Below, piece after piece: positions 1 through 64,000 of a stretch of 64,000 nucleotides of DNA; position 1 is the stretch's first letter, and the number at the start of each line of letters is the position of its first letter. This DNA comes from Streptomyces rimosus. Lineage in GTDB: Bacteria > Actinomycetota > Actinomycetes > Streptomycetales > Streptomycetaceae. The stretch spans positions 5,067,001 to 5,131,000 of the forward strand of contig NZ_CP023688.1 of the NCBI RefSeq assembly GCF_008704655.1, given 5' to 3'. A program made the translations under genes and the position numbers. Below the pieces are notes generated by a model. The model ran no database searches. It had not been told where the DNA came from and worked only from the letters and a program-made list of their open reading frames with translations.

Positions 1-1
1 G

Positions 2-136
2 CGCCACTACGTGTGGGTGATGCGGCTCGGCGGCGGCATGATGGTCGTGCTCGGCGTCCTGCTCCTCACCGGCGTATGGGCCGACATGATGTCCGGCCTG
101 CAGAGCTGGACCAGCAGCTTCACCCCAGGGATCTGA
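2..136 (+). CDS. ccdA: Cytochrome c biogenesis protein CcdA, C-terminal end (partial)
   Basis: Only the last 44 codons are present because the gene enters from the left edge. The visible protein contains one membrane segment (GGGMMVVLGVLLLTGVW) followed by a short polar tail. It sits immediately upstream of resB and ccsB, the position ccdA holds in actinobacterial System II cytochrome c maturation clusters. CcdA moves reducing power across the membrane to keep apocytochrome haem-binding cysteines reduced. The stop lies 3 nt before the resB ATG. Identity rests mainly on context, since the catalytic cysteines would be upstream of the window. Confidence 0.75.
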   Translation, partial: RHYVWVMRLGGGMMVVLGVLLLTGVWADMMSGLQSWTSSFTPGI

Positions 137-139
137 TTG

Positions 140-1978
140 ATGGCCTCCAAGACCGACACCCCCCGCGACGCCGACGACGCCGAGGTCGGCGCCGCGGGCT
201 CGCAGCTGTCCACCGCCCCCGAGGAGGAGGCGGCCGGGGAGGTCTCCCTGCCGTCCCTCGGGCCGATCGGCTGGGCCCGGTGGTTCTGGCGGCAGCTGAC
301 GTCGATGCGGGTCGCGCTGATCCTGCTGTTCCTGCTCTCGCTGGGCGCCATCCCCGGCTCGCTGGTCCCGCAGACCAGCATCGACCCGACCAAGGTCGAG
401 CAGTTCCGCACCGACCACCCGACGCTGGCGCCGCTGTACGACAAGCTGGGCCTGTTCCACGTCTACAGCTCGGTGTGGTTCTCCGCGATCTACCTGCTGC
501 TGTTCATCTCGCTGATCGGCTGCATCGTGCCGCGCTCGTGGCAGTTCGTCGGCCAGCTGCGCAGCCGCCCGCCGCGCGCCCCGCGCCGGCTGACCCGGCT
601 GCCCGCGTACACGACGTGGCGTACGGACCGGGCGCCCGACGAGGTGCTCGGCGCGGCCCAGCGCCTGCTGAAGAAGCGCCGCTTCCGCGCCCACACCGTC
701 GATGACGCGGTCGCCGCCGAGAAGGGCTACCTGCGCGAAGCGGGCAACCTGATCTTCCATGTCTCACTGATCGTGATCCTGGTCGCGGTCGCCGTCGGCA
801 GCCTGTGGAAGTCCGAGGGCGGCAAGCTGGTCGTCGAGGGAGACGGCTTCGCCAACAGCCTCACCCAGTACGACAACTTCAAATCCGGCGCCTTCTACGA
901 CACCGACGACCTCGAACCGTTCGGCTTCTCCCTCAAGAGCTTCGACGCGTCCTACGAGCGCACCGGCCCCCAGAAGGGCACCCCGCGCGAGTTCCGCGCC
1001 AACATCTCGTACTTCCAGGGCGCGGACGGCAAGGAACACCCGGGCAAGATCGAGGTCAACCATCCGCTGGAGATCGCGGACTCCAAGATCTTCCTGCTCT
1101 CGCACGGCTACGCGCCGGTCGTCGAGGTCACCGACGGCCGCGGCAAGCAGGTCTACAGCGGCGCCGTGCCGTTCCTGCCGCAGGACATGCAGAACTACAC
1201 CTCCACCGGCGTGGTCAAGGTGCCCAACGCGCAGACCGCCGCCGGCAAGCGCAACCAGCTCGGCTTCTCGGGCTTCTTCGTGCCCACGTACGGCGGCAAG
1301 GGCTCCGGCTCGATGTTCTCCACGTTCCCCGCGCTGGACAACCCGCGGCTGACGCTGACCGCGTACCACGGCGACCTCGGCGTGGACTCCGGACTGCCGC
1401 AGAGCGTGTACCAGCTGGAGAAGAAGAACCTCAAGCAGTACAAGCAGGACGGCCGCGCCGTCGCCCAGATGATGAAGCCCGGCGAGACCATGAAGCTCCC
1501 CGGCGGCGACGGCAGCATCAAGTTCGTCGGCGTCAAGCAGTGGGCCACCTTCCAGGTCTCCCACCAGCCCGGCAACGGCCTCGCCCTGATCGGCGCGATC
1601 GCCATCCTGATCGGCCTGGCCGGCTCCCTGTTCATCCAGCGCCGCCGGGTCTGGGTACGGGCCGTACGCGGCGCCGACGGCGTGACCGTCGTCGAGATGG
1701 CGGGCCTGGGCCGCAGCGAGTCCACCCGCCTTCCGGAGGAGCTGGCCGATCTGGCGGGGGCGCTGGAGGCGGACGCGCCGTTGGCGGAGGCGGCCACGGA
1801 TTCCGGCCCGGTCACGGACGAGGACGCGAGCGCGGACTCCGCCCCCGTCCCCGCCCCGTCCCCGGCCGCCGACGAGAAGAAACCCACCCCCACCGGCTCC
1901 GAAAGCACGGCGAAGTCCACCGGTTCCACCGACTCCGCCGATGATCCTGCCGACCCCTCCGAAGGAGCGCGCGCGTGA
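140..1978 (+). CDS. resB: Cytochrome c biogenesis protein ResB
   Basis: 612 aa. ResB pairs with CcsB (CcsA) to move haem across the membrane and attach it to apocytochromes c. Visible features are a disordered acidic N-terminus, membrane segments near residues 55-75 and 113-135, a third segment near 205-225 just after REAGNLIFH (a histidine at this place is typical of the family), a large extracytoplasmic domain, and a fourth segment near 478-498. A long Pro/Ala/Asp-rich tail follows. ATG at 140 is preferred because AGGGA lies 9 nt upstream; a TTG at 137 is the alternative. The stop overlaps the ccsB start (GTGA), which suggests translational coupling. Confidence 0.93.
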   Translation: MASKTDTPRDADDAEVGAAGSQLSTAPEEEAAGEVSLPSLGPIGWARWFWRQLTSMRVALILLFLLSLGAIPGSLVPQTSIDPTKVEQFRTDHPTLAPLYDKLGLFHVYSSVWFSAIYLLLFISLIGCIVPRSWQFVGQLRSRPPRAPRRLTRLPAYTTWRTDRAPDEVLGAAQRLLKKRRFRAHTVDDAVAAEKGYLREAGNLIFHVSLIVILVAVAVGSLWKSEGGKLVVEGDGFANSLTQYDNFKSGAFYDTDDLEPFGFSLKSFDASYERTGPQKGTPREFRANISYFQGADGKEHPGKIEVNHPLEIADSKIFLLSHGYAPVVEVTDGRGKQVYSGAVPFLPQDMQNYTSTGVVKVPNAQTAAGKRNQLGFSGFFVPTYGGKGSGSMFSTFPALDNPRLTLTAYHGDLGVDSGLPQSVYQLEKKNLKQYKQDGRAVAQMMKPGETMKLPGGDGSIKFVGVKQWATFQVSHQPGNGLALIGAIAILIGLAGSLFIQRRRVWVRAVRGADGVTVVEMAGLGRSESTRLPEELADLAGALEADAPLAEAATDSGPVTDEDASADSAPVPAPSPAADEKKPTPTGSESTAKSTGSTDSADDPADPSEGARA

Positions 1979-3069
1979 ACCTCGCTGCCGCAGCCACCAA
2001 CGAGAGCCTGGCCAGTATCAGCAACATGCTGATCTACTCGGCCATGGCCGTCTACACCCTCGCCTTCCTCGCGCACCTCGCCGAGTGGGCCTTCGGCAGC
2101 CGCAGCAAGGTCGGCCGCACGGCAGCGGCCCTGACCGCCACCGCGCCGGCCCCCGCCAAGGCCCCGGCGGCCCGCACGGCCGAGCAGGGCGGCGGCACCG
2201 CCGTACTGGAGCGCCCCAAGGTCGTCACCCGCGCGGCCAACGGCAAGCGGGACGTCCCGGACGGCCCGGGCGCCGCGGGCGGCACCGAGAAGGGCGACCT
2301 CTACGGCCGGATCGCCATCTCGCTGACCACCCTCGCGTTCCTGATCCACCTCGGCGGCGTCCTCACCCGCGGCCTGTCCGTGCAGCGTGCCCCCTGGGGC
2401 AACATGTACGAGTTCTCCACGACCTTCGGCATGGTCGCGGTCGCCGCGTACCTCATCCTCCTCGCCCTGCGGAAGAACGTCCGCTGGATCGGCCTGCTGC
2501 TGACCGCCACCGTCCTGCTGGACCTCGGCGTGGCCGTCACCTGGCTCTACACCGAAAGCTCCCAGCTGGTCCCGGCCCTCCACTCCTACTGGCTGTGGAT
2601 CCACGTCAGCTGCGCGATCATCTCCGGCGCGTTCCTCTACCTCGGCGCCGTCTCCACGCTGCTCTACCTCTTCCGCGACCGCTACGAGAGCAAGCTGGCC
2701 GACCCGAACGGCAAGCAGCCCGGCGCCTTCGCCACCTCCGTGATGGAGCGCCTCCCCGCGGCCGCCAGCCTGGACAAGTTCTCCTACCGCGTGAACGCCA
2801 CGATCTTCCCCCTGTGGACCTTCACGATCATCGCCGGCGCCATCTGGGCCGGCGAGGCATGGGGCCGCTACTGGGGCTGGGACTCCAAGGAAATCTGGTC
2901 CTTCGTCACCTGGGTCGCCTACGCCGCCTACCTCCACGCCCGCGCCACCGTCGGCTGGAAGGGCCGCAAGGCCGCCTACCTGGGCCTGTTCGCGTTCCTG
3001 ACGTACATCTTCAATTACTACGTCGTGAATTACTTCTTCTCGGGACTGCATTCCTACTCGGGGATCTGA
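1975..3069 (+). CDS. ccsB: c-type cytochrome biogenesis protein CcsB (CcsA/ResC family)
   Basis: 364 aa polytopic membrane protein, the haem-handling partner of ResB. The tryptophan-rich WWD-type motif WGRYWGWDSKEIWSF lies near residues 294-308 and is the family signature for binding haem on the outer face. Histidines flanking the membrane segments (for example in SYWLWIHVSCAI) are the expected axial ligands. A Pro/Ala/Lys-rich cytoplasmic loop lies between the first segment and the rest. The GTG start overlaps the resB stop by 4 nt. No clear terminator follows, so the transcript may run into the next gene. Confidence 0.94.
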   Translation: MNLAAAATNESLASISNMLIYSAMAVYTLAFLAHLAEWAFGSRSKVGRTAAALTATAPAPAKAPAARTAEQGGGTAVLERPKVVTRAANGKRDVPDGPGAAGGTEKGDLYGRIAISLTTLAFLIHLGGVLTRGLSVQRAPWGNMYEFSTTFGMVAVAAYLILLALRKNVRWIGLLLTATVLLDLGVAVTWLYTESSQLVPALHSYWLWIHVSCAIISGAFLYLGAVSTLLYLFRDRYESKLADPNGKQPGAFATSVMERLPAAASLDKFSYRVNATIFPLWTFTIIAGAIWAGEAWGRYWGWDSKEIWSFVTWVAYAAYLHARATVGWKGRKAAYLGLFAFLTYIFNYYVVNYFFSGLHSYSGI

Positions 3070-3118
3070 TTCGGGGGGCGTGGCTATCGGCCAGCGGCGC
3101 TGAGGAGTGGATACGGGC

Positions 3119-4039
3119 ATGCCGTCCGACGCCGAGCGGAGCACGCAGCACGCATTCACGTCGGGCGGTGCCGCCCGGGTACTGGCCGGGGCCTGCCGAC
3201 GGGCGGGCCTCGACAGTGACGGGGCGCGCCTGATCCGCTTAGGAGAGAACGCGCTGTTCCGGCTGGCGGCACACCCTGTGGTGGTGCGGATCGCCCGCTC
3301 GCGGGAGTACCTGGATGCGGTCCAGGGCGAGGTGCGCGTATCCCGCTGGCTGTCACGTACGGGATTCCCCGTGACACGCGTGGTCGACGACCTGGAACAG
3401 CCCGTGGTGGTGGACGGCCACCCCGTCACGTTCTGGCATGTGATCGAGGAAGGCCCCCGCAAGCCGACGTACGGAGAACTGGGCGCGGTCCTCCGAGACC
3501 TTCATTCGCTCACCGTCCCGGACACACTGGCCTTACCGCCGTACCCGGCCCTGGGCCGGACCGACCGGCGCATCGCAACAGCAGCCGGCATACCGGAGGA
3601 CGACCGCGCCTTCCTGCGCAAGCGCGCCGGAGAACTCCGGGAACGTGTCGCGGGCCTGCGCTTCGAATCCCGGAAATGCGCCGTGCACGGTGACGCGCAC
3701 GTGCAGAACCTGATGGTGGATCGCGGTGGCCGGGTCACCCTGATCGATCTCGAACGATTCAGCTTCGACCATCCCGAATGGGATCTGATGGTCACCGCCA
3801 CCGAGCATCACAGCCTGGGGTGGCAGACGAAGGAACAGTACGGTGCTTTCGTCGGCGCATATGGCCGGGACCTGCGCGGCTGGCCGGGCTTCCCCACCCT
3901 GCGAGCTTTGCAGGAATTCAAGATGACGACGTGGCTCATGCAGAACGTCGCCGAGAGTGCCGAAACGGCGGCGGAGTACGCCCGGCGCATCTCCTCGCTG
4001 CGGAACGAGGACGAGCCACGCGACTGGAGCCCGGGATGA
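3119..4039 (+). CDS. Aminoglycoside phosphotransferase (APH)-fold small-molecule kinase
   Basis: 306 aa with the APH/choline-kinase fold. The catalytic HGDAHVQNLM segment (Brenner-type HxDxxxxN) is near residues 189-198, followed by IDLERF near 208, which supplies the metal-binding acidic residue. The N-terminal lobe has VVVRIARS, the expected ATP-lysine region, but with Arg instead of Lys. ATG at 3119 is chosen because GAGGAG lies 11 nt upstream; a GTG at 3107 overlaps that ribosome site. The substrate cannot be read from sequence; an antibiotic role is not implied. The stop is 6 nt from the convergent regulator gene. Confidence 0.8.
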   Translation: MPSDAERSTQHAFTSGGAARVLAGACRRAGLDSDGARLIRLGENALFRLAAHPVVVRIARSREYLDAVQGEVRVSRWLSRTGFPVTRVVDDLEQPVVVDGHPVTFWHVIEEGPRKPTYGELGAVLRDLHSLTVPDTLALPPYPALGRTDRRIATAAGIPEDDRAFLRKRAGELRERVAGLRFESRKCAVHGDAHVQNLMVDRGGRVTLIDLERFSFDHPEWDLMVTATEHHSLGWQTKEQYGAFVGAYGRDLRGWPGFPTLRALQEFKMTTWLMQNVAESAETAAEYARRISSLRNEDEPRDWSPG

Positions 4040-4045
4040 CCCGCG

Positions 4046-5419
4046 TCACTCGTCGTCCATCCTGCCCATGGCCTGCCGCACCTGTTCGGTGAAGCGCTGC
4101 ACGACAGGATGGGCCGCGCGGGCCGACACCTCGCACCGGAAGTCGTCCACGTAACGCTGGAACCGGGCTGACTGGAGGGCGTCTCCCGCTTCGACGGCGA
4201 GCCCGGCGGTGGCCAGAGCAGCTTCGAGTTCTCCGTTGAGCAACTGACTCTGGGCGAGCACCATGCGGCAGAAACCGAGCGAGCGGGCGTACTTGGGGTC
4301 GGTGAGCTCTACGGCGCGTTCGGCGAACCGGACTGCCTCCGTTCCCTGCCCGAGGTCTCGGAAACAGTGGCAGAACTCGCCGTTCAGCTCGGCTTCATCC
4401 ATGTAAGCGAGCCAGTCCGGGTCATCGGCACTCCCGGCCTGCGCGAAGAACCTCTCAGCCTCGTTCATCGCGCGGGCAGCGCCCTTGTGGTCCAGTGCCG
4501 TGGACAAGGCGCGAGCCTCGTGGGCGGAGAACAGTGCCATCGCGCGAGGCGTGGAACCGGCCTTGCCACCCTCCACCGACGCACGGGCCAACGTCAGGGC
4601 CCGCGGCGCATTACCCAGGTAGTTGGCCTGATGGCTCAAGTTGGCCAGAATTCGCGCGCCCATCATGCGGTCGCCCACTACATGAGAAAGTCGCAGAGTC
4701 GACAGCAGGTAACGCTCGGCGAGAGCATGGTTCCCGATGTCGTACGCGCTCCAGGCCAACAACTGCGACATTTCCGAGACGGCCTTGAACAATGCCTCAC
4801 CCACCTTGGCGCTGTAGCAGGCTCCCAGGAGGGGAAGTACGTCTTCCCGAAAGTAGTGCCGAAAGGCTTTGTGCGCATGCCCGCCACCGAACCGGAAGTC
4901 CAGCTGCATGAAGAACCCGGCGGCAGTACGGATCGCGGCGACATCCCGTATGCCGACTCGGCGAGTGACAGGGGCGCCACTGGGCACGCCCTCCGACCGG
5001 GAGACCAGCCAGGTAAGGACAGCGGAATGCACATCGGCGTCCGGGAGCTGGGTTTCGTCCGACCGGCCGCCCTCGGGGCACTGGTGCGTGAGGCCGCCAA
5101 GTGCATCCAGTAACTCGGGGAGCGACCGGGCGTAGTCCATACCGAATGAGCTGCCGAGAGCCCGCGGGACACCGGAAAACCCCAGCTCTTGTGGCGTAAG
5201 CCTCCGCCGTAACTTGTCGCTCAATGCCTCGGCTGCGTACAGCGCGGTCTGCCGCTGGATGCCCTTCCCGTCCAGCCACCGCTGGACGGCGACATGCGTG
5301 GTGCCGAGGTGATCGCCATGTCGTTGCGCGACCTCACGCATGCGTTTGGCCAGCCCTTTGTTCGAGGCTCCGGCTTCCGCCATGACGGCGGCCAAGCGGT
5401 GGTTCGGCTCTTGGCGCAT
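4046..5419 (-). CDS. HTH regulator with C-terminal TPR-like repeats
   Basis: 457 aa. The first 70 residues (LAAVMAEAGASNKGLAKRM ... THVAVQRWLDG) form an XRE-like helix-turn-helix. The remainder is almost entirely helical with recurring Ala/Leu patterns resembling tetratricopeptide repeats (for example NHALAERYLLSTLRLSHVVG and GTEAVRFAERAVEL). This architecture is common in Streptomyces developmental and antibiotic regulators, including NsdA-like proteins, but which one cannot be decided by eye. ATG at 5419 is chosen because GGAAGGG lies 10 nt upstream; an in-frame ATG at 5458 lacks such a site. Longer in-frame extension upstream has no ribosome site. It reads away from a short-protein operon starting at 5654. 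Confidence 0.7.
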   Translation of the reverse strand: MRQEPNHRLAAVMAEAGASNKGLAKRMREVAQRHGDHLGTTHVAVQRWLDGKGIQRQTALYAAEALSDKLRRRLTPQELGFSGVPRALGSSFGMDYARSLPELLDALGGLTHQCPEGGRSDETQLPDADVHSAVLTWLVSRSEGVPSGAPVTRRVGIRDVAAIRTAAGFFMQLDFRFGGGHAHKAFRHYFREDVLPLLGACYSAKVGEALFKAVSEMSQLLAWSAYDIGNHALAERYLLSTLRLSHVVGDRMMGARILANLSHQANYLGNAPRALTLARASVEGGKAGSTPRAMALFSAHEARALSTALDHKGAARAMNEAERFFAQAGSADDPDWLAYMDEAELNGEFCHCFRDLGQGTEAVRFAERAVELTDPKYARSLGFCRMVLAQSQLLNGELEAALATAGLAVEAGDALQSARFQRYVDDFRCEVSARAAHPVVQRFTEQVRQAMGRMDDE

Positions 5420-5485
5420 GTCCCAGCCGCCCTTCCGGAGGTCACGGTGGGTGCCCATGGTGGCACGGTGAGTTCGCTCGCGTAA

Positions 5486-5502
5486 GGGTTCACCGTGAAC
5501 CC
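5486..5502. promoter_or_regulatory. Palindromic operator candidate upstream of HTH/TPR regulator
   Basis: GGGTTCAC-C-GTGAACCC is a perfect 8+8 bp inverted repeat 67 bp upstream of the regulator start. The divergent region from 5420 to 5653 holds no other gene I can support. The half-site GTGAAC recurs near 5554. Autoregulation is inferred from position only. Confidence 0.45.
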
Positions 5503-5653
5503 CCTGGAGCGGTATTCCGAACCTCGTGTGCACGTGAACTCCCGTATCGACGCTGCCTATGGGCCGAAGACGGTCGTTGACTGTCGAGACAAGACGCCCG
5601 GTGGTGCGTGACGGCATCCCGGGGCATGGCCAATCCGGAGGAGGCAGGTCGAC

Positions 5654-5725
5654 ATGCGGAACCGAATGAGTAGGGCTTTCGGGGCGCCACTGAGCGCTTC
5701 GCGCCACGCGGCGGTGGGATGGTGA
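5654..5725 (+). CDS. Possible 23-aa leader ORF with very strong ribosome site
   Basis: ATG at 5654 is preceded by GGAGGAGG at ideal spacing, one of the strongest ribosome sites in the window. The ORF encodes 23 residues (starting MRNRMSRAFGAPLSA) and its stop overlaps the start of the next gene (ATGGTGA). It may be a small protein or a device that couples translation of the 113-aa gene. No homology can be claimed. Confidence 0.4.
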   Translation: MRNRMSRAFGAPLSASRHAAVGW

Positions 5726-6060
5726 GCGTTCACCCGCGACTGCTTCCCTGGCCGGGACTGGCCGGGCAGCGCTCTTATCTCGTGGCCGACGACAACGGCG
5801 GCATTCTGTCCCGGCTCGCCGACGAGATGGAGGAAGTCCAGCTCACCATGGGGGCTGAACTGCTCGACCACGCGACCGAAATACTCGGAGGCCGGAAGGC
5901 CGGGGCCCTCGAATTCCGTTTCTTGAGCACCCGACTGTGCGAAGCGCTGCGCGACGCATTGCGGGTGGCCGAAAGCAGGGGCGGGTTGCTGGCCGAACAT
6001 GATGACGCCGTTGCCGAGTCGGAAGAGCGGCAGGCGCTCGACGACGAGGTGACCGAATGA
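5719..6060 (+). CDS. Small acidic helical hypothetical protein
   Basis: 113 aa. The central part (LSRLADEMEEVQLTMGAELLDHATEIL, then FLSTRLCEALRDALRVAESRG) is predicted helical and acidic; no catalytic motif is seen. It is divergent from the HTH/TPR regulator and followed 25 nt later by the next small gene, so the two probably form one transcript. Small acidic proteins next to such regulators are common in Streptomyces, and a partner or antagonist role is possible but only inferred. Confidence 0.6.
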   Translation: MVSVHPRLLPWPGLAGQRSYLVADDNGGILSRLADEMEEVQLTMGAELLDHATEILGGRKAGALEFRFLSTRLCEALRDALRVAESRGGLLAEHDDAVAESEERQALDDEVTE

Positions 6061-6085
6061 GCCGGACGGGACAGGAGCCGTACGG

Positions 6086-6889
6086 GTGTTGCTCGCCCCA
6101 TTGGCGAGCAACACCGTCAGCCGCGAATCAGACGGCCGACTGGCTGTGCTGGTCCGGATCACCCGCCGTGGGGCCCCGATCGCCACCGCCCCGTTGCGGC
6201 TGACCGTATCCGAGGCAGAACGAGTCCACGCCGCGCTGTGCCATGCCCTCGACCAGGAGCCCGCGCCAAAGCCGACCGGCGACCGGCCAGCTTCTGCTCG
6301 GGGACCTGGTCCACCCGCCCCACCCCGACCTGCCGAACCCCGTGCCGTGCGCGATGGTGGGCTCATGGAGCGTCTGGAGAGTTCTGTGCCGTACGGCACT
6401 GCTGTTTCCGCCGGTGATACTCACACCCTCCGGTATGAGCTGCGTTTTCCGCAGGGGGCGGAGCGGGTCTGGGAGGCGGTGGCTACTCGGGAGGGGCTGC
6501 CGGGGTGGCTTGCTGTGGCCGAGCCGTTTGTGCGGCATGAGGGTGGGGTGATCACGCTTCGGTGGCAGAACACCGATGAGCACGGGAACGCGACGGTGGC
6601 TCCCGGGCGGGTCACGGGCTGGGGGCCGGTGCGGCTGGCGGAGTACACCGTCGACGTTCACGGCCGTATGCGCTTCGACCTCCGGGACGAGGGCTCCGAG
6701 GGCACCCGTCTGCGCTTCACGAACGAGTTCACCGGCTCCGCCGCCTCCCGCCTGGACTGCCTGGCCGGCTGGCACCACCACTTCGAGTTTCTCGCCGACG
6801 CGCTCGACGGCCGTCCCAAGGACTGGTCCACGTGGAACTTGGATCGGTGGCGGGAGCTGCGTGCCGACTACGCGGCCGCAGGACAGTAA
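6086..6889 (+). CDS. SRPBCC-domain protein with an unusual N-terminal extension
   Basis: 267 aa as one frame. The GTG at 6086 has AGGAG 8 nt upstream. Residues 1-60 form a small domain (ITRRGAPIATAPLRLTVSEAERVHAALCHAL) of the kind found as a separate small protein beside HTH regulators. A Pro/Arg/Ala linker follows to about residue 92. The last 174 residues, from an internal ATG at 6365, are a START-like SRPBCC domain (WEAVATREGLPGWLAVAEPF, then RLDCLAGWHHHFEFLADAL) that usually binds a small hydrophobic ligand. The SRPBCC part normally stands alone, so either this is a real fusion or a second start at 6365 (weak GGTGGG site) is used. Codon style shifts visibly near 6365. Confidence 0.65.
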   Translation: MLLAPLASNTVSRESDGRLAVLVRITRRGAPIATAPLRLTVSEAERVHAALCHALDQEPAPKPTGDRPASARGPGPPAPPRPAEPRAVRDGGLMERLESSVPYGTAVSAGDTHTLRYELRFPQGAERVWEAVATREGLPGWLAVAEPFVRHEGGVITLRWQNTDEHGNATVAPGRVTGWGPVRLAEYTVDVHGRMRFDLRDEGSEGTRLRFTNEFTGSAASRLDCLAGWHHHFEFLADALDGRPKDWSTWNLDRWRELRADYAAAGQ

Positions 6890-6892
6890 GGG

Positions 6893-7516
6893 TCAGGCCG
6901 GTGTGGGGGACAGGCCCGGGGTTTCCGCCGGGGCCGGGTAGGGGCGTTCCTCGGGGAGGAGGGCGGTCGCGGCTGCGGTGTTGCCCTCGCGGACGAGGGC
7001 GTGGATCTTGTGGGCCAGCGGGGTGACGTCGCGGATCGCGACCGTCCACTCGTCGGCGTAGCGGCGGGACGCCTCGCCCGACAGGCCCAGCTGGAGGGAG
7101 CGGTGGGGGAGCGCGGCCAGGTGCAGGTCGCGTTCGGGGTCCCATTGGATGCGGGCGGGGGAGTGCCGCAGCTGGTGTTTCCAGGTGTCCCGGTCGGGGT
7201 GGACGGCCGGGTCGTAGTGGGACAGGCAGGCGTGGCGCAGGGCCCAGTCGAAGCCGGTGCGGTCGAGTTCGATGGCGAGGACGCGTTCCTGGTCGGGCTT
7301 GGTGGCCCAGCCGCAGCGGTACATCATCCACAGGAACGACGGTTTGATCCACGTCATCCGCTCCCGCTTCCACGCGGGCGGGAAGCGGCCGTCGCGGGCG
7401 GCGGGGAGGCCGAGGGACGGGGCGTACGCCTGGTAGACGGTGATCGTGGTGGCGGTGTGGGCGGCGCGGATGCGGCGCGGGGGTTCGGTGGGGGATGGGT
7501 GGGGCTGGTTGTTCAT
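6893..7516 (-). CDS. DUF4291 domain protein
   Basis: 207 aa. The stretch ATTITVYQAYAP followed by RERMTWIKPSFLWMMYR and GWATKPDQERVLAIEL is the DUF4291 signature. These proteins are cytoplasmic and of unknown biochemical role. The gene lies 57 nt downstream of the oxygenase stop on the same strand, so it may be the third gene of the deaminase-oxygenase transcript. Its stop is 3 nt from the convergent SRPBCC gene. No convincing ribosome site is visible before the ATG. Confidence 0.9.
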   Translation of the reverse strand: MNNQPHPSPTEPPRRIRAAHTATTITVYQAYAPSLGLPAARDGRFPPAWKRERMTWIKPSFLWMMYRCGWATKPDQERVLAIELDRTGFDWALRHACLSHYDPAVHPDRDTWKHQLRHSPARIQWDPERDLHLAALPHRSLQLGLSGEASRRYADEWTVAIRDVTPLAHKIHALVREGNTAAATALLPEERPYPAPAETPGLSPTPA

Positions 7517-7573
7517 GGGGCGTCAGTCTGCGGTTCGATGCCCTGAGCGGCCACTGAATTTGCGGGGTCGGGG

Positions 7574-8572
7574 TCAGGCGGGACGGCCCGGGTTGATGGC
7601 GTTGAGCTGGGCGCGCAGGTACGTGTGGGAGTCGGCGAGGGGGCCGATGCGGGTGCCGGGGTCGCACTCGTAGAAGTAGACGAGGGACATCAGCTCTTCG
7701 GCGGGGGCGTCGGGCGGGGGCGGCAGGACGCGGTGGCGGCCGGCGCGCCAGCGGCCGTCGGTCCAGCGGGCCATGAGGTCGCCGATGTTGACGGTCAGGG
7801 AGCCGGGGACGTACGGGGCGTCCTGCCAGCCGGTGCCGCCGTGGGCCGGGTCGGTCCAGACCTGGAGGCCGCCCTTGCCGTGCTGCCGGTCCAGGACCGT
7901 GACCGTGCCGAAGTCGGTGTGCGGGCCGATGCGGAACTGGCCGGGCAGCGCCTCGCCCACCGTCCGCGTACCCGGATACCAGTTGATGTTGAAGCCCCAG
8001 GTGGGGTGTGCGGTGTGGCGGGTGAAGCGGTCGGGGGCGGCGCCGAGTGTGGTGGCGAGGAGTTCGAGGAGGGAGTCGGAGAGGGCGCGCAGGGCGGTCA
8101 GCAGGTCCTGGACGTCGAGGCGGAGGGCCGGGACCTGGTGGGGCCAGATGTTGGGCAGGAACCACTCGGCGTCGACGGCCGGATCGCCGGTCGGCTCCTC
8201 GGAGGCGAAGGACAGCGACTCCTTGAGGTCCGGCGGTGTCGCGGTGCCCTCGGCGGCGCCGTTCGCCTCGGCGCCTGGGCCCAGCCAGCCGCGCCCGCCG
8301 ACCTCGGTGGCGTACGGCTGCTTCTCCGCGGCGGGCAGGGCGAAGAACGTGCGGGCGGTGCGGCGGATGCGGGTGCGCAGGTCCTGGTCGAGGCCGTGGC
8401 CGGTGATGAGGAGGAAGCCGGTGGTCCGCAGGGCCGTGTCGACGGCCGCCGCGGTCGCGCGGCGCGCGTCCGGGCCGTCGGACCGCCAGCGGGCGAGGTC
8501 GATGGTGGGGATGGCGAGGCCGGTGGTGGGGGCGGGGCCGTGCTCGGGCGCGGGGTCACGGGTCTCATTCAT
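7574..8572 (-). CDS. Isopenicillin-N-synthase-family Fe(II) oxygenase
   Basis: 332 aa double-stranded beta-helix oxygenase. The N-terminal DIOX_N region (IPTIDLARW, TTGFLLITGHG) is present. Iron ligands are His218 and Asp220 in GPHTDFG and His280 in RHRV. The family RxS motif, which normally contributes the 2-oxoglutarate-binding arginine, reads LMS at residues 294-296, so that arginine is absent. Substrate unknown; purine or pyrimidine chemistry is a plausible guess because its start overlaps the end of a cytosine-deaminase-type gene by 8 nt. It would act in the cytoplasm. Confidence 0.85.
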   Translation of the reverse strand: MNETRDPAPEHGPAPTTGLAIPTIDLARWRSDGPDARRATAAAVDTALRTTGFLLITGHGLDQDLRTRIRRTARTFFALPAAEKQPYATEVGGRGWLGPGAEANGAAEGTATPPDLKESLSFASEEPTGDPAVDAEWFLPNIWPHQVPALRLDVQDLLTALRALSDSLLELLATTLGAAPDRFTRHTAHPTWGFNINWYPGTRTVGEALPGQFRIGPHTDFGTVTVLDRQHGKGGLQVWTDPAHGGTGWQDAPYVPGSLTVNIGDLMARWTDGRWRAGRHRVLPPPPDAPAEELMSLVYFYECDPGTRIGPLADSHTYLRAQLNAINPGRPA

Positions 8573-9014
8573 CGCCGATGTCCTCGTGCCACAGCTTGGG
8601 GCGGGCCGCGATGAACTCCCGCATCATGGCCACGCATTCCGCGTCGTCCAGCAGCACGATGCGTACGCCGCTCTGCGCCAGCCAGTCGTGTCCGCCGTGG
8701 TACGTACGGGCCTCGCCGATCACGACGCGCGAGATGCCGAACTGGCGGACCAGGCCGCTGCAGAACCAGCACGGGGAGAGGGTGGTGACCATCGTGGTGC
8801 CGCGGTAGTGGCGCTGCCGGCCGGCGGCGCGGAAGGCGGTGGTCTCCGCGTGTGCGGTGGGGTCGCCGTCCTGGACGCGCCGGTTGCGGCCGCGTCCGAG
8901 GAGGGCACCGTCGGGGCCGTACAGCGCGGCACCGATGGGGATGCCGCCCTCGGCCAGTCCGGCCCGTGCCTCGGCGACCGCCGTCGCCAGCATCGCGCGC
9001 TCCAGATCCTTCAC
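8565..9014 (-). CDS. Cytosine deaminase, yeast Fcy1-type
   Basis: 149 aa cytidine-deaminase-fold zinc enzyme. Zinc and catalytic residues are His55-Ala-Glu57 and Cys82/Cys85 (SPCWFC). The C-terminus RPKLWHEDIGDE closely resembles the yeast cytosine deaminase end, which caps the active site, so cytosine to uracil is the best reaction guess; other nucleobases remain possible. GTG at 9014 is chosen because GAGGAG lies about 10 nt upstream; the frame stays open far upstream but without support. It overlaps the oxygenase gene by 8 nt, implying coupling. Confidence 0.85.
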   Translation of the reverse strand: MKDLERAMLATAVAEARAGLAEGGIPIGAALYGPDGALLGRGRNRRVQDGDPTAHAETTAFRAAGRQRHYRGTTMVTTLSPCWFCSGLVRQFGISRVVIGEARTYHGGHDWLAQSGVRIVLLDDAECVAMMREFIAARPKLWHEDIGDE

Positions 9015-9104
9015 GACGGCCACTCTCCTCGCCCGGGAGCGGTCCGGCAACGTACGGGCCGCGATCCGGCCGGTGGGCGAGGGGCGAGGGGCGCGCGGAG
9101 TGGT

Positions 9105-9191
9105 CGTACGCCCCGGGCCGAGGGCGCGCGGCGTACGGCCGTGCGCTCCGGGAGGCGGGACGGCCGTACGCTCCGGGCCGACGGCGCACGG
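9105..9191. repeat. Degenerate direct repeat in intergenic DNA
   Basis: A unit beginning CGTACGCCCCGGGCCGAGG at 9105 recurs from 9165 as CGTACGCTCCGGGCCGACGG, with about 23 of 27 bases shared and a 60-bp offset. A weaker copy (GTGCGCTCCGGGA) lies between them. It is in the 238-bp gap between the deaminase and the membrane protein gene, where no gene is supported. Confidence 0.55.
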
Positions 9192-9252
9192 AACGGCCCT
9201 GCGCCAGGAGCCGACAGCCCGCAAACGCCCCCACGCCCCGAAGGCCGGGCCC

Positions 9253-9672
9253 TCAGCCCTTGGCCGGCGGGTTGTTCCCCTCGCCGTCCGACGAACCGTT
9301 TTCCTTGCGCCGCAGTTCCTCCTCGCGGCGCCGCAGGTCCGCCTCCCAGTCCTTCAGGAGCGCCTCGTCCTTCTTGTTCTCGTCCTTGAGCGAGCGCAGG
9401 AACTCGGGGTTGTCGTCCGGTGCGACCCACTTCTGCGCCGGGCCGCGCGCGCCGCCGGGCCACGGCGCGCCACCGCCGGCGTGTTCGCGCCGCGGGCGGC
9501 CGGCCACCAGCCAGGCGACCGGGCCGATGAGCACTTCGCCGAACAGCAGGATGATGAAGACCCAGGCGATCTTCGGCAGGCCGCGGACCTGGTTCTCCGG
9601 CGTGTTCAGGCAGTCGATGAACGCGTAGATCCACAGCGCCAGGATCAGAAGGAACGGCAGATACCTGAGCAT
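9253..9672 (-). CDS. PLDc_N-domain small membrane protein
   Basis: 139 aa. Two membrane segments (YLPFLLILALWIYAFIDC and KIAWVFIILLFGEVLIGPVAW) form the phospholipase-D-nuclease N-terminal (PLDc_N) domain, which despite its name has no nuclease residues. The C-terminal half is charged and probably coiled coil (EALLKDWEADLRRREEELRR). The ATG at 9672 follows an AGGGGGG site about 11 nt away; the long upstream open frame is a shadow of the antisense ubiD-like gene. Divergent from the menaquinone decarboxylase. Function unknown. Confidence 0.85.
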   Translation of the reverse strand: MLRYLPFLLILALWIYAFIDCLNTPENQVRGLPKIAWVFIILLFGEVLIGPVAWLVAGRPRREHAGGGAPWPGGARGPAQKWVAPDDNPEFLRSLKDENKKDEALLKDWEADLRRREEELRRKENGSSDGEGNNPPAKG

Positions 9673-9759
9673 TGCGGAAGCAGCCCCCCTGTGCTGACGG
9701 GCGGGCCTCGCGGGGCCCGGTGACCCGTCCAGGGTAGTGCGTACCGGATACTGGACAGC

Positions 9760-11217
9760 ATGGCTTATGACGATCTTCGCTCGTTCCTGCGCGCGCTCGA
9801 CCGGGAGGGTGACCTCAAGCGCATCAAGGCCGAGGTCGATCCGCATCTGGAAGTCGGCGAGATCGTCGACCGGGTGCAGAAGGCCGGTGGCCCGGCACTG
9901 CTCTTCGAGAACGTCAAGGGCTCGTCGATGCCGCTGGCCATGAACGTGTACGGCACCGACCGCCGGCTGCTGAAGGCGCTCGGCCTGACGTCGTACGACG
10001 AGATCAGCGACAAGATCGGCGGGCTGCTCAAGCCGGAGCTGCCGCACGGCTTCGTCGGTGTGCGCGAAGCCTTCGGCAAGCTCGCGAACATGGCGCACGT
10101 CCCGCCGAAGAAGGTCAAGGGCGACAGCGCCCCGGTCCAGGAGGTCGTGCTCCAGGGCGACGAGGTGGACCTGGAGCGGCTGCCCGCGCTGTTCACCTGG
10201 CCGCAGGACGGCGGGTCGTTCTTCAACCTGGGCCTGACCCACACCAAGCACCCGGAGACCGGTGTGCGCAACCTCGGTCTGTACCGCCTCCAGCGCCACG
10301 ACAAGCGCACCATCGGCATGCACTGGCAGATCCACAAGGACAGTCGCAACCACTACCAGGTGGCCGCCAAGCGCGGCGAGAAGCTGCCGGTCGCCATCGC
10401 CTTCGGCTGCCCGCCGGCCGTCACCTACGCCTCCACCGCGCCGCTGCCCGGCGACATGGACGAGTACATGTTCGCCGGCTTCATCCAGGGCAAGCGGATC
10501 GAGATGGTGGACTGCAAGACCGTGCCGCTCCAGGTACCGGCCAACGCCGAGGTCGTACTGGAAGGCTGGCTGGAGCCCGGCGAGATGCTGCCGGAGGGTC
10601 CCTTCGGCGACCACACCGGCTTCTACACGCCGCAGGAGCCGTTCCCGGCGCTGACCATCGACTGTGTGACGATGCGCCGGCGTCCGCTGCTCCAGTCGAT
10701 CGTGGTGGGCCGGCCGCCGACGGAGGACGGCCCGCTGGGCCGGGCCACCGAGCGGTTCTTCCTGCCGCTGCTCAAGATCATCGTGCCGGACATCGTGGAC
10801 TACCACCTGCCCGAGTCGGGCGGCTTCCACAACTGCGCGATCGTCTCGATCGACAAGAAGTACCCCAAGCACGCCCAGAAGGTGATGCACGCCATCTGGG
10901 GCGCCCACATGATGTCGCTGACCAAGCTGATCATCGTGGTCGACGCCGACTGCGACGTGCACAACCTGCACGAGGTCTCCTGGCGGGCGCTGGGCAACAC
11001 CGACTACGCGCGCGACCTGACCGTCGTCGAGGGGCCGGTCGATCACCTCGACCACGCCTCGTACCAGCAGTTCTGGGGCGGCAAGGCGGGCATCGACGCG
11101 ACGCGCAAGCTGCCCGAGGAGGGGTACACCAGGGACGGCGGCTGGCCGGAGATGGTCGAGTCGGACACCGCGACGGCGGCGAAGGTCGACCGCCGCTGGA
11201 AGGAGTACGGGTTCTAG
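9760..11217 (+). CDS. UbiD-family menaquinone biosynthesis decarboxylase
   Basis: 485 aa member of the UbiD prenylated-FMN decarboxylases, matching the S. coelicolor SCO4490 position. It is thought to remove the carboxylate from the naphthoate intermediate in the futalosine pathway. Diagnostic features include GLYRLQRHDKRTIGMHWQIHK, the PFGDHTGFYTP motif with the conserved Glu just before it (LEPGEMLPEGPFGDH), and WGAHMMSLTKLI. GATACT sits 7 nt before the ATG, so a leaderless transcript is possible. Only 2 nt separate it from the prenyltransferase gene, so the two are cotranscribed. Confidence 0.93.
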   Translation: MAYDDLRSFLRALDREGDLKRIKAEVDPHLEVGEIVDRVQKAGGPALLFENVKGSSMPLAMNVYGTDRRLLKALGLTSYDEISDKIGGLLKPELPHGFVGVREAFGKLANMAHVPPKKVKGDSAPVQEVVLQGDEVDLERLPALFTWPQDGGSFFNLGLTHTKHPETGVRNLGLYRLQRHDKRTIGMHWQIHKDSRNHYQVAAKRGEKLPVAIAFGCPPAVTYASTAPLPGDMDEYMFAGFIQGKRIEMVDCKTVPLQVPANAEVVLEGWLEPGEMLPEGPFGDHTGFYTPQEPFPALTIDCVTMRRRPLLQSIVVGRPPTEDGPLGRATERFFLPLLKIIVPDIVDYHLPESGGFHNCAIVSIDKKYPKHAQKVMHAIWGAHMMSLTKLIIVVDADCDVHNLHEVSWRALGNTDYARDLTVVEGPVDHLDHASYQQFWGGKAGIDATRKLPEEGYTRDGGWPEMVESDTATAAKVDRRWKEYGF

Positions 11218-11219
11218 AC

Positions 11220-12143
11220 ATGAGCGCCGATTCAGCGACACCGGATCTCTTCGCCCCCGAACCCGCACCGCCCGGCCGGATCAAAGCCTTCCTCCGGCTG
11301 GTGATGATCGAGCACTCGGTCTTCGCGCTGCCCTTCGCCTACATCGCCTCGCTGACCGCGATGCACCAGTGGGACAAGACCGTCCACTGGGTCAAGCTGC
11401 TGCTGGTCACGGTCGCGATGGTGGGGCTGCGCACGTTCGCGATGGCCGCCAACCGCATCATCGACCGGGAGATCGACGCCCGTAACCCGCGCACCGCGGG
11501 CCGCGAGCTGGTCACCGGCGCGGTCTCGGTGCGCTCCGCCTGGACCGGCGCGCTGATCGCGGTGGTCTTCTTCCTGGGCGCCGCCGCCCTGCTCAACCCG
11601 CTGTGCCTGGCGCTGGCGCCGATCGCCGTCATCCCGATGGTGGTCTATCCGTACGGCAAGCGCTTCACGAACTTCCCGCACGCGATCCTCGGTCTGGCCC
11701 AGGCGATGGGCCCGGTCGGCGCGTGGATAGCCGTCACGGGGTCCTGGTCCTGGGACGCGGTGATCCTCGGCCTGGCCGTGGGCGTCTGGATCGGCGGCTT
11801 CGACCTGATCTTCGCCTGCCAGGACGTGCAGGCGGACCGGGCGCACGGCGTGAAGTCCGTACCGGCCCGCTTCGGCATCCCGGCGGCCCTGCACGGCGCC
11901 CGCGCCAGCCACGCCGTCACCACGGCGCTGCTGGTCTGGTACGCGCTCGCCACCCACGCCGGGGTGTTCTTCTGGCTCGGCCTGGTGATCGTCGTCGGCG
12001 CGTTCCTCTACGAGCACACCATCGTGCGCCCGCACGACCTCTCCCGGCTGAACCGGGCGTTCTTCCAGGTCAACGGCTTCATCGGTATAGCGCTGTTCGT
12101 CTGCGCGCTGCTGGACCTGATCGTGCGCGGCCTGACGGTCTGA
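11220..12143 (+). CDS. mqnP: Menaquinone biosynthesis prenyltransferase MqnP (UbiA family)
   Basis: 307 aa, 8-9 membrane segments. The first Asp-rich motif is NRIIDREIDARN (Asn78, Asp82, Asp86) and the second is in FACQDVQADRAHG, both needed for Mg-diphosphate binding. It transfers the polyprenyl chain to the aromatic ring at the membrane. The ATG follows the decarboxylase stop by 2 nt, and the downstream perfect hairpin ends the unit. Position and neighbours match SCO4491. Confidence 0.95.
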   Translation: MSADSATPDLFAPEPAPPGRIKAFLRLVMIEHSVFALPFAYIASLTAMHQWDKTVHWVKLLLVTVAMVGLRTFAMAANRIIDREIDARNPRTAGRELVTGAVSVRSAWTGALIAVVFFLGAAALLNPLCLALAPIAVIPMVVYPYGKRFTNFPHAILGLAQAMGPVGAWIAVTGSWSWDAVILGLAVGVWIGGFDLIFACQDVQADRAHGVKSVPARFGIPAALHGARASHAVTTALLVWYALATHAGVFFWLGLVIVVGAFLYEHTIVRPHDLSRLNRAFFQVNGFIGIALFVCALLDLIVRGLTV

Positions 12144-12160
12144 CGGCCCTGCCAACGACG

Positions 12161-12190
12161 AAGCGCTCCGGGGCCTGCCCCGGAGCGCTT
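12161..12190. terminator. Bidirectional terminator hairpin
   Basis: Perfect 13-bp stem AAGCGCTCCGGGG with loop CCTG and its complement, between the convergent mqnP and DUF4870 genes. No long U tract, as usual in high-GC actinobacteria. Confidence 0.85.
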
Positions 12191-12206
12191 TGTGACGTCT
12201 GGTGCG

Positions 12207-13028
12207 TTACGGCTTGACCATCGGCCAGGCGACGGCCTTCGGGTACGACCAGAACTCGCCGCGGTTCGCCTTCACCGTGGCGATGATGGCGAACACGATG
12301 CTGGTGATCTCGAACGCCACGACCAGCAGCGCGACGATCATGATGGCGAGCGGGGCCGCCAGCGGCGCCCGCCCTCCGTTCGCGTGCTCCAGGCCGATGC
12401 CGACGAGCAGGGCGGAGAAATAGAGCACGGCGCCGATCGCCACCACGATGGCCTGGGTGATGCCGAAGTTCATGGCCTGGGTGCTGTGGTGGCGCACCAG
12501 CGGATCGTGCCGGTTCTGCTCGTTGCCGCGGATCGTCATCGGGGCGATCCAGCCGAGGACGCCGCCCAGGCCGCAGCAGAAGCTGGAGCCGACGGTGATG
12601 GTCAGCAGCGCGCCCAGGTGGGCCCACATGGCGCTGGTCGTCGGGGGCCGCATCGGCTGCGCGTAGCCGGGCTGCCCGCCGGGGCCCCAGCCGCCGCCCT
12701 GCGGGTACTGGCCAGGGCCTTGCGCGTATCCGCCGGGCCCCTGGGCGTACGGGCCGGAGGCGCCGCCCTGGCCCGGACCGGGACCGTACCCGGGGCCCGG
12801 GCCGTACGACTGGGGGCCGGGAGCCTGGCCGTAACCGCCGCCCTGCGGGGGCGGCGCGGGCTGCTGCTCGGGCCCGGCGCCGTACGGGGGCGGTGTCTGC
12901 GCCGACTGTGGGGCCTGCTGGGGCTGCTGCTGGTCCTGCGGAGCCTGCTGGTCCTGCTGCTGGTCCTGCGGAGCCGGCTGCCGGTCCTGAGGCTGCTGCG
13001 GCTCGTCGGGCTTGTGGAATTCGACCAT
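12207..13028 (-). CDS. DUF4870 membrane protein with Gln/Pro/Gly-rich N-terminus
   Basis: 273 aa. Residues 1-125 are low complexity: QQ/PQ runs, then Gly-Pro-Tyr-Gln repeats such as GGYAQGPGQYPQGGGWGPGG. The C-terminal part is the DUF4870 domain with three or four membrane segments (AHLGALLTITVGSSFCCGLG; ITQAIVVAIGAVLYFSALLVG; IMIVALLVVAFEITSIVFAII). ATG at 13028 follows GGGGGGA; a TTG at 13043 lacks one. No enzymatic motif; the tail may be a protein-interaction region. Function unknown. Confidence 0.88.
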   Translation of the reverse strand: MVEFHKPDEPQQPQDRQPAPQDQQQDQQAPQDQQQPQQAPQSAQTPPPYGAGPEQQPAPPPQGGGYGQAPGPQSYGPGPGYGPGPGQGGASGPYAQGPGGYAQGPGQYPQGGGWGPGGQPGYAQPMRPPTTSAMWAHLGALLTITVGSSFCCGLGGVLGWIAPMTIRGNEQNRHDPLVRHHSTQAMNFGITQAIVVAIGAVLYFSALLVGIGLEHANGGRAPLAAPLAIMIVALLVVAFEITSIVFAIIATVKANRGEFWSYPKAVAWPMVKP

Positions 13029-13100
13029 GCCAGGTCCCCCCAAGGGTCGTGCTGTTCTGTGCCGCGGCGCGCGACCTTGCGAACGCGCCGTCCGGCGAGA

Positions 13101-13706
13101 CTACGGGATCGGCCGGGCCGTACCACCGGGCGGCGCCTCGGCCGCCCGCTGCCGGAAGACGAACGCCGCCAGCACGCCGCCCACCAGCCCGAACAGATGG
13201 CCCTGCCAGCTGACGCCATTGTCGCTCGGCAGCGCGCCCCACAGGATCGAGCCGTACACCACGGCGACGAGCGCGCCGAGGGCGATGTCCAGCGGCTTGT
13301 GGTCGATGAAGCCGCGTATCAGCAGATACCCGAAGAGGCCGAAGACGACGCCGGAGGCACCGGCGGTGTTGCTGCCCGCTGGCGCGGTCAGCCAGACGCC
13401 CAGTCCGCTGGTCAGCGCGATGAGCAGGGCCACACCGACGAACCGGGCGAGGCCGCTGCGCAGCGCGGCGAGGAAGCCGAGGAGCAGCAGCGGCAGGGTG
13501 TTCGCGGCGAGGTGGTCGAAGCCGAAGTGGATGAAGGCGGCGGGCAGCACATCCGCCAGCTCGCTCATCTCGCGCGGTCGTACGCCGAAGGTGTCCAGCG
13601 CGTTCCCCGAAGCGGCGTCGGCCATCTCCAGGACCCACAGCAGCGCGACCCACCCCAGCATCAGCGCGGCGGCCGGCTTCGCGCGCTCCAGCGCTCGCGT
13701 CATCAT
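13101..13706 (-). CDS. Rhomboid-family intramembrane serine protease
   Basis: 201 aa, six membrane segments. The catalytic serine is Ser118 in GASG and the catalytic histidine is His170 in SWQGHLFGLVGG. It cleaves substrates inside the membrane; the substrate is not indicated. The ATG pair at 13703-13706 is preferred over an upstream GTG at 13733 because GGAAGG lies 8-9 nt before it, whereas the GTG has its site too close. It is divergent from the ubiX-like gene. Confidence 0.88.
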   Translation of the reverse strand: MMTRALERAKPAAALMLGWVALLWVLEMADAASGNALDTFGVRPREMSELADVLPAAFIHFGFDHLAANTLPLLLLGFLAALRSGLARFVGVALLIALTSGLGVWLTAPAGSNTAGASGVVFGLFGYLLIRGFIDHKPLDIALGALVAVVYGSILWGALPSDNGVSWQGHLFGLVGGVLAAFVFRQRAAEAPPGGTARPIP

Positions 13707-13773
13707 CGGCGGCACCTTCCTTTCCCCGTTCACTTCTCCAAACGGCCGTGACGGGTCCGGTGGTTCCGCCGGA

Positions 13774-13779
13774 TAGGCT
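13774..13779 (+). promoter_or_regulatory. -10 box TAGGCT of ubiX-like gene (leaderless)
   Basis: TAGGCT is followed by exactly 7 nt and then the GTG start at 13787, the arrangement of leaderless Streptomyces transcripts. No good -35 box or Shine-Dalgarno sequence is visible. Confidence 0.55.
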
Positions 13780-13786
13780 CGATGCC

Positions 13787-14545
13787 GTGGAACCGCAGGA
13801 CAACAACCCCAGTCAGCCCGGTGTCACAAGGCCCGGCGGCCGCTCCGCCCGGCCGGGCACCGGGTCCGCCGATGCGCCCCGCCGTCCCTGGGTGGTGGGT
13901 GTCTCGGGCGCGTCCGGCACGCCGTACGCGGCGTCCGTGGTGCGCGGCCTGCTCGCGGCGGGGGAAGCGGTGGACCTGGTCGTCAGCCGGGCTTCGCGGC
14001 TGACGCTGCTGGACGAGACGGGCATCTCCTTCCGGGACGCGCACTGGCGCGCCGACCTGCGGGAGTGGCTGGCGCTCGGCGCGGACGGCAAGCCGGGCAC
14101 GTTCGCGGTCACGGAAGCGGACCTGGATCTGGTGCGCTACTGGCCGGCCGGGGACCTCGCGGCGGGGCCGTCGTCGGGTTCGTACCCCGTCAAGGGAATG
14201 CTGATCGTGCCGGCGAGTACGGCGTGTGTGGCCGGGGTCGCGCTGGGGCTGTCGAAGGACCTGCTCCAGCGGGTGGCGAGCGTGACGCTCAAGGAGCGCA
14301 GGAGGCTGGTGGTCGCGGTGCGGGAGACCCCGCTGAACGGGCAGACCCTCAAGCATCTGGTGACGCTGGACGAGGCGGGCGCTGTGGTGCTGCCCGCCTC
14401 TCCGGCGTTCTACGCGGGAGCGACGCACATCCAGGATCTGGTGGACTTCGTCGCGGGCCGGGTGCTGGACGCGGCCGGGGTGCCGCACCGGCTCTACCGG
14501 CGGTGGGTGGGGGAGCTGGGCTCGGGCTCCAGGGAGGCCGACTAG
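13787..14545 (+). CDS. UbiX-like flavin prenyltransferase of the futalosine pathway
   Basis: 252 aa, longer than the usual ~190-220 aa because of a disordered N-terminal 40 residues. The FMN-binding start VVGVSGASGTPYAASVVRGL, the PASTACVAGVALGLSKDLLQR segment and the KERRRLVVAVRETPL motif are classic UbiX/Pad1. It makes prenylated FMN, the cofactor needed by the UbiD-type decarboxylase encoded at 9760. GTG at 13787 fits the -10 box 7 nt before it. Its last codons overlap the convergent 45-aa gene by 3 nt. Corresponds to SCO4492 by position. Confidence 0.92.
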   Translation: MEPQDNNPSQPGVTRPGGRSARPGTGSADAPRRPWVVGVSGASGTPYAASVVRGLLAAGEAVDLVVSRASRLTLLDETGISFRDAHWRADLREWLALGADGKPGTFAVTEADLDLVRYWPAGDLAAGPSSGSYPVKGMLIVPASTACVAGVALGLSKDLLQRVASVTLKERRRLVVAVRETPLNGQTLKHLVTLDEAGAVVLPASPAFYAGATHIQDLVDFVAGRVLDAAGVPHRLYRRWVGELGSGSREAD

Positions 14546-14679
14546 CGCTTCTTGGCGGAGCCGTTGCGGCCGAAGCGGCGCTTGCCCTCAGCGGCGGCGG
14601 CAGGACGGTGGGCACGAGAACGATTGGCCAGGTCCTGCAGCTCGCGCATGCGGGCGTAGGCCATCTCGATCGAGTACAC
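14542..14679 (-). CDS. 45-aa basic conserved small protein
   Basis: GTG at 14679 has GGAG 8 nt upstream. The protein starts MYSIEMAYARMRELQDLANR (amphipathic helix) and ends in a strongly basic tail (GKRRFGRNGSAKKR). Its stop overlaps the ubiX-like stop by 3 nt. The strong ribosome site, clean start and helix-plus-basic-tail design argue that it is expressed. I recall a small ORF at this spot in other Streptomyces but cannot verify it here. Possible nucleic-acid or membrane binding is inference; no function known. Confidence 0.7.
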   Translation of the reverse strand: MYSIEMAYARMRELQDLANRSRAHRPAAAAEGKRRFGRNGSAKKR

Positions 14680-14809
14680 GGTGACTTCTCCTGTGAAAGA
14701 TCGTCTTTGATCAACTGAGATTGACGGTTTGCAGGGTCGCAGCCCCTGTATGCCTTAGATTCTACATGGAAAAGCCGGGATTGCAGAGCGAATGGAAGGT
14801 CAGGGGCGT

Positions 14810-15265
14810 ATGGATGCCGTAGATAGGCAGCTCATCCAGGCACTGCGGGAGAACGGCAGGGCCTCGTACGCGGAGCTGGGCCGGCTCGTGGGCCTGTCCG
14901 GGCCCAGCGTCACCGACCGGATCAACCGCCTGGAGGCGGCCGGCGTGATCACCGGCTACCGGGCCACCGTCGACGCGGCCTCGCTCGGCCTGGGCGTCAC
15001 GGCCCTGGTCGGCATCTCCCTCTCGGACGCCGCCGACCACGAGGACGTGGCCATGCGGCTGCGCGACCTCGCGGAGATCGAGGACGCCTGGTTCATCGCG
15101 GGCGACGACTCGTACATGCTCAAGGTCCGGGTCAGCGACGTGGACGGCCTGGAGCGCACCATCCGCAGGCTCTCCGGGACCAAGGGCGTCTCCCGTACGC
15201 GTACCACCATCGTGCTCTCCACCAAGTGGGAGAACCGCGTCGGCGAGCTGCCCGAGGACGCGTAG
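14810..15265 (+). CDS. Lrp/AsnC-family transcriptional regulator
   Basis: 151 aa. N-terminal winged helix (MDAVDRQLIQALRENGRASY, then VGLSGPSVTDRINRLEAAGVI) and C-terminal RAM effector domain (AWFIAGDDSYMLKVRVSD, VSRTRTTIVLSTKWENR). ATG at 14810 is the family-typical start; an in-frame ATG at 14792 adds six residues and has a poorer site. It sits between the ubiX-like gene and mqnE and may sense an amino acid or a pathway intermediate. A TTGACG box at 14721 could be its -35. Confidence 0.9.
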   Translation: MDAVDRQLIQALRENGRASYAELGRLVGLSGPSVTDRINRLEAAGVITGYRATVDAASLGLGVTALVGISLSDAADHEDVAMRLRDLAEIEDAWFIAGDDSYMLKVRVSDVDGLERTIRRLSGTKGVSRTRTTIVLSTKWENRVGELPEDA

Positions 15266-15275
15266 GACCCCGCTT

Positions 15276-15314
15276 CCACGCCTGTACGGCGGGCCCCCGG
15301 CCGTACAGGCGTGG
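15276..15314 (+). terminator. Strong terminator after Lrp-family gene
   Basis: Perfect 15-bp stem (CCACGCCTGTACGGC and complement) with a 9-nt loop, 11 nt after the stop. It separates the regulator from mqnE. Confidence 0.85.
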
Positions 15315-15343
15315 GGGCCCGCCGGGGCAGGAAAACGGGGGAG

Positions 15344-15349
15344 TACGCT
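15344..15349 (+). promoter_or_regulatory. -10 box TACGCT of mqnE
   Basis: GTACGCT stands 41 nt before the mqnE ATG. The same GTACGCT heptamer precedes mqnC (33754-33760), suggesting similar promoters. No clear -35 box. Confidence 0.45.
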
Positions 15350-15390
15350 CGGTGAAGCCCGATTTTGGCAGAGATATGGGAGGCGGCCGG

Positions 15391-16569
15391 ATGACTGCAT
15401 CCATGGATGTGGGTCTCAAGCGCGAGCTGGAGGACAAGGTCCGGTCCGGGGAGCGGCTGACCCGCGAGGACGGCATCGCCCTCTATGAGAGCGACGACCT
15501 GGCGTGGCTCGGCGGCCTCGCCCACGAGGTGCGCACCCGCAAGAACGGCGACGTGGTGCACTTCAACGTCAACCGTCACCTGAACATGACCAACGTGTGC
15601 ACCGCCTCCTGCGCGTACTGCTCCTTCCAGCGCAAGCCCGGCGAGAAGGACGCGTACACGATGCGCATCGAGGAGGCCGTCCGCCTCGCCAAGGCGATGG
15701 AGGGCGACAAGCTCACCGAGCTGCACATCGTCAACGGCCTCCACCCGACCCTGCCGTGGCGCTACTACCCGCGCTCGCTCAGCGCCCTCAAGGAGGCGCT
15801 GCCCGACACGGTCTCCCTCAAGGCGTTCACCGCCACCGAGATCCACCACTTCGAGAAGATCTCCGGGCTGTCCGCCTCCGAGATCCTCGACGAGCTGATC
15901 GACGCCGGCCTGGAGTCGCTGACCGGCGGCGGTGCCGAGATCTTCGACTGGGAGGTGCGTCAGCACATCGTCGACCACGACACCCACTGGGAGGACTGGT
16001 CGCGCATCCACCGCCTGGCGCACGAGAAGGGCCTCAAGGGCCCCTGCACCATGCTGTACGGGCACATCGAGGAGCCCCGGCACCGCGTCGACCACGTACT
16101 GCGCCTGCGCGAGCTCCAGGACGAGACCGGCGGCTTCCAGGTCTTCATCCCGCTGCGCTACCAGCACGACTTCGTGGACATGAAGGACGGCAAGGTCCGC
16201 AACCGCCTCCAGGCGCGCACCACGATGGCGACCGGCGCCGAGGCGCTGAAGACCTTCGCCGTCTCCCGGCTGCTGTTCGACAACGTCCCGCACGTGAAGG
16301 TCTTCTGGGTCATGCACGGCCTGCAGACCGCGCAGCTCGCGCTCCAGCACGGCGCCGACGACATGGACGGCTCGGTCGTCGAGTACAAGATCACGCACGA
16401 CGCGGACAACTACGGCACGCCGAACAAGCTCACCCGCGACGACCTGCTGGACCTGATCCGCGACGCGGGCTTCCGGCCGGTCGAGCGCAACACCCGCTAC
16501 GAGATCATCCAGGAATACCCGGGCCCGGACGCGAACCGCCGCGAGGCCCCGCAGCCGATGCGGGTGTGA
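15391..16569 (+). CDS. mqnE: Aminodeoxyfutalosine synthase MqnE
   Basis: 392 aa radical-SAM enzyme. The [4Fe-4S] motif is Cys70-x3-Cys74-x2-Cys77 (CTASCAYC). It joins 3-[(1-carboxyvinyl)oxy]benzoate to the adenosyl group of SAM in the second futalosine step. Supporting segments include GLHPTLPWRYYP, LTGGGAEIFDWEVR and HIVNG after the cluster. The ATG is preceded by GGAGG at 7 nt; the upstream open frame runs through the terminator and is rejected. Paralogue of MqnC further right in this window. Matches SCO4494. Confidence 0.96.
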   Translation: MTASMDVGLKRELEDKVRSGERLTREDGIALYESDDLAWLGGLAHEVRTRKNGDVVHFNVNRHLNMTNVCTASCAYCSFQRKPGEKDAYTMRIEEAVRLAKAMEGDKLTELHIVNGLHPTLPWRYYPRSLSALKEALPDTVSLKAFTATEIHHFEKISGLSASEILDELIDAGLESLTGGGAEIFDWEVRQHIVDHDTHWEDWSRIHRLAHEKGLKGPCTMLYGHIEEPRHRVDHVLRLRELQDETGGFQVFIPLRYQHDFVDMKDGKVRNRLQARTTMATGAEALKTFAVSRLLFDNVPHVKVFWVMHGLQTAQLALQHGADDMDGSVVEYKITHDADNYGTPNKLTRDDLLDLIRDAGFRPVERNTRYEIIQEYPGPDANRREAPQPMRV

Positions 16570-16598
16570 ACCCGGGCAGAGCGGCAAGGGACCGCGGC

Positions 16599-17123
16599 AT
16601 GGATCTCCGCTTCGACCTGGACCCCGCCGTCACCCCCGAACTGGCCGACGGCATCCGTACGCTGTGGGCCGAGGTGTCCAACGCGGGCGGCGCCGTCGGT
16701 TACGTACCGCCGGTGACGCCCGAGGACGTACGCGGCGACCTGCTCGCCCACCTGGCGTCGATGTCCGAGGGGCACGCCCGGCTGATCGTGGGCCGCGACG
16801 GGCAGGGACGGGTGCGGGCCACCGCGTTCCTGCACCTGAACACCCACCGCATCCACCGGCACTGGCTGTGGGCCTCCACGGTGATGGTCCACCCCGGCCT
16901 CCAGGGGCAGGGCGCCGGCCGCGCCCTGCTGACGGCCGTGGAGGAGGCCGCCCGCTCGATGGACGGCGTCGAGGCCGTCCGGCTCACCTGCCGGGGCGGC
17001 AACGGCCTGGAGGACTTCTACCGGGCCTGCGGCTACAAGGAAGTCGGCCGGGTGCCGTCGGCGATCAAGGTGGCCGACGACGACTACCGGGACGACGTCA
17101 CCATGTGGCGGGAGCTGGCGTAG
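16599..17123 (+). CDS. GNAT-family N-acetyltransferase
   Basis: 174 aa. The acetyl-CoA loop motif is MVHPGLQGQGAGRALLTAVEEAA near residues 98-120, followed by LEDFYRACGYKEVGR, the usual motif B. ATG at 16599 has AAGGGA 8 nt upstream; the gap after mqnE is 29 nt, so cotranscription is likely. Acceptor unknown. Confidence 0.88.
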   Translation: MDLRFDLDPAVTPELADGIRTLWAEVSNAGGAVGYVPPVTPEDVRGDLLAHLASMSEGHARLIVGRDGQGRVRATAFLHLNTHRIHRHWLWASTVMVHPGLQGQGAGRALLTAVEEAARSMDGVEAVRLTCRGGNGLEDFYRACGYKEVGRVPSAIKVADDDYRDDVTMWRELA

Positions 17124-17247
17124 CCGGGCCGGGGCCGATGGCCGTCGTGCCACGCTCCGGTTCGGTGGGGGCCCGAAAGATCACGAATCGGGCTGTGCTT
17201 GACTGGATGCAGACCCTTTCGGTTGTCGTCGTGAAGAAGGTCCGCCC

Positions 17248-17538
17248 GTGAGTAGCCAGAAGTTCGCCACGCTCCGCTACACCGCCCTGCGCCTGGGGAT
17301 CTTCGTCGTGTGCTTCGCGCTGGTCTGGGTGCTGGCGTACTTCCACGTCATCCCGCTCGGCGTGGGCAGCTCCAACGCGGTGTGGCTGCTGCTGCTCGCG
17401 ATCGTGATCTCCGCGCCGCTGAGCTTCGTGCTCCTGCGCAAGCAGCGGGACGCGATGTCCGAGCAGATCGTGGCCAAGGTGGACAAGCAGAAGGCCCGTA
17501 TCGCGGCCAACGCCCGCCAGGAGGACGGCCTCCTGTAG
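17248..17538 (+). CDS. DUF4229 small membrane protein
   Basis: 96 aa. Two membrane segments (LRLGIFVVCFALVWVLAYFH and NAVWLLLLAIVISAPLSFVLL) followed by a charged helix (RKQRDAMSEQIVAKVDKQKAR). This is the DUF4229 layout, widespread next to menaquinone genes in actinobacteria. GTG start with AAGG about 9 nt upstream. TTGACT at 17199 may be its -35 box. Function unknown. Confidence 0.88.
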   Translation: MSSQKFATLRYTALRLGIFVVCFALVWVLAYFHVIPLGVGSSNAVWLLLLAIVISAPLSFVLLRKQRDAMSEQIVAKVDKQKARIAANARQEDGLL

Positions 17539-17567
17539 CGCGGGTACGGGTCGCCCCCGTACCCGCG
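17539..17567 (+). terminator. Terminator hairpin after DUF4229 gene
   Basis: 12-bp perfect stem (CGCGGGTACGGG and complement) with a 5-nt loop, starting directly after the stop codon. Confidence 0.8.
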
Positions 17568-17594
17568 GCGCTGTAACGCGCCTCACAGCCGACG

Positions 17595-17635
17595 GATGCC
17601 CCGTCGTGGAGAAAACCCCTCCACGGCGGGGCATC
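17595..17635 (+). terminator. Second terminator hairpin
   Basis: 17-bp stem (GATGCCCCGTCGTGGAG against CTCCACGGCGGGGCATC, one G-T pair) with loop AAAACCC. It insulates the leader-peptide region from upstream reading. Confidence 0.8.
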
Positions 17636-17677
17636 ACGCGTCTCACCGGACGATCCGGGCGTCTTCCGTCTCCCTCT

Positions 17678-17706
17678 CCCAAAGAATCTCTTTGGGTTCC
17701 CCAAAG
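17678..17706. repeat. Three alternating CCCAAAG/CTTTGGG arms
   Basis: CCCAAAG (17678-17684), CTTTGGG (17690-17696) and CCCAAAG (17700-17706) follow each other. The middle arm can pair with either neighbour, so two mutually exclusive hairpins or two overlapping operator sites are possible. The middle arm overlaps the likely -35 box (TTGGGT) of the leader-peptide promoter. Confidence 0.6.
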
Positions 17707-17715
17707 TTCAAGTGT

Positions 17716-17721
17716 TAACGT
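17716..17721 (+). promoter_or_regulatory. -10 box TAACGT of the leader-peptide transcript
   Basis: TAACGT lies 7 nt before ATG 17729, so the transcript would begin at the ATG. TTGGGT at 17692-17697 with an 18-bp spacer is the candidate -35. Confidence 0.55.
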
Positions 17722-17728
17722 GTTCGCC

Positions 17729-17833
17729 ATGAAGACAGCAGTAGCGCACCACCACACCACGGGCGTCCCGCTCGTGGCGCGCCTGCACGTCGATCTTTGC
17801 CGCTGTATGTCCGCGGCCTGTTGCCGCCGCTGA
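17729..17833 (+). CDS. Cysteine-rich attenuation leader peptide
   Basis: 34 codons. It contains LVARLHVDLCRCMSAACC, matching the Streptomyces leader-peptide pattern (R-x-HVDL-x-R followed by Cys) known from sulfur genes, and has four Cys codons (24, 26, 31, 32) clustered at the end. Ribosome stalling at Cys codons when Cys-tRNA is scarce would alter folding of the 116-nt stretch before the symporter gene. Several short self-complementary pieces (for example GATCC-CGTAC-GGATC near 17852) lie there but I cannot fold a clear terminator. An in-frame ORF extending back to 17606 runs through a terminator and is rejected as the start. Confidence 0.75.
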   Translation: MKTAVAHHHTTGVPLVARLHVDLCRCMSAACCRR

Positions 17834-17949
17834 TCCCAGCTCGCAGCGGCCGGAGATCCCGTACGGATCGGTTACGGACCTCCTGTCTCCTGGCGCTGTG
17901 CGCCGTCTCCTCACCCTTTCGACGCCTGTCTGTCCCCGGAGTGTGTCCG

Positions 17950-19275
17950 TTGTCCACCACGTCTTCCGAGACCGGGCGGTCCCCCGAGACCGCCAGAACC
18001 TTCCCGATACCCAAGGTCCCGTTCTGGGCCCAGATCCTGCTCGGCCTCGTCCTCGGTGTGCTGCTCGGCTGGATCGCCAAGAGCGGTGACATCTCCTGGC
18101 TGAAGACCACCCTCGACACCATCGGCCACCTCTTCGTCCAGCTGCTCAAGCTGGCCGTGGCCCCGCTGGTCTTCTTCGCCATCCTGGTCTCGATCACCAA
18201 CCTGCGGCAGGTCAACAACGCCGCCCGGCTGGCCACCCGCACCCTGCTGTGGTTCATGGTCACCTCGCTGATCGCGGTCGCCATCGGCATGGCGATCGGC
18301 CTGATCAGCAACCCCGGCGCGGGCACCGGCCTGACCCCCAAGGACGGCAAGCTCCCCGAGCACGCCGGCTCCTGGATCGACTTCCTGACCGGCATCGTCC
18401 CCAAGGACGTCATCACGCCCTTCACCGAGCTGAAGGTCATGCAGATCGTCTTCATGGCGACGGTGGCCGGCATCGCGGCCCTGAAGCTGGGCGACCGCGC
18501 CGAGCCGGTGCTGCGCCTGAGCCGCTCCGCGCTGGAGCTGCTGCAAAAGGCCCTGTGGTGGGTCATCCGGCTCGCCCCGATCGGCTCCCTCGGCCTGATC
18601 GGCTACGCCATCGCGGACTACGGCTGGGACCTGATCAGCAAGTACGCGACGTTCACCGTCGACATCTACGTCGGCTGCGCGATCGTGCTGTTCGGCGTCT
18701 ACCCGCTGCTGCTGTCGGTCTTCGCCAAGGCCAACCCGCTGCACTTCTTCAAGGGCGCCTGGCCCGCCATCCAGCTGGCGTTCGTCTCCCGCTCCTCGGT
18801 CGGCACCATGCCGCTGACCCAGAAGGTCACCGAGCGCCTGGGCGTCCCCAAGGAGTACGCGTCCTTCGCGGTGCCCTTCGGCTCCACGACCAAGATGGAC
18901 GGCTGCGCCTCCATCTACCCGGCGCTCGCGGCGATCTTCATCGCCCAGATCTTCGACGTCCCCCTCGGCATCGGCGACTACGTCCTGATCGCCTTCGTCT
19001 CGGTCATCGGCTCCGCCGCCACCGCCGGCCTCACCGGCGCCACCGTCATGCTCACCCTCACCCTGTCCACCCTCGGCCTCCCCCTGGAGGGCGTCGGTCT
19101 GCTGATGGCGATCGACCCGATCCTGGACATGATGCGGACGGCTACGAATGTGGCGGGCCAGGTTGTAACGCCGTTGATCGTGGCCGCGCAGGAGAAGATC
19201 CTCGACCGCGACAAGTACGACTCGGCGACGTCCTCTCCCGTGGACGAGACGCAGTCGGTGGCTGCCGCCGCCTGA
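17950..19275 (+). CDS. Dicarboxylate/amino acid:cation symporter (DAACS), probable cystine importer
   Basis: 441 aa, eight membrane segments plus two re-entrant hairpins. The Ser-rich hairpin SRSSVGTMP (residues 280-288) and the segment KMDGCASIYPALAA (315-328) are transport-site motifs; the DGCASIYPAL wording resembles TcyP-type cystine carriers rather than glutamate carriers. Sodium or proton drives uptake. TTG at 17950 has GGAG 8 nt upstream; frames upstream are not supported. The cysteine-rich leader peptide just upstream independently points to sulfur amino acid uptake. Followed by a 20-bp terminator. Confidence 0.88.
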   Translation: MSTTSSETGRSPETARTFPIPKVPFWAQILLGLVLGVLLGWIAKSGDISWLKTTLDTIGHLFVQLLKLAVAPLVFFAILVSITNLRQVNNAARLATRTLLWFMVTSLIAVAIGMAIGLISNPGAGTGLTPKDGKLPEHAGSWIDFLTGIVPKDVITPFTELKVMQIVFMATVAGIAALKLGDRAEPVLRLSRSALELLQKALWWVIRLAPIGSLGLIGYAIADYGWDLISKYATFTVDIYVGCAIVLFGVYPLLLSVFAKANPLHFFKGAWPAIQLAFVSRSSVGTMPLTQKVTERLGVPKEYASFAVPFGSTTKMDGCASIYPALAAIFIAQIFDVPLGIGDYVLIAFVSVIGSAATAGLTGATVMLTLTLSTLGLPLEGVGLLMAIDPILDMMRTATNVAGQVVTPLIVAAQEKILDRDKYDSATSSPVDETQSVAAAA

Positions 19276-19293
19276 CGACCCTGATTCGTCCGC

Positions 19294-19337
19294 CGTCCGT
19301 GCCCCCGTACCCGCCTCCGGGTACGGGGGCACGGACG
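19294..19337. terminator. Perfect 20-bp bidirectional terminator
   Basis: Stem CGTCCGTGCCCCCGTACCCG with loop CCTC, between the symporter and the convergent recombinase gene. Confidence 0.9.
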
Positions 19338-19348
19338 TGTTCACGCGG

Positions 19349-20770
19349 TCAGCCCGAAGCCGGTGTGATCCTGATCGACGTGGTCTCGGGAGGCTTGCGC
19401 CGCCCGCGACCGACGCTGAACACGTCGACGTGGTCGATCACCGAAGCCACGATGGCCCGGCGGCGTTCGAGGTTTTCCACGGTCTCGTCCGCCCAGACCG
19501 CCGGCGCATCGCTCTCTGTACGGGAGCGGCGGACGACTGACGCGGCCGCACGGGCCCGGAGCGTCCGGAGTTCTTCGCGGAGGTGGGCCAACGAATCGAA
19601 GTAGTCCTCGTCCGCCATCCGGCCGTCCTTCCAACGGCCCCGGAGCGTCCGGATACGGGCCTCCAGGAGGCCGATCCCGCCCCTGAAGTCCTCGGCCGGA
19701 GCCTCTTGCCGCTGCGGCTCCCGTGCGCTGAGAGCCGCCGCGATCACCTCGTTGAGCTGTTGTTCGATCCACACGTACTTGCGGCTGACCTTCCCGCAGC
19801 CGAGACGGCCGTCCTTGCCCCGCTGGCCCGAATGGCAGAACGTACGCCGGAACGTCCGTCCCTGAACGGTTGCCCACTGGACGCGCAGGGCCGACCCGCA
19901 GTTCCCGCACCGCAGGAATCCCGAATACAGGTGCTTCCGCCTGCCGGAGCCGTGCGGTGCCGGTGTGGCCCGGCTGTCGAGCAGCGCTTGTACGGTCTCC
20001 CACTGCTCCCGGGTCAGTGGCGCGGCGTAGACGCTGTCCCCGATGTCCTGCCCCTTGTACGTGACGATTCCGCCGGTCCGCTCGGAGCGGTACACCCGCT
20101 TCACGGACTGGATCGTCCAGGCGCCGCCCTGAGGAGATGTGGAGCCGCAGGAGTTCCAGAACCGGGCCACGTCGCCGGGAGTCTTCGGGTTCCGGTCCAT
20201 GAGCATCCGGTGGCCCTCGCGGACGAGTTCGGTCTCGGCCTGGTCCAGCTCCTGGAAGCACGATCCTTCCTTGAAGCCGAACTGCCGCTTTCCGCCCGCG
20301 TGCGGTTTGCCCTGCTCCCTGCGCTGCAGGAGAGAGGTGTTGATCCTCTCCGACATGCGCTCGGTCTCCTGCTGGGCCACGGCGCCCTTGATCGTCAGGA
20401 TCATGCGTCCGCCGGCGGTCGATGTGTCTTCGCCCTCCGTCGTGGCGAACGCGAAGCCGTGTTTCTGCTGCTCCTCCAGGAAGCCGGCCAACTCGCTGAT
20501 CCGACGCGTCAGACGGTCGATGGAGTGGACGACGATGCCGTCGATGAAGCCGTCGCGCGCGTCGCGGAGCATCTCCGTGTAGGCGGGGCGGCCGCGCTTG
20601 CTGGTGGTCGACGCGGACACGTCGTTCTCCGGGTAGACCTTGAGGACGGACCAGCCCATGCGCTCGCAGAGCTCCCGGCACGCCTTCTCCTGGCGCTGGA
20701 CGCCGAGCTCCTCGCCTTTGCGGTCCTTGCTGATCCGGACGTAGATCCCCGCACGCTTCGGCTTGGCCAT
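19349..20770 (-). CDS. Large serine recombinase (orphan integrase-like)
   Basis: 473 aa. Resolvase domain with nucleophile Ser14 (YVRISKD) and catalytic arginines around residues 86-90 (SIDRLTRR); recombinase domain with GKRQFGFKEG; a zinc ribbon near 315-355 (RCGNCG ... FCHSG ... LGCGK); then a coiled-coil-like helix (EDYFDSLAHLREELRTLRARA). ATG at 20770 has AGGGG about 6 nt upstream; the ORF extends 19 codons further. These enzymes normally integrate phages or mobile elements, yet no phage gene, excisionase or flanking duplication is visible. It may be the remnant of a lost element or an integrase whose element lies elsewhere. Confidence 0.88.
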   Translation of the reverse strand: MAKPKRAGIYVRISKDRKGEELGVQRQEKACRELCERMGWSVLKVYPENDVSASTTSKRGRPAYTEMLRDARDGFIDGIVVHSIDRLTRRISELAGFLEEQQKHGFAFATTEGEDTSTAGGRMILTIKGAVAQQETERMSERINTSLLQRREQGKPHAGGKRQFGFKEGSCFQELDQAETELVREGHRMLMDRNPKTPGDVARFWNSCGSTSPQGGAWTIQSVKRVYRSERTGGIVTYKGQDIGDSVYAAPLTREQWETVQALLDSRATPAPHGSGRRKHLYSGFLRCGNCGSALRVQWATVQGRTFRRTFCHSGQRGKDGRLGCGKVSRKYVWIEQQLNEVIAAALSAREPQRQEAPAEDFRGGIGLLEARIRTLRGRWKDGRMADEDYFDSLAHLREELRTLRARAAASVVRRSRTESDAPAVWADETVENLERRRAIVASVIDHVDVFSVGRGRRKPPETTSIRITPASG

Positions 20771-20918
20771 GCCCCACCCCTGGTCACAGACGACATACCG
20801 CGCTCTGACCAACGTGCATACAGACAATACGGTTACGGCTGTTGTCCGGCGGGCCGTTGTGCCGATGCTGGGCCCCGGGCCGAAGGAACGGCCCGGAACG
20901 TGACGCGCTCGGTCCCCC

Positions 20919-21806
20919 TCAGCCCACCTTCCCCGTATGCGCCAGAATCGCCTCCGCCAGCGGCCCCTGCACCTCCGGCGGCAGTGCGTGGCCCATGCCC
21001 GGGATTTCCACCAGGTTGGCGCCTTGGATGACCTGGGCCAGGTGCTGGGGGTGCGGCGGTGGGAAGACCGGTTCGGCGGGGGCGGATATGACGAGGGTGG
21101 GGACCTCGGTGGTGGCCAGGGCCTCGGTGCGGAGCATGCCGGAGTGGTCGGCGCGGGCGGGGGCGGTGGAGACGTCGTAGCGGCCGGTGTGTTCGATGAT
21201 GCGGCGTTCCAGGTCGCGGTAGTGGGCGGGGTCGAACGGCAGCTGTCCGCCGCTGAGCACCCGCCAGTGCTCCACCCGCCGGTCGAGTTCGGCCTCCAGG
21301 CCGTGGTCCTCGACCGGGCGGGCCCACATCTCCAGTACTTCCGGCGCGATGCCGGGCAGTTCGTCGACGGGGACTTCGGTGCCGTCCGGGCGGGTGTACG
21401 GGGTGGTGCTCATCGCGGAGGTGCCCATCAGGGTGGCGCTGAGGACGCGGTCGGGGTGGTCGGCGAGGACGATTTGGGTCAGCATCCCGCCGAGGGACAG
21501 TCCCACCAGGTGCGCCCGCTCGATGCCGAGGCCGTCGAGGACGCGGACGATGTCCTGCGCCAGGTCCGTGATGCGGTACGGCTGCTCGTCGAAGGACCAG
21601 GTGGAGCGGCCGGTGTCGCGGTGGTCGTAACGGATGACGCGGTGCTGGACGGCGAGCGCGTCCACGAACGGTTCCGGCCAGCCGAGGCCGGCGGCCTGGG
21701 CACCCATGACGAGCAGCAGTGGGGGCGCGTCGGCCGGGCCGCGCTGCTCGGTCCACAGGCGCACGCCCGGGGCCGCGTCCACGAACTGCTGGTGCGCCTG
21801 CTGCAT
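20919..21806 (-). CDS. Alpha/beta hydrolase
   Basis: 295 aa. Oxyanion-side motif LLVMGAQAAGLGW, nucleophile elbow GLSLGG, catalytic His near the end in GMGHALP. The IRYDHRDTGRSTW segment resembles the DHRGxGxS region of lactonases, haloperoxidase-like and polyketide-hydrolysing enzymes, so substrate is open. ATG at 21806 has GGAAGGA 8 nt upstream. A 9+9 bp inverted repeat lies 25 nt upstream. The 112 bp after its stop, before the recombinase, hold nothing I can support. Confidence 0.85.
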   Translation of the reverse strand: MQQAHQQFVDAAPGVRLWTEQRGPADAPPLLLVMGAQAAGLGWPEPFVDALAVQHRVIRYDHRDTGRSTWSFDEQPYRITDLAQDIVRVLDGLGIERAHLVGLSLGGMLTQIVLADHPDRVLSATLMGTSAMSTTPYTRPDGTEVPVDELPGIAPEVLEMWARPVEDHGLEAELDRRVEHWRVLSGGQLPFDPAHYRDLERRIIEHTGRYDVSTAPARADHSGMLRTEALATTEVPTLVISAPAEPVFPPPHPQHLAQVIQGANLVEIPGMGHALPPEVQGPLAEAILAHTGKVG

Positions 21807-21830
21807 GGCGGGGTCCTTCCGTCGAACTGA

Positions 21831-21854
21831 ACGAGACGAGTCGTATCGTCTCGT
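21831..21854. promoter_or_regulatory. Inverted-repeat operator in hydrolase promoter
   Basis: ACGAGACGA, 6 nt, TCGTCTCGT: perfect 9-bp arms. The form is typical of TetR-family operators and it lies 25-48 nt upstream of the hydrolase ATG. The divergent TetR gene at 21946 is one candidate binder, but its own promoter holds a different motif. Confidence 0.5.
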
Positions 21855-21905
21855 AAACGAAGCGATCACGTCAAGACCGGGCGGACAAGGCGGGAAAACG
21901 TAAAC

Positions 21906-21919
21906 TTACTTGGGGGTAA
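21906..21919. promoter_or_regulatory. TTACTTNNNNGTAA operator upstream of tetR-type gene
   Basis: TTACTTGGGGGTAA lies 27-40 nt before the GTG at 21946. Ten of 14 bases match the perfect palindrome at 23686-23699 between the maoC-type and acyl-CoA ligase genes. Autoregulation plus control of that locus is inferred. Confidence 0.5.
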
Positions 21920-21945
21920 AGGGGCGGGACAGAAGGGCAATTGGT

Positions 21946-22602
21946 GTGGGAGCTGTGAAGAGCAAGCGGATGCCGCGGGCCGTACGGGAGCAGCAGATGC
22001 TCGACGCGGCCGTGCTGACCTTCGCGCGGCGCGGGTACCGGGCGGCCTCGATGGATGAGATCGCCGAGGTGGCCGGGGTGTCGAAGCCGCTGGTCTATCT
22101 GTATCTGAACTCCAAGGAGGAGCTGTTCAGCGCCGTCATCCGGCGGGAGGCGGCGGCGCTCGCCGAGGCCGTACGGGCGGCGGTGGAGCCGGGGGTGTCC
22201 GCCGACCGGCAGCTGTGGAGCGGGCTGAAGGGATTCTTCGCACACACGGCCGAGCATCCGGACGGCTGGACGGTGCTCCACCAGCAGGCCCGTACCCAGG
22301 GCGAGCCGTTCGCGGTCGAAGTCGCCGTGCTGCGCGCCGAGATCGTCGAATTCGTCACCGCGATGATCGGGGCGGCGGCCCAGGAGGCGGGCTGCGACCG
22401 GGAACCGGCCGCCCGCGAAGTCTCCGGACTGGCGCACGCCCTGGTGGGCGCCGCCGAATCACTGGCCGACTGGGCCAACTCCGGCGGCCCGGGCGCGGGG
22501 GAGCGCCCGCCCGCCAAGGACACCGCGGCGACGCTGATGAACTTCGCGTGGGCCGGGCTGGGGCGGCTGATGGCCGGGGAGCGGTGGTCGCCGGGGAGTT
22601 GA
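21946..22602 (+). CDS. TetR-family transcriptional repressor
   Basis: 218 aa. N-terminal TetR domain: MLDAAVLTFARRGYRAASMDEIAEVAGVSKPLVYLYLNSKEELF with the recognition helix around SKPLVYLY. GTG at 21946 has AAGG 8 nt upstream; GTG at 21955 is an alternative. The C-terminal ligand pocket is Ala/Glu rich with no recognisable ligand. Gene content next door (MaoC-type hydratase, acyl-CoA ligase) suggests an acyl-CoA inducer. A short GGCGCC-based hairpin (22613-22633) separates it from the convergent maoC-type gene. Confidence 0.88.
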   Translation: MGAVKSKRMPRAVREQQMLDAAVLTFARRGYRAASMDEIAEVAGVSKPLVYLYLNSKEELFSAVIRREAAALAEAVRAAVEPGVSADRQLWSGLKGFFAHTAEHPDGWTVLHQQARTQGEPFAVEVAVLRAEIVEFVTAMIGAAAQEAGCDREPAAREVSGLAHALVGAAESLADWANSGGPGAGERPPAKDTAATLMNFAWAGLGRLMAGERWSPGS

Positions 22603-22638
22603 GGCCGTAGGGGGCGCCTTCCAGGGGGGCGCCGTCCC

Positions 22639-23658
22639 TCACACGTCCGTCTCCACCCGCCCCTCCAGGTGCACACGCGTCCGGCCGTCCGGGCCGCCGA
22701 GCAACTGGAAGCTGCCGCCCGTACGCGTGGTCTCGTAGGCGTACGAAACGGTGGCGGGCAGCAGCACCGGGGCCCGGAATTCCGCCGATATGCGCAGCGA
22801 CGGCGTGCCCGGCAGCACCGCCTCGGCGGCGCAGCGGGCGAATGTCCACATGCCGTGCGCGATGGCGCGCGGGAAGCCGAGCGGGCGGGCCGTGAGGGCG
22901 TGGAGGTGGATCGGGTTGTAGTCGCCGGAGACGGCGGCGTGCCGGCGGCCGAGGTCCGTCGGCAGGCGCCATTGGGCGCGTACGGGCAGCTCACGCGGGC
23001 GGGCGGGGGCCGCCTGGAAACCGGCGCCCCGCGCCCCCTCGCCCTCGGCCGTCCGGTGCCGCGCCAGATACGTGCTGCGGTCGTGCCACACCAGCGCGTC
23101 CCCCCGGCGCGCCTCGGTCGTCATGACGACCTCGGTGCCGCGCCGGTGTGCCCGCAACGCGGCCGCGAACACGGTCAGTTCGAGGGTGTCGGTCGGGTGC
23201 AGTGGCGCGTACTGGGTGATCTCGATGCCGGTGTGCACCAGGCCGAGCATCGGCAGCGGGAAGTCCCGTGTGCTCATCAGCCGTGCGGCCAGCGGGAATC
23301 CGAGGATGTGCGGATAGGTGACGGGCAGCGGCTCGGCGGCGTCGTAGCCGCAGACCCGCGCGTACGAGGCGGCGCGGCCGAGCCCGATGCGTACGGCGGG
23401 CAGTATGAGGCGGGTGCGCGGCAGGGCGGCGTCCGGGCGCGGGTGCTTGCCGATCCCGGTCAGGACGCCCTTGGCCAGCGCGGGCAGCAGCCGTGGCGGG
23501 CGGGACCGGCCGGTCGCCGCGCCGCCCGGTGCGCCGCCCGGCGCCTCGCCCGGCATCAGGCACCCGGCCGGTGCGGTGCGCGGCGCTGCCGGGGCGCGCG
23601 GCGGGCGAGGAGGCGCCGCGGGGCCGGATCGGGGGGACGGAAGACGGTGTTCGGGCAT
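22639..23658 (-). CDS. MaoC-family acyl dehydratase/hydratase
   Basis: 339 aa with a double hot-dog layout. The C-terminal hydratase motif is RRHAAVSGDYNPIHLHALTARPLGFPRAIAHGMW, with catalytic Asp and His in DYNPIH. The first 60 residues are Pro/Ala/Arg-rich and likely disordered. ATG at 23658 has GGAG 7 nt upstream. It would hydrate or dehydrate enoyl/3-hydroxyacyl thioesters. It is divergent from an acyl-CoA ligase gene across a shared palindrome, so the two are likely co-controlled. Confidence 0.87.
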   Translation of the reverse strand: MPEHRLPSPRSGPAAPPRPPRAPAAPRTAPAGCLMPGEAPGGAPGGAATGRSRPPRLLPALAKGVLTGIGKHPRPDAALPRTRLILPAVRIGLGRAASYARVCGYDAAEPLPVTYPHILGFPLAARLMSTRDFPLPMLGLVHTGIEITQYAPLHPTDTLELTVFAAALRAHRRGTEVVMTTEARRGDALVWHDRSTYLARHRTAEGEGARGAGFQAAPARPRELPVRAQWRLPTDLGRRHAAVSGDYNPIHLHALTARPLGFPRAIAHGMWTFARCAAEAVLPGTPSLRISAEFRAPVLLPATVSYAYETTRTGGSFQLLGGPDGRTRVHLEGRVETDV

Positions 23659-23685
23659 TGGCCAACTCCTGGTCCTCGCGTAAAT

Positions 23686-23699
23686 TTACTTCGAAGTAA
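23686..23699. promoter_or_regulatory. Palindrome TTACTTCGAAGTAA in a divergent promoter
   Basis: Perfect 14-bp palindrome. TAAATT on the minus strand and TAAGGT on the plus strand are TANNNT -10 boxes that overlap its two ends, so a bound repressor would block both the maoC-type gene and the acyl-CoA ligase gene. A further TTACT follows at 23702. Confidence 0.6.
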
Positions 23700-23856
23700 G
23701 GTTACTGTCGGGTCAGGTGATGGTCGAGGGTGCGGCCGCGAGGCGCCGCGCTGTCACGGCCCCGAACGGGCCTGCTCCTGAGGTCCGTTGGGGTCCGCGC
23801 CGCCGGGCGCCTGGGTGTGCCGGCCGCCGCGCTCACCGCGGGACGAGGAGCCGCTC

Positions 23857-25896
23857 GTGTCCAGTCGCGAACTGCCCGGCCGGGATCTGCCCGGCCGGGA
23901 ACTGCAAGGCGGGCCCTCGGCGCCCGCTCCGGCCAAGCCGCGCACCCAGGTGCGGGACGGGGTCGTACGGGAGGTGTCCGTACCGCCGTTGGCGCCGCCG
24001 GTGCGGACCGGTTCACTGGGAGACATCCCCTTCGACAACGCCGCGCAAGCGCCGGACGAGGTGGTTCTGGCGCGCAAGAAGGCGGGCCCGGGTGCCGGGG
24101 GCGCGTGGCGGGACGTGAGCGCCGCCGAGTTCGCCGCCGAGGTGCTCGCCGTGGCCAAGGGCCTGATCGCGCACGGGCTGCGGCCCGGCGACCGGCTGGC
24201 CATCATGGCCCGTACGACCTACGAGTGGACGCTCGTGGACTTCGCCGCCTGGGCGGCCGGGCTGGTCACCGTACCGGTCTACCCGACCTCCTCCGCCCAC
24301 CAGGCGCACTGGATCCTGCGCGACTCGGGCGCCGCGGCGTGTGTCGTGGAGAGCGTCGAGCAGACCCGGCTGATCAGCTCGGTCCGTACGGGGCTGCCGG
24401 ACCTCGCGCACTTGTGGCAGCTGGACACCGGCGCGGTCGGGCAGCTCGTCGCGGCCGGCCGGCGGGTGCCGAACGCGCTGGTGACCGAACGGCGGGCGGC
24501 CACCGGACCCGGCGACATCGCCACCCTCGTCTACACCTCCGGCACCACCGGCCGCCCCAAGGGCTGTGTCCTGACCCACGGCAACTTCTTCGCCGAGGTG
24601 GACAACGCCACCGAACTGCTGCACCCGGTCTTCAAGTCGGTCAGCAGCGAGCCCGCCTCGACGCTGCTCTTCCTGCCGCTGTCACACGTCTTCGGGCGGA
24701 TGGTCGCGGTCGGCTGCCTGCGCGCGCGGGTACGCCTCGGCCACGCGCCCAGCATCCGTACCGAGGACCTGCTCGCCGACCTGGCCACCTTCCGGCCGAC
24801 GTTCCTGCTCGCGATCCCCTACGTCCTGGAGAAGGTCTACAACACCGGCCGCGCCACCGCCGAGAGGATGGGCCGGGCCGCCTCCTTCGACCGCGCGGCC
24901 CGCATCGCCCGGCGCTACGGGGAAGCCGTCGAGGCCAAGGAGCACGGCACCGGCAGCGGTCCCGGCGCGGCGCTGAAGGCCGCCCGCCGGCTGTACGACC
25001 CGCTGGTCTACCGCCGTATCCGCGCCGCGCTCGGCGGCAAGGTCCGCTACGCGATCTGCGGCGGCTCCCCGCTCGGGCACCGCCTCGCGGCCTTCTACGC
25101 CGGCGCGGGCATCGAGATCTTCGAGGGCTACGGGCTGACCGAGACCACCGCGGCGGCCACCCTCACCCCGCCGCTCAGGCCCCGTATCGGCACGGTGGGG
25201 CGGCCGCTGCCCGGCACCGCGGTACGGATCGCGGACGACGGCGAGGTGCTGCTGCGCGGCCCCCAGGTCTTCACGGGCTACTGGGACGCGGCGACCGGCG
25301 GCCCGCTGCGGAACGGCGACGGGTTCGGGGCCGGGCACGGCCAGGGGCTCCCCGCATACGAGGAACACGGTTACGGGAAGAGCGACGGCGGCTGGCTGGC
25401 GACCGGCGACATCGGCGCCCTCGACGCCGACGGCTATCTGACCATCACCGGCCGCAAGAAGGAGCTGATCGTCACCTCCGGCGGCAAGAACGTCGCCCCG
25501 GCCCCGCTGGAGGACCGGCTGCGGGCGCATCCGCTCGTCGGCCAGTGCATGGTCATCGGCGACGACCGCCCGTACATCACCGCGCTGATCACGCTGGAGG
25601 CCGACGGCCTGGCGCACTGGCGGATGATGGAGAAGAAGCAGCGGGTGCCGATGGCGGAACTGGTCACGGACGAGGTGCTGCTGGCCGACATCCAGGACGC
25701 CGTGGACGATGCCAACAAACTGGTGTCACGGGCGGAATCGATACGCCGCTTCACCGTGCTGCCGGTGGACTTCACCGAGGAGGCCGGTCATCTCACGCCG
25801 TCCCTGAAACTGCGGCGGGCCGCCATCGCGCGCGACTTCGCCGAGGAGATCGAGGAGCTGTACATACGGGGCGGGAGCGAGGCGCCCGGGCCCTGA
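23857..25896 (+). CDS. Long-chain acyl-CoA ligase (AMP-forming, FadD15-like)
   Basis: 679 aa adenylate-forming enzyme. Motifs: P-loop YTSGTTGRPKG, EGYGLTETTAA, TGD (GGWLATGDIG), ITGRKKELIVTSGGKNV and the C-terminal catalytic lysine in LTPSLKLRR. It activates fatty acids to acyl-CoA in the cytoplasm. GTG at 23857 with GAGGAG 7 nt upstream is preferred; the open frame runs 23 codons further with no ribosome site. The N-terminus carries a short internal repeat (ELPGRDLPGRELQGG). An insertion with Gly/His-rich sequence lies near residues 480-505. Confidence 0.92.
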   Translation: MSSRELPGRDLPGRELQGGPSAPAPAKPRTQVRDGVVREVSVPPLAPPVRTGSLGDIPFDNAAQAPDEVVLARKKAGPGAGGAWRDVSAAEFAAEVLAVAKGLIAHGLRPGDRLAIMARTTYEWTLVDFAAWAAGLVTVPVYPTSSAHQAHWILRDSGAAACVVESVEQTRLISSVRTGLPDLAHLWQLDTGAVGQLVAAGRRVPNALVTERRAATGPGDIATLVYTSGTTGRPKGCVLTHGNFFAEVDNATELLHPVFKSVSSEPASTLLFLPLSHVFGRMVAVGCLRARVRLGHAPSIRTEDLLADLATFRPTFLLAIPYVLEKVYNTGRATAERMGRAASFDRAARIARRYGEAVEAKEHGTGSGPGAALKAARRLYDPLVYRRIRAALGGKVRYAICGGSPLGHRLAAFYAGAGIEIFEGYGLTETTAAATLTPPLRPRIGTVGRPLPGTAVRIADDGEVLLRGPQVFTGYWDAATGGPLRNGDGFGAGHGQGLPAYEEHGYGKSDGGWLATGDIGALDADGYLTITGRKKELIVTSGGKNVAPAPLEDRLRAHPLVGQCMVIGDDRPYITALITLEADGLAHWRMMEKKQRVPMAELVTDEVLLADIQDAVDDANKLVSRAESIRRFTVLPVDFTEEAGHLTPSLKLRRAAIARDFAEEIEELYIRGGSEAPGP

Positions 25897-25898
25897 TG

Positions 25899-25992
25899 CC
25901 ACGTTAACTGACCCCCCGGTAACGTGGTGGGGGCCGGGCCCGGCAAACGGGAACCCCGTGTCACCTCTGTGGGGGAAGTGGCGCGGGGTTCC
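25899..25992. terminator. Bidirectional terminator region with two hairpins
   Basis: CCACGTTA ... TAACGTGG (25899-25927, 8-bp stem) and GGAACCCCG ... CGGGGTTCC (25950-25992, 9-bp stem with inner GTCACC/GTGGC pairing) between the convergent ligase and lipase genes. Confidence 0.6.
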
Positions 25993-26021
25993 TTGCCGCT
26001 CACGTACCAACGGGGCGCGGC

Positions 26022-27251
26022 TCAGCCGCAGTTGCCGTTCGTCGCCTTACCGGCGAAACGGTCCGCCAGCCAGTTCGCGGCCGGTACGGCGCCCGCTACC
26101 GCGCCGATGACGTGCTCGCCCAGCGGGATCGTGCTCCACCGCACGTCGGCGCCCCTGGCGCACCAGTCCGCGCGCAGCTGCCGGCCGACGCCGTACGGGA
26201 TCAGCTCGTCGAGCGTGCCGTGGTAGAGGAACACCGGCGCGTCCGGCCTGCGCGTGCCGAGGTCCGACTCGCGCAGCCGCCGCTGCCAGTCCGCCTCGTA
26301 CAGCGGGTTCCTGACCGTCACGTCGGAGATCTTCTTGAAGGCGCCCGCGATGCCGTCGATCGCCACGCAGTTGTTCTTCATGAAGTCGACGTAGTGCCGC
26401 CCCTTGGCGTTGAGGTACTTCGCCAGGTCCAGTTCGGGGAAGGCGGCGTCCTGGCCGACGGCGGCCATCAGGATCAGGCCCGCGCCCACATTGCCGTTGT
26501 TGAAGTCCGCGACCTTGAGCAGATCCGCCGGGACCCCGCCGGTCGCGGTGCCCTTGACCTTCAGCTCCGGCGCGTACGTACCGTGCAGCTCGGCCGCCCA
26601 GCCCGACGCCTGGCCGCCCTGCGAATAGCCCATGATCCCGACCGGGGAGTCCGCGGTGACGCCCGCCTGCACGGCGCCGGGCAGCCGCTGGGCGGCGCGG
26701 GCCGCGTCCAGTACGGCCTGCCCCTCGGCCCGGCCGACGGTGTACGTGTGGTCGCCGGGCGTGCCCAGGCCCTCGTAGTCGGTCACGGCCACCGCCCAGC
26801 CGCGCGCCGTGAGCTGCTGGATGAGGTTGGCCTCGACGGTGGTGCCCTTGGGGAAGCCGGCCGAGGGCGCGCACATGTCGGCGAGGCCGACCGTACCGAC
26901 GGCGTACGTGACCAGGGGGCGCGGCCCGGTACGGCCGTCGTCCGGGACGATGACCGTGCCGGAGACGACGTTCGGGGTGCCCTGGGCGCTGGTCGACCGG
27001 TACTCCATGTGCCAGGCGCGGGTACGGGTCGGCTGGCCGGGGAGGGGGTGGAAGGAGGTGGGCGAGGACTTCACGATGTCGCCGGGGCGCGGGGCCGTCT
27101 GTGCGGCCGCCGGGGCGGGCTGCGGGGCGGCCGGTGTGGTGGCGGCGGCGTTCGTGAGGCCGAGCGAGAGGGCGAGCGCCGTGGCGGCGGTGGCGGCGGT
27201 GGTGCGCAGCGCGCGATTCGCACGCCGGTCATGGGGGGTGTGGGGCACCAT
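26022..27251 (-). CDS. Secreted lipase (LIP family)
   Basis: 409 aa. A Sec signal peptide (basic start, ATAATALALSLGLTNAAA hydrophobic core) is cleaved near residue 37. The nucleophile elbow is GYSQGG with Ser210; aspartate and histidine are expected at PVFLYHGTLDELIP and GEHVIGAV. Cys127 and the NNC and NGNC cysteines could form disulfides outside the cell. Similar to secretory lipases that hydrolyse esters or triglycerides. ATG at 27251 has GGGAG 6 nt upstream; the frame remains open to 27944 without support. Confidence 0.9.
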   Translation of the reverse strand: MVPHTPHDRRANRALRTTAATAATALALSLGLTNAAATTPAAPQPAPAAAQTAPRPGDIVKSSPTSFHPLPGQPTRTRAWHMEYRSTSAQGTPNVVSGTVIVPDDGRTGPRPLVTYAVGTVGLADMCAPSAGFPKGTTVEANLIQQLTARGWAVAVTDYEGLGTPGDHTYTVGRAEGQAVLDAARAAQRLPGAVQAGVTADSPVGIMGYSQGGQASGWAAELHGTYAPELKVKGTATGGVPADLLKVADFNNGNVGAGLILMAAVGQDAAFPELDLAKYLNAKGRHYVDFMKNNCVAIDGIAGAFKKISDVTVRNPLYEADWQRRLRESDLGTRRPDAPVFLYHGTLDELIPYGVGRQLRADWCARGADVRWSTIPLGEHVIGAVAGAVPAANWLADRFAGKATNGNCG

Positions 27252-27334
27252 GCGGCTCTCCCAACGGTCCGGAGGACGGGGTAGTTGGGGTGACCGTAGT
27301 GACTCGCGGGTAAGTAAGGCGCTGACCAGGACGC

Positions 27335-28495
27335 TCAGCTTTGCTGACCCGGGAGGGCAGGGGCGCCCGGCAGGGCAGGCGTGGGTGGGAGGACCGGGGA
27401 GCCCGGGAGGGCAGGTGAGGGCGGGCGCAGCCGGTACGCGCCCGGAGTGGTTCCCGTCCAGCGCCGGAACGCGCGGTGGAACGCGGTGTCCTCGGAGAAG
27501 CCCAGCCGCGCCGCCAGCGCGGCGATCGGCTCCCGGCCCGCCGCCAGCGCGCTGATCGCCGCGTCCCGGCGCACCGCGTCCTTCAGCCGCTGGTACGAGG
27601 TCCCCTCCGCCTGGAGCCGGCGGCGCAGCGTCGCCGGACTCACCGCCAGCCGCGCCGCGACCTCGGCCGCCTCCGGCAGCCGCGCCGGGCCCGGGCTGCG
27701 CAGGGCCGGGGCGAGCGCGCGGCGCACCCGCTCGGTGAAGGTCGTGCCGTACTCCCGCCGGCTCAGCAGGTCGGCGGGCGCCCGCCGCAGCATCGCCGCC
27801 AGCGCCGCCTCGTCCTGGACGACCGGTGCCGCCAGCCAGCGGGCGTCGAAGACCGCCGCGGTACGCGGCGCACCGAAGCGCACCGCGCAGTCGAAAAGCA
27901 GCTCGTACTCGTGTGCGTGTGCGGGGGCCGGGTGGACGAAGCACACATCGGACAGCGGAATGTGCCGGCCGATGAGCCAGCTGGACAGCCGGTGCCAGAT
28001 GATCAGCACGGACTCGGCGAGGAAGGTGCCCTCGGGGTACGGACGCAGGTCGCTGAGGAGGGAGAACTCGGCGGGGCGGGCAGGGGAGGCGTCCCGGATG
28101 TCCCGGTCGTCCCGGTCGGGGATACGGGGCTCGCCGTTCCGGCCGGGCATCGTCACGGCCATCTCGGGCCCGCCGGGGAACAGCCCGTAGAACCGTACGG
28201 CCCGCTCCAGTGCCGTACCGAGATCCGGGCAGCCCACGCAGGCGAGGCCCATCATGGCGAACGTGCCCCGGCGGCTGGGCCGCGGCCCGAGCCCCAGGAA
28301 TTCATCGTCCGTGGCCCGGTGCAGCTCCTTGACCAGCCGCGCGAACCGGTCCGCCGCCACCCGCGCCCGGTCGTCCCCGAGCAGCAACGGCGATATCCCC
28401 GCGGCCTGCAGCAACGGCACGGTGTCCAGCCCTGCCCGCCGCGCCCCGCCGAGGACGGCCCGCACATGGTGCACCGCGATGGTCGGCCCGGTCAT
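27335..28495 (-). CDS. AraC-family regulator with arabinose-binding-type N-terminal domain
   Basis: 386 aa. Residues 10-200 are the AraC dimerisation domain of the OruR/PF12625 type (GLGPRPSRRGTFAMMGLACVG); the C-terminal double HTH includes SPATLRRRLQAEGTSYQRLKD and ALAARLGFSEDTAFHRAFRRWTG. The tail is a Pro/Ala/Leu repeat. TACCGT lies 8 nt before the ATG at 28495 and no ribosome site is seen, so a leaderless transcript is possible. Regulators of this type often sit next to the lipase they control, and the secreted lipase gene lies 83 nt downstream. Confidence 0.88.
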   Translation of the reverse strand: MTGPTIAVHHVRAVLGGARRAGLDTVPLLQAAGISPLLLGDDRARVAADRFARLVKELHRATDDEFLGLGPRPSRRGTFAMMGLACVGCPDLGTALERAVRFYGLFPGGPEMAVTMPGRNGEPRIPDRDDRDIRDASPARPAEFSLLSDLRPYPEGTFLAESVLIIWHRLSSWLIGRHIPLSDVCFVHPAPAHAHEYELLFDCAVRFGAPRTAAVFDARWLAAPVVQDEAALAAMLRRAPADLLSRREYGTTFTERVRRALAPALRSPGPARLPEAAEVAARLAVSPATLRRRLQAEGTSYQRLKDAVRRDAAISALAAGREPIAALAARLGFSEDTAFHRAFRRWTGTTPGAYRLRPPSPALPGSPVLPPTPALPGAPALPGQQS

Positions 28496-28529
28496 GGCAC
28501 AGCACGGTAGCCGCAGGGGGCGAAGAGGT

Positions 28530-28557
28530 GAATCCAGCCCGTCCGGCGTTTGAGGAC
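28530..28557. repeat. Streptomyces-type intergenic repeat fragment
   Basis: CAGCCCGTCCGGCGTTTGAG followed by GAC resembles a short sequence scattered between genes in many Streptomyces chromosomes. One copy is seen here. Role unknown. Confidence 0.4.
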
Positions 28558-28636
28558 AAGCAGGCCGGAGGCCGCGTCCGGAGACCGCGCGGGCGCCCAC
28601 CGCAAATCGGCCAAGCCCAGCGGCAGGCGAAAAGGC

Positions 28637-28677
28637 AGGAGCCCCGTCCCCTTCCGAAAGGAAGAGGCGGGGCTCCT
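28637..28677 (-). terminator. Terminator of cold-shock gene
   Basis: Near-perfect hairpin AGGAGCCCCGTCCCCTTCC-GAAA-GGAAGAGGCGGGGCTCCT with one bulge, 44 nt after the csp stop on the minus strand. Confidence 0.8.
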
Positions 28678-28720
28678 TGGGTACTGCTAAGCCGAACCGC
28701 GATCGGTCGGACCGGGCAAC

Positions 28721-28924
28721 TTAGACCGGCGTGACGTTCTCCGCCTGCGGGCCCTTCGGGCCCTGCGTGACGTCGAAGTTCACCTGCTGGTTCTCCTCCA
28801 GGGAGCGGAAGCCAGAGGCGTTGATCGCAGAGTAGTGAACGAAGACATCCGGGCCGCCGCCGTCCTGGGCGATGAAGCCGAAGCCCTTTTCAGCGTTGAA
28901 CCACTTCACGGTTCCGGTAGCCAT
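28721..28924 (-). CDS. Cold-shock protein (CspA family)
   Basis: 67 aa OB-fold RNA chaperone. RNP1 is KGFGFI and RNP2 is VFVHY, in the expected order after [18 protein letters not shown] at 28924 has AGGAGG close upstream. It binds single-stranded RNA or DNA in the cytoplasm. The upstream untranslated stretch is long and contains a hairpin, usual for cold-shock mRNAs. Confidence 0.96.
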
Positions 28925-28988
28925 AAGCCCTCCTTGGGCCAAAGGGTTGCCCTGCTCCAGAACCTGCAAGAAGTCTGAAAACTACAAA

Positions 28989-29017
28989 AGCCTGCGGCGT
29001 CACATGCTCCGCAGGCT
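28989..29017 (-). promoter_or_regulatory. Hairpin in the 5' untranslated region of the cold-shock gene
   Basis: AGCCTGCGG, 11-nt loop, CCGCAGGCT, 65-93 nt upstream of the csp ATG. A thermally sensitive or attenuating role is inferred from gene type. Confidence 0.45.
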
Positions 29018-29172
29018 CTGTACTGCAAGGGAAACCAAACTGCAACTTGCGCTGAGCGTAGCACGGGGCGGTTGTAGGGCGGAAGAGCCAAAGATCACGT
29101 TTACCCGCGCGGTGGACCGGTCCGGGAGGAACCACAGGAGGCCCCGCCGCACCGTCCGGCGCGTGCCGGGTC

Positions 29173-30084
<912 letters not shown>

Positions 30085-30570
30085 GGCCCGATTCCGGCGG
30101 CGAATTCCGCGGGCGGGCCGGGTGCGGGTATGCGGTCGGCATATCGATGCGTCCCGACGGCATAGGGAAGGTGTTCCCGATGCGCGCGGAAGTCGTACGG
30201 GGGGCGTACGGGAGCCGCGCGGAAGGTGTGTGGAAGTCGTACGCGAGTGCGCGGAAGTCGCACGGACGCCATGGACGGGGCGGCGGAAAGTCGCCGGGAA
30301 GACACCGGGAATTCACCGAGGGCGGCCGAAAGGGCCGCACGGAATCCTCGGGAAGTCCCGCAGGTGCCTCAGGGGCCCAGGCCAGCTCCTGGGAAAGGGG
30401 CGGCAATCCCGCGCGGGCGTCTCTCGGGCCCGTCGAAACCCGGCGGGAAAGTCCGTAAGGCGTACGCGTCGGCAAGGCGTGCGAATCGTACGCATCGGCA
30501 AGCGTCGGCAAGCCGTACGAAATGCTCCGCGGCGCGCCTCGGGTCGCGCGCCACATCGCGTCATGTCACG
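30085..30570. other. 486-bp gene-free stretch with degenerate GTACG-rich repeats
   Basis: No supported gene. Recurring pieces are GGAAGTCGTACG (30189, 30234 areas), CGGAAGTCGCACGG, and near the right end CGTACGCGTCGGCAAG and CGTACGCATCGGCAAG. Every reading frame gives low-complexity Arg/Pro/Gly sequence. No terminator-quality hairpin is evident between mqnA and the convergent esterase gene. Confidence 0.6.
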
Positions 30571-31782
30571 TCACGGCGCGGGCGTCGGGCCCGGTATCAC
30601 CTTGCTGATCCACTGCATGGTTCCGTCGTCCATGCCCCGGACGTACCCCCTGGCGTTGTGGCCGCCGCCTTCGATCACCTGAAGGCGGGTCTTGATCGGC
30701 CCCTTGCCGTATTTCTTCATGAAGGATTCCAGCTTGGCCCGGCCGCCCTCCTTGGTGCCGATCTGGAAGGCGAGGTGCACGTCCGGCGCACCGGGACGGG
30801 CGATCAGGCTCTTGGCCAGCTGCTCGGGGTCGTTGGCCCGCATCTCCTTCTCGTGGCCGCGCCACAGCGGCGAGTCCGGCCGCAGGTCAGGGCCGCTGGC
30901 GATCACGGCCTTGAACCGGTCGGGGTGCTGGAGCACCTGCTTGAGGCCCACGAAGGCGCCGGACGACGAGCCCATGAAGGCCCAGCCGTCCCGCGAGGCG
31001 AAGGTGCGGAAGTTGGCCTTGACCAGGTCGGGGACGTCGTCGGACATCCAGGTGCCCATCTTCGGCTGCCCCGGGATGTCGCTGCCGTCGTAGTAGTTCT
31101 TGTTGTCCGCGTTCAGGACCGGCATCACGACGATGAACGGCTTGCTCTTGCCCGACTTCGACCACTCGCTGATGCTGCTCTGCAGCTTCAGGTCGGTTCC
31201 CATCCAGTAGTTGACCGGGTAGCCGGGGCCGCCGGGCAGCGCGATGAGGACCGGGAAGGCGCTCTTGGCGTACTTCTCCTCGTAGTACTCCTTGGGGGCC
31301 CAGACCCAGACCCTGCCCGTGAAGCCGGACTTCTTCCCGTGCAGCGTGGTCACGCCGATCTTGGTGCCGTCGTCCAGCGTGTTCGCCGTCGTGAAATCCG
31401 CGCGCGGGCCCGTGGGCATCCGTACCCGGGGATCGCCCGTACCGGAGGACCCGCCCTTTCCGGCGTCGCCCGAGCCGCCGCCGGGGCCGGTCCGGTCGAA
31501 GGACATCGGGTCGCCGTTGTCGGAGAAGACGTCGAAGGCGTTCAGTACGGGGACGGACGCCAGCCCGAGGACGGCGACGGCCGCGCCGATCCACAGGAAC
31601 CGCTTGCGCCGCCCGGCGCGGGCCCGCCGCGGCCGGGAACGCCGGCCGGAGCGGTCGGGGCGGTCAGGCCCTTCGGGCCCCGGCCCGTGCTGGACGTAAC
31701 CGTACGAGGGCTGCTGCGCCGAGCCGTACGGGGGCGGCTCGGCGGAGCCGTACGAGGGCTGCTGCCCGGCATGATGCTGCAC
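30571..31782 (-). CDS. Membrane-anchored putative esterase (esterase D-like)
   Basis: 403 aa. Residues 8-30 carry a repeat (PSYGSAEPPPYGSAQQPSYGY), 45-60 are Arg-rich, 61-80 form one membrane segment, then a Gly/Ser linker and an extracytoplasmic alpha/beta hydrolase domain. Nucleophile Ser273 in MGSSSGAF and His near 375 in GGGHNARGY; APKEYYEE and LIALPGGPGY are typical of PF00756 esterases (mycolyltransferase relatives). GTG at 31782 has GGAG 7 nt upstream. The much longer open frame to 33009 lies antisense to a kinase and is rejected. Confidence 0.85.
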   Translation of the reverse strand: MQHHAGQQPSYGSAEPPPYGSAQQPSYGYVQHGPGPEGPDRPDRSGRRSRPRRARAGRRKRFLWIGAAVAVLGLASVPVLNAFDVFSDNGDPMSFDRTGPGGGSGDAGKGGSSGTGDPRVRMPTGPRADFTTANTLDDGTKIGVTTLHGKKSGFTGRVWVWAPKEYYEEKYAKSAFPVLIALPGGPGYPVNYWMGTDLKLQSSISEWSKSGKSKPFIVVMPVLNADNKNYYDGSDIPGQPKMGTWMSDDVPDLVKANFRTFASRDGWAFMGSSSGAFVGLKQVLQHPDRFKAVIASGPDLRPDSPLWRGHEKEMRANDPEQLAKSLIARPGAPDVHLAFQIGTKEGGRAKLESFMKKYGKGPIKTRLQVIEGGGHNARGYVRGMDDGTMQWISKVIPGPTPAP

Positions 31783-31887
31783 GGAAGTACTCCGGTCGGT
31801 GAGCTGCCCCGCGGGACAAGTCGGACTGTTGCTGGCGTTCCACCTCTTTGGAGGCGAAAGCCGTTGTGCCGGTTCACCGGACCCGGC

Positions 31888-31914
31888 ATGACCTGGGTCA
31901 TAGGCCCATAGGCT
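31888..31914 (+). promoter_or_regulatory. Kinase promoter with palindrome
   Basis: TAGGCT at 31909-31914 is a TANNNT -10 box 36 nt before the kinase ATG. ATGACC-TG-GGTCAT (31888-31901) is a 6+6 bp inverted repeat over the -35/spacer region, so a regulator may bind there. Confidence 0.45.
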
Positions 31915-31950
31915 GGTGCGGGATCCGGGCCGGGAGGGGGAGGCGAGGCG

Positions 31951-33681
31951 ATGGAGCCGCTGGGGGCGGACGATCCGCGCGTCATCGGTGCGTACCGGCT
32001 GCTGGGCCGGCTCGGCGCGGGCGGCATGGGGCGGGTCTACCTGGGACGCAGCGCGGGCGGCCGGACCGTCGCGGTGAAATCGGTGCACGCGCGGCTCGCC
32101 GCCGACGATCGGTTCCGGGCGCGCTTCCGGCGCGAGGTGGAGTCCGCGCGCCGGGTCGGCGGCGCCTGGACCGCGCCCGTACTGGACGCCGACCCGGACG
32201 CCCCCGTCCCCTGGGTGGCCACCGGTTACGTCGCCGGGCCCTCGCTCACCCGGGCCGTCGAGGACTTCGGCCCGCTGGACGCGTCCGCCGTACGGACGCT
32301 GGGCGCCGGGCTGGCCGCGGCGCTGGCCGCCGTACACACCCACGGCCTGGTGCACCGCGACGTCAAACCGTCCAACGTCATGCTCACCCTCGACGGCCCG
32401 CTGCTGATCGACTTCGGCATCGCCCGCGCCATGGACGGCGGCGCCGCGCTCACCGCCACCGGCGTCCAGGTCGGCTCGCCCGGCTACATGGCACCCGAGC
32501 AGATCCTGGGCAGGGACGTCACCGGCGCCTGCGACGTGTTCTCGCTCGGCGCGGTACTGGCGTACGCGGCCACCGGGGCCGGCCCGTTCACCGGGGACAG
32601 CTCGGCCGCCCTGCTCTACAAGGTCGTCCACGAGGACCCCGACCTGGGCGCCGCCCTCACCGGCGAACTGCGCGAGGTGACCGCGGCCTGCCTGGCGAAG
32701 CGCCCCGGGGACCGGCCTGCGCCGGGGGAGATCGTGCGGCGGCTGGGCGGTGCTCCGGAGCGCGGCACCGGATGGCTGCCTGCGCCGCTGGTCGAGCGGG
32801 TCAGCCGGCAGGCGGTGGAACTGCTGAACCTGGACGGGCGGGTGGCTCCGAGCGCGGGCGTGGGCCCGGGCGTAGGCGTGGGCCCGGACGAGTCCCACGT
32901 GGCGGGGGCCTTCGGGCCTCCGGACCCCTCGTACGGCTCCGGCCTCGTCCCCTTCGACGCCGTAGCCGACGTCCCGGCCGCCACCTCGGCGGACGCCCGT
33001 ATCGGTCATCCCTCCGGCGGCATCCCGACGCCGCCGCCGAAGCCGCTCGGGCCACCTTGGCCACCCGGGTCACCGGCCTCACCCTCCTCCAAAGAACGCC
33101 GCCTCACCTTCAACGGCGTCCTCGGCGGCGGGGCCGACGGCTCCGGCCGTCGCAGGCTGAGCTGCACGCTCGTGCTTTCCGTGGCCGGTGTGCTCGCCGC
33201 GGCGACGACCGCCGCGTTCGTCTTCCAGCTGCTGCCGGGGCAGGGCGGCGACGGCGGCAGGGACGCGGCCGCGAAGCCGCCCGGCAGCGGGCGGTCCCCG
33301 GCGCCCGGGGACACCCGGCCCGACGCGTCGGCCGTTCCCGAGCCGTTCCTCGGCACCTGGACCGGCACGGTCGTCACCCGCCACAACCTCCCCAACGGCA
33401 CCATCACCAGCACGATCACCCCGGGCGCCAAGGGCGACTACGTGGTCCGCACCACGTACGACTTCCTGATCGCCCGGTGCGAGGCCAAGGCCGAGCTGGT
33501 GTCCGCCACCGCCACCGCGCTGACCGTCCGGGAACGCACGGACGGCAAGCCGGGGCCCGGCTGCACGGGGGCCGAGGCGGCCGTCACGTACACGCTCGGC
33601 AAGGGCGGCACGCTCGCCTTCGCCTCCGACGACGAGGCGGGCGGCCGCCCCCACGCGTCCCTGAAGAAGACGGGCGGCTGA
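31951..33681 (+). CDS. Transmembrane serine/threonine protein kinase (PknB type)
   Basis: 576 aa. Kinase domain residues 15-265: glycine loop LGAGGMGRVYLG, ATP lysine Lys43, HRDVKPSN (135-142), DFG (154-156), APE (181-183). A Pro/Gly-rich juxtamembrane stretch leads to one membrane segment near 405-427. The extracellular part (440-576) is a small beta domain (PEPFLGTWTGTVVTRHNLPN, two cysteines) that could sense a cell-wall or lipid ligand. No PASTA repeats. ATG at 31951 follows GGAGGCGAGG. Confidence 0.92.
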   Translation: MEPLGADDPRVIGAYRLLGRLGAGGMGRVYLGRSAGGRTVAVKSVHARLAADDRFRARFRREVESARRVGGAWTAPVLDADPDAPVPWVATGYVAGPSLTRAVEDFGPLDASAVRTLGAGLAAALAAVHTHGLVHRDVKPSNVMLTLDGPLLIDFGIARAMDGGAALTATGVQVGSPGYMAPEQILGRDVTGACDVFSLGAVLAYAATGAGPFTGDSSAALLYKVVHEDPDLGAALTGELREVTAACLAKRPGDRPAPGEIVRRLGGAPERGTGWLPAPLVERVSRQAVELLNLDGRVAPSAGVGPGVGVGPDESHVAGAFGPPDPSYGSGLVPFDAVADVPAATSADARIGHPSGGIPTPPPKPLGPPWPPGSPASPSSKERRLTFNGVLGGGADGSGRRRLSCTLVLSVAGVLAAATTAAFVFQLLPGQGGDGGRDAAAKPPGSGRSPAPGDTRPDASAVPEPFLGTWTGTVVTRHNLPNGTITSTITPGAKGDYVVRTTYDFLIARCEAKAELVSATATALTVRERTDGKPGPGCTGAEAAVTYTLGKGGTLAFASDDEAGGRPHASLKKTGG

Positions 33682-33754
33682 CCCGACGCGTCCCGGAGGG
33701 GCGGCGGCTGAGCCGCCCGCGCCGCCCGCCGCCAGTGGTGCCGGACCGCTGGCG

Positions 33755-33760
33755 TACGCT
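33755..33760 (+). promoter_or_regulatory. -10 box TACGCT of mqnC
   Basis: GTACGCT 37 nt upstream of the mqnC GTG, identical to the heptamer before mqnE. Confidence 0.45.
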
Positions 33761-33797
33761 GGTTCGGTCGTTATGCCCGCCTCCGAAGGGACGCCCG

Positions 33798-34997
33798 GTG
33801 ACCGAGAACGCCGACCTTCAGTCCGTACTCGACCGTGCCGCGGAGGGCGGGCGGATCACGCCCGAGGAGGCGCTCGACCTGTACCGCTCCGCGCCGCTGC
33901 ACGCGCTGGGCGCCGCCGCCGACGCCGTGCGCCGCCGCCGTTACGCGGGTACGGAGCACATCGCGACGTACATCATCGAGCGCAACATCAACTACACCAA
34001 CGTGTGCGTGACGGCCTGCAAGTTCTGCGCGTTCTACGCCGCGCCCAAGGACACCGCCAAGGGCTGGACCCGCGACCTCGACGACATCCTGCGCCGCTGC
34101 GCGGAGACCGTGGAGCTGGGCGGCACCCAGATCATGTTCCAGGGCGGCCACCACCCGGACTACGGCGTCGAGTACTACGAAGAGCACTTCTCCGCGATCA
34201 AGAAGGCGTTCCCCCAGCTGGTCATCCACTCCCTCGGCGCCTCCGAGGTCGAGCACATGGCCCGCATCTCCAAGACCACCGTCGAGGACGCCATCCGCCG
34301 CATCCACGCCGCGGGCCTGGACTCCTTCGCCGGCGCCGGCGCCGAGCTGCTGCCGGAGCGCCCGCGCAAGGCCATCGCCCCGCTGAAGGAGTCCGGCGAG
34401 CGCTGGCTGGAGATCATGGAGACGGCGCACAGGCTGGGCGTCGAGTCCACGTCCACCATGCTCATGGGTACGGGCGAGACCAACGCCGAGCGCATCGAGC
34501 ACCTGCGCATGATCCGCGACGTTCAGGACCGTACGGGCGGCTTCCGCGCCTTCATCCCGTACACCTACCAGCCCGAGAACAACCACCTCAAGGGCCGCAC
34601 CCAGGCGACGATCTTCGAGTATCTGCGGATGATCGCGATCGCCCGGATCTTCCTCGACAACGTCGCCCACATCCAGGGCTCCTGGCTGACCACCGGCAAG
34701 GAGATCGGCCAGCTGTCGCTGCACTACGGCGCGGACGACCTCGGCTCGATCATGCTGGAGGAGAACGTGGTCTCCTCGGCCGGCGCCAAGCACCGCTCCA
34801 ACCGCCAGGAGATCATCGACCTGATCCGCAAGGCGGGCCGCGTACCGGCGCAGCGCACGACCACGTACGAGCACCTGGTCGTCCACGACGACCCGGCCAA
34901 CGACCCGGTCGACGAGCGCGTGGCCTCCCACATCTCGTCCACCGCGATCGAGGGCGGCACGGCGCACCCCGAGCTGAAGCTCGTCGAAGCGAACTGA
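33798..34997 (+). CDS. mqnC: Dehypoxanthine futalosine cyclase MqnC
   Basis: 399 aa radical-SAM enzyme. Cluster motif Cys70-x3-Cys74-x2-Cys77 (CVTACKFC). It closes the ring to cyclic dehypoxanthine futalosine. Other family segments: GGTQIMFQGGHHPDYG, SFAGAGAELLPERPR, IPYTYQPENNHLKG. GTG at 33798 has AAGGGA 6 nt upstream; the upstream open frame overlaps the kinase gene and is rejected. Paralogue of MqnE. Matches SCO4550. Confidence 0.96.
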   Translation: MTENADLQSVLDRAAEGGRITPEEALDLYRSAPLHALGAAADAVRRRRYAGTEHIATYIIERNINYTNVCVTACKFCAFYAAPKDTAKGWTRDLDDILRRCAETVELGGTQIMFQGGHHPDYGVEYYEEHFSAIKKAFPQLVIHSLGASEVEHMARISKTTVEDAIRRIHAAGLDSFAGAGAELLPERPRKAIAPLKESGERWLEIMETAHRLGVESTSTMLMGTGETNAERIEHLRMIRDVQDRTGGFRAFIPYTYQPENNHLKGRTQATIFEYLRMIAIARIFLDNVAHIQGSWLTTGKEIGQLSLHYGADDLGSIMLEENVVSSAGAKHRSNRQEIIDLIRKAGRVPAQRTTTYEHLVVHDDPANDPVDERVASHISSTAIEGGTAHPELKLVEAN

Positions 34998-35004
34998 TCC
35001 CGCC

Positions 35005-35550
35005 GTGCTGACGATCCACCGCGTGCACGCCGTCCGCCGCGCTGCGGACGGCGCCCCGGTCCCCGGGCACGCGGTCGTCGTCTCCGGTGACCGCATCGAG
35101 GCGATCGGCCCGTACGAGGAGCTGTACGAGCGCTACGGCGAGCGCGCCCGGGTCCGCGAGTGGGACGGCGTCCTGACCCCCGGCCGCCACGAACCGCACG
35201 GCACGGCCTACCTGGAGGCCGCCTACCACCCCGACCCGCGCGAGGCCGGCGACCTGGGCACGGCCCCGCTGACGGGCGACGCGCTGACCGCCCTCGGCAT
35301 GACCGAGACCCGCTGGGGCGCCAGCGCCCGCAGAGGGGTGCAGCGCCTGCTCGCCACCGGCACGACGTCGATCGCGGGCCCTTTCACCCACCCCGCCGTC
35401 CGCACCGCGGTCGCCCGCTCGGGCCTGCGCGGCGGCTCGGCCCCACGGCCCCTGGCGCCCGGCGCCCCCGCCGACTTCGCGGTCTTCACGGAGGACGGCC
35501 GGTGCCTGGTGACGGTCCTGGGCGGACGACTGGTCCACCGGGGACGCTGA
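35005..35550 (+). CDS. Imidazolonepropionase-like (amidohydrolase-related) protein
   Basis: 181 aa. The start (IHRVHAVRRAADGAPVPGHAVVVSGDRIEAIGPYEEL) and end (LAPGAPADFAVFTEDGRCLVTVLGGRLVHRG) match the beta-sandwich halves of amidohydrolases, but the TIM-barrel with metal ligands is missing, so an active enzyme is doubtful. It follows mqnC by 7 nt and probably shares its transcript; a conserved neighbour is found at SCO4551. Role in quinone synthesis unknown. Confidence 0.75.
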   Translation: MLTIHRVHAVRRAADGAPVPGHAVVVSGDRIEAIGPYEELYERYGERARVREWDGVLTPGRHEPHGTAYLEAAYHPDPREAGDLGTAPLTGDALTALGMTETRWGASARRGVQRLLATGTTSIAGPFTHPAVRTAVARSGLRGGSAPRPLAPGAPADFAVFTEDGRCLVTVLGGRLVHRGR

Positions 35551-35670
35551 CCGCCCCCACCGCCCCACCGTCAACGCCGAGAAGCGCCCCCGTCACTTCG
35601 TGTGACGGTACTGTCGTATTCAGGACCGTGATCCGCACTCGCGTCCACACTCGCGTCCATGGGAGCAGTG

Positions 35671-36276
35671 ATGAGCACTGACCGGCGGCTGGAGAAGGCG
35701 ACTCCGGAGACCTGGATGAGCCCGCCCGGCGGGCGGTGGACGTACGACCAGGTCAAGGACTTGGAGCTGCCCTTCGACTGGGAACTCATGGACGGAGCGG
35801 TCGTGGTTCGGGGCATGGCGGAGTGGTGGCACGACCAGGTGCGGGACGAGCTGTTCTTCCGCCTCAAGCAGCTCAAGCCCGATCCGTACGGCGTCAATTC
35901 CGAGCGGAGCCTGCTGCTCGACGCGTACAACTCCGTCAAGCCCGATGTCGTCGTCTTCGACAAGAGCGGTATCGACGTCGCCCCGTTGGGGGCTACGCCC
36001 GCCTCCATCGTGAAGCTCGTGGTGGAAGTGGTCTCGCCGGGGTCCCAGGTCCGGGACCGGAGCAGCAAGCCCTTCCTGTATGCCGAGGCGGGCATCCCGT
36101 ACTTCTGGCGGGTGGAGCACGGTGAGGACGACAAGCCGGTGGTGCACGAGTTCTGGCTGCGCCGCGACGTGGGCGAGTACGTACCCGCCCCCGAGCACCC
36201 TCGCCACACCGAGAAACTGGAGACGGACCGGCCCTTCCCCATCGGCATCGACCTGGCGAGTCTGCTGGAGCTGTGA
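35671..36276 (+). CDS. Uma2-family (DUF820) PD-(D/E)XK nuclease-fold protein
   Basis: 201 aa. KPDVVVFDKSG, then LVVEVVSPGSQVRDRSSKPFLYAEAGIPYFWRVE give the Uma2 active-site pattern (acidic residue, E, then K). ATG at 35671 has GGGAG 5 nt upstream. A direct repeat CACTCGCGTC occurs twice just before (35636 and 35648 area). Cytoplasmic; biological role of Uma2 proteins is unsettled. Streptomyces often carry many copies. Confidence 0.87.
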   Translation: MSTDRRLEKATPETWMSPPGGRWTYDQVKDLELPFDWELMDGAVVVRGMAEWWHDQVRDELFFRLKQLKPDPYGVNSERSLLLDAYNSVKPDVVVFDKSGIDVAPLGATPASIVKLVVEVVSPGSQVRDRSSKPFLYAEAGIPYFWRVEHGEDDKPVVHEFWLRRDVGEYVPAPEHPRHTEKLETDRPFPIGIDLASLLEL

Positions 36277-36507
36277 CGGCCGCCGTCAAGGGCCCGTGAA
36301 GGCCGCCGCCCAACGCGTCAGGGACCCGTCAACGCAACCGGAACCCCGGCTACCGCCCGGCAGGATCTTTCTCGCGGGGACGGCCGATTCGGCCGCTCAC
36401 GATGCTTCGCACCTGATGCAGCACCGCTGGACCGCCCGGATGTTCTGAGGGGGGCATCGGGCCGTCCCCGTCCAAAGCCTTCTCGGGGCGTGGGGGACAA
36501 TGGGCGA

Positions 36508-37206
36508 GTGACCCGAGCCTCCCTGGACAAGCAGCCGCAGGATGTCGCCGCGATGTTCGACGACGTGGCGGCGCGCTACGACCTGACCAACGATGTGCTG
36601 TCCCTCGGGCAGTCGCGGCTGTGGCGCAAGGAGGTGGACCGGGCCGTGGCGGCGCGGCCCGCCGAGCGCGTGCTCGACCTTGCCGCCGGGACGGGTACCT
36701 CCTCGCTGCCCTTCACGCGCGCCGGCGCGTACGTCGTGCCCTGTGACTTCTCCGTGGGCATGCTGCGGGAGGGCAAGAAGCGCCACCCGTGGATGCCGTT
36801 CGTGGCCGGTGACGGCATGCGGCTGCCCTTCGCGGACGATGTGTTCGACGCCGTCACCATCTCCTTCGGGCTGCGCAACGTGCAGGACACGGACGCCGCG
36901 CTGGCCGAGCTGTACCGGGTGACCAAGCCGGGCGGCCGGGTCGTCATCTGCGAGTTCAGCGAGCCGACGTGGGGGCCGTTCCGTACGGTCTACACGGAGT
37001 ACCTGATGCGGGCGCTGCCGCCGGTCGCGCGTGCGGTGAGCAGCAACCCGGACGCGTATGTGTACCTCGCCGAGTCCATCCGGTCCTGGCCCAACCAGCC
37101 CGCGCTGGCCGCGCTCCTCCAGCGGGCGGGCTGGTCGAAGGTGGCCTGGCGCAATCTGACGGGCGGCATCGTCGCCCTGCACCGGGGGACGAAGCCGGGC
37201 GTGTGA
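36508..37206 (+). CDS. menG: Demethylmenaquinone methyltransferase MenG (UbiE family)
   Basis: 232 aa SAM-dependent methyltransferase that adds the final ring methyl of menaquinone. Motif I is [13 protein letters not shown]; the start [28 protein letters not shown] and [11 protein letters not shown] are UbiE signatures. GTG at 36508 lies 6 nt after GACAAT, suggesting a leaderless transcript; a GTG at 36490 is the alternative. The 231 bp upstream hold no gene. Matches SCO4556. Confidence 0.93.
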
Positions 37207-37254
37207 GGGCGGCGGGCCGCGCGCCCGCGCCCGGCCCCTTACCCGTACGCCTGC

Positions 37255-37812
37255 TCACAGTTCCAGCCGGAAGCAGAATCCTTCCTGCCCGGACGGCGTA
37301 CGGAACGTCTCCGCGTGCCGCATGCCGAGCCGCCGCGTCACGGCGATGGACCGTTCGTTCCCGGACGCCACCATCGCCACCACGCTCCGTACGCCCGCGG
37401 CCCGTACCGCCTCCAGCGCGGCGCGGGCCGCCTGTGTCGCGTATCCCTTGCCCCAGTGCGCCCGCCCCAGCCGCCAGCCGATCTCGATCTCGCCCACCGG
37501 GCCCCAGTCGCGCGGCCACGGCTGCGCGCCGGTGAAGCCGAGGACGGTGCCGGCCTCCTCGCCACCGGCTCCCGTACCGATCATCGAGTACATGCAGAAC
37601 CCGTGTTCCGCGTGGTGCCGCCGCTGCCGTGCGGTCAGTTCCTGGTAGACGGACAGTTCGGCGGGGGTGCCGCCGTAGAACTCCATCACGTCCGGGTGGG
37701 CGAACACCCGGTGCCAGTGCAGTGCGTCCTCCTCGGACGGCACCCGGAGCGTGAAGCCCGCCGCGGACGGCGGCCGTGGTGCCGGGAACGGCTGTGCCTG
37801 TGGCTCGTGCAT
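37255..37812 (-). CDS. GNAT-family N-acetyltransferase (RimJ/RimL-like)
   Basis: 185 aa. Motif A is EIEIGWRLGRAHWGKGYATQAARAAL and motif B is NERSIAVTRRLGMRHAETF, as in RimJ/RimL and resistance acetyltransferases. Convergent with menG and divergent from the reductase gene. Acceptor unknown. Confidence 0.87.
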   Translation of the reverse strand: MHEPQAQPFPAPRPPSAAGFTLRVPSEEDALHWHRVFAHPDVMEFYGGTPAELSVYQELTARQRRHHAEHGFCMYSMIGTGAGGEEAGTVLGFTGAQPWPRDWGPVGEIEIGWRLGRAHWGKGYATQAARAALEAVRAAGVRSVVAMVASGNERSIAVTRRLGMRHAETFRTPSGQEGFCFRLEL

Positions 37813-37913
37813 GGACCGACCAACCCTTCAGATCCTGATCAGCAGTGCCCCCATAGACTGACGGGGCCCAGTGCCGGTCGGCACCCAGATATCGACTTCC
37901 GGGAGATCCCGCC

Positions 37914-39233
37914 GTGACCGAATCCGCGACTGAGTCCGTGAGCGAGTCCGTGACCACCCCCCGCTCCGAGCACCGCGCGGATGTCATCGTCGTGGGGGCC
38001 GGTCCGGCCGGCTCGGCGACCGCGTACCACCTCGCCAAGTCCGGCCTGGACGTCCTCCTCCTGGAGAAGACCGCTTTCCCGCGTGAGAAGGTCTGCGGCG
38101 ACGGGCTGACCCCGCGCGCCACCAAGCAGCTGATCAACATGGGGATCGACATCTCCGAGGAGGCGGGCTGGCTGCGCAACAAGGGTCTGCGCATCATCGG
38201 CGGCGGCAATCGCCTCCAGCTCGACTGGCCGGATCTGGCGTCGTACCCGGACTACGGTCTGGTCCGCAAGCGCGACGACTTCGACGAGCAGCTCGCGCGC
38301 CAGGCGCAGAAGGCGGGCGCGCGCCTGTACGAGCGCTGCAACGTGGGCGCGCCCATCATCAACGATCTGACCGGCCGTATCGAGGGCGTCCAGGCGAAGC
38401 TGGGCGAGGAGAAGACGCCGGTCACCTTCCACGCCCCGCTCGTGGTCGCGGCGGACGGCAACTCCACCCGCCTCTCGCTGGCGATGGGCCTGCACCGCCG
38501 CGAGGACCGCCCGATGGGCGTCGCGGTCCGTACGTACTTCACCTCGCCCCGGCACGACGACGACTACCTCGAATCCTGGCTGGAGCTGTGGGACCGCCGC
38601 GGCGCGCAGGACCGGCTGCTGCCCGGCTACGGCTGGATCTTCGGCATGGGTGACGGTACGAGCAACGTCGGTCTCGGCGTGCTGAACACGTCCTCCTCCT
38701 TCAAGGAGCTGGACTGGCGCGAGATCCTCAAGGCGTGGTGCGCCTCGATGCCCGCCGACTGGGGCTACACCCCGGAGAACATGACCGGCCCGATCCGCGG
38801 CGCCGCCCTCCCCATGGCCTTCAACCGCCAGCCGCACTACACGAGGGGCCTGCTGCTCGTCGGTGACGCGGGCGGCCTGGTCAACCCGTTCAACGGCGAG
38901 GGCATCGCGTACGCCATGGAGTCCGGCGCGATCGCCGCCGAGGTCATCGTGCAGGCGCACGCCCGCGCCACGTACGCGCAGCGCGAGCTGGCCCTCCAGC
39001 GCTACCCGAAGATCCTCAAGGACACCTACGGGGGCTACTACTCGCTCGGCCGCGCCTTTGTGAAGCTCATCGGCAACCCCAAGGTCATGAAGATCGCCAC
39101 CCAGCGCGGTCTGACCCACCCCCTGCTGATGCGCTTCACCCTCAAGATGCTCGCCAACCTCACCGACCCCACGGGCGGCGACGCGATGGACCGCATCATC
39201 AACGGTCTGAGCAAGGTGGCGCCGAAGGCGTGA
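37914..39233 (+). CDS. menJ: Geranylgeranyl reductase-family FAD enzyme, probable menaquinone reductase MenJ
   Basis: 439 aa. FAD-binding VIVVGAGPAGSATAYHLAKSG at residues 24-44, EKTAFPREKVCGDGLTPRA, and the second FAD motif LLVGDAGGLVNPFNGEGIAYAMESG. The mycobacterial homologue MenJ (Rv0561c) saturates one isoprene unit of menaquinone; the gene sits close to menG and nuo, as in related genomes, which supports the same role here, although a general geranylgeranyl reductase role is possible. GTG at 37914 has GGGAG 8 nt upstream. Confidence 0.82.
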   Translation: MTESATESVSESVTTPRSEHRADVIVVGAGPAGSATAYHLAKSGLDVLLLEKTAFPREKVCGDGLTPRATKQLINMGIDISEEAGWLRNKGLRIIGGGNRLQLDWPDLASYPDYGLVRKRDDFDEQLARQAQKAGARLYERCNVGAPIINDLTGRIEGVQAKLGEEKTPVTFHAPLVVAADGNSTRLSLAMGLHRREDRPMGVAVRTYFTSPRHDDDYLESWLELWDRRGAQDRLLPGYGWIFGMGDGTSNVGLGVLNTSSSFKELDWREILKAWCASMPADWGYTPENMTGPIRGAALPMAFNRQPHYTRGLLLVGDAGGLVNPFNGEGIAYAMESGAIAAEVIVQAHARATYAQRELALQRYPKILKDTYGGYYSLGRAFVKLIGNPKVMKIATQRGLTHPLLMRFTLKMLANLTDPTGGDAMDRIINGLSKVAPKA

Positions 39234-39337
39234 CGCGGTCCGCGTCCCTGCCGGCGTCTTCGACCGCACCCCCGTCTCCATCCCCGGCTCCACCCCTGTC
39301 TCCACCCCCGCTGCATCGAAGGATGTAGCCGTACGCA

Positions 39338-39370
39338 GCCGCTTCTCGTCGTAGCGGACGAAGAAGCGGC
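39338..39370. terminator. Hairpin between menJ-like and DUF418 genes
   Basis: GCCGCTTCTCGTC against GACGAAGAAGCGGC with one bulge. It lies 104 nt after the reductase stop and 17 nt before the next start, so it may be a terminator or a structure masking that start. Confidence 0.45.
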
Positions 39371-39387
39371 CGCTGCGCGCCCCGACG

Positions 39388-40626
39388 ATGGTGGGGAAAC
39401 TGGCACCGGCGGTGGGAGACGGCGTGGCGGGGACAAAGACGGCGGAGGTCGCGGCGGGGGCCCGGGTGGCTCCTGTGGCCGGTGGGGGCGGGGCCGCGCG
39501 GTTGCCCCTGCTGGATGTGCTGCGCGGTGTCGCGATTCTCGGGACGTTGATGACCAACGTCTGGATCTTCGCGGCGCCCGGCGCGGAAGCGGGCGTCCTG
39601 AAGGGCGGCGCCGCCATGTCGGTGTCCGACTCGTCGTGGTCGGGGCTGGCGGAGGGGGCCTTCCGGTTCCTCGCGGACGGCAAGTTCCTGTCGATGCTGA
39701 CGATGCTGTTCGGCGTCGGCCTCGCCATCCAGTTCCGGTCCGCCGCCAAGCGCGGCCGCACATGGCCCGGCCGCTACAAGTGGCGGGCGCTGTTCCTCTT
39801 CGTCGAGGGCACCGTCCACTTCGTCCTCGTCTTCGCGTGGGACGTGCTGATGGGGTACGCGGTCGTCGCGCTCCTGGTGGCCTGGCAGTTGACGCGTACG
39901 GCACGTACGCAGCGGGTGCTGATGGCGGTGGCGGGCGGCGTGCACGTGGTGGTGCTGGCGCTGCTGACGGCCGCCGCGCTCGGCAGGTCCTCCAACGGGA
40001 GCGGCGGGGCCAGTGCCGAGGCCGTCGCGCTGTACGCCGAGGGCAGTTATCCGGAGCAGATCGCGTTCCGTCTGCACAACGCGGTCGGCCTGCGCATCGA
40101 GCCCGTCGTCTCGTTCGCCCTGCTGGTCTTCCTCTTCCACCTCGGAGTACGGCTGTTCCGCGCGGGCGCCTTCGCCGCGGACGCGAACGGGCGGCGCATC
40201 CGGCGGCGGATGTGCGTCTGGGGCCTGGGCATCGGCCTTCCGCTCAACGTCCTTACAGCGGTGGCCGGTTCGGACTTCTATCTGCTGGGCCGGTACGGTG
40301 CGGCCCCCGTCGTCGCGATCGGCTACGTGGGCCTCATCGGCCTGATCGTCGACCGTGTGCGCCGGCCCGGCCCGCTCACCGCGGGGCTCGTCGCGATCGG
40401 CCGTACGGCGCTGTCCTGCTACGTCCTCCAGAACGTGCTGTGCATGCTGGCCTGTTACGGCATCGGCCTCGGCCTGGCCGCGCGCTGGGCGGACCACGGG
40501 CCGTGGTGGGTGATGGGCCTGTGGGCGGTGGTGTGCGTGGTGCTGTTCACCGGGGCCCGGCTGTGGCTGCGGCATTTCGAGCACGGGCCGCTTGAGACCG
40601 TACAGAAGCGGCTGCTCCGGTCTTGA
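39388..40626 (+). CDS. DUF418/YeiB-like polytopic membrane protein
   Basis: 412 aa, about ten membrane segments. LLDVLRGVAILGTLMTNVW and the C-terminal GLVAIGRTALSCYVLQNVL ... RHFEHGPLETV are the DUF418 hallmarks, related to membrane acyltransferase folds. Start uncertain: ATG 39388 or GTG 39391; the first 38 residues are low-complexity. No good ribosome site. Its end overlaps the convergent HTH gene by 80 bp. Function unknown. Confidence 0.87.
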   Translation: MVGKLAPAVGDGVAGTKTAEVAAGARVAPVAGGGGAARLPLLDVLRGVAILGTLMTNVWIFAAPGAEAGVLKGGAAMSVSDSSWSGLAEGAFRFLADGKFLSMLTMLFGVGLAIQFRSAAKRGRTWPGRYKWRALFLFVEGTVHFVLVFAWDVLMGYAVVALLVAWQLTRTARTQRVLMAVAGGVHVVVLALLTAAALGRSSNGSGGASAEAVALYAEGSYPEQIAFRLHNAVGLRIEPVVSFALLVFLFHLGVRLFRAGAFAADANGRRIRRRMCVWGLGIGLPLNVLTAVAGSDFYLLGRYGAAPVVAIGYVGLIGLIVDRVRRPGPLTAGLVAIGRTALSCYVLQNVLCMLACYGIGLGLAARWADHGPWWVMGLWAVVCVVLFTGARLWLRHFEHGPLETVQKRLLRS

Positions 40627-41773
40627 GGTGGTGGGGCGCCTGGACGTTGCGGAGCGCGGACGGGCGCTGCGGCGCCGGAGGTTCCTCCTCGGCCGCCGGC
40701 TGCTGCGTACGGCAGGCACGGCAGCGCGTCACCGGCGGGTCCTGGCTTCCGGGCGGGGCCGGGTCCACGAAGGGACGGTCGCAGCCTGTGCAGCACACCC
40801 GGACGGGTGCGGGCCCGGCGGACCCCGGCGATGTGCCGGGCACCACGGGATGGACGGGAAGCGGCGGCGGCAGCCACTCGGTGAGCCGGTGCTCCAGGAG
40901 CGCGGCCGGGCGGAAGATGGTGCCGAGGGGCAGGGCCGAGGCGAGCGTACGGACGATGTTCGCGGGCGGTACGCCACGGTCGAGCCATTCCACCACCGCC
41001 GGGGCCAGCCGGCTCACATCGCGCACGGAGAGCGTCAGCCGCGCGTCGACGAGACGGAGGGAGGCGAGGAGGTCGGTGGCGGGGGTGGGGATGAGGGCGG
41101 GGGCCGGGGCGGGGGAGTGTTCGGGGTGGGGATCGGGTGCGGATTCGGGGCCGGGGCCGGGCTCGGGGGCGGGCTCCGGGGCGGGCTCCGGCGTATCCAC
41201 AGGCTGTGGGCGGGGCGCGGGCGGTGGCTCGTCCGGTAGGGGGTCGTCCGGTGGGGGCTCGTCGGGTGGGGGCTCGTCCGGTGGGGGCTCGTCCGGTGGA
41301 GGTTCGTCCGGCGGCGGCTCCTGGGGTGGCGGCTCCTGCGGCGGGGCCGGGGGCGGCTTGTCTCCCGCGGGCTCGGGCGGCCGGGGCGTCGGTAGCGGCT
41401 GTGTACCCGGCTCCGGGCGCGTGCCCGGGTGCTCGTAGTACGTGGTTCGGGTGACGATCCGCTGGCCGGGAGCGCGCTCGCGGCGGCGCTCCAAGTAGCC
41501 CGCTACCTCCAGCTCCTTCAGGGCCCGCGCGATCCGGTACTCCGTCTCCGGCAGCTGCATGGAGAGCGCCCGGATGCTGACGTGGGCGCCGTCGGCCAGG
41601 GCCTGGATGCGTACGGCGAGGCCGATGGCGACGGCGGAGAGCGTCGGGTGGAGGGCGAGGTGATTGCCGACGACGGTGAAGTGGGTGTCGTGGCGGTGCC
41701 GAACGTGGGTCACGCCGGTGGGCGACACGGCAGCGGGCGGGCAGGGCCGCGCGTTAGACTCGGATCGAGTCAT
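40547..41773 (-). CDS. Helix-turn-helix protein with proline-rich repeat region
   Basis: 408 aa. Residues 25-115 form a winged-helix region (LAVRIQALADGAHVSIRALSMQLPETEYRIARALKELEVAGYLERRRE), typical of Streptomyces regulators that test marker by marker. A repeat of EPPPD units follows (about 150-185), then a Pro/Ala/Glu region, a helical domain (RDVSRLAPAVVEWLDRGVPPANIVRTLASALP) and a possible zinc ribbon (CCTGCDRP ... CRACRTQ). The last ~26 codons overlap the DUF418 gene, so the true stop is right but the C-terminal tail may be functionless. Role unknown. Confidence 0.78.
   Translation of the reverse strand: MTRSESNARPCPPAAVSPTGVTHVRHRHDTHFTVVGNHLALHPTLSAVAIGLAVRIQALADGAHVSIRALSMQLPETEYRIARALKELEVAGYLERRRERAPGQRIVTRTTYYEHPGTRPEPGTQPLPTPRPPEPAGDKPPPAPPQEPPPQEPPPDEPPPDEPPPDEPPPDEPPPDDPLPDEPPPAPRPQPVDTPEPAPEPAPEPGPGPESAPDPHPEHSPAPAPALIPTPATDLLASLRLVDARLTLSVRDVSRLAPAVVEWLDRGVPPANIVRTLASALPLGTIFRPAALLEHRLTEWLPPPLPVHPVVPGTSPGSAGPAPVRVCCTGCDRPFVDPAPPGSQDPPVTRCRACRTQQPAAEEEPPAPQRPSALRNVQAPHHLKTGAAASVRSQAARARNAAATAGPR
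41227..41345. repeat. 15-bp tandem repeats coding for PPPDE units
   Basis: About seven units based on GGCTCGTCCGGTGGG, in frame, encode the EPPPD repeat of the HTH protein. Head-to-tail with no unique spacers; likely variable in copy number between strains. Confidence 0.75.
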
Positions 41774-42109
41774 GGGGAAGGGATCGCTTCCTCTTGATAG
41801 GCCCTCGACACATGGGATGGCAGTCCCGTCGGGGGCCGTTCAATTTTTGGGTTGTGGCGTGAACGTACAGCCTTCCGGCCCCCCGATGCGAGCCCATCAC
41901 CTGATCAGGTGACAAAGGGAAATCGGGGGGAAGGGGGGGAGGTTGGAAGGTTCTTGCCCTGGTTCTTTAAGGATCTCGCGATACACCGGAACGTCGTTCA
42001 CCACACCCTCGCTCACCGTACTGCCGCTCACCGGGTCGCGGTATTCGCGACCCGGTGGGATACGTCAGCGAAAAACCCCTGACTTTCGGCGGGATCGGCG
42101 AGGCTTCGC
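41774..42109. other. 336-bp gene-free stretch with a 16-bp palindrome
   Basis: Between the HTH gene start and the end of the secreted protein gene. It contains the perfect palindrome TCACCTGATCAGGTGA at 41897-41912 and a purine tract (GGGGGGAAGGGGGGGAGG) just after it. No supported ORF. Confidence 0.6.
42029..42057 (-). terminator. Terminator of the secreted alarmone-synthetase-like gene
   Basis: Perfect 12-bp stem CACCGGGTCGCG with loop GTATT, 53 nt past the stop on the minus strand. Confidence 0.8.
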
Positions 42110-43345
42110 CTACAGCGTGGTCACCCCCGGCCGTACCATCGCCCGCCGCCGCGGCGCGCTGAGCAACTGGGCCCCCGCGGGGCACGGCACCGAGGCGTAA
42201 TTGCGGTTCATCTGGTTCTGGAGCTGTGCCCGGCGGCTGCCGGTCGTGCGCGGGTGGTGTGCCTCTTCGTACAGCTTCGAGCTGCGTTTCTGGGCGGCCT
42301 GGCTCTTCGGCGTGTGGAACTGAAGCTCGTACGGGTGGCCCGAATTGTTCGCCCGCCAGGCGGTATTGATTCCCTTGTATCCCCGTGCGCGCGCCCACGT
42401 GTTGGACCAGCGCAGGTTCGCGTTCTTCCACTTGGCCAGCATCTTGGTGCTGTCCTTGACGCCCTTGACATACGACGCGTCCGGCCACTGGAGGATGTAG
42501 CGCACCGAGTTGTAAACCTTGTCCAAGGCATCGTCCATGGTCTCGGACGGGTTGTTCTGCATATCGCGCGCGACCGAGCGCTTGATGGATTCCGGGGACC
42601 GTTTGCGCTCGTTGAAACCGACCATGGTGGCCTTGGTCTTACGGGCGAGACTGCGCACCTGGGGGCTGATGGTGCGTTCGGCCTTCTTGGCGCGCGCGAG
42701 GAAGACATTGACCTTGCGCAGGTCGGCGGCGTCGATGGTGAGCCCTTGCCAGCTCCAGCCGTGGTCCGCCTTGAGCTGCTTCTTCTTGGCCGGCGGCTTC
42801 GTCGTGGAGGGCGGCTGTGTCGACGGCTTCTGGGAAGGCGGCTTCTTCGTACCGGGCCGGCACGGCGGACAGGCCGCCGGCCGCCCGCCCCCCGGCTTCA
42901 TGGCGGCCTGCTTCTTCGGACGGGGCTTCTTCGCGGCCTCCTTCTTGGGCCGCGGCTTTCTCGGCATCTGCTTCTTCGCGGCGGGCTCCTTCGCCGCGGT
43001 TTTCCCAAGCGCGGACTGGCACGGCGGGCAGCCTGCCGGCCGCCCGCCCGACGGCTTCCTTACGGCCTGCTTCTTCGGACGCGGCTTCTTCGCAGCCTGC
43101 TTCTTGCGCCGCGGCTTCTGCGGAGCCTGCTTATTGGCGGCGGGCTTCTTCGCGGCGGGTTTCTTGGCGGCGGGCTTGCCGGCGGACGGTGTCGGGCAGC
43201 TATCGGCGGACTTCTGCCTGCCCTTGGACTGGGGGCAGGGGAGGTCGGTGGCGTGCACCGGTCCCAGGCTGAGGGCGGAGACAAGAGCGGTCGCCGTCAC
43301 CGACCAGGTGACGGCCCGAAAAGTATGAGCGCGGCGGTTTCTCAT
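42110..43345 (-). CDS. Secreted protein with Lys-rich stalk and RelA/SpoT-like pyrophosphokinase domain
   Basis: 411 aa. Sec signal peptide with cleavage after residue 32 (VHA|TD). Residues 55-190 are a Lys/Pro/Ala stalk built from units such as AAKKPRPKKQAA, with two GGRPAxCPPC motifs (CPPC at 106-109 and 159-162). Residues 195-390 resemble the RelA/SpoT (p)ppNpp synthetase fold: RYILQWPDASYVKGV, then ARGYKGINTAW (322-330 region) and ELQFHT (340-345), the counterparts of GYRSxH and ExQIRT. The closest known theme is the extracellular ATP nucleotide 3'-pyrophosphokinase of Streptomyces. Asn279 stands where an Asp is usual in D-x-x-R-Y by eye alignment. Flanked by its own terminator; ATG has GGAAG 11 nt upstream. 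Confidence 0.75.
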   Translation of the reverse strand: MRNRRAHTFRAVTWSVTATALVSALSLGPVHATDLPCPQSKGRQKSADSCPTPSAGKPAAKKPAAKKPAANKQAPQKPRRKKQAAKKPRPKKQAVRKPSGGRPAGCPPCQSALGKTAAKEPAAKKQMPRKPRPKKEAAKKPRPKKQAAMKPGGGRPAACPPCRPGTKKPPSQKPSTQPPSTTKPPAKKKQLKADHGWSWQGLTIDAADLRKVNVFLARAKKAERTISPQVRSLARKTKATMVGFNERKRSPESIKRSVARDMQNNPSETMDDALDKVYNSVRYILQWPDASYVKGVKDSTKMLAKWKNANLRWSNTWARARGYKGINTAWRANNSGHPYELQFHTPKSQAAQKRSSKLYEEAHHPRTTGSRRAQLQNQMNRNYASVPCPAGAQLLSAPRRRAMVRPGVTTL

Positions 43346-43566
43346 GTAAGCAAACGCTTCCTCTCGTTCAGCCGCCGTCGATGCCTCGGATAAGGGGTGT
43401 CGGCATTACGGGGCGGAAGGGATGAGTACGGCGAGAGGTACAACTGGTACAGAGCCGTTACGGTAGTTGTGCCGAACGGGCGTTGCTTACTCGAATGGAC
43501 GATGCGACCGGAACCGGCCACCCGTCATGAAAAAGGATCTTTCCCTCGTTTGCTGACGCAACGCAC

Positions 43567-43605
43567 GAGGGCCGCCGTTCCCGAGCGGTGGGAACGGCGG
43601 CCCTC
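43567..43605 (-). terminator. Terminator of NlpC/P60 gene
   Basis: Perfect 16-bp stem GAGGGCCGCCGTTCCC with loop GAGCGGT, 22 nt past the stop. The 221 bp from 43346 to 43566 hold only promoter-like sequence. Confidence 0.88.
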
Positions 43606-43626
43606 GGCCGTTGTGCGGGGGCGGTC

Positions 43627-44445
43627 CTACAGGACGCGGACCGCGCCGGTCGGCTGGCTGTAGCTCAGCGGCTTCTCCACGATGCCGGTGCTGGAGTTCT
43701 GGGCACCGATGAAGTTGCCGTTACCGACGTAGACGGCCACGTGGTACGCGCTGCCCGCGCTGCCCCAGTAGAGGATGTCCCCGACCTGGAGGTTGCTCAT
43801 GCTGACCTGGGTGCCGGCGGTGGACTGCGGCTGCGAGGTGCGCGGCAGGTCGATGCCGATCGTCCGGTAAGCGGCCTGGACCAGGCTGGAGCAGTCGTAC
43901 GCGGACGGGCCGGAGGCGCCCAGCACGTAGGACTTGCCGATCTGCGCGCGCAGGAAGCTGACCAGGGAGGCGGTGCTGCCGGTCGCGCCGGTGACGGGGG
44001 AGTCGTCGGACGACGCGGACATGGCGCGCAGCGACGTGCGCTCGGAGGAGCGGGAGGCGCGCTCCTGGGCGGCCTTCTCCTCCTTGGCCTTACGGGCCTG
44101 TTCGGCCTTCTTCTCGGCCTCGGCCTTGCGGTCGGCGTCGGCCTTCGCCTTGGTGGCGGCCTCGGTGGCCTGGGTGGTGGCGGTGTCCTGCGCGGCCTGC
44201 AGCTCGTAGTCGAGTGCCATCTGCTGGGCGGTGTCCGCGCTCTTGGCCAGGCTGGTGCTGAGTGCCGAGGTGATGGTCGGCATTTCCTGGGTCTCGGAGA
44301 CGGGCTTCTCCGCGGCGCCGGCCGGCATGCTCGCGCCGGTCACCGCCAGGGTGATGATGCCACCGGTGACCCCTGCGCGCAGTGCCCGCGAGGACGCGGA
44401 ACGGCGGGGCTTCCGGTGGCTGGGTATGGCTGCGTTCGGGGACAT
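43627..44445 (-). CDS. Secreted NlpC/P60 (C40) cell-wall peptidase
   Basis: 272 aa. N-terminal export signal (GVTGGIITLAVTGASMPAGAA). Residues 65-135 are a long coiled coil (ATKAKADADRKAEAEKKAEQ). The C-terminal C40 domain has catalytic Cys185 (SAYDCSSLV), His235 (SAYHVAVYVG) and a third polar residue in GAQNSS. It cuts D-gamma-glutamyl bonds of peptidoglycan. ATG at 44445 or GTG at 44469; neither has a good ribosome site. It sits beside nuoA, as in other Streptomyces. Confidence 0.9.
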   Translation of the reverse strand: MSPNAAIPSHRKPRRSASSRALRAGVTGGIITLAVTGASMPAGAAEKPVSETQEMPTITSALSTSLAKSADTAQQMALDYELQAAQDTATTQATEAATKAKADADRKAEAEKKAEQARKAKEEKAAQERASRSSERTSLRAMSASSDDSPVTGATGSTASLVSFLRAQIGKSYVLGASGPSAYDCSSLVQAAYRTIGIDLPRTSQPQSTAGTQVSMSNLQVGDILYWGSAGSAYHVAVYVGNGNFIGAQNSSTGIVEKPLSYSQPTGAVRVL

Positions 44446-45086
44446 GGCACCACGGCTATCAGGAGCCACAGGTTGCTGCCAACAAAGGTGGCGTGCACCA
44501 CACTTGACGCGTACACGGTGAATAAAAGGGACTAATCGCCGGTCGCGAGCCGGGCGGTGGCCTGTCCGAATTTCGTGATCATGTTCCTGCGCATGGCATT
44601 TACGGGCCGGTGCGGGCCCCGGAGGCGCTTACCACCAACTGATCCGCCATGCCAAGGCTTCCCGAGGGTCAAGCGTTCAAGACCGTGAGGCGCGTGGGAT
44701 AGCTCACTCCTGAGTGCCCGTTATGTACCCGTGATGTCGCCGGGGCGGGTGTGCTCGTGAACGCGGGCACGTACCGATGATCACGGGACGGTCACAACGG
44801 TCTCGGGGTGGTCACGGTGGAGCGGGTGGGGTGCCCCTCGCCCAGTGGCCCGCGGTGCCTTATCAGTTGGCGGCGACCGGCGCCAATTTGCTTGCATCCC
44901 GTACCACTTGATAGTGGCAACCCCTCGCTGACCAGGGGTTACGCCGCGAAATATCACCTCTGGTGATCATCCGCGCGCTGCCCGTACGAAGATCGGCGCT
45001 CATCGGACAGGATGACCGGCCGTCAGGTGGTGGAGATCACAAAGGCGTTGTCGCACCCCGTGTCGCAGATCACAGACCAGCGGGCA

Positions 45087-45092
45087 TAAGAT
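45087..45092 (+). promoter_or_regulatory. -10 box TAAGAT of the nuo operon
   Basis: TAAGAT fits TANNNT; a transcript would start near 45099 and carry a ~105-nt leader. The -35 region (TCGCAG) is weak, suggesting an activator or a non-standard sigma factor. Confidence 0.45.
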
Positions 45093-45107
45093 GCAGGCGG
45101 CTCGGGC

Positions 45108-45125
45108 TTGTGAACTGCCTCACAT
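45108..45125. promoter_or_regulatory. Rex operator in front of nuoA
   Basis: TTGTGAACTGCCTCACAT matches the Rex consensus TTGTGAANNNNTTCACAA at 12 of 14 defined positions. It lies about +9 to +26 from the predicted start, where Rex would block elongation when NADH is low relative to NAD+. Rex control of nuo is reported in S. coelicolor. Confidence 0.75.
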
Positions 45126-45204
45126 AGGCGCGATCTTCGTGGGGCGGTGCGCGGGGCCGGGCGGACCGCCATCCAGTCATCGTCGACTGAAGGGAGCGGG
45201 GACG

Positions 45205-45564
45205 GTGAACGCTTATGCGCCCATCCTCGTACTGGGAGCCCTCGGGGCAGGCTTTGCGATCTTCTCTGTCGTGATGGCCACGCTCGTCGGGCCCAAGCGC
45301 TACAACCGGGCGAAGCTAGAGGCGTACGAATGCGGAATCGAGCCGACGCCGCAGCCGGCCGGCGGCGGTCGATTTCCGATCAAGTACTACCTGACGGCGA
45401 TGCTCTTCATCATTTTCGACATCGAGATCGTCTTCCTTTATCCCTGGGCCGTCACCTTCGATGCGCTCGGGATTTTCGGGCTCGTGGAGATGCTCCTCTT
45501 CGCGCTCACCGTCTTCGTCGCCTACGCCTACGTATGGCGTCGGGGCGGCCTGGAATGGGATTAG
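45205..45564 (+). CDS. nuoA: NADH-quinone oxidoreductase subunit A
   Basis: 119 aa, three membrane segments. The cytoplasmic loop KLEAYECGIEPTPQPAGGGRF carries the conserved ECG motif, and IIFDIEIVFLYPWAV the acidic segment. GTG at 45205 has GGGAG upstream; a longer frame from 45091 overlaps the Rex site and is rejected. First gene of the 14-gene operon, 9 nt before nuoB. Confidence 0.96.
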   Translation: MNAYAPILVLGALGAGFAIFSVVMATLVGPKRYNRAKLEAYECGIEPTPQPAGGGRFPIKYYLTAMLFIIFDIEIVFLYPWAVTFDALGIFGLVEMLLFALTVFVAYAYVWRRGGLEWD

Positions 45565-45573
45565 GAGCCATCA

Positions 45574-46128
45574 ATGGGACTTGAAGAGAAGCTGCCCAGC
45601 GGCTTTCTGCTTTCCACCGTCGAACAGGCCGCCGGCTGGGTGCGCAAGTCGTCGGTCTTCCCCGCCACCTTCGGCCTCGCCTGCTGCGCCATCGAGATGA
45701 TGACGACCGGCGCCGGGCGCTACGACCTCGCCCGCTTCGGCATGGAGGTCTTCCGCGGCTCGCCGCGCCAGGCGGACCTGATGATCGTGGCCGGCCGGGT
45801 GAGCCAGAAGATGGCGCCCGTACTGCGGCAGGTCTACGACCAGATGCCGAACCCGAAATGGGTCATCTCGATGGGCGTGTGCGCCTCGTCGGGCGGCATG
45901 TTCAACAACTACGCGATCGTCCAGGGCGTCGACCACATCGTCCCGGTGGACATCTACCTGCCCGGCTGCCCGCCGCGTCCCGAAATGCTGATGGACGCCA
46001 TCCTCAAGCTGCACCAGAAGATCCAGAGCTCCAAGCTCGGCGTCAACCAGCGGCAGGCGGCCCGCGAGGCGGAGGAAGCGGCGCTCAAGGCGCTCCCGAC
46101 GATCGAGATGAAGGGGCTGCTGCGGTGA
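45574..46128 (+). CDS. nuoB: NADH-quinone oxidoreductase subunit B
   Basis: 184 aa. Holds cluster N2, the last electron carrier before menaquinone: ligands Cys37, Cys38, Cys103 and Cys132 ([23 protein letters not shown]). The Ala/Glu tail is normal. Stop overlaps nuoC start (GTGA). Confidence 0.97.
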
Positions 46129-46940
46129 GCGACGGCACCAAGGGAACCGGCGGGACCGGCGGCGGTGACACCAACGGCACTGGCGGTGTCAACGCGGCCG
46201 GCGCGGCCAAAGGGCCCAACGGGGTCAACCCCGACAAGGACCTGAACGCGCAGAACCTCCCCGGCCAGCGCGGCGACCAGGGCGAGGTCATCGACACCCG
46301 CCGCGGCATGTTCGGCGCGGCCGGCGGCGGCGACACCTCCGGGTACGGCGGGCTCGTACGGTCCGTACGGATGCCGGGCGCCACGTCCCGCCCGTACGGC
46401 GGCTGGTTCGACGAGGTCGCGGACGAACTCGAAGGCGCGCTGGACGAACAGGGACTGGTCCCCGAGAACGTCATCGAGAAGACGGTCGTGGACCGCGGCG
46501 AGCTGACCTTCCACATCGAGCGGGAGTACCTGCCGGCCGTCGCCAGGACCCTGCGCGACGACCCGGCGCTGCGCTTCGAGCTGTGCACCGGCGTCAGCGG
46601 CGTGCACTTCCCCGGCGACAAGGGCCGCGAGCTGCACGCCGTCTACCACCTGCGCTCGATCACCCACAACCGGCTGATCCGGCTGGAGGTGTCGGCCCCG
46701 GACGCCGACCCGCACGTGCCGTCCCTCGTCGCCGTCTACCCGACCAACGACTGGCACGAGCGCGAGACGTACGACTTCTTCGGCCTGGTCTTCGACGGCC
46801 ACCCGGCGCTCACCCGGATCATGATGCCGGACGACTGGCAGGGCTTCCCGCAGCGCAAGGACTACCCGCTCGGCGGCATTCCCGTCGAGTACAAGGGCGC
46901 GCAGATCCCGGCTCCCGACCAGCGGAGGTCGTACACCTGA
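46125..46940 (+). CDS. nuoC: NADH-quinone oxidoreductase subunit C
   Basis: 271 aa. The core 30-kDa domain covers residues ~95-260 with [19 protein letters not shown] and [31 protein letters not shown]. The first ~90 residues are a Gly/Asn/Thr-rich extension absent from short NuoC proteins. GTG at 46125 overlaps nuoB by 4 nt. nuoC and nuoD are separate genes here, not fused. Confidence 0.95.
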
Positions 46941-48262
46941 TGTCCACCAGCCATGCGACCCCTCGGGAGACCACCGAGGGCACCGTCTACACGGTCACCG
47001 GCGGCGACTGGGACGAGATCGCGGCCGCCGCGGCCCGTACGGACGACGAGCGGATCGTCGTCAACATGGGCCCCCAGCACCCCTCCACCCACGGCGTGCT
47101 GCGGCTGATCCTGGAGATCGACGGCGAGACCGTCACCGAGGCCCGCTGCGGCATCGGCTACCTGCACACCGGCATCGAGAAGAACCTCGAATACCGCACG
47201 TGGACGCAGGGCACCACCTTCGTCACCCGGATGGATTACCTGACGCCGTTCTTCAACGAGACGGCGTACTGCCTGGCCGTGGAGAAGCTGCTCGGCATCA
47301 CCGACGAGGTGCCGGACCGGGCGTCCGTCATCCGCGTGATGCTGATGGAGCTGAACCGCCTCTCCTCCCACCTGGTGGCCATCGCCACCGGCGGCATGGA
47401 GCTGGGCGCCACCACGATCATGATCTACGGGTTCCGGGACCGCGAACTGATCCTGGACATCTACGAGCTGATCACCGGCCTGCGGATGAACCACGCGTAC
47501 ATCCGGCCCGGCGGGCTCGCCCAGGATCTGCCGCCGGGCGCGGTCGACCAGGTGCGCGAATTCGTGAAGAAGATGCGCAAGAACCTGCCCGAATACGACA
47601 AGCTCGCCACCGGCAACCCGGTCTTCAAGGGCCGGATGCAGGACATCGGCTATCTGGACCTGGCCGGCTGCCTGGCCACCGGCGCCACCGGGCCGGTGCT
47701 GCGTTCCGCCGGGCTCCCGCACGACCTGCGCAAGACCCAGCCGTACTGCGGATACGAGCACTACGACTTCGAGGTGCCGACCGCCGACACCTGCGACGCC
47801 TACGGACGCTTCCTGATCCGCCTGGAGGAGATGCGCCAGTCGCTGCGCATCGTCGAACAGTGCCTGGACCGCCTCGCGCCGGGGCCGGTGATGGTCGCCG
47901 ACAAGAAGATCGCCTGGCCCGCCCAGCTGGCGCTCGGACCCGACGGGCTGGGCAACTCGCTCGACCACATCAAGAAGATCATGGGGACCTCGATGGAGGC
48001 CCTGATCCACCACTTCAAGCTGGTGACGGAGGGCTTCCGGGTGCCGCCGGGCCAGACGTACGCGGCCGTGGAGTCCCCCAAGGGCGAGCTGGGCGTGCAC
48101 GCGGTCAGCGACGGCGGGACCCGCCCGTACCGGGTGCACTTCCGCGACCCGTCCTTCACCAACCTCCAGGCCATGGCGGCGATGTGCGAGGGCGGCCAGG
48201 TCGCCGACGTCATCGTCGCCGTCGCGTCCATCGACCCCGTGATGGGAGGCGTCGACCGGTGA
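46940..48262 (+). CDS. nuoD: NADH-quinone oxidoreductase subunit D
   Basis: 440 aa, the 49-kDa subunit that forms the quinone pocket with Nuo[14 protein letters not shown] contributes the quinone-head His; RDYLTPF-like [10 protein letters not shown] and [15 protein letters not shown] are also typical. ATG shares one base with the nuoC stop. Overlaps nuoE by 4 nt. Confidence 0.97.
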
Positions 48263-49184
48263 CAGACGTCAGCTTGGGGATGCCGCAGCTCCCCGCCCCC
48301 GACTACCCGGCCGAGGTGAGGGCCCGGCTCGAAGCGGACGCCAGGGAGGTGATCGCCCGCTACCCCGGTTCGCGGTCCGCGCTGCTGCCGCTGCTGCACC
48401 TGGTCCAGGCCGAGGAGGGGCACGTCACCCGTACGGGCATGCGCTTCTGCGCCGAGATGCTGGACCTGACCACGGCGGAGGTCACCGCGGTCGCCACCTT
48501 CTACTCCATGTACCGGCGCGGGCCGAGCGGGGACTACCAGGTGGGGGTGTGCACCAACACCCTGTGCGCGGTCATGGGCGGTGACGCGATCTTCGAGACG
48601 CTCCAGGAGCACCTGGGCGTCGGCAACGGGCAGACCACCGACGACGGCAAGGTCACGCTGGAGCACATCGAGTGCAACGCGGCCTGCGACTTCGCGCCGG
48701 TCGTGATGGTCAACTGGGAGTTCTTCGACAACCAGACGCCGGAGAGCGCCAAACGGCTGGTGGACGACCTGCGGGCAGGACGGACCGTCGAGCCGACCCG
48801 GGGTGCGCCGCTGTGCACCTACAAGGAAACGGCCCGCATCCTCGCCGGGTTCCCCGACCGGCGCCCCGGCGCGGTCGAGGCCACCGGCGGGGCCGGGCCC
48901 GCGTCGCTGGTGGGGCTGCGGCTGGCCAAGGGCGAGGCCGTACCCGGTGCGGGGTCCGCCGACCATGTCGTACCGCAGCGGGGCGCGGTGCCCGCCGAGG
49001 GCGAGGGCGATGCCGCCGGGCGGGCGCCGGGCGAGGCACCGGCCACCCACCCCAGCTCGCACGACGCGCCCCGGGAGACCTCGGCGAGCGATCCCGCCCA
49101 CCCGTCTCCCGCCACCACCCCGGACGGAGGGGCTTCGCCCCGCGGTGACATCGCAGCCGGTCCGACCGCCGAGGAGGGGGAGTG

Positions 49185-49185
<1 letters not shown>
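48259..49185 (+). CDS. nuoE: NADH-quinone oxidoreductase subunit E
   Basis: 308 aa. Cluster N1a ligands Cys98 and Cys103 (CTNTLC), Cys139 and Cys143 (CNAAC). The catalytic part ends near residue 200; the last ~100 residues are an acidic Pro/Ala/Gly tail, longer than usual for the subunit. GTG at 48259. Confidence 0.95.
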
Positions 49186-50536
<1,351 letters not shown>

Positions 50537-50540
<4 letters not shown>

Positions 50541-53101
50541 CGGTCACCAGCGACGCCCCCGCGGGGGGCGGCGAGGCGGCCATCCCGCCCGAAGACCTCG
50601 TCACGCTGACGATCGACGGCATCGACATCTCCGTCCCCAAGGGGACGCTGGTCATCCGGGCCGCCGAACTCCTCGGCATCGAGATCCCGCGCTTTTGCGA
50701 CCACCCGCTGCTGGACCCGGCCGGCGCCTGCCGCCAGTGCATCGTGGAGGTGGAGGGCCAGCGCAAGCCGATGGCCTCCTGCACCATCACCTGCACCGAC
50801 GGCATGGTGGTCAAGTCGCAGCTCACCTCGCCGGTCGCGGAGAAGGCACAGCGCGGCGTGATGGAACTGCTGCTGATCAACCACCCGCTGGACTGCCCGG
50901 TCTGCGACAAGGGCGGCGAGTGCCCGCTGCAGAACCAGGCCATGTCCGCCGGTCAGGCCGACACCCGCTTCGAGGGCAAGAAGCGCACCTTCGCCAAGCC
51001 GGTGCCGATCTCGAAGCAGGTGCTGCTGGACCGCGAACGGTGCGTGCTGTGCGCGCGCTGCACCCGCTTCTCGAACCAGATCGCTGGCGACCCGATGATC
51101 GAACTGATCGAGCGGGGCGCGCTCCAGCAGGTCGGAACGGGCGAGGGCGACCCGTTCCAGTCGTACTTCTCCGGCAACACCATCCAGATCTGCCCGGTCG
51201 GCGCCCTCACCTCGGCCGCCTACCGCTTCCGGTCGCGCCCCTTCGACCTGGTCTCCTCGCCGGGCACCTGCGAACACTGCGCGGGCGGCTGCGCCATCCG
51301 TACGGACCACCGGCGCGGCAAGGTCATGCGGCGGCTGGCCGCCGAGGACCCCGAGGTCAACGAGGAGTGGATCTGCGACAAGGGGCGCTTCGCCTTCCGG
51401 TACGCGCAGCAGCGCGACCGGCTGGAGCACCCGATGGTGCGGGACGCGGAGACCGGCGAACTGGTCGCGGCGAGCTGGCCGGAGGCCCTGGAGGCGGCGG
51501 CGCGCGGGCTGGGCGCCGCCAAGGGCCGTACGGGCGTGCTGACCGGCGGCCGGCTGACCGTCGAGGACGCGTACGCCTACGCCAAGTTCGCGCGGATCGC
51601 CCTGGGCACCAACGACATCGATTTCCGGGCGCGCGCGCACAGCGCCGAGGAGGCCGAGTTCCTGGCGGCGCGGGTCGCCGGACGGGGGCGCGACCTGGGT
51701 GGTGCGTCCATCGCGTACGCGGACCTGGAGAAGGCACCGGCCGTCCTGCTCGCCGGCATCGAGGCGGAGGAGGAGGCGCCCGGTGTCTTCCTGCGGCTGC
51801 GCAAGGCGTACCGCAAGCACGGGCAGCGCACCTTCGGACTCGCGTCCTACGCGACGCGCGGCCTGATCAAGGCAGGCGGCACGCTGCTGCCCGCCGCGCC
51901 CGGCACCGAGACGGAGTGGCTGGACGCGCTCGCCGGCAATGAGGCAGCAGGCGCGGAGCGCCTTCCCGTGGAGGGTGGGGGCGGGCGACGGGCGGGCGGG
52001 CTGGAAGGCCCTGGCCGGACCGCGGCCGAGGCGCTGCGCGGCGCCGGCTCGGTGATCGTCGTCGGCGAGCGGCTGGCGGCGGTGCCGGGTGCGCTGACGG
52101 CGGCGATCCGGGCCGCCACCGCCACCGGCGCCCGGCTCGTATGGATTCCGCGGCGGGCCGGCGAGCGGGGCGCCCTGGAGGCGGGCGCGCTGCCGGGGCT
52201 GCTGCCGGGCGGGCGCCCGGCCACCGACCCGCGGGCCCGCGAGGAGGTCGCCGCCGCCTGGGGCGTCGCCGACCTGCCGCAGCGGCACGGTCGGGACACC
52301 GGCCAGATCGTCGCGGCCGCCGCGGCCGGAGAACTGAGCGCCCTACTGGTGGCGGGCGTCGATCCGGCGGACCTGCCGGACCCGGCGCTGGCCCTGGAGG
52401 CGCTGGATTCGGTGGGCTTCCTGGTGAGCCTGGAACAGCGGCCTTCGGCCGTCACGGAGCGGGCGGACGTGGTCCTCCCGGTCGCGGCGGTCGTGGAGAA
52501 GTCCGGCACGTTCCTCAACTGGGAGGGCCGTGCCCGGCCGTTCGAGGCCGCGCTCAAGCCCGACCAGGTGACGCGCCGGCACCTGCTGCCGGACGCCCGG
52601 GTCCTGAACATGCTCGCCGACGCCATGGACGTCCACCTGGCGCTGCCCGACGTACGGGCCGTGCGCAGGGAGCTGACCGCGCTGGGCACATGGGGCGGTA
52701 CGTACGCGGCCGACCCCCTGGAGCAGGGGCGCGCGCTGCCCCGCCCGGAACCGGGCGAAGCCGTGCTGGCGGGCCACAAACTGCTCCTGGACCAGGGGCG
52801 CATGCAGGAGGGCGACGAGGCGCTGGCCGGCACGCGGCACGCGGCCGTGGCCCGGATGTCGCCGGCCACCGCCGAGGAGACCGGCGTCAAGGACGGCGAC
52901 CTGCTGGCGGTCACCGGGCCCCGCGGGTCCGTACGGCTGCCTCTGGTGGTCACGCCGATGCCCGACCGGGTGGTGTGGCTGCCGCTGAACTCGGTGGGCG
53001 GCGGGGCCGTCGCCGATACGGGTGCGCGGCCCGGCGAGCTGGTGAAGGTCACGGCGGTGGCCGGTGCACCGTCCGGCCCGGTCGAGGAGGTGGACGCATG
53101 A
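50537..53101 (+). CDS. nuoG: NADH-quinone oxidoreductase subunit G
   Basis: 854 aa. Ligands are readable for four clusters: N1b (Cys54, 65, 68, 82), N5 (His116, Cys120, 123, 129), N4 (Cys169, 172, 175, 219) and N7 (Cys245-x2-Cys248-x3-Cys252-x27-Cys280). The C-terminal molybdopterin-oxidoreductase-like half lacks catalytic use and contains Gly/Arg-rich linkers near 470-490. ATG overlaps nuoF by 4 nt. Confidence 0.96.
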
Positions 53102-54477
53102 CGCGGGAACTGGCCTTGACCGGCCTGCCGCTGGCCCAGGAAGACCTGTCGATGTTCGGCCGCGACCCATGGTGGCTGATCGCGGTCAAGGCAGTCTTCT
53201 GCTTCGCGTTCCTGATGCTGACCGTGCTGTTCTCCATCGTCTGGGAACGCAAGGTCGTCGCCTGGATGCAGCTGCGCATCGGCCCCAACCGGCACGGCCC
53301 CTGGGGCATGCTCCAGTCCCTCGCGGACGGCATCAAACTGATGCTCAAGGAGGACCTGGTCGTCAAGCGGGCCGACAAGGCGGTGTACGTGCTCGCGCCG
53401 ATCGTGGCGGCCGTACCGGCCTTCATGGCTGTCGCGGTGATCCCGTTCGGCCCGGCCGGCAACGAGATCTCGATCTTCGGGCACCGCACCGCGATGCAGC
53501 TCACCGATCTGCCGATCGGCGTGCTCTACATCCTCGCCACGGCCTCCGTCGGCATCTACGGCATCGTGCTGGCGGGCTGGTCCTCCGGCTCGACGTACCC
53601 GCTGCTCGGCGGCCTGCGCTCGTGCGCGCAGATGGTCTCCTACGAGATCGCGATGGGCCTGTCGTTCGCGTCGGTCTTCCTCTACTCCGGGTCGATGTCC
53701 ACCTCCACGATCGTGGAGTCCCAGCAGGACAAGTGGTACGTCCTGCTGCTCCCGGTCTCCTTCATCATCTACATCGTCGCCATGGTGGGCGAGACCAACC
53801 GCGCGCCGTTCGACATGCCGGAGTCCGAGGGCGAACTGGTCGGCGGCTTCAACACCGAGTACTCGTCCATCAAGTTCGCGATGTTCATGCTCGCCGAGTA
53901 CATCAACATGGTGACCGTCTCGTCGGTCGCGGTGACGCTCTTCCTGGGCGGCTGGAAGGCCCCGTACCCGGTCAGCAGCTTCTGGGAAGGCGCCAACCAC
54001 GGCTGGTGGCCGCTGCTGTGGTTCGTCATCAAGGTGCAGCTGCTGCTGTTCTTCTTCATCTGGCTGCGCGGCACGCTGCCACGCGTGCGCTACGACCAGT
54101 TCATGAAGCTGGGCTGGAAGGTCCTCATCCCGGTCTCCCTGGTCTGGCTGATGCTCGTCGCGACCGTTCGGGCCCTGCGCAACGAGGGCTACGACTTCCA
54201 GCGGATCGTGATGTACGTGGCCGGCGCGGCCATCGCCGTGCTGCTGATCTCGCTCGTCGCGGACTTCTTCCGGCGGGGCGAGAAGGAGGAGGCGGCCGAG
54301 GAGCCGGCCTTCGACCCGATGGCGGGCGGCTTCCCCGTACCACCGCTGCCCGGACAGACCCTGCCACCCGTGCCGCGACGGCGGCCGAGGCGTGACCGAG
54401 AGCTGATTGTCAGTGGCGGGGTGGACACTGTCGGTGACCGACCCGAGACGGACGGAAAGGGGGGCGACGGTGCCTGA
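53098..54477 (+). CDS. nuoH: NADH-quinone oxidoreductase subunit H
   Basis: 459 aa, eight membrane segments, links the quinone site to the proton pathway. [22 protein letters not shown] and [22 protein letters not shown] are signature loops. The last ~60 residues are a Pro/Arg-rich cytoplasmic tail not found in short NuoH. ATG overlaps nuoG by 4 nt and the 3' end overlaps nuoI by 8 nt. Confidence 0.97.
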
Positions 54478-55117
54478 CTTCCAGAACCCGGTGGCCGGCT
54501 TCGGCGTGACCTTCAAGGCCATGTTCAAGAAGCGGCTGACCGAGCAGTATCCGGAGGAGAAGAAACCGACGGCGCCGCGCTTCCACGGCCGCCACCAGCT
54601 CAACCGGCATCCCGACGGGCTGGAGAAGTGCGTCGGCTGCGAGCTGTGCGCCTGGGCCTGCCCGGCCGACGCGATCTATGTCGAGGGCGCCGACAACACC
54701 GACGAGGAGCGCTACAGCCCCGGCGAGCGCTACGGCCGCGTCTACCAGATCAACTACCTGCGCTGCATCCTGTGCGGCCTGTGCGTCGAGGCGTGCCCCA
54801 CCCGCGCACTGACCATGACCAACGAGTACGAACTCGCCGACCGGTCCCGCGAATCGCTCATCTACACCAAGGAGGAGCTGCTCGCGGGGCTGGAGGACAC
54901 CATGGTCGACAGCCCGCACGCCATCTACCCGGGGATGACGGAGAAGGACTACTACCGCGGCCTGGTGACCGAGGCGGCGCCGGGCACGGTGCGGCAGGTG
55001 GCCGTGTCCAAGGGCGAGACGGCCGAGGGCGAGGGCGGCGTGGACACCGCGGCGCCCCAGGAGGCCGCGGCCACCTTCGGTCCCGAGGAGCCCGCCGCGC
55101 GGGAGGTGACCCAGTGA
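54470..55117 (+). CDS. nuoI: NADH-quinone oxidoreductase subunit I
   Basis: 215 aa ferredoxin-like subunit with clusters N6a/N6b: Cys54, 57, 60, 64 ([11 protein letters not shown]) and Cys99, 102, 105, 109 ([11 protein letters not shown]). GTG at 54470 follows AAGGGGGG; an in-frame extension to 54407 lies inside nuoH and is less likely. The acidic C-terminus (~60 aa) is long. Confidence 0.96.
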
Positions 55118-55926
55118 CGACGACCTCTCTGGCCGCCGACGCGTCCACCGGCGAGGCGGTGCAGTTCTGGATCCTCGGCACGGTCGCCGTGCTCGGCGCG
55201 CTGAGCACGATCCTGATGAAGCGGGCCGTGCACAGCGCCCTCTCGCTCGCCGGCACCATGATCGTCCTCGCGGTGTTCTACCTCGCCAACGGCGCCTACT
55301 TCCTGGGCGTCGTGCAGATCGTCGTCTATACGGGCGCGATCATGATGCTGTTCCTCTTCGTCGTCATGCTGGTCGGCGTCACCGCGGCGGACTCCCTCAA
55401 GGAGACCCTCAAGGGCCAGCGCTGGCTGGCCGCCGCCTGCGGCCTGGGCTTCGGCATCCTGCTCATCGCCGGCATCGGCCACGCCTCGCTGCGGCACTTC
55501 AACGGCCTCGGCGAGGCCAACGCCGGGGGCAACGTCCAGGGCCTGGCGGCACTGATCTTCACCAAGTACGTCTTCGCCTTCGAGGTCACCGGCGCGCTGC
55601 TGATCACGGCGGCGGTCGGCGCGATGGTCCTCACGCACCGGGAGCGCACGGAGCGCGCCAAGACCCAGCGCGAGCAGTCCGAGGCCCGCATCCGCGACGG
55701 CAAGCAGATCCCGCCGCTGCCCGCGCCAGGCGTGTACGCCCGCCACAACGCCGTGGACATCCCCGGCCTGCTCCCCGACGGCACCCCGTCCGAGCTGACC
55801 GTCAACCCGACGCTGCGCGAGCGCGGCCAGATCCGGGACGTCTCCGGTGAAGCGCTGGCCGAGCTGAAGGCGCTGGAGCAGCGGGCCGAAGAGCGGCTGG
55901 GCCGCAGCGAGGAGGCGAAGCGGTGA
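55114..55926 (+). CDS. nuoJ: NADH-quinone oxidoreductase subunit J
   Basis: 270 aa. Five membrane segments with the pi-bulge region [21 protein letters not shown]. The last ~90 residues form a charged cytoplasmic tail. Overlaps nuoI and nuoK by 4 nt each. Confidence 0.96.
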
Positions 55927-56222
55927 ACCCGGTCAACTACCTCTACCTCGCCGCCCTGTTGTTCACCATCGGCGCGGCCGGGGTGCTGATCAGGCGGAAC
56001 GCCATCGTGGTGTTCATGTGCATCGAACTGATGCTGAACGCCTGCAACCTCGCCTTCGTGGCCTTCTCGCGGATGCACGGAAACCTGGACGGACAGATCA
56101 TCGCGTTCTTCACGATGGTCGTCGCCGCGGCCGAGGTCGTGGTGGGCCTGGCGATCATCGTGTCCATCTTCCGCACCCGCCACACGGCCTCGGTCGACGA
56201 CGCCAGCCTGATGAAGCTGTAA
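55923..56222 (+). CDS. nuoK: NADH-quinone oxidoreductase subunit K
   Basis: 99 aa, three membrane segments. Conserved membrane glutamates in [14 protein letters not shown] and [13 protein letters not shown] belong to the proton path. 12 nt before nuoL. Confidence 0.97.
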
Positions 56223-56234
56223 GGGGTCGTAAAC

Positions 56235-58181
56235 GTGGAGAACCTGATCGCCCTGCTCGTCGCGGCCCCCCTGGCCGGCGCGGCCCTGCTGCTGTGCGGC
56301 GGCCGGAGACTGGACCGGGCCGGCCACTGGATCGGCACGCTGCTCGCACTGGCGTCCTTCGCCCTGGCCGTCCCCCTGTTCACGGACCTGCTGGGCCGCG
56401 ACGCCGAACACCGCACGCTGCACCAGCACCTGTTCAGCTGGGTGCCGGTGGGCGGCTTCCAGGCGGACGTGGCCTTCCAGCTGGACCAGCTGTCCATGAC
56501 GTTCGTCCTGCTGATCACCGGTGTCGGATCGCTGATCCACATCTACTCGATCGGCTACATGGAGCACGACGAGCGGCGCCGCCGCTTCTTCGGCTACCTG
56601 AACCTGTTCCTCGCGGCCATGCTGCTGCTCGTCCTCGCCGACAACTACCTGCTGCTGTACGTCGGCTGGGAGGGCGTCGGCCTGGCCTCGTACCTCCTCA
56701 TCGGCTTCTGGCAGCACAAGCCCAGCGCGGCGACGGCGGCGAAGAAGGCGTTCCTGGTCAACCGCGTCGGTGACATGGGCCTGTCCATCGCGATCATGCT
56801 GATGTTCACCACGTTCGGGACGTTCGCGTTCGGGCCGGTGCTGGGCGCGGTGGGCGAGACCTCCGAGGGCAAGCTCACCGCCATCGGCCTGATGCTGCTG
56901 CTCGCCGCCTGCGGCAAGTCGGCACAGGTCCCGCTCCAGTCCTGGCTGGGCGACGCGATGGAGGGCCCGACCCCGGTCTCGGCCCTGATCCACGCGGCGA
57001 CGATGGTGACCGCGGGCGTCTACCTGATCACCCGCTCCGGCGCGATCTTCAACGGCGCGCCGGACGCGCAGACCGCGGTCGTGGTGGTCGGCGCGGTGAC
57101 GCTGCTGTTCGGTGCGATCGTCGGTTGCGCGAAGGACGACATCAAGAAGGCCCTGGCGGGCTCGACGATGTCGCAGATCGGCTACATGATCCTGGCCGCC
57201 GGGCTGGGCCCGATCGGCTACGCCTTCGCGATCATGCACCTGGTCACCCACGGCTTCTTCAAGGCCGGTCTCTTCCTCGGCGCCGGTTCGGTGATGCACG
57301 GCATGAACGACGAGGTGGACATGCGCCGCTACGGCGGCCTGCGCAAGTACATGCCCATCACGTTCATCACCTTCGGCCTCGGCTATCTGGCCATCATCGG
57401 CTTCCCCGGGCTGTCCGGCTTCTTCTCCAAGGACAAGATCATCGAGGCGGCCTTCGCCAAGGGCGGCACGGAGGGCTGGATCCTCGGCGGCGCCGCCCTG
57501 CTGGGCGCCGCGATCACCGCGTTCTACATGACGCGGGTGATGCTGATGACGTTCTTCGGCGAGGAGCGCTGGCGCAAGGCGCCGACCCCGTCACCCGCCG
57601 AGCCGTCCGTGGAGCCCGCGGCCGAGACCCGGGGCGAGTACACCCCGCCGCACCCCCACGAGTCGCCGAAGTCCATGACGATCCCGATGATCCTGCTGGC
57701 CGTCGGATCGGTGGCGGCGGGCGGCCTGTTCAGCCTCAACGAGGCGTTCGTGAAGTGGCTGGAGCCGGTCACCTCCTTCGACCACGGGCACCCGCCGATC
57801 GGCGCTTCGGCGATCACCACCGCCACGATCGTGGTGATGGTCCTCGGCGTCGCGCTCGCCTACCTCCAGTACGGGCGCAAGCCGGTCCCGGCCGTCGCCC
57901 CGCGCGGCTCGCTGCTGACCCGGGCGGCCCGCCGCGACCTGCTCCAGGACGACTTCAACCACGCCGTCCTGGTGCGCGGCGGCGGCGAACTGACCCGCGC
58001 CCTGGTCCAGCTGGACCACTCCGTCGTGGACGGCGCGGTCCGGGGCACGGCGGCGTCGATGGGCGGCCTCTCCGGCCGGCTGCGCCAGGTGCAGAACGGC
58101 TTCGCCCGCTCCTACGCCGTACAGATGTTGGGCGGTGCGGCCGTACTGATCGCCGCGACCCTGCTGATGAGGGGTGTCTGA
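56235..58181 (+). CDS. nuoL: NADH-quinone oxidoreductase subunit L
   Basis: 648 aa antiporter-like subunit with the long lateral helix at the C-terminus. [18 protein letters not shown] and [20 protein letters not shown] carry the key Glu and Lys/His residues. GTG at 56235 with AAGGGG upstream. 3 nt before nuoM. A small Pro/Glu insertion lies near residue 455. Confidence 0.97.
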
Positions 58182-58184
58182 GCC

Positions 58185-59801
58185 ATGTCGTTTCCCCTTC
58201 TGACGGCCACCGCGGCGGTGCCGGCGCTCGGCGCGATCGCCACCGCGGCGGTGCCCGCCGCCAAGCGCACCTTCGCCAAGTGGCTGGCGCTGCTGTTCTC
58301 GCTGGCCACCCTGGTGCTCGCGGCGGTGGTCGCGGTCCGCTTCGCCCCGGGCGCCAAAGGCCCGTTCCAGCTCACCGAATCGCACGCCTGGATCAAGGAC
58401 TTCGGTGTCCGCTACGAACTGGGCGTGGACGGCATCGCGGTGGCGCTGATCGCGCTGACCGCGCTGCTGGTCCCGTTCGTCATCCTGGCGGGCTGGCACG
58501 ACGCCGATCCTCTTGAGGAACCGACACCCAACCGGCGCTGGCGCCCCACCCAGGGCTTCTTCGCGCTGGTGCTCGCCGTCGAGGCGATGGTGGTCATCTC
58601 CTTCGAGGCCACCGACGTGTTCCTCTTCTACATCTTCTTCGAAGCCATGCTCATCCCGATGTACTTCCTCATCGGCGGCTTCGGGGACCGCGCGGGGTCC
58701 GGCGGCGAGGAGCACAGCGCCGCGCTGCGCTCGCAGGCCGCCGTGAAGTTCCTGCTCTACAACCTGGCCGGCGGCCTGATCATGCTCGCCGCGGTGATCG
58801 GCCTGTACGCGGCCACCGCCGACCAGCTCGGCAGCGGCACGTTCTCCCTCACCGAGATCGTCCAGGCGCGCGCCGACGGCAAGCTGGCGCTGGGCACCGG
58901 CACCGAACGGCTGCTGTTCCTCGGCTTCTTCTTCGCCTTCGCGGTGAAGGCGCCGCTGTGGCCGCTGCACACCTGGCTGCCGGGCGCGATGGGCGAGTCC
59001 ACCGCGCCGGTCGCCGTGCTGATCACCGCGGTGGTCGACAAGGTCGGCACCTTCGCGATGCTGCGCTTCTGCCTCCAGCTCTTCCCGGAGGCCAGCAGCT
59101 GGGCCACCCCGGTCATCCTCGTCCTCGCGCTGATCAGCATCCTGTACGGCGCGCTGCTCGCGGTCGGCCAGCGCGACATCAAGCGCTTGATCGCGTACGC
59201 CTCCATCTCCCACTTCGGCTTCATCATCATGGGCATCTTCGCCATGACGAGCCAGGGCCAGGGCGGTGCGACGCTGTACATGGTCAACCACGGCATCTCG
59301 ACGGCGGCGCTGATGCTGGTCGCCGGATTCCTGATCTCGCGGCGCGGCTCCCGGCTGATCGCCGACTACGGCGGGGTGCAGAAGGCCGCGCCGGTGCTGG
59401 CCGGGACGTTCCTGGTCGGCGGTCTGGCGACGCTGTCGCTGCCGGGCCTGGCGCCGTTCGTCAGCGAATTCCTGGTGCTGGTCGGCACGTTCAGCCGCTA
59501 CCCGGCCGTGGGCATCGTGGCCACCGTCGGCATCGTGCTCGCCGCGCTGTACGTCCTCGTCCTCTACCAGCGGACGATGACCGGCCCGGTGAAGGCCGAG
59601 GTGCGCACGATGCCCGACCTCAAGGCGCGGGAGCTGGCCGTGGTCGCCCCGCTGATCGCCCTCCTGCTGTTCCTCGGCGTCTATCCCAAGCCGCTGACGG
59701 ACCTCGTCAACCCGGCGGTGGACCACACCCTGTCCGTCGTCGACCAGCACGATCCCCGCCCCGACGTACCAGTGAAGGCAGATGCGGAGGCCGCGAAGTG
59801 A
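58185..59801 (+). CDS. nuoM: NADH-quinone oxidoreductase subunit M
   Basis: 538 aa antiporter-like subunit. FYIFFEAMLIPMYFLIG (Glu) and FAVKAPLWPLHTWLPGAMGESTAPVAVLITAVVDKVG (Lys) are the proton-channel motifs. ATG at 58185; overlaps nuoN by 4 nt. Confidence 0.97.
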   Translation: MSFPLLTATAAVPALGAIATAAVPAAKRTFAKWLALLFSLATLVLAAVVAVRFAPGAKGPFQLTESHAWIKDFGVRYELGVDGIAVALIALTALLVPFVILAGWHDADPLEEPTPNRRWRPTQGFFALVLAVEAMVVISFEATDVFLFYIFFEAMLIPMYFLIGGFGDRAGSGGEEHSAALRSQAAVKFLLYNLAGGLIMLAAVIGLYAATADQLGSGTFSLTEIVQARADGKLALGTGTERLLFLGFFFAFAVKAPLWPLHTWLPGAMGESTAPVAVLITAVVDKVGTFAMLRFCLQLFPEASSWATPVILVLALISILYGALLAVGQRDIKRLIAYASISHFGFIIMGIFAMTSQGQGGATLYMVNHGISTAALMLVAGFLISRRGSRLIADYGGVQKAAPVLAGTFLVGGLATLSLPGLAPFVSEFLVLVGTFSRYPAVGIVATVGIVLAALYVLVLYQRTMTGPVKAEVRTMPDLKARELAVVAPLIALLLFLGVYPKPLTDLVNPAVDHTLSVVDQHDPRPDVPVKADAEAAK

Positions 59802-61450
59802 GTTCCGTGGCGAGCGTCCACAGCCTGTGGACCATGGCGGCCGAGGCTCCGGCCAGGATCCCGGCGCCGAAGATCGAGTATGCCCAGCTGGCACCGGCCC
59901 TGATCGTGCTGGGCGCCGCGGTCGTCGGCGTCGTACTGGAAGGGTTCGTGCCGCGCCGCGGCCGCTACTACGCGCAGCTGCTGCTGTCCGTCCTCGCGCT
60001 GGCCGCCGGGTTCGCGGCCGTCGTGGGGCTGGCGGCGGGCGGCTTCGGCACCACCAAGGCCAAGATCACGGCCATGGGCGCCATCGCCGTGGACGGCCCG
60101 GCGCTCTTCCTCCAGGGCACGATCCTGCTGGTGGCGCTGGTCGCCACGTTCACCTTCGCCGAGCGCCGGCTCGACCCGGCGGCGCACGGCAAGCGGGTGG
60201 ACTCCTTCGCGGCGCAGGCCGCGGCGGTGCCCGGCGGTGAAGCCGAACGGGCCGCGGTCAAGGCCGGGTTCACCACGACCGAGGTGTTCCCGCTCGCACT
60301 GTTCGCGGTCGGCGGGATGCTGGTCTTCCCCGCGGCCAACGACCTGCTGACGCTCTTCGTCGCGCTGGAGGTCTTCTCCCTCCCGCTGTACATCCTGTGC
60401 GCGCTGGCCCGCCGCCAGCGGCTGCTCTCCCAGGAAGCGGCGGTGAAGTACTTCCTGCTCGGCGCGTTCTCCTCGGCGTTCCTGCTCTTCGGCATCGCGC
60501 TGCTGTACGGCTACGCGGGCACCGTCACGTACGCCGGCATCGCGGAGGTCGTCAGCGACGGCGCCAAGCAGATCACCCCGGCGCTGGCCGACACCATGGG
60601 CAACGACGCGCTGCTGCTGATCGGCGCGGCGCTGGTGCTGATGGGGCTGCTCTTCAAGGTCGGCGCGGTGCCGTTCCACATGTGGACGCCGGACGTCTAC
60701 CAGGGCGCGCCGACCCCGGTCACCGGCTTCATGGCGGCGGCCACCAAGGTCGCCGCGTTCGGCGCGCTGCTGCGGCTGCTGTACGTGGTCCTGCCGGGCC
60801 TGCGCTGGGACTGGCGGCCGGTCATGTGGGGCGTCGCGATCGTCACCATGCTGGGCGGCGCGATCGTCGCGATCACCCAGACCGACATCAAGCGGCTGCT
60901 GGCGTACAGCTCCATCGCGCATGCCGGATTCATCCTGGCCGGTGTGATCGCCACCAGCAAGGACGGCATCTCCTCCGTCCTGTTCTACCTGGCGGCGTAC
61001 TCCTTCGTGACGCTCGGCGCGTTCGCGGTGGTCACGCTCGTGCGGGACGCGGGCGGCGAGGCCACCCACCTGTCGAAGTGGGCCGGGCTGGGGCGGCGCT
61101 CGCCGCTGACCGCCGCGGTCTTCGCGGTGTTCCTGCTCGCCTTCGCCGGCATCCCGCTGACCTCGGGTTTCGCCGGGAAGTTCGCGGTGTTCAAGGCGGC
61201 GGCGGAGAGTGGCGCGGGCTGGCTGGTGGTGATCGGTGTGATCTCGTCCGCGATCGCCGCGTTCTTCTACATCCGCGTCATCGTGCTGATGTTCTTCAAC
61301 GAGCCGAAGGCGGACGGGCCGACGGTGGCGGTGCCCAGCCCGCTGACGATGACGGCCATCGGGGTCGGCGTCGCGGTCACCCTGGTACTGGGCCTGGCGC
61401 CGCAGTACTTCCTGGACCTCGCGGGCCAGGCGGGGGTGTTCGTGCGCTGA
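59798..61450 (+). CDS. nuoN: NADH-quinone oxidoreductase subunit N
   Basis: 550 aa antiporter-like subunit, the last gene of the operon. FVALEVFSLPLYILCAL, FKVGAVPFHMWTPDVYQGAPTPV and QTDIKRLLAYSSIAHAGF are diagnostic. A cytoplasmic insertion near residues 125-155 (AAHGKRVDSFAAQAAAVPGG) is longer than in E. coli. Followed by a terminator. Confidence 0.97.
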   Translation: MSSVASVHSLWTMAAEAPARIPAPKIEYAQLAPALIVLGAAVVGVVLEGFVPRRGRYYAQLLLSVLALAAGFAAVVGLAAGGFGTTKAKITAMGAIAVDGPALFLQGTILLVALVATFTFAERRLDPAAHGKRVDSFAAQAAAVPGGEAERAAVKAGFTTTEVFPLALFAVGGMLVFPAANDLLTLFVALEVFSLPLYILCALARRQRLLSQEAAVKYFLLGAFSSAFLLFGIALLYGYAGTVTYAGIAEVVSDGAKQITPALADTMGNDALLLIGAALVLMGLLFKVGAVPFHMWTPDVYQGAPTPVTGFMAAATKVAAFGALLRLLYVVLPGLRWDWRPVMWGVAIVTMLGGAIVAITQTDIKRLLAYSSIAHAGFILAGVIATSKDGISSVLFYLAAYSFVTLGAFAVVTLVRDAGGEATHLSKWAGLGRRSPLTAAVFAVFLLAFAGIPLTSGFAGKFAVFKAAAESGAGWLVVIGVISSAIAAFFYIRVIVLMFFNEPKADGPTVAVPSPLTMTAIGVGVAVTLVLGLAPQYFLDLAGQAGVFVR

Positions 61451-61479
61451 GCGGTGGCCGTCCCCGGACGGTCCGCGGT

Positions 61480-61527
61480 CCACGGCCGCCGTCCGGTGCC
61501 CTTGCGGGTGCCGGGCGGCGGCCGTGG
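61480..61527 (+). terminator. Terminator of the nuo operon
   Basis: 17-bp stem CCACGGCCGCCGTCCGG / CCGGGCGGCGGCCGTGG (one G-T pair) with a 14-nt loop, 29 nt after the nuoN stop. Confidence 0.85.
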
Positions 61528-61628
61528 TGCGTCTCAGCGTATGAAGGGGGACCGGCGCGGCCGAAAGCGACGTGCGAGGAAGGCCGGCCGGAGGATGCGG
61601 GCGCGGTTCTGCGCGGTGCGGGCCTGGC

Positions 61629-61970
61629 TCAGCGGGAGAACATCACCGAGCGGAGCAGCACCCTCTCCGGGGCGGCCTTGTGGGGCGGTACGACGAAGTA
61701 GACGTCGCTGCTGCAGTCGTCGTCGGCGAAGAGCGTCACGGTCGCGTTGGTCCGGTTGAGCGCGGCGTAGGCGAAGTCGGCGTCCTTCGGCAGCTTGAGG
61801 GTGATGCACTCCTTGCCCGGCGGATTGAAGAGGGCCGCGCGCTGGTCGAGCTTGTCGCCGGTGTTGAAGCCGTAGGAGAAGACGCCAACGGCGCCATAGG
61901 CGGAGGTGGGTGTGGTCAGGGCGAGTACGGCCGCTCCGAAAGCGGCGGCGACGGAGGTGCGCAGGCGCAT
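61629..61970 (-). CDS. Small secreted protein, unknown function
   Basis: 113 aa. Clear Sec signal (VAAAFGAAVLALTTPTSAYGA) leaves a mature domain of about 87 residues with a beta-rich look (LDQRAALFNPPGKECITLKLP, NATVTLFADDDCSSDVYFVVPP) and exactly two cysteines that could form one disulfide. GGAG lies 7 nt before the ATG. I do not recognise the family; it resembles small beta-crystallin-like or inhibitor-like exported proteins only superficially. The 289 bp upstream hold no gene. Confidence 0.75.
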   Translation of the reverse strand: MRLRTSVAAAFGAAVLALTTPTSAYGAVGVFSYGFNTGDKLDQRAALFNPPGKECITLKLPKDADFAYAALNRTNATVTLFADDDCSSDVYFVVPPHKAAPERVLLRSVMFSR

Positions 61971-62259
61971 CTCGTGACTCCTCGTGGTCGTCGGTGTCGA
62001 TCAACTACTCGGAGTGAATATGGCTCAGCGTATGACGTCTTTATCCGATGCCGCTCCGGAAACACCCCTGGTGGCGTAGCGGCCCTCGGCCGTTCGCGCC
62101 GGGCGGGGCCCGGTACGGCCGAGGGAGGCTGATGCGCCGTCAGAGCCGGTGTCACGACCCCGGCCGGATCGGCGCACGTCGTACGGTGCACTCCGCTGCG
62201 CTCCGTCTTCCAGCGGTAGCCGGGGTGGGGGCGCCCGGCCGCCGCGCTGACACGGGCTC

Positions 62260-62757
62260 TCAGGAGGTCGGTGCGCCCGCCGGCAGGCTGGGCATCCCGG
62301 GCAGCTTCAGCTTGCCCTCGGCCTTGGTGAACGCGTCGGTGGGCCCGCCCTTCCACTTCACCGTCAGCGTCTTGCCGTCGCCGCCCGGCGTGACGGTGCC
62401 CAGCGTGCGGGTGGTGTGGCCGCCCATGCACTTCAGGGCGATCACCGTGGCGCCCACCTGCTCGATCTTGCCCTGGCAGGCCGACGCGGTGTCGGCGCCG
62501 AGGCCCATGGAGGCGGTGCCCCGGTATATCACCAGGGTGAGGTGCGAGTCGCCGGTCCTGGCCGTCCAGGCGCCGTCGAGGCTGCCGGCGCCTTCGGCGG
62601 GCTTGTCCCCGCCGGTGTCCTGCGAGGGGGTGGCGGCCGGAGCCTTGCTCGGCCGGTCCGCCGCGCCGTCCTTGCCGCCGTCGCCGCTGCTGCCGCAGCC
62701 GCTGAGCAGCAATGCGGCCACGGCGGCCGTCCCGGCGATCTGCGCTGCCTTGCGCAC
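62260..62757 (-). CDS. Lipoprotein, unknown function
   Basis: 165 aa. Lipobox LLSGC with lipidated Cys21, then a Gly/Asp/Ser linker to about residue 60 and a ~100-residue beta-rich domain with Cys93- and Cys109-region cysteines (SACQGK, ALKCMGG). GTG at 62757 has GGAGGAG upstream. Anchored on the outer face of the membrane; ligand unknown. Confidence 0.85.
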   Translation of the reverse strand: MRKAAQIAGTAAVAALLLSGCGSSGDGGKDGAADRPSKAPAATPSQDTGGDKPAEGAGSLDGAWTARTGDSHLTLVIYRGTASMGLGADTASACQGKIEQVGATVIALKCMGGHTTRTLGTVTPGGDGKTLTVKWKGGPTDAFTKAEGKLKLPGMPSLPAGAPTS

Positions 62758-62829
62758 GTACGTCTCCTCCGTTGTGGGACAGGAGACGTGAGGCTAGCAA
62801 CGCGACACGCGGGCCGGGGCGGCCCGGGT

Positions 62830-63495
62830 TCATCCGCCGACCGCGGCCTCGTCCTCGAAGACCGCGGCCGCGACCGCGCGGGCGATCCAGTGCTCACGGG
62901 CCAGCGCTTTCAGGTCACGGCGCACGGCACGCCGGTCGTGGCCCCGCACCAGCTTGCGGTCCAGGTGGACGGCCGAGACCAGGGCGCCGAGCAGCCGGCC
63001 GTGGGGGTCCGCGAAGCCGTCGGCCAGGGCGCCCTTGAAGCGGGCGCGGGCGGGCCCGGCCAGGTCCACCGGGCCGGGCGCCAGACGCTCGTAACGGAAC
63101 AGGCCCAGCGCGCGCCGGGACTCCCGGCGGACCGCGTCACGCTGTTCCAGCCGCTGCCGGCACACCTCGTCGATGCCGCGTGCCGTGCTCCGCACCCACC
63201 GCTTGACCTTGACGTCCCCGTCCTTGCCGGAGACGGGCAGGGTGCCCAGCGCGGCGTCCAGCACCAGGTCACCGAGCGGCAGCGGACTGCCCACGCTGAT
63301 CCGGCCACCGCGGCCCTCGGAGACCCGCCCGGCCCACTCCAGCTCCGCGAGGGCGGCACCGGCCAGGCCGTACCGCAGGTGGGACGGGTCGTTGAGCGGC
63401 TTGCCGTGCTCCGGGTCCAACCCGAGGAGCAGTAACTCCTCGGGCAGGCTGGGCTCCCGGTCCACGTGCGAGTCTTCCCCCGTGCTCCCGGTCAT
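62830..63495 (-). CDS. GPP34 (GOLPH3/VPS74-like) family protein
   Basis: 221 aa, alpha-helical. LPEELLLLGLDPEHGK at the start, RYGLAGAALAELEWAGRV and the C-terminal RRAVRRDLKALAREHWIARAVAAAVFED fit the GPP34 domain, whose eukaryotic members bind phosphoinositides on Golgi membranes. Bacterial versions are widespread in Streptomyces and of unknown function. ATG overlaps the upstream fumarylacetoacetase stop by 4 nt. Confidence 0.88.
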   Translation of the reverse strand: MTGSTGEDSHVDREPSLPEELLLLGLDPEHGKPLNDPSHLRYGLAGAALAELEWAGRVSEGRGGRISVGSPLPLGDLVLDAALGTLPVSGKDGDVKVKRWVRSTARGIDEVCRQRLEQRDAVRRESRRALGLFRYERLAPGPVDLAGPARARFKGALADGFADPHGRLLGALVSAVHLDRKLVRGHDRRAVRRDLKALAREHWIARAVAAAVFEDEAAVGG

Positions 63496-64000
63496 GAGGT
63501 CCGCGCGGGTCGGATGCGCCCGGTGACTTCGCCCAGGCCGATACGGGAGCCCTCGGGGCCGGGCGCCCAGGCGGTCAGGGTGACCTCGTCGCCGTCCTCC
63601 AGGAAGGGCCCCTTGCCCTGGGTGAGTTCGAGGAGGCAGCCGAGCTGGTCCGGTTCGGGCCCGGAGACCGTGCCGGAGGCGTAGAGGTCGCCGGTGCGCA
63701 GCGAGGCGCCGTTGACCGTCATGTGGGCGAGCTGCTGGGCGGCCGTCCAGTACATGGCGGAGAACGGCGGGCGGGCGACCGTCTCGCCGTTGATGTCCAC
63801 CTGGATGCGCAGGTCGATGCCGCCCGGCTCGGTGCCGGAGTCGTCCAGGTACGGGAGCGGCGGCACATCGCGGGCGGGCGGTGCCGTACGGGCGTGGTCC
63901 AGCGCGTCCAGCGGTGTGATCCAGGCGGACACCGAGGTCGCGAAGGACTTGCCGAGGAAGGGGCCGAGCGGCACGTACTCCCACGCCTGGATGTCGCGCG
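63492..64000 (-). CDS. Fumarylacetoacetase, C-terminal part (partial)
   Basis: About 169 C-terminal codons; the gene continues beyond the right edge. The segments AWEYVPLGPFLGKSFATSVSAWITPLDAL and LASGTVSG-type LYASGTVSGPEPDQLGCLLELTQGK are those of the last enzyme of tyrosine/homogentisate breakdown, which splits fumarylacetoacetate. The N-terminal barrel is outside the window. Confidence 0.9.
   Translation of the reverse strand, partial: RDIQAWEYVPLGPFLGKSFATSVSAWITPLDALDHARTAPPARDVPPLPYLDDSGTEPGGIDLRIQVDINGETVARPPFSAMYWTAAQQLAHMTVNGASLRTGDLYASGTVSGPEPDQLGCLLELTQGKGPFLEDGDEVTLTAWAPGPEGSRIGLGEVTGRIRPARTS

What the first reader, a model, noticed from the sequence alone, without database searches (positions are those of the whole stretch)
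42110..43345. Secreted alarmone-synthetase-like protein on a Lys/Pro/Ala stalk
Seen: signal peptide, ~135-residue Lys-rich repeat stalk, C-terminal domain with GYKGINTAW and ELQFHT motifs. Established: RelA/SpoT synthetases use GYRSxH- and ExQIRT-type motifs; a Streptomyces extracellular ATP nucleotide 3'-pyrophosphokinase and interbacterial (p)ppApp toxins show such domains can be exported. Inference: this may be an exported enzyme or toxin that consumes ATP outside or inside neighbouring cells, with the cationic stalk binding cell wall or nucleic acid. The stalked form is what looks new.
Basis: partly seen in the sequence, partly recalled or inferred. Interest (0 to 1): 0.75.

Follow-up and report, generated by a model that had tools for sequence, protein, structure and literature searches.

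The report
Stalked secreted synthetase with altered active site
A Streptomyces rimosus-group bacterium appears to secrete a relative of a known alarmone-making enzyme on a long positively charged stalk, but key parts of its active site have been replaced, so it may bind nucleotides outside the cell rather than make alarmones.

The parts
42110..43345 (-). whole gene, 411 aa: signal peptide, cationic stalk, synthetase-fold domain
   Evidence: orthologues at the same locus
43250..43345 (-). Sec-type signal peptide, residues 1-32, VHA before the presumed cleavage
   Evidence: inspection; hydropathy; aligned in relatives
42770..43249 (-). Lys/Pro/Ala stalk, residues 33-192, net charge +43, 6 Cys
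42859..43163 (-). 159-nt (53-codon) tandem unit, 1.9 copies, 85% matching, makes up most of the stalk
42113..42769 (-). exported-alarmone-synthetase-like domain, residues 193-411
42599..42601 (-). codon 249: Arg where the RSH R-x-K-x3-S-x3-K motif has Lys (SaRelP Lys80)
   Evidence: Arg in 20 of 20 distinct stalked, Lys in 146 of 147 others
42575..42577 (-). codon 257: Ser where the motif has its second Lys (SaRelP Lys88, contacts ATP phosphates)
   Evidence: Ser/Ala in 20 of 20 stalked, Lys in 145 of 147 others; register by spacing and by a weak hhalign match to the genome's own RelA-type protein
42509..42511 (-). codon 279 (AAC, Asn) at the SaEAS D121 / SaRelP Asp107 metal-ligand position
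42500..42502 (-). codon 282: Arg kept (SaEAS R124)
42356..42382 (-). GYKGINTAW, residues 322-330: presumed acceptor-base Tyr323 and Asn327 (SaEAS N169), both kept
42311..42328 (-). ELQFHT, residues 340-345: Glu340 and Gln342 (SaEAS E182, Q184), both kept
43627..44469 (-). neighbouring NlpC/P60 peptidase, conserved neighbour, then the nuo operon from 45091 (+); context only

Best explanation
The gene makes a protein exported by the Sec pathway. A ~160-residue polycationic stalk holds it on anionic material outside the cell (wall polymers or extracellular nucleic acid; inferred). Its C-terminal domain has the small-alarmone-synthetase fold, but its ATP-donor and metal site has been changed: Lys249 to Arg and Lys257 to Ser/Ala in the ancestor of the stalked forms, then Asp279 to Asn in the S. 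rimosus line (and separately in the S. chrestomyceticus line). The acceptor Tyr, the second metal ligand Glu and the fold are kept. So the window copy is most likely a pseudo-synthetase: dead or nearly so in pyrophosphate transfer, kept by selection for a binding role, most plausibly capturing guanine nucleotides or alarmones at the cell surface. Shown by sequence: export-type N-terminus, stalk, fold, residue changes, constraint, orthology. Inferred: inactivity, tethering, ligand.
For: Fold and kin. SaEAS D121A is inactive (PMC12691689); its position maps to residue 279 by the alignment (the chain offset +35 also lands on R124, K154, N169, E182 and Q184, and the crystallised mutant has Ala at that place). 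Census of 172 rows: Asp in 147 of 147 non-stalked, Asn in 13 and Asp in 12 of 25 stalked rows; among 20 distinct stalked proteins Asn in 11. Lys257 is Ser/Ala in 20 of 20 distinct stalked and changed in 2 of 147 others, and those two (L029, L031) have also lost Glu340 and Gln342. Ten more distant Streptomyces homologues have Asp279 in 10 of 10, Lys257 in 10 of 10 and Lys249 in 9 of 10 as aligned (L048 is gapped there). ATP-phosphate and Mg roles of these positions in SaRelP: PMC5794853, passages. Two separate Asp-to-Asn changes; one Asn clade rejected, p-AU 0.0008, a group named after the census was seen. Two Asn-type proteins (P0006, P0017) also changed Asn327, no Asp-type stalked one did. 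Purifying selection in the Asn line, dN/dS 0.26, 0.31 and 0.42, upper bounds 0.46-0.70. NlpC and nuo neighbours in all four other stalked genomes examined.
Against: Nine of 20 distinct stalked orthologues keep Asp279, so the clade as a whole may not be inactive. Arg282, Asn327, Glu340 and Gln342 are intact in the window protein. Lys249 to Arg is mild; Arg at the K154 position occurs in 49 of 147 other homologues. Asn can weakly hold a metal (general knowledge), and SaEAS-like turnover (about 100,000 per minute) leaves room for large losses. The dN/dS intervals of Asn and Asp pairs overlap, and three columns vary only in Asp-type proteins against six only in Asn-type, so relaxed pocket constraint is weakly shown. 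The Lys257 mapping rests on motif spacing and a weak hhalign match (E 0.06). I found no binding or tethering data.
Confidence: 0.58

Rival explanations
1. A working but slowed or re-specialised exported synthetase: Asn279 and Ser257 lower the rate or change the pyrophosphate donor, and the stalk keeps the enzyme at the surface where lysis releases nucleotides.
For: Most pocket residues are kept; nine distinct stalked orthologues keep Asp; purifying selection; five of 18 stalked database entries carry the name ATP nucleotide 3'-pyrophosphokinase in a source (P0005, P0007, P0010, P0014, P0018), a name given by homology.
Against: Asp279 is invariant in 147 of 147 non-stalked rows and its Ala mutant in SaEAS is inactive; Lys257 and Lys249 are changed too; Asn327 is lost in two Asn-type proteins.
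Confidence: 0.22
2. The domain is a leftover scaffold and the gene's use lies in the stalk: a secreted polycation that binds wall polymers, extracellular DNA or competitors' surfaces.
For: Net +43 stalk and +24 domain against -4 to +10 for the mature parts of four non-stalked relatives checked; weak Pfam HC2 histone-like match (E 1.7e-4, 22.2 bits, below its cut-off of 40).
Against: The domain is far more conserved than the stalk, whose length varies, and keeps Tyr323 in 19 and Glu340 and Gln342 in 20 of 20.
Confidence: 0.1
3. Neutral decay: the gene lost its use and is drifting.
For: Repeated change of active-site residues; two Asn-type proteins have further changes.
Against: Open frame and signal peptide in the five genes whose DNA was read and a kept locus; dN/dS well under 1; both Asp losses went to Asn and are shared by 8 and 3 distinct proteins.
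Confidence: 0.06
4. An interbacterial toxin that enters neighbouring cells, the cationic stalk helping entry.
For: Related domains are toxic in the cytoplasm and occur on secretion-system proteins (PMC12691689).
Against: Changed catalytic residues; no immunity gene recognised beside it; extracellular SaEAS showed no effect on B. subtilis, S. venezuelae or S. coelicolor in that paper.
Confidence: 0.04

Closest known systems
SaEAS of Streptomyces albidoflavus (PDB 8vx3; mBio 2025, PMC12691689)
   Same: Sec signal peptide; same fold, 46% identity over 205 residues; no adjacent immunity gene; Streptomyces.
   Different: The signal-peptide-free SaEAS construct begins at G36, so there is no room for a stalk; it has Asp121 and both motif lysines and is a proven fast enzyme. 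The window protein has Asn279, Arg249, Ser257 and a 160-residue polycation.
ATP nucleotide 3'-pyrophosphokinase of Streptomyces (database name; S. morookaensis activity as cited in PMC12691689)
   Same: A source gives this name to five of the 18 stalked entries and to most of the 120 listed homologues.
   Different: The name rests on homology; I found no activity test of a stalked member, and the active site is altered.
Small alarmone synthetases RelP and RelQ (6fgk, 5dec, 6ewz)
   Different: Cytoplasmic, complete active sites (PMC5794853 passages), 11-13% identity.
Tas1/Apk1 type VI effector (6ox6)
   Different: Delivered by type VI secretion, has an immunity protein, active-site residues matching SaEAS (PMC12691689).
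XopAD/skwp type III effectors (NCBIfam NF041399)
   Same: Their C-terminal domain matches residues 212-393, E 2.5e-22, 78 bits against a cut-off of 2000.
   Different: The model is 2133 positions long; only this last domain is shared.

Membership tests
Exported alarmone synthetases (EAS) | SYNTH fold related to SaEAS | tested here: met
Exported alarmone synthetases (EAS) | export signal | tested here: met
   sequence of residues 1-32, hydropathy and its presence in relatives; no signal-peptide program was run
Exported alarmone synthetases (EAS) | complete catalytic residue set (SaEAS D121, R124, K154, N169, E182, Q184) | tested here: not met
   Asn at D121; Arg at K154 (found in 49 of 147 others); other four kept
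Exported alarmone synthetases (EAS) | R-x-K-x3-S-x3-K ATP-phosphate motif | tested here: not met
   R-x-R-x3-S-x3-S
Exported alarmone synthetases (EAS) | makes (p)ppGpp or (p)ppApp | not testable with these tools
   needs enzyme assay
Exported alarmone synthetases (EAS) | Sec-type members lie alone, without immunity gene | tested here: inconclusive
   neighbours are DUF418, an unassigned ORF, NlpC/P60 and nuo genes, kept in relatives; small ORFs were not searched for immunity function
RelA_SpoT Pfam PF04607 | score over the curated cut-off | tested here: not met
   no match; own-genome search at E <= 1 finds only two other loci
toxSAS toxins | cognate antitoxin or immunity gene beside it | tested here: inconclusive
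   none recognised; dedicated search not made
toxSAS toxins | intact catalytic site | tested here: not met
Histone H1-like HC2 (PF07382) | score over the curated cut-off | tested here: not met
   22.2 bits against cut-off 40; 12 of the 18 stalked entries carry the label precomputed in the protein database

The most novel reading that the evidence does not exclude
A lineage of Streptomyces turned a fast, potentially toxic secreted alarmone synthetase into a surface-tethered binding protein for extracellular guanine nucleotides or alarmones, by first changing ATP-phosphate contacts and then, twice, the metal-binding Asp, while keeping the acceptor pocket: a secreted alarmone receptor or sponge, and so a candidate receiver for extracellular alarmones, whose purpose is unexplained.
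Probability: 0.25. Interest if true: 0.82.

Novelty: new variant of a known kind. Interest (0 to 1): 0.55.

Why it matters
Exported alarmone synthetases were described in 2025, and that paper leaves the role of SaEAS open; its authors imagine surface receptors or import of the products. A syntenic set of orthologues in which some keep and two lines have lost the catalytic Asp, on a polycationic stalk, is a natural experiment: it separates binding from synthesis and makes the receptor question testable. If the window copy proves active instead, it shows that a metal ligand invariant in 147 of 147 relatives is dispensable, which is also worth knowing. It also warns that the homology-based name ATP nucleotide 3'-pyrophosphokinase may be wrong for part of this clade.

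Tried and rejected
Rejected: (1) that the stalk is a mistranslated or antisense artefact; frame, GC3 and orthologues speak against it. (2) That Arg at the K154 position is a sign of inactivity; it occurs in 49 of 147 other homologues. (3) That the stalked protein guards against an active paralogue in the same genome: the four stalked genomes searched (G000, G036, G048, G337) show one match each at E 1e-5, and G000 one at E 10. (4) Spontaneous Asn-to-Asp deamidation as a maturation switch: Asn279 is followed by Ser just before a predicted strand; possible in principle, no evidence, not scored.

Led nowhere: PADLOC, no match at E 1; PHROGs matched a head-morphogenesis family, E 1.1e-10, and an unknown one, E 6.7e-7, which would fit the phage MuF fusions described in PMC12691689; the genome-contig scan gave only three loci; the third protein search gave no stalked protein beyond those (its two new rows P0141 and P0142 were not put in the census); paper searches for a pseudoenzyme form, a catalytically inactive SAS with magnesium, pyrophosphokinase names and RelP structures gave no paper, one on lysine-rich secreted histone-like proteins gave one unrelated paper; the word SaSAS matched 287 papers, of which the 20 listed are unrelated. 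hhalign of the EAS alignment to the genome's own RelA-type protein is weak (E 0.06) and was used for register only.

Limits: only the 8000 candidates sharing most words were scored, and of 243 hits the best 120 listed were used. 'Non-stalked' was measured for those 120 (at most 9 Lys+Arg in the stretch before the domain) and for 27 locus rows (at most 5 Lys and 9 Arg in the 60 residues before the domain, against 12-16 Lys in stalked rows). P0005, P0007 and P0018 begin inside the stalk as annotated and were counted as stalked by their place in the tree. Duplicate rows: P0006 = L004 = L032; P0009 = L005 = L033 apart from the annotated start; P0011 = L034. L035 holds an in-frame TAG and was kept in the 147. 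dN/dS used five genomes and a simple counting method. No DNA of the second Asn line was at hand, so it has no dN/dS.

Full report
What is there. The ORF at 42110-43345 on the minus strand is intact and encodes 411 residues. Residues 1-32 have the make-up of a Sec signal peptide (inspection; the most hydrophobic windows of the protein lie at residues 11-30). Residues 33-192 form a stalk with 36 Lys, 11 Arg, 33 Pro and 25 Ala, net charge +43, built largely from a 159-nt unit in 1.9 copies. The stalk has GC3 of 0.89, like the domain, and orthologues carry a stalk of different length in frame. The window protein has 7 Cys; 18 of 19 stalked database rows have an odd number (mostly 5; P0019 has 6; three rows are short at the start), while 113 of 120 non-stalked ones have none. 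An odd number might allow disulfide-linked dimers; this is inference. The genome is a 9.36-Mb chromosome in one contig; the nearest named proteins are from S. rimosus.

The active site. The alignment with a chain offset of 35 places the SaEAS residues named in the paper at window residues 279 (D121), 282 (R124), 312 (K154), 327 (N169), 340 (E182) and 342 (Q184). The window has Asn279, Arg282, Arg312, Asn327, Glu340 and Gln342. I aligned 172 homologous domains: 25 rows of the stalked group and 147 others (120 of the 243 hits, and 27 loci). Residue 279 is Asp in 147 of 147 others; in the stalked rows it is Asn in 13 and Asp in 12, or Asn in 11 and Asp in 9 of 20 distinct proteins. Arg312 means little, since 49 of 147 others have it. 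In SaRelP, ATP phosphates are held by Lys80, Lys88 and Arg91 with Ser84, the metal by Asp107 and Glu174, and a G-loop Tyr151 is critical for guanosine binding (PMC5794853, passages only). The EAS family has the same spacing R247-x-K249-x3-S253-x3-K257, as does the RelA-type protein of the same genome, and hhalign puts them in that register though with a weak score. All 20 distinct stalked proteins have Arg at 249 (Lys in 146 of 147 others), Ser or Ala at 257 (Lys in 145 of 147; the two exceptions, L029 and L031, have also lost Glu340 and Gln342) and Ile at 284 (Thr in 147 of 147). Ten more distant Streptomyces homologues, 30-44% identical, have Asp279 in 10 of 10, Lys257 in 10 of 10, Thr284 in 10 of 10 and Lys249 in 9 of 10 as aligned, though Arg247 is Ser in three and L048 is gapped and degenerate. 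Tyr323, which I equate with the G-loop Tyr by motif, is kept in 19 of 20 stalked, and Glu340 and Gln342 in 20 of 20.

History. In a tree of 48 rows built without column 279 (checked), the 20 stalked proteins form one side of a branch with support 100/100; Asp to Asn needs two changes, one in the S. rimosus group (8 proteins) and one in the S. chrestomyceticus group (3), and a single Asn clade is rejected (p-AU 0.0008). Codons are AAC in three Asn-type genes and GAC in two Asp-type genes. The stalked genes of the four other genomes examined (G036, G048, CB02923, S. monomycini) lie next to NlpC/P60 and the nuo operon; three of them also have DUF418 and the FAD-dependent reductase gene on the other side, the fourth contig ending before. 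So Asp and Asn forms are orthologues. Of 392 Streptomyces genomes searched, 38 have a homologue at 1e-5, and 4 of these a match of 79-100% identity, that is a stalked one. Among columns that are at least 98% fixed in 144 non-stalked rows and kept in all nine Asp-type stalked proteins, the Asn-type ones vary at six (243, 248, 279, 323, 327, 360); the reverse test finds three columns varying only in Asp-type proteins. This is mild support for relaxed constraint on the pocket, not a strong test. dN/dS of the domain is 0.26, 0.31 and 0.42 in Asn-Asn pairs and 0.19 in the Asp-Asp pair, with overlapping intervals: the protein is under purifying selection.

Mechanism. Shown: coding, stalk, fold, residue replacements, two changes of Asp, one locus, constraint. 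From published work: Asp and Glu hold the metal and the lysines hold ATP phosphates in SaRelP, and Asp to Ala is inactive in SaEAS. Inferred: the window protein transfers pyrophosphate poorly or not at all; the polycation tethers it to anionic polymers outside the cell; the kept acceptor pocket binds guanine nucleotides or alarmones. I put the combined reading at 0.58 and its boldest part (receptor or sponge for extracellular alarmones) at 0.25. The chief rival is a slowed or re-specialised enzyme (0.22).

Novelty. The paper searches I made cover open-licence PMC papers only. I saw in them no account of a stalked or catalytically altered exported synthetase. The supplements of PMC12691689, which list 152 Streptomyces homologues, could not be opened, so this clade may be among them. 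Two stalked proteins (P0008, P0009) are named 'histone H1-like repetitive region-containing protein' in public databases and five of 18 'ATP nucleotide 3'-pyrophosphokinase' in a source. I call it a new variant of a known kind.

Noticed in passing
window 42113-42769 and loci L034, L036-L038: Synonymous divergence of the domain is several times that of most flanking genes (window against CB02923: dS 0.65, versus 0.13 NlpC, 0.20 GGR, 0.12 nuoB; DUF418 0.41), suggesting old alleles, recombination or codon-bias differences at this locus.
   Followed up: partly
L029, L031, L048: Three non-stalked Streptomyces homologues also look catalytically degenerate (Glu340 and/or Gln342 replaced, other pocket residues lost), so loss of activity may be recurrent in this family.
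   Followed up: partly
window 42770-43249: 18 of 19 stalked database rows have an odd number of cysteines, in the window in pairs such as CPPC in the stalk plus one near the C-terminus; 113 of 120 non-stalked relatives have none.
   Followed up: partly
window 40547-41773: Minus-strand 408-aa ORF with a Pro/Glu/Asp repeat (PPPDEPPPDE) has no Pfam match, yet its first ~120 residues are matched at 63-88% identity beside the stalked gene in 3 of 4 relatives.
   Followed up: no
protein P0001, residues 186-381: Match to PHROG 7625 'head morphogenesis' (E 1.1e-10), perhaps a phage head protein carrying this kind of domain as a fusion.
   Followed up: no
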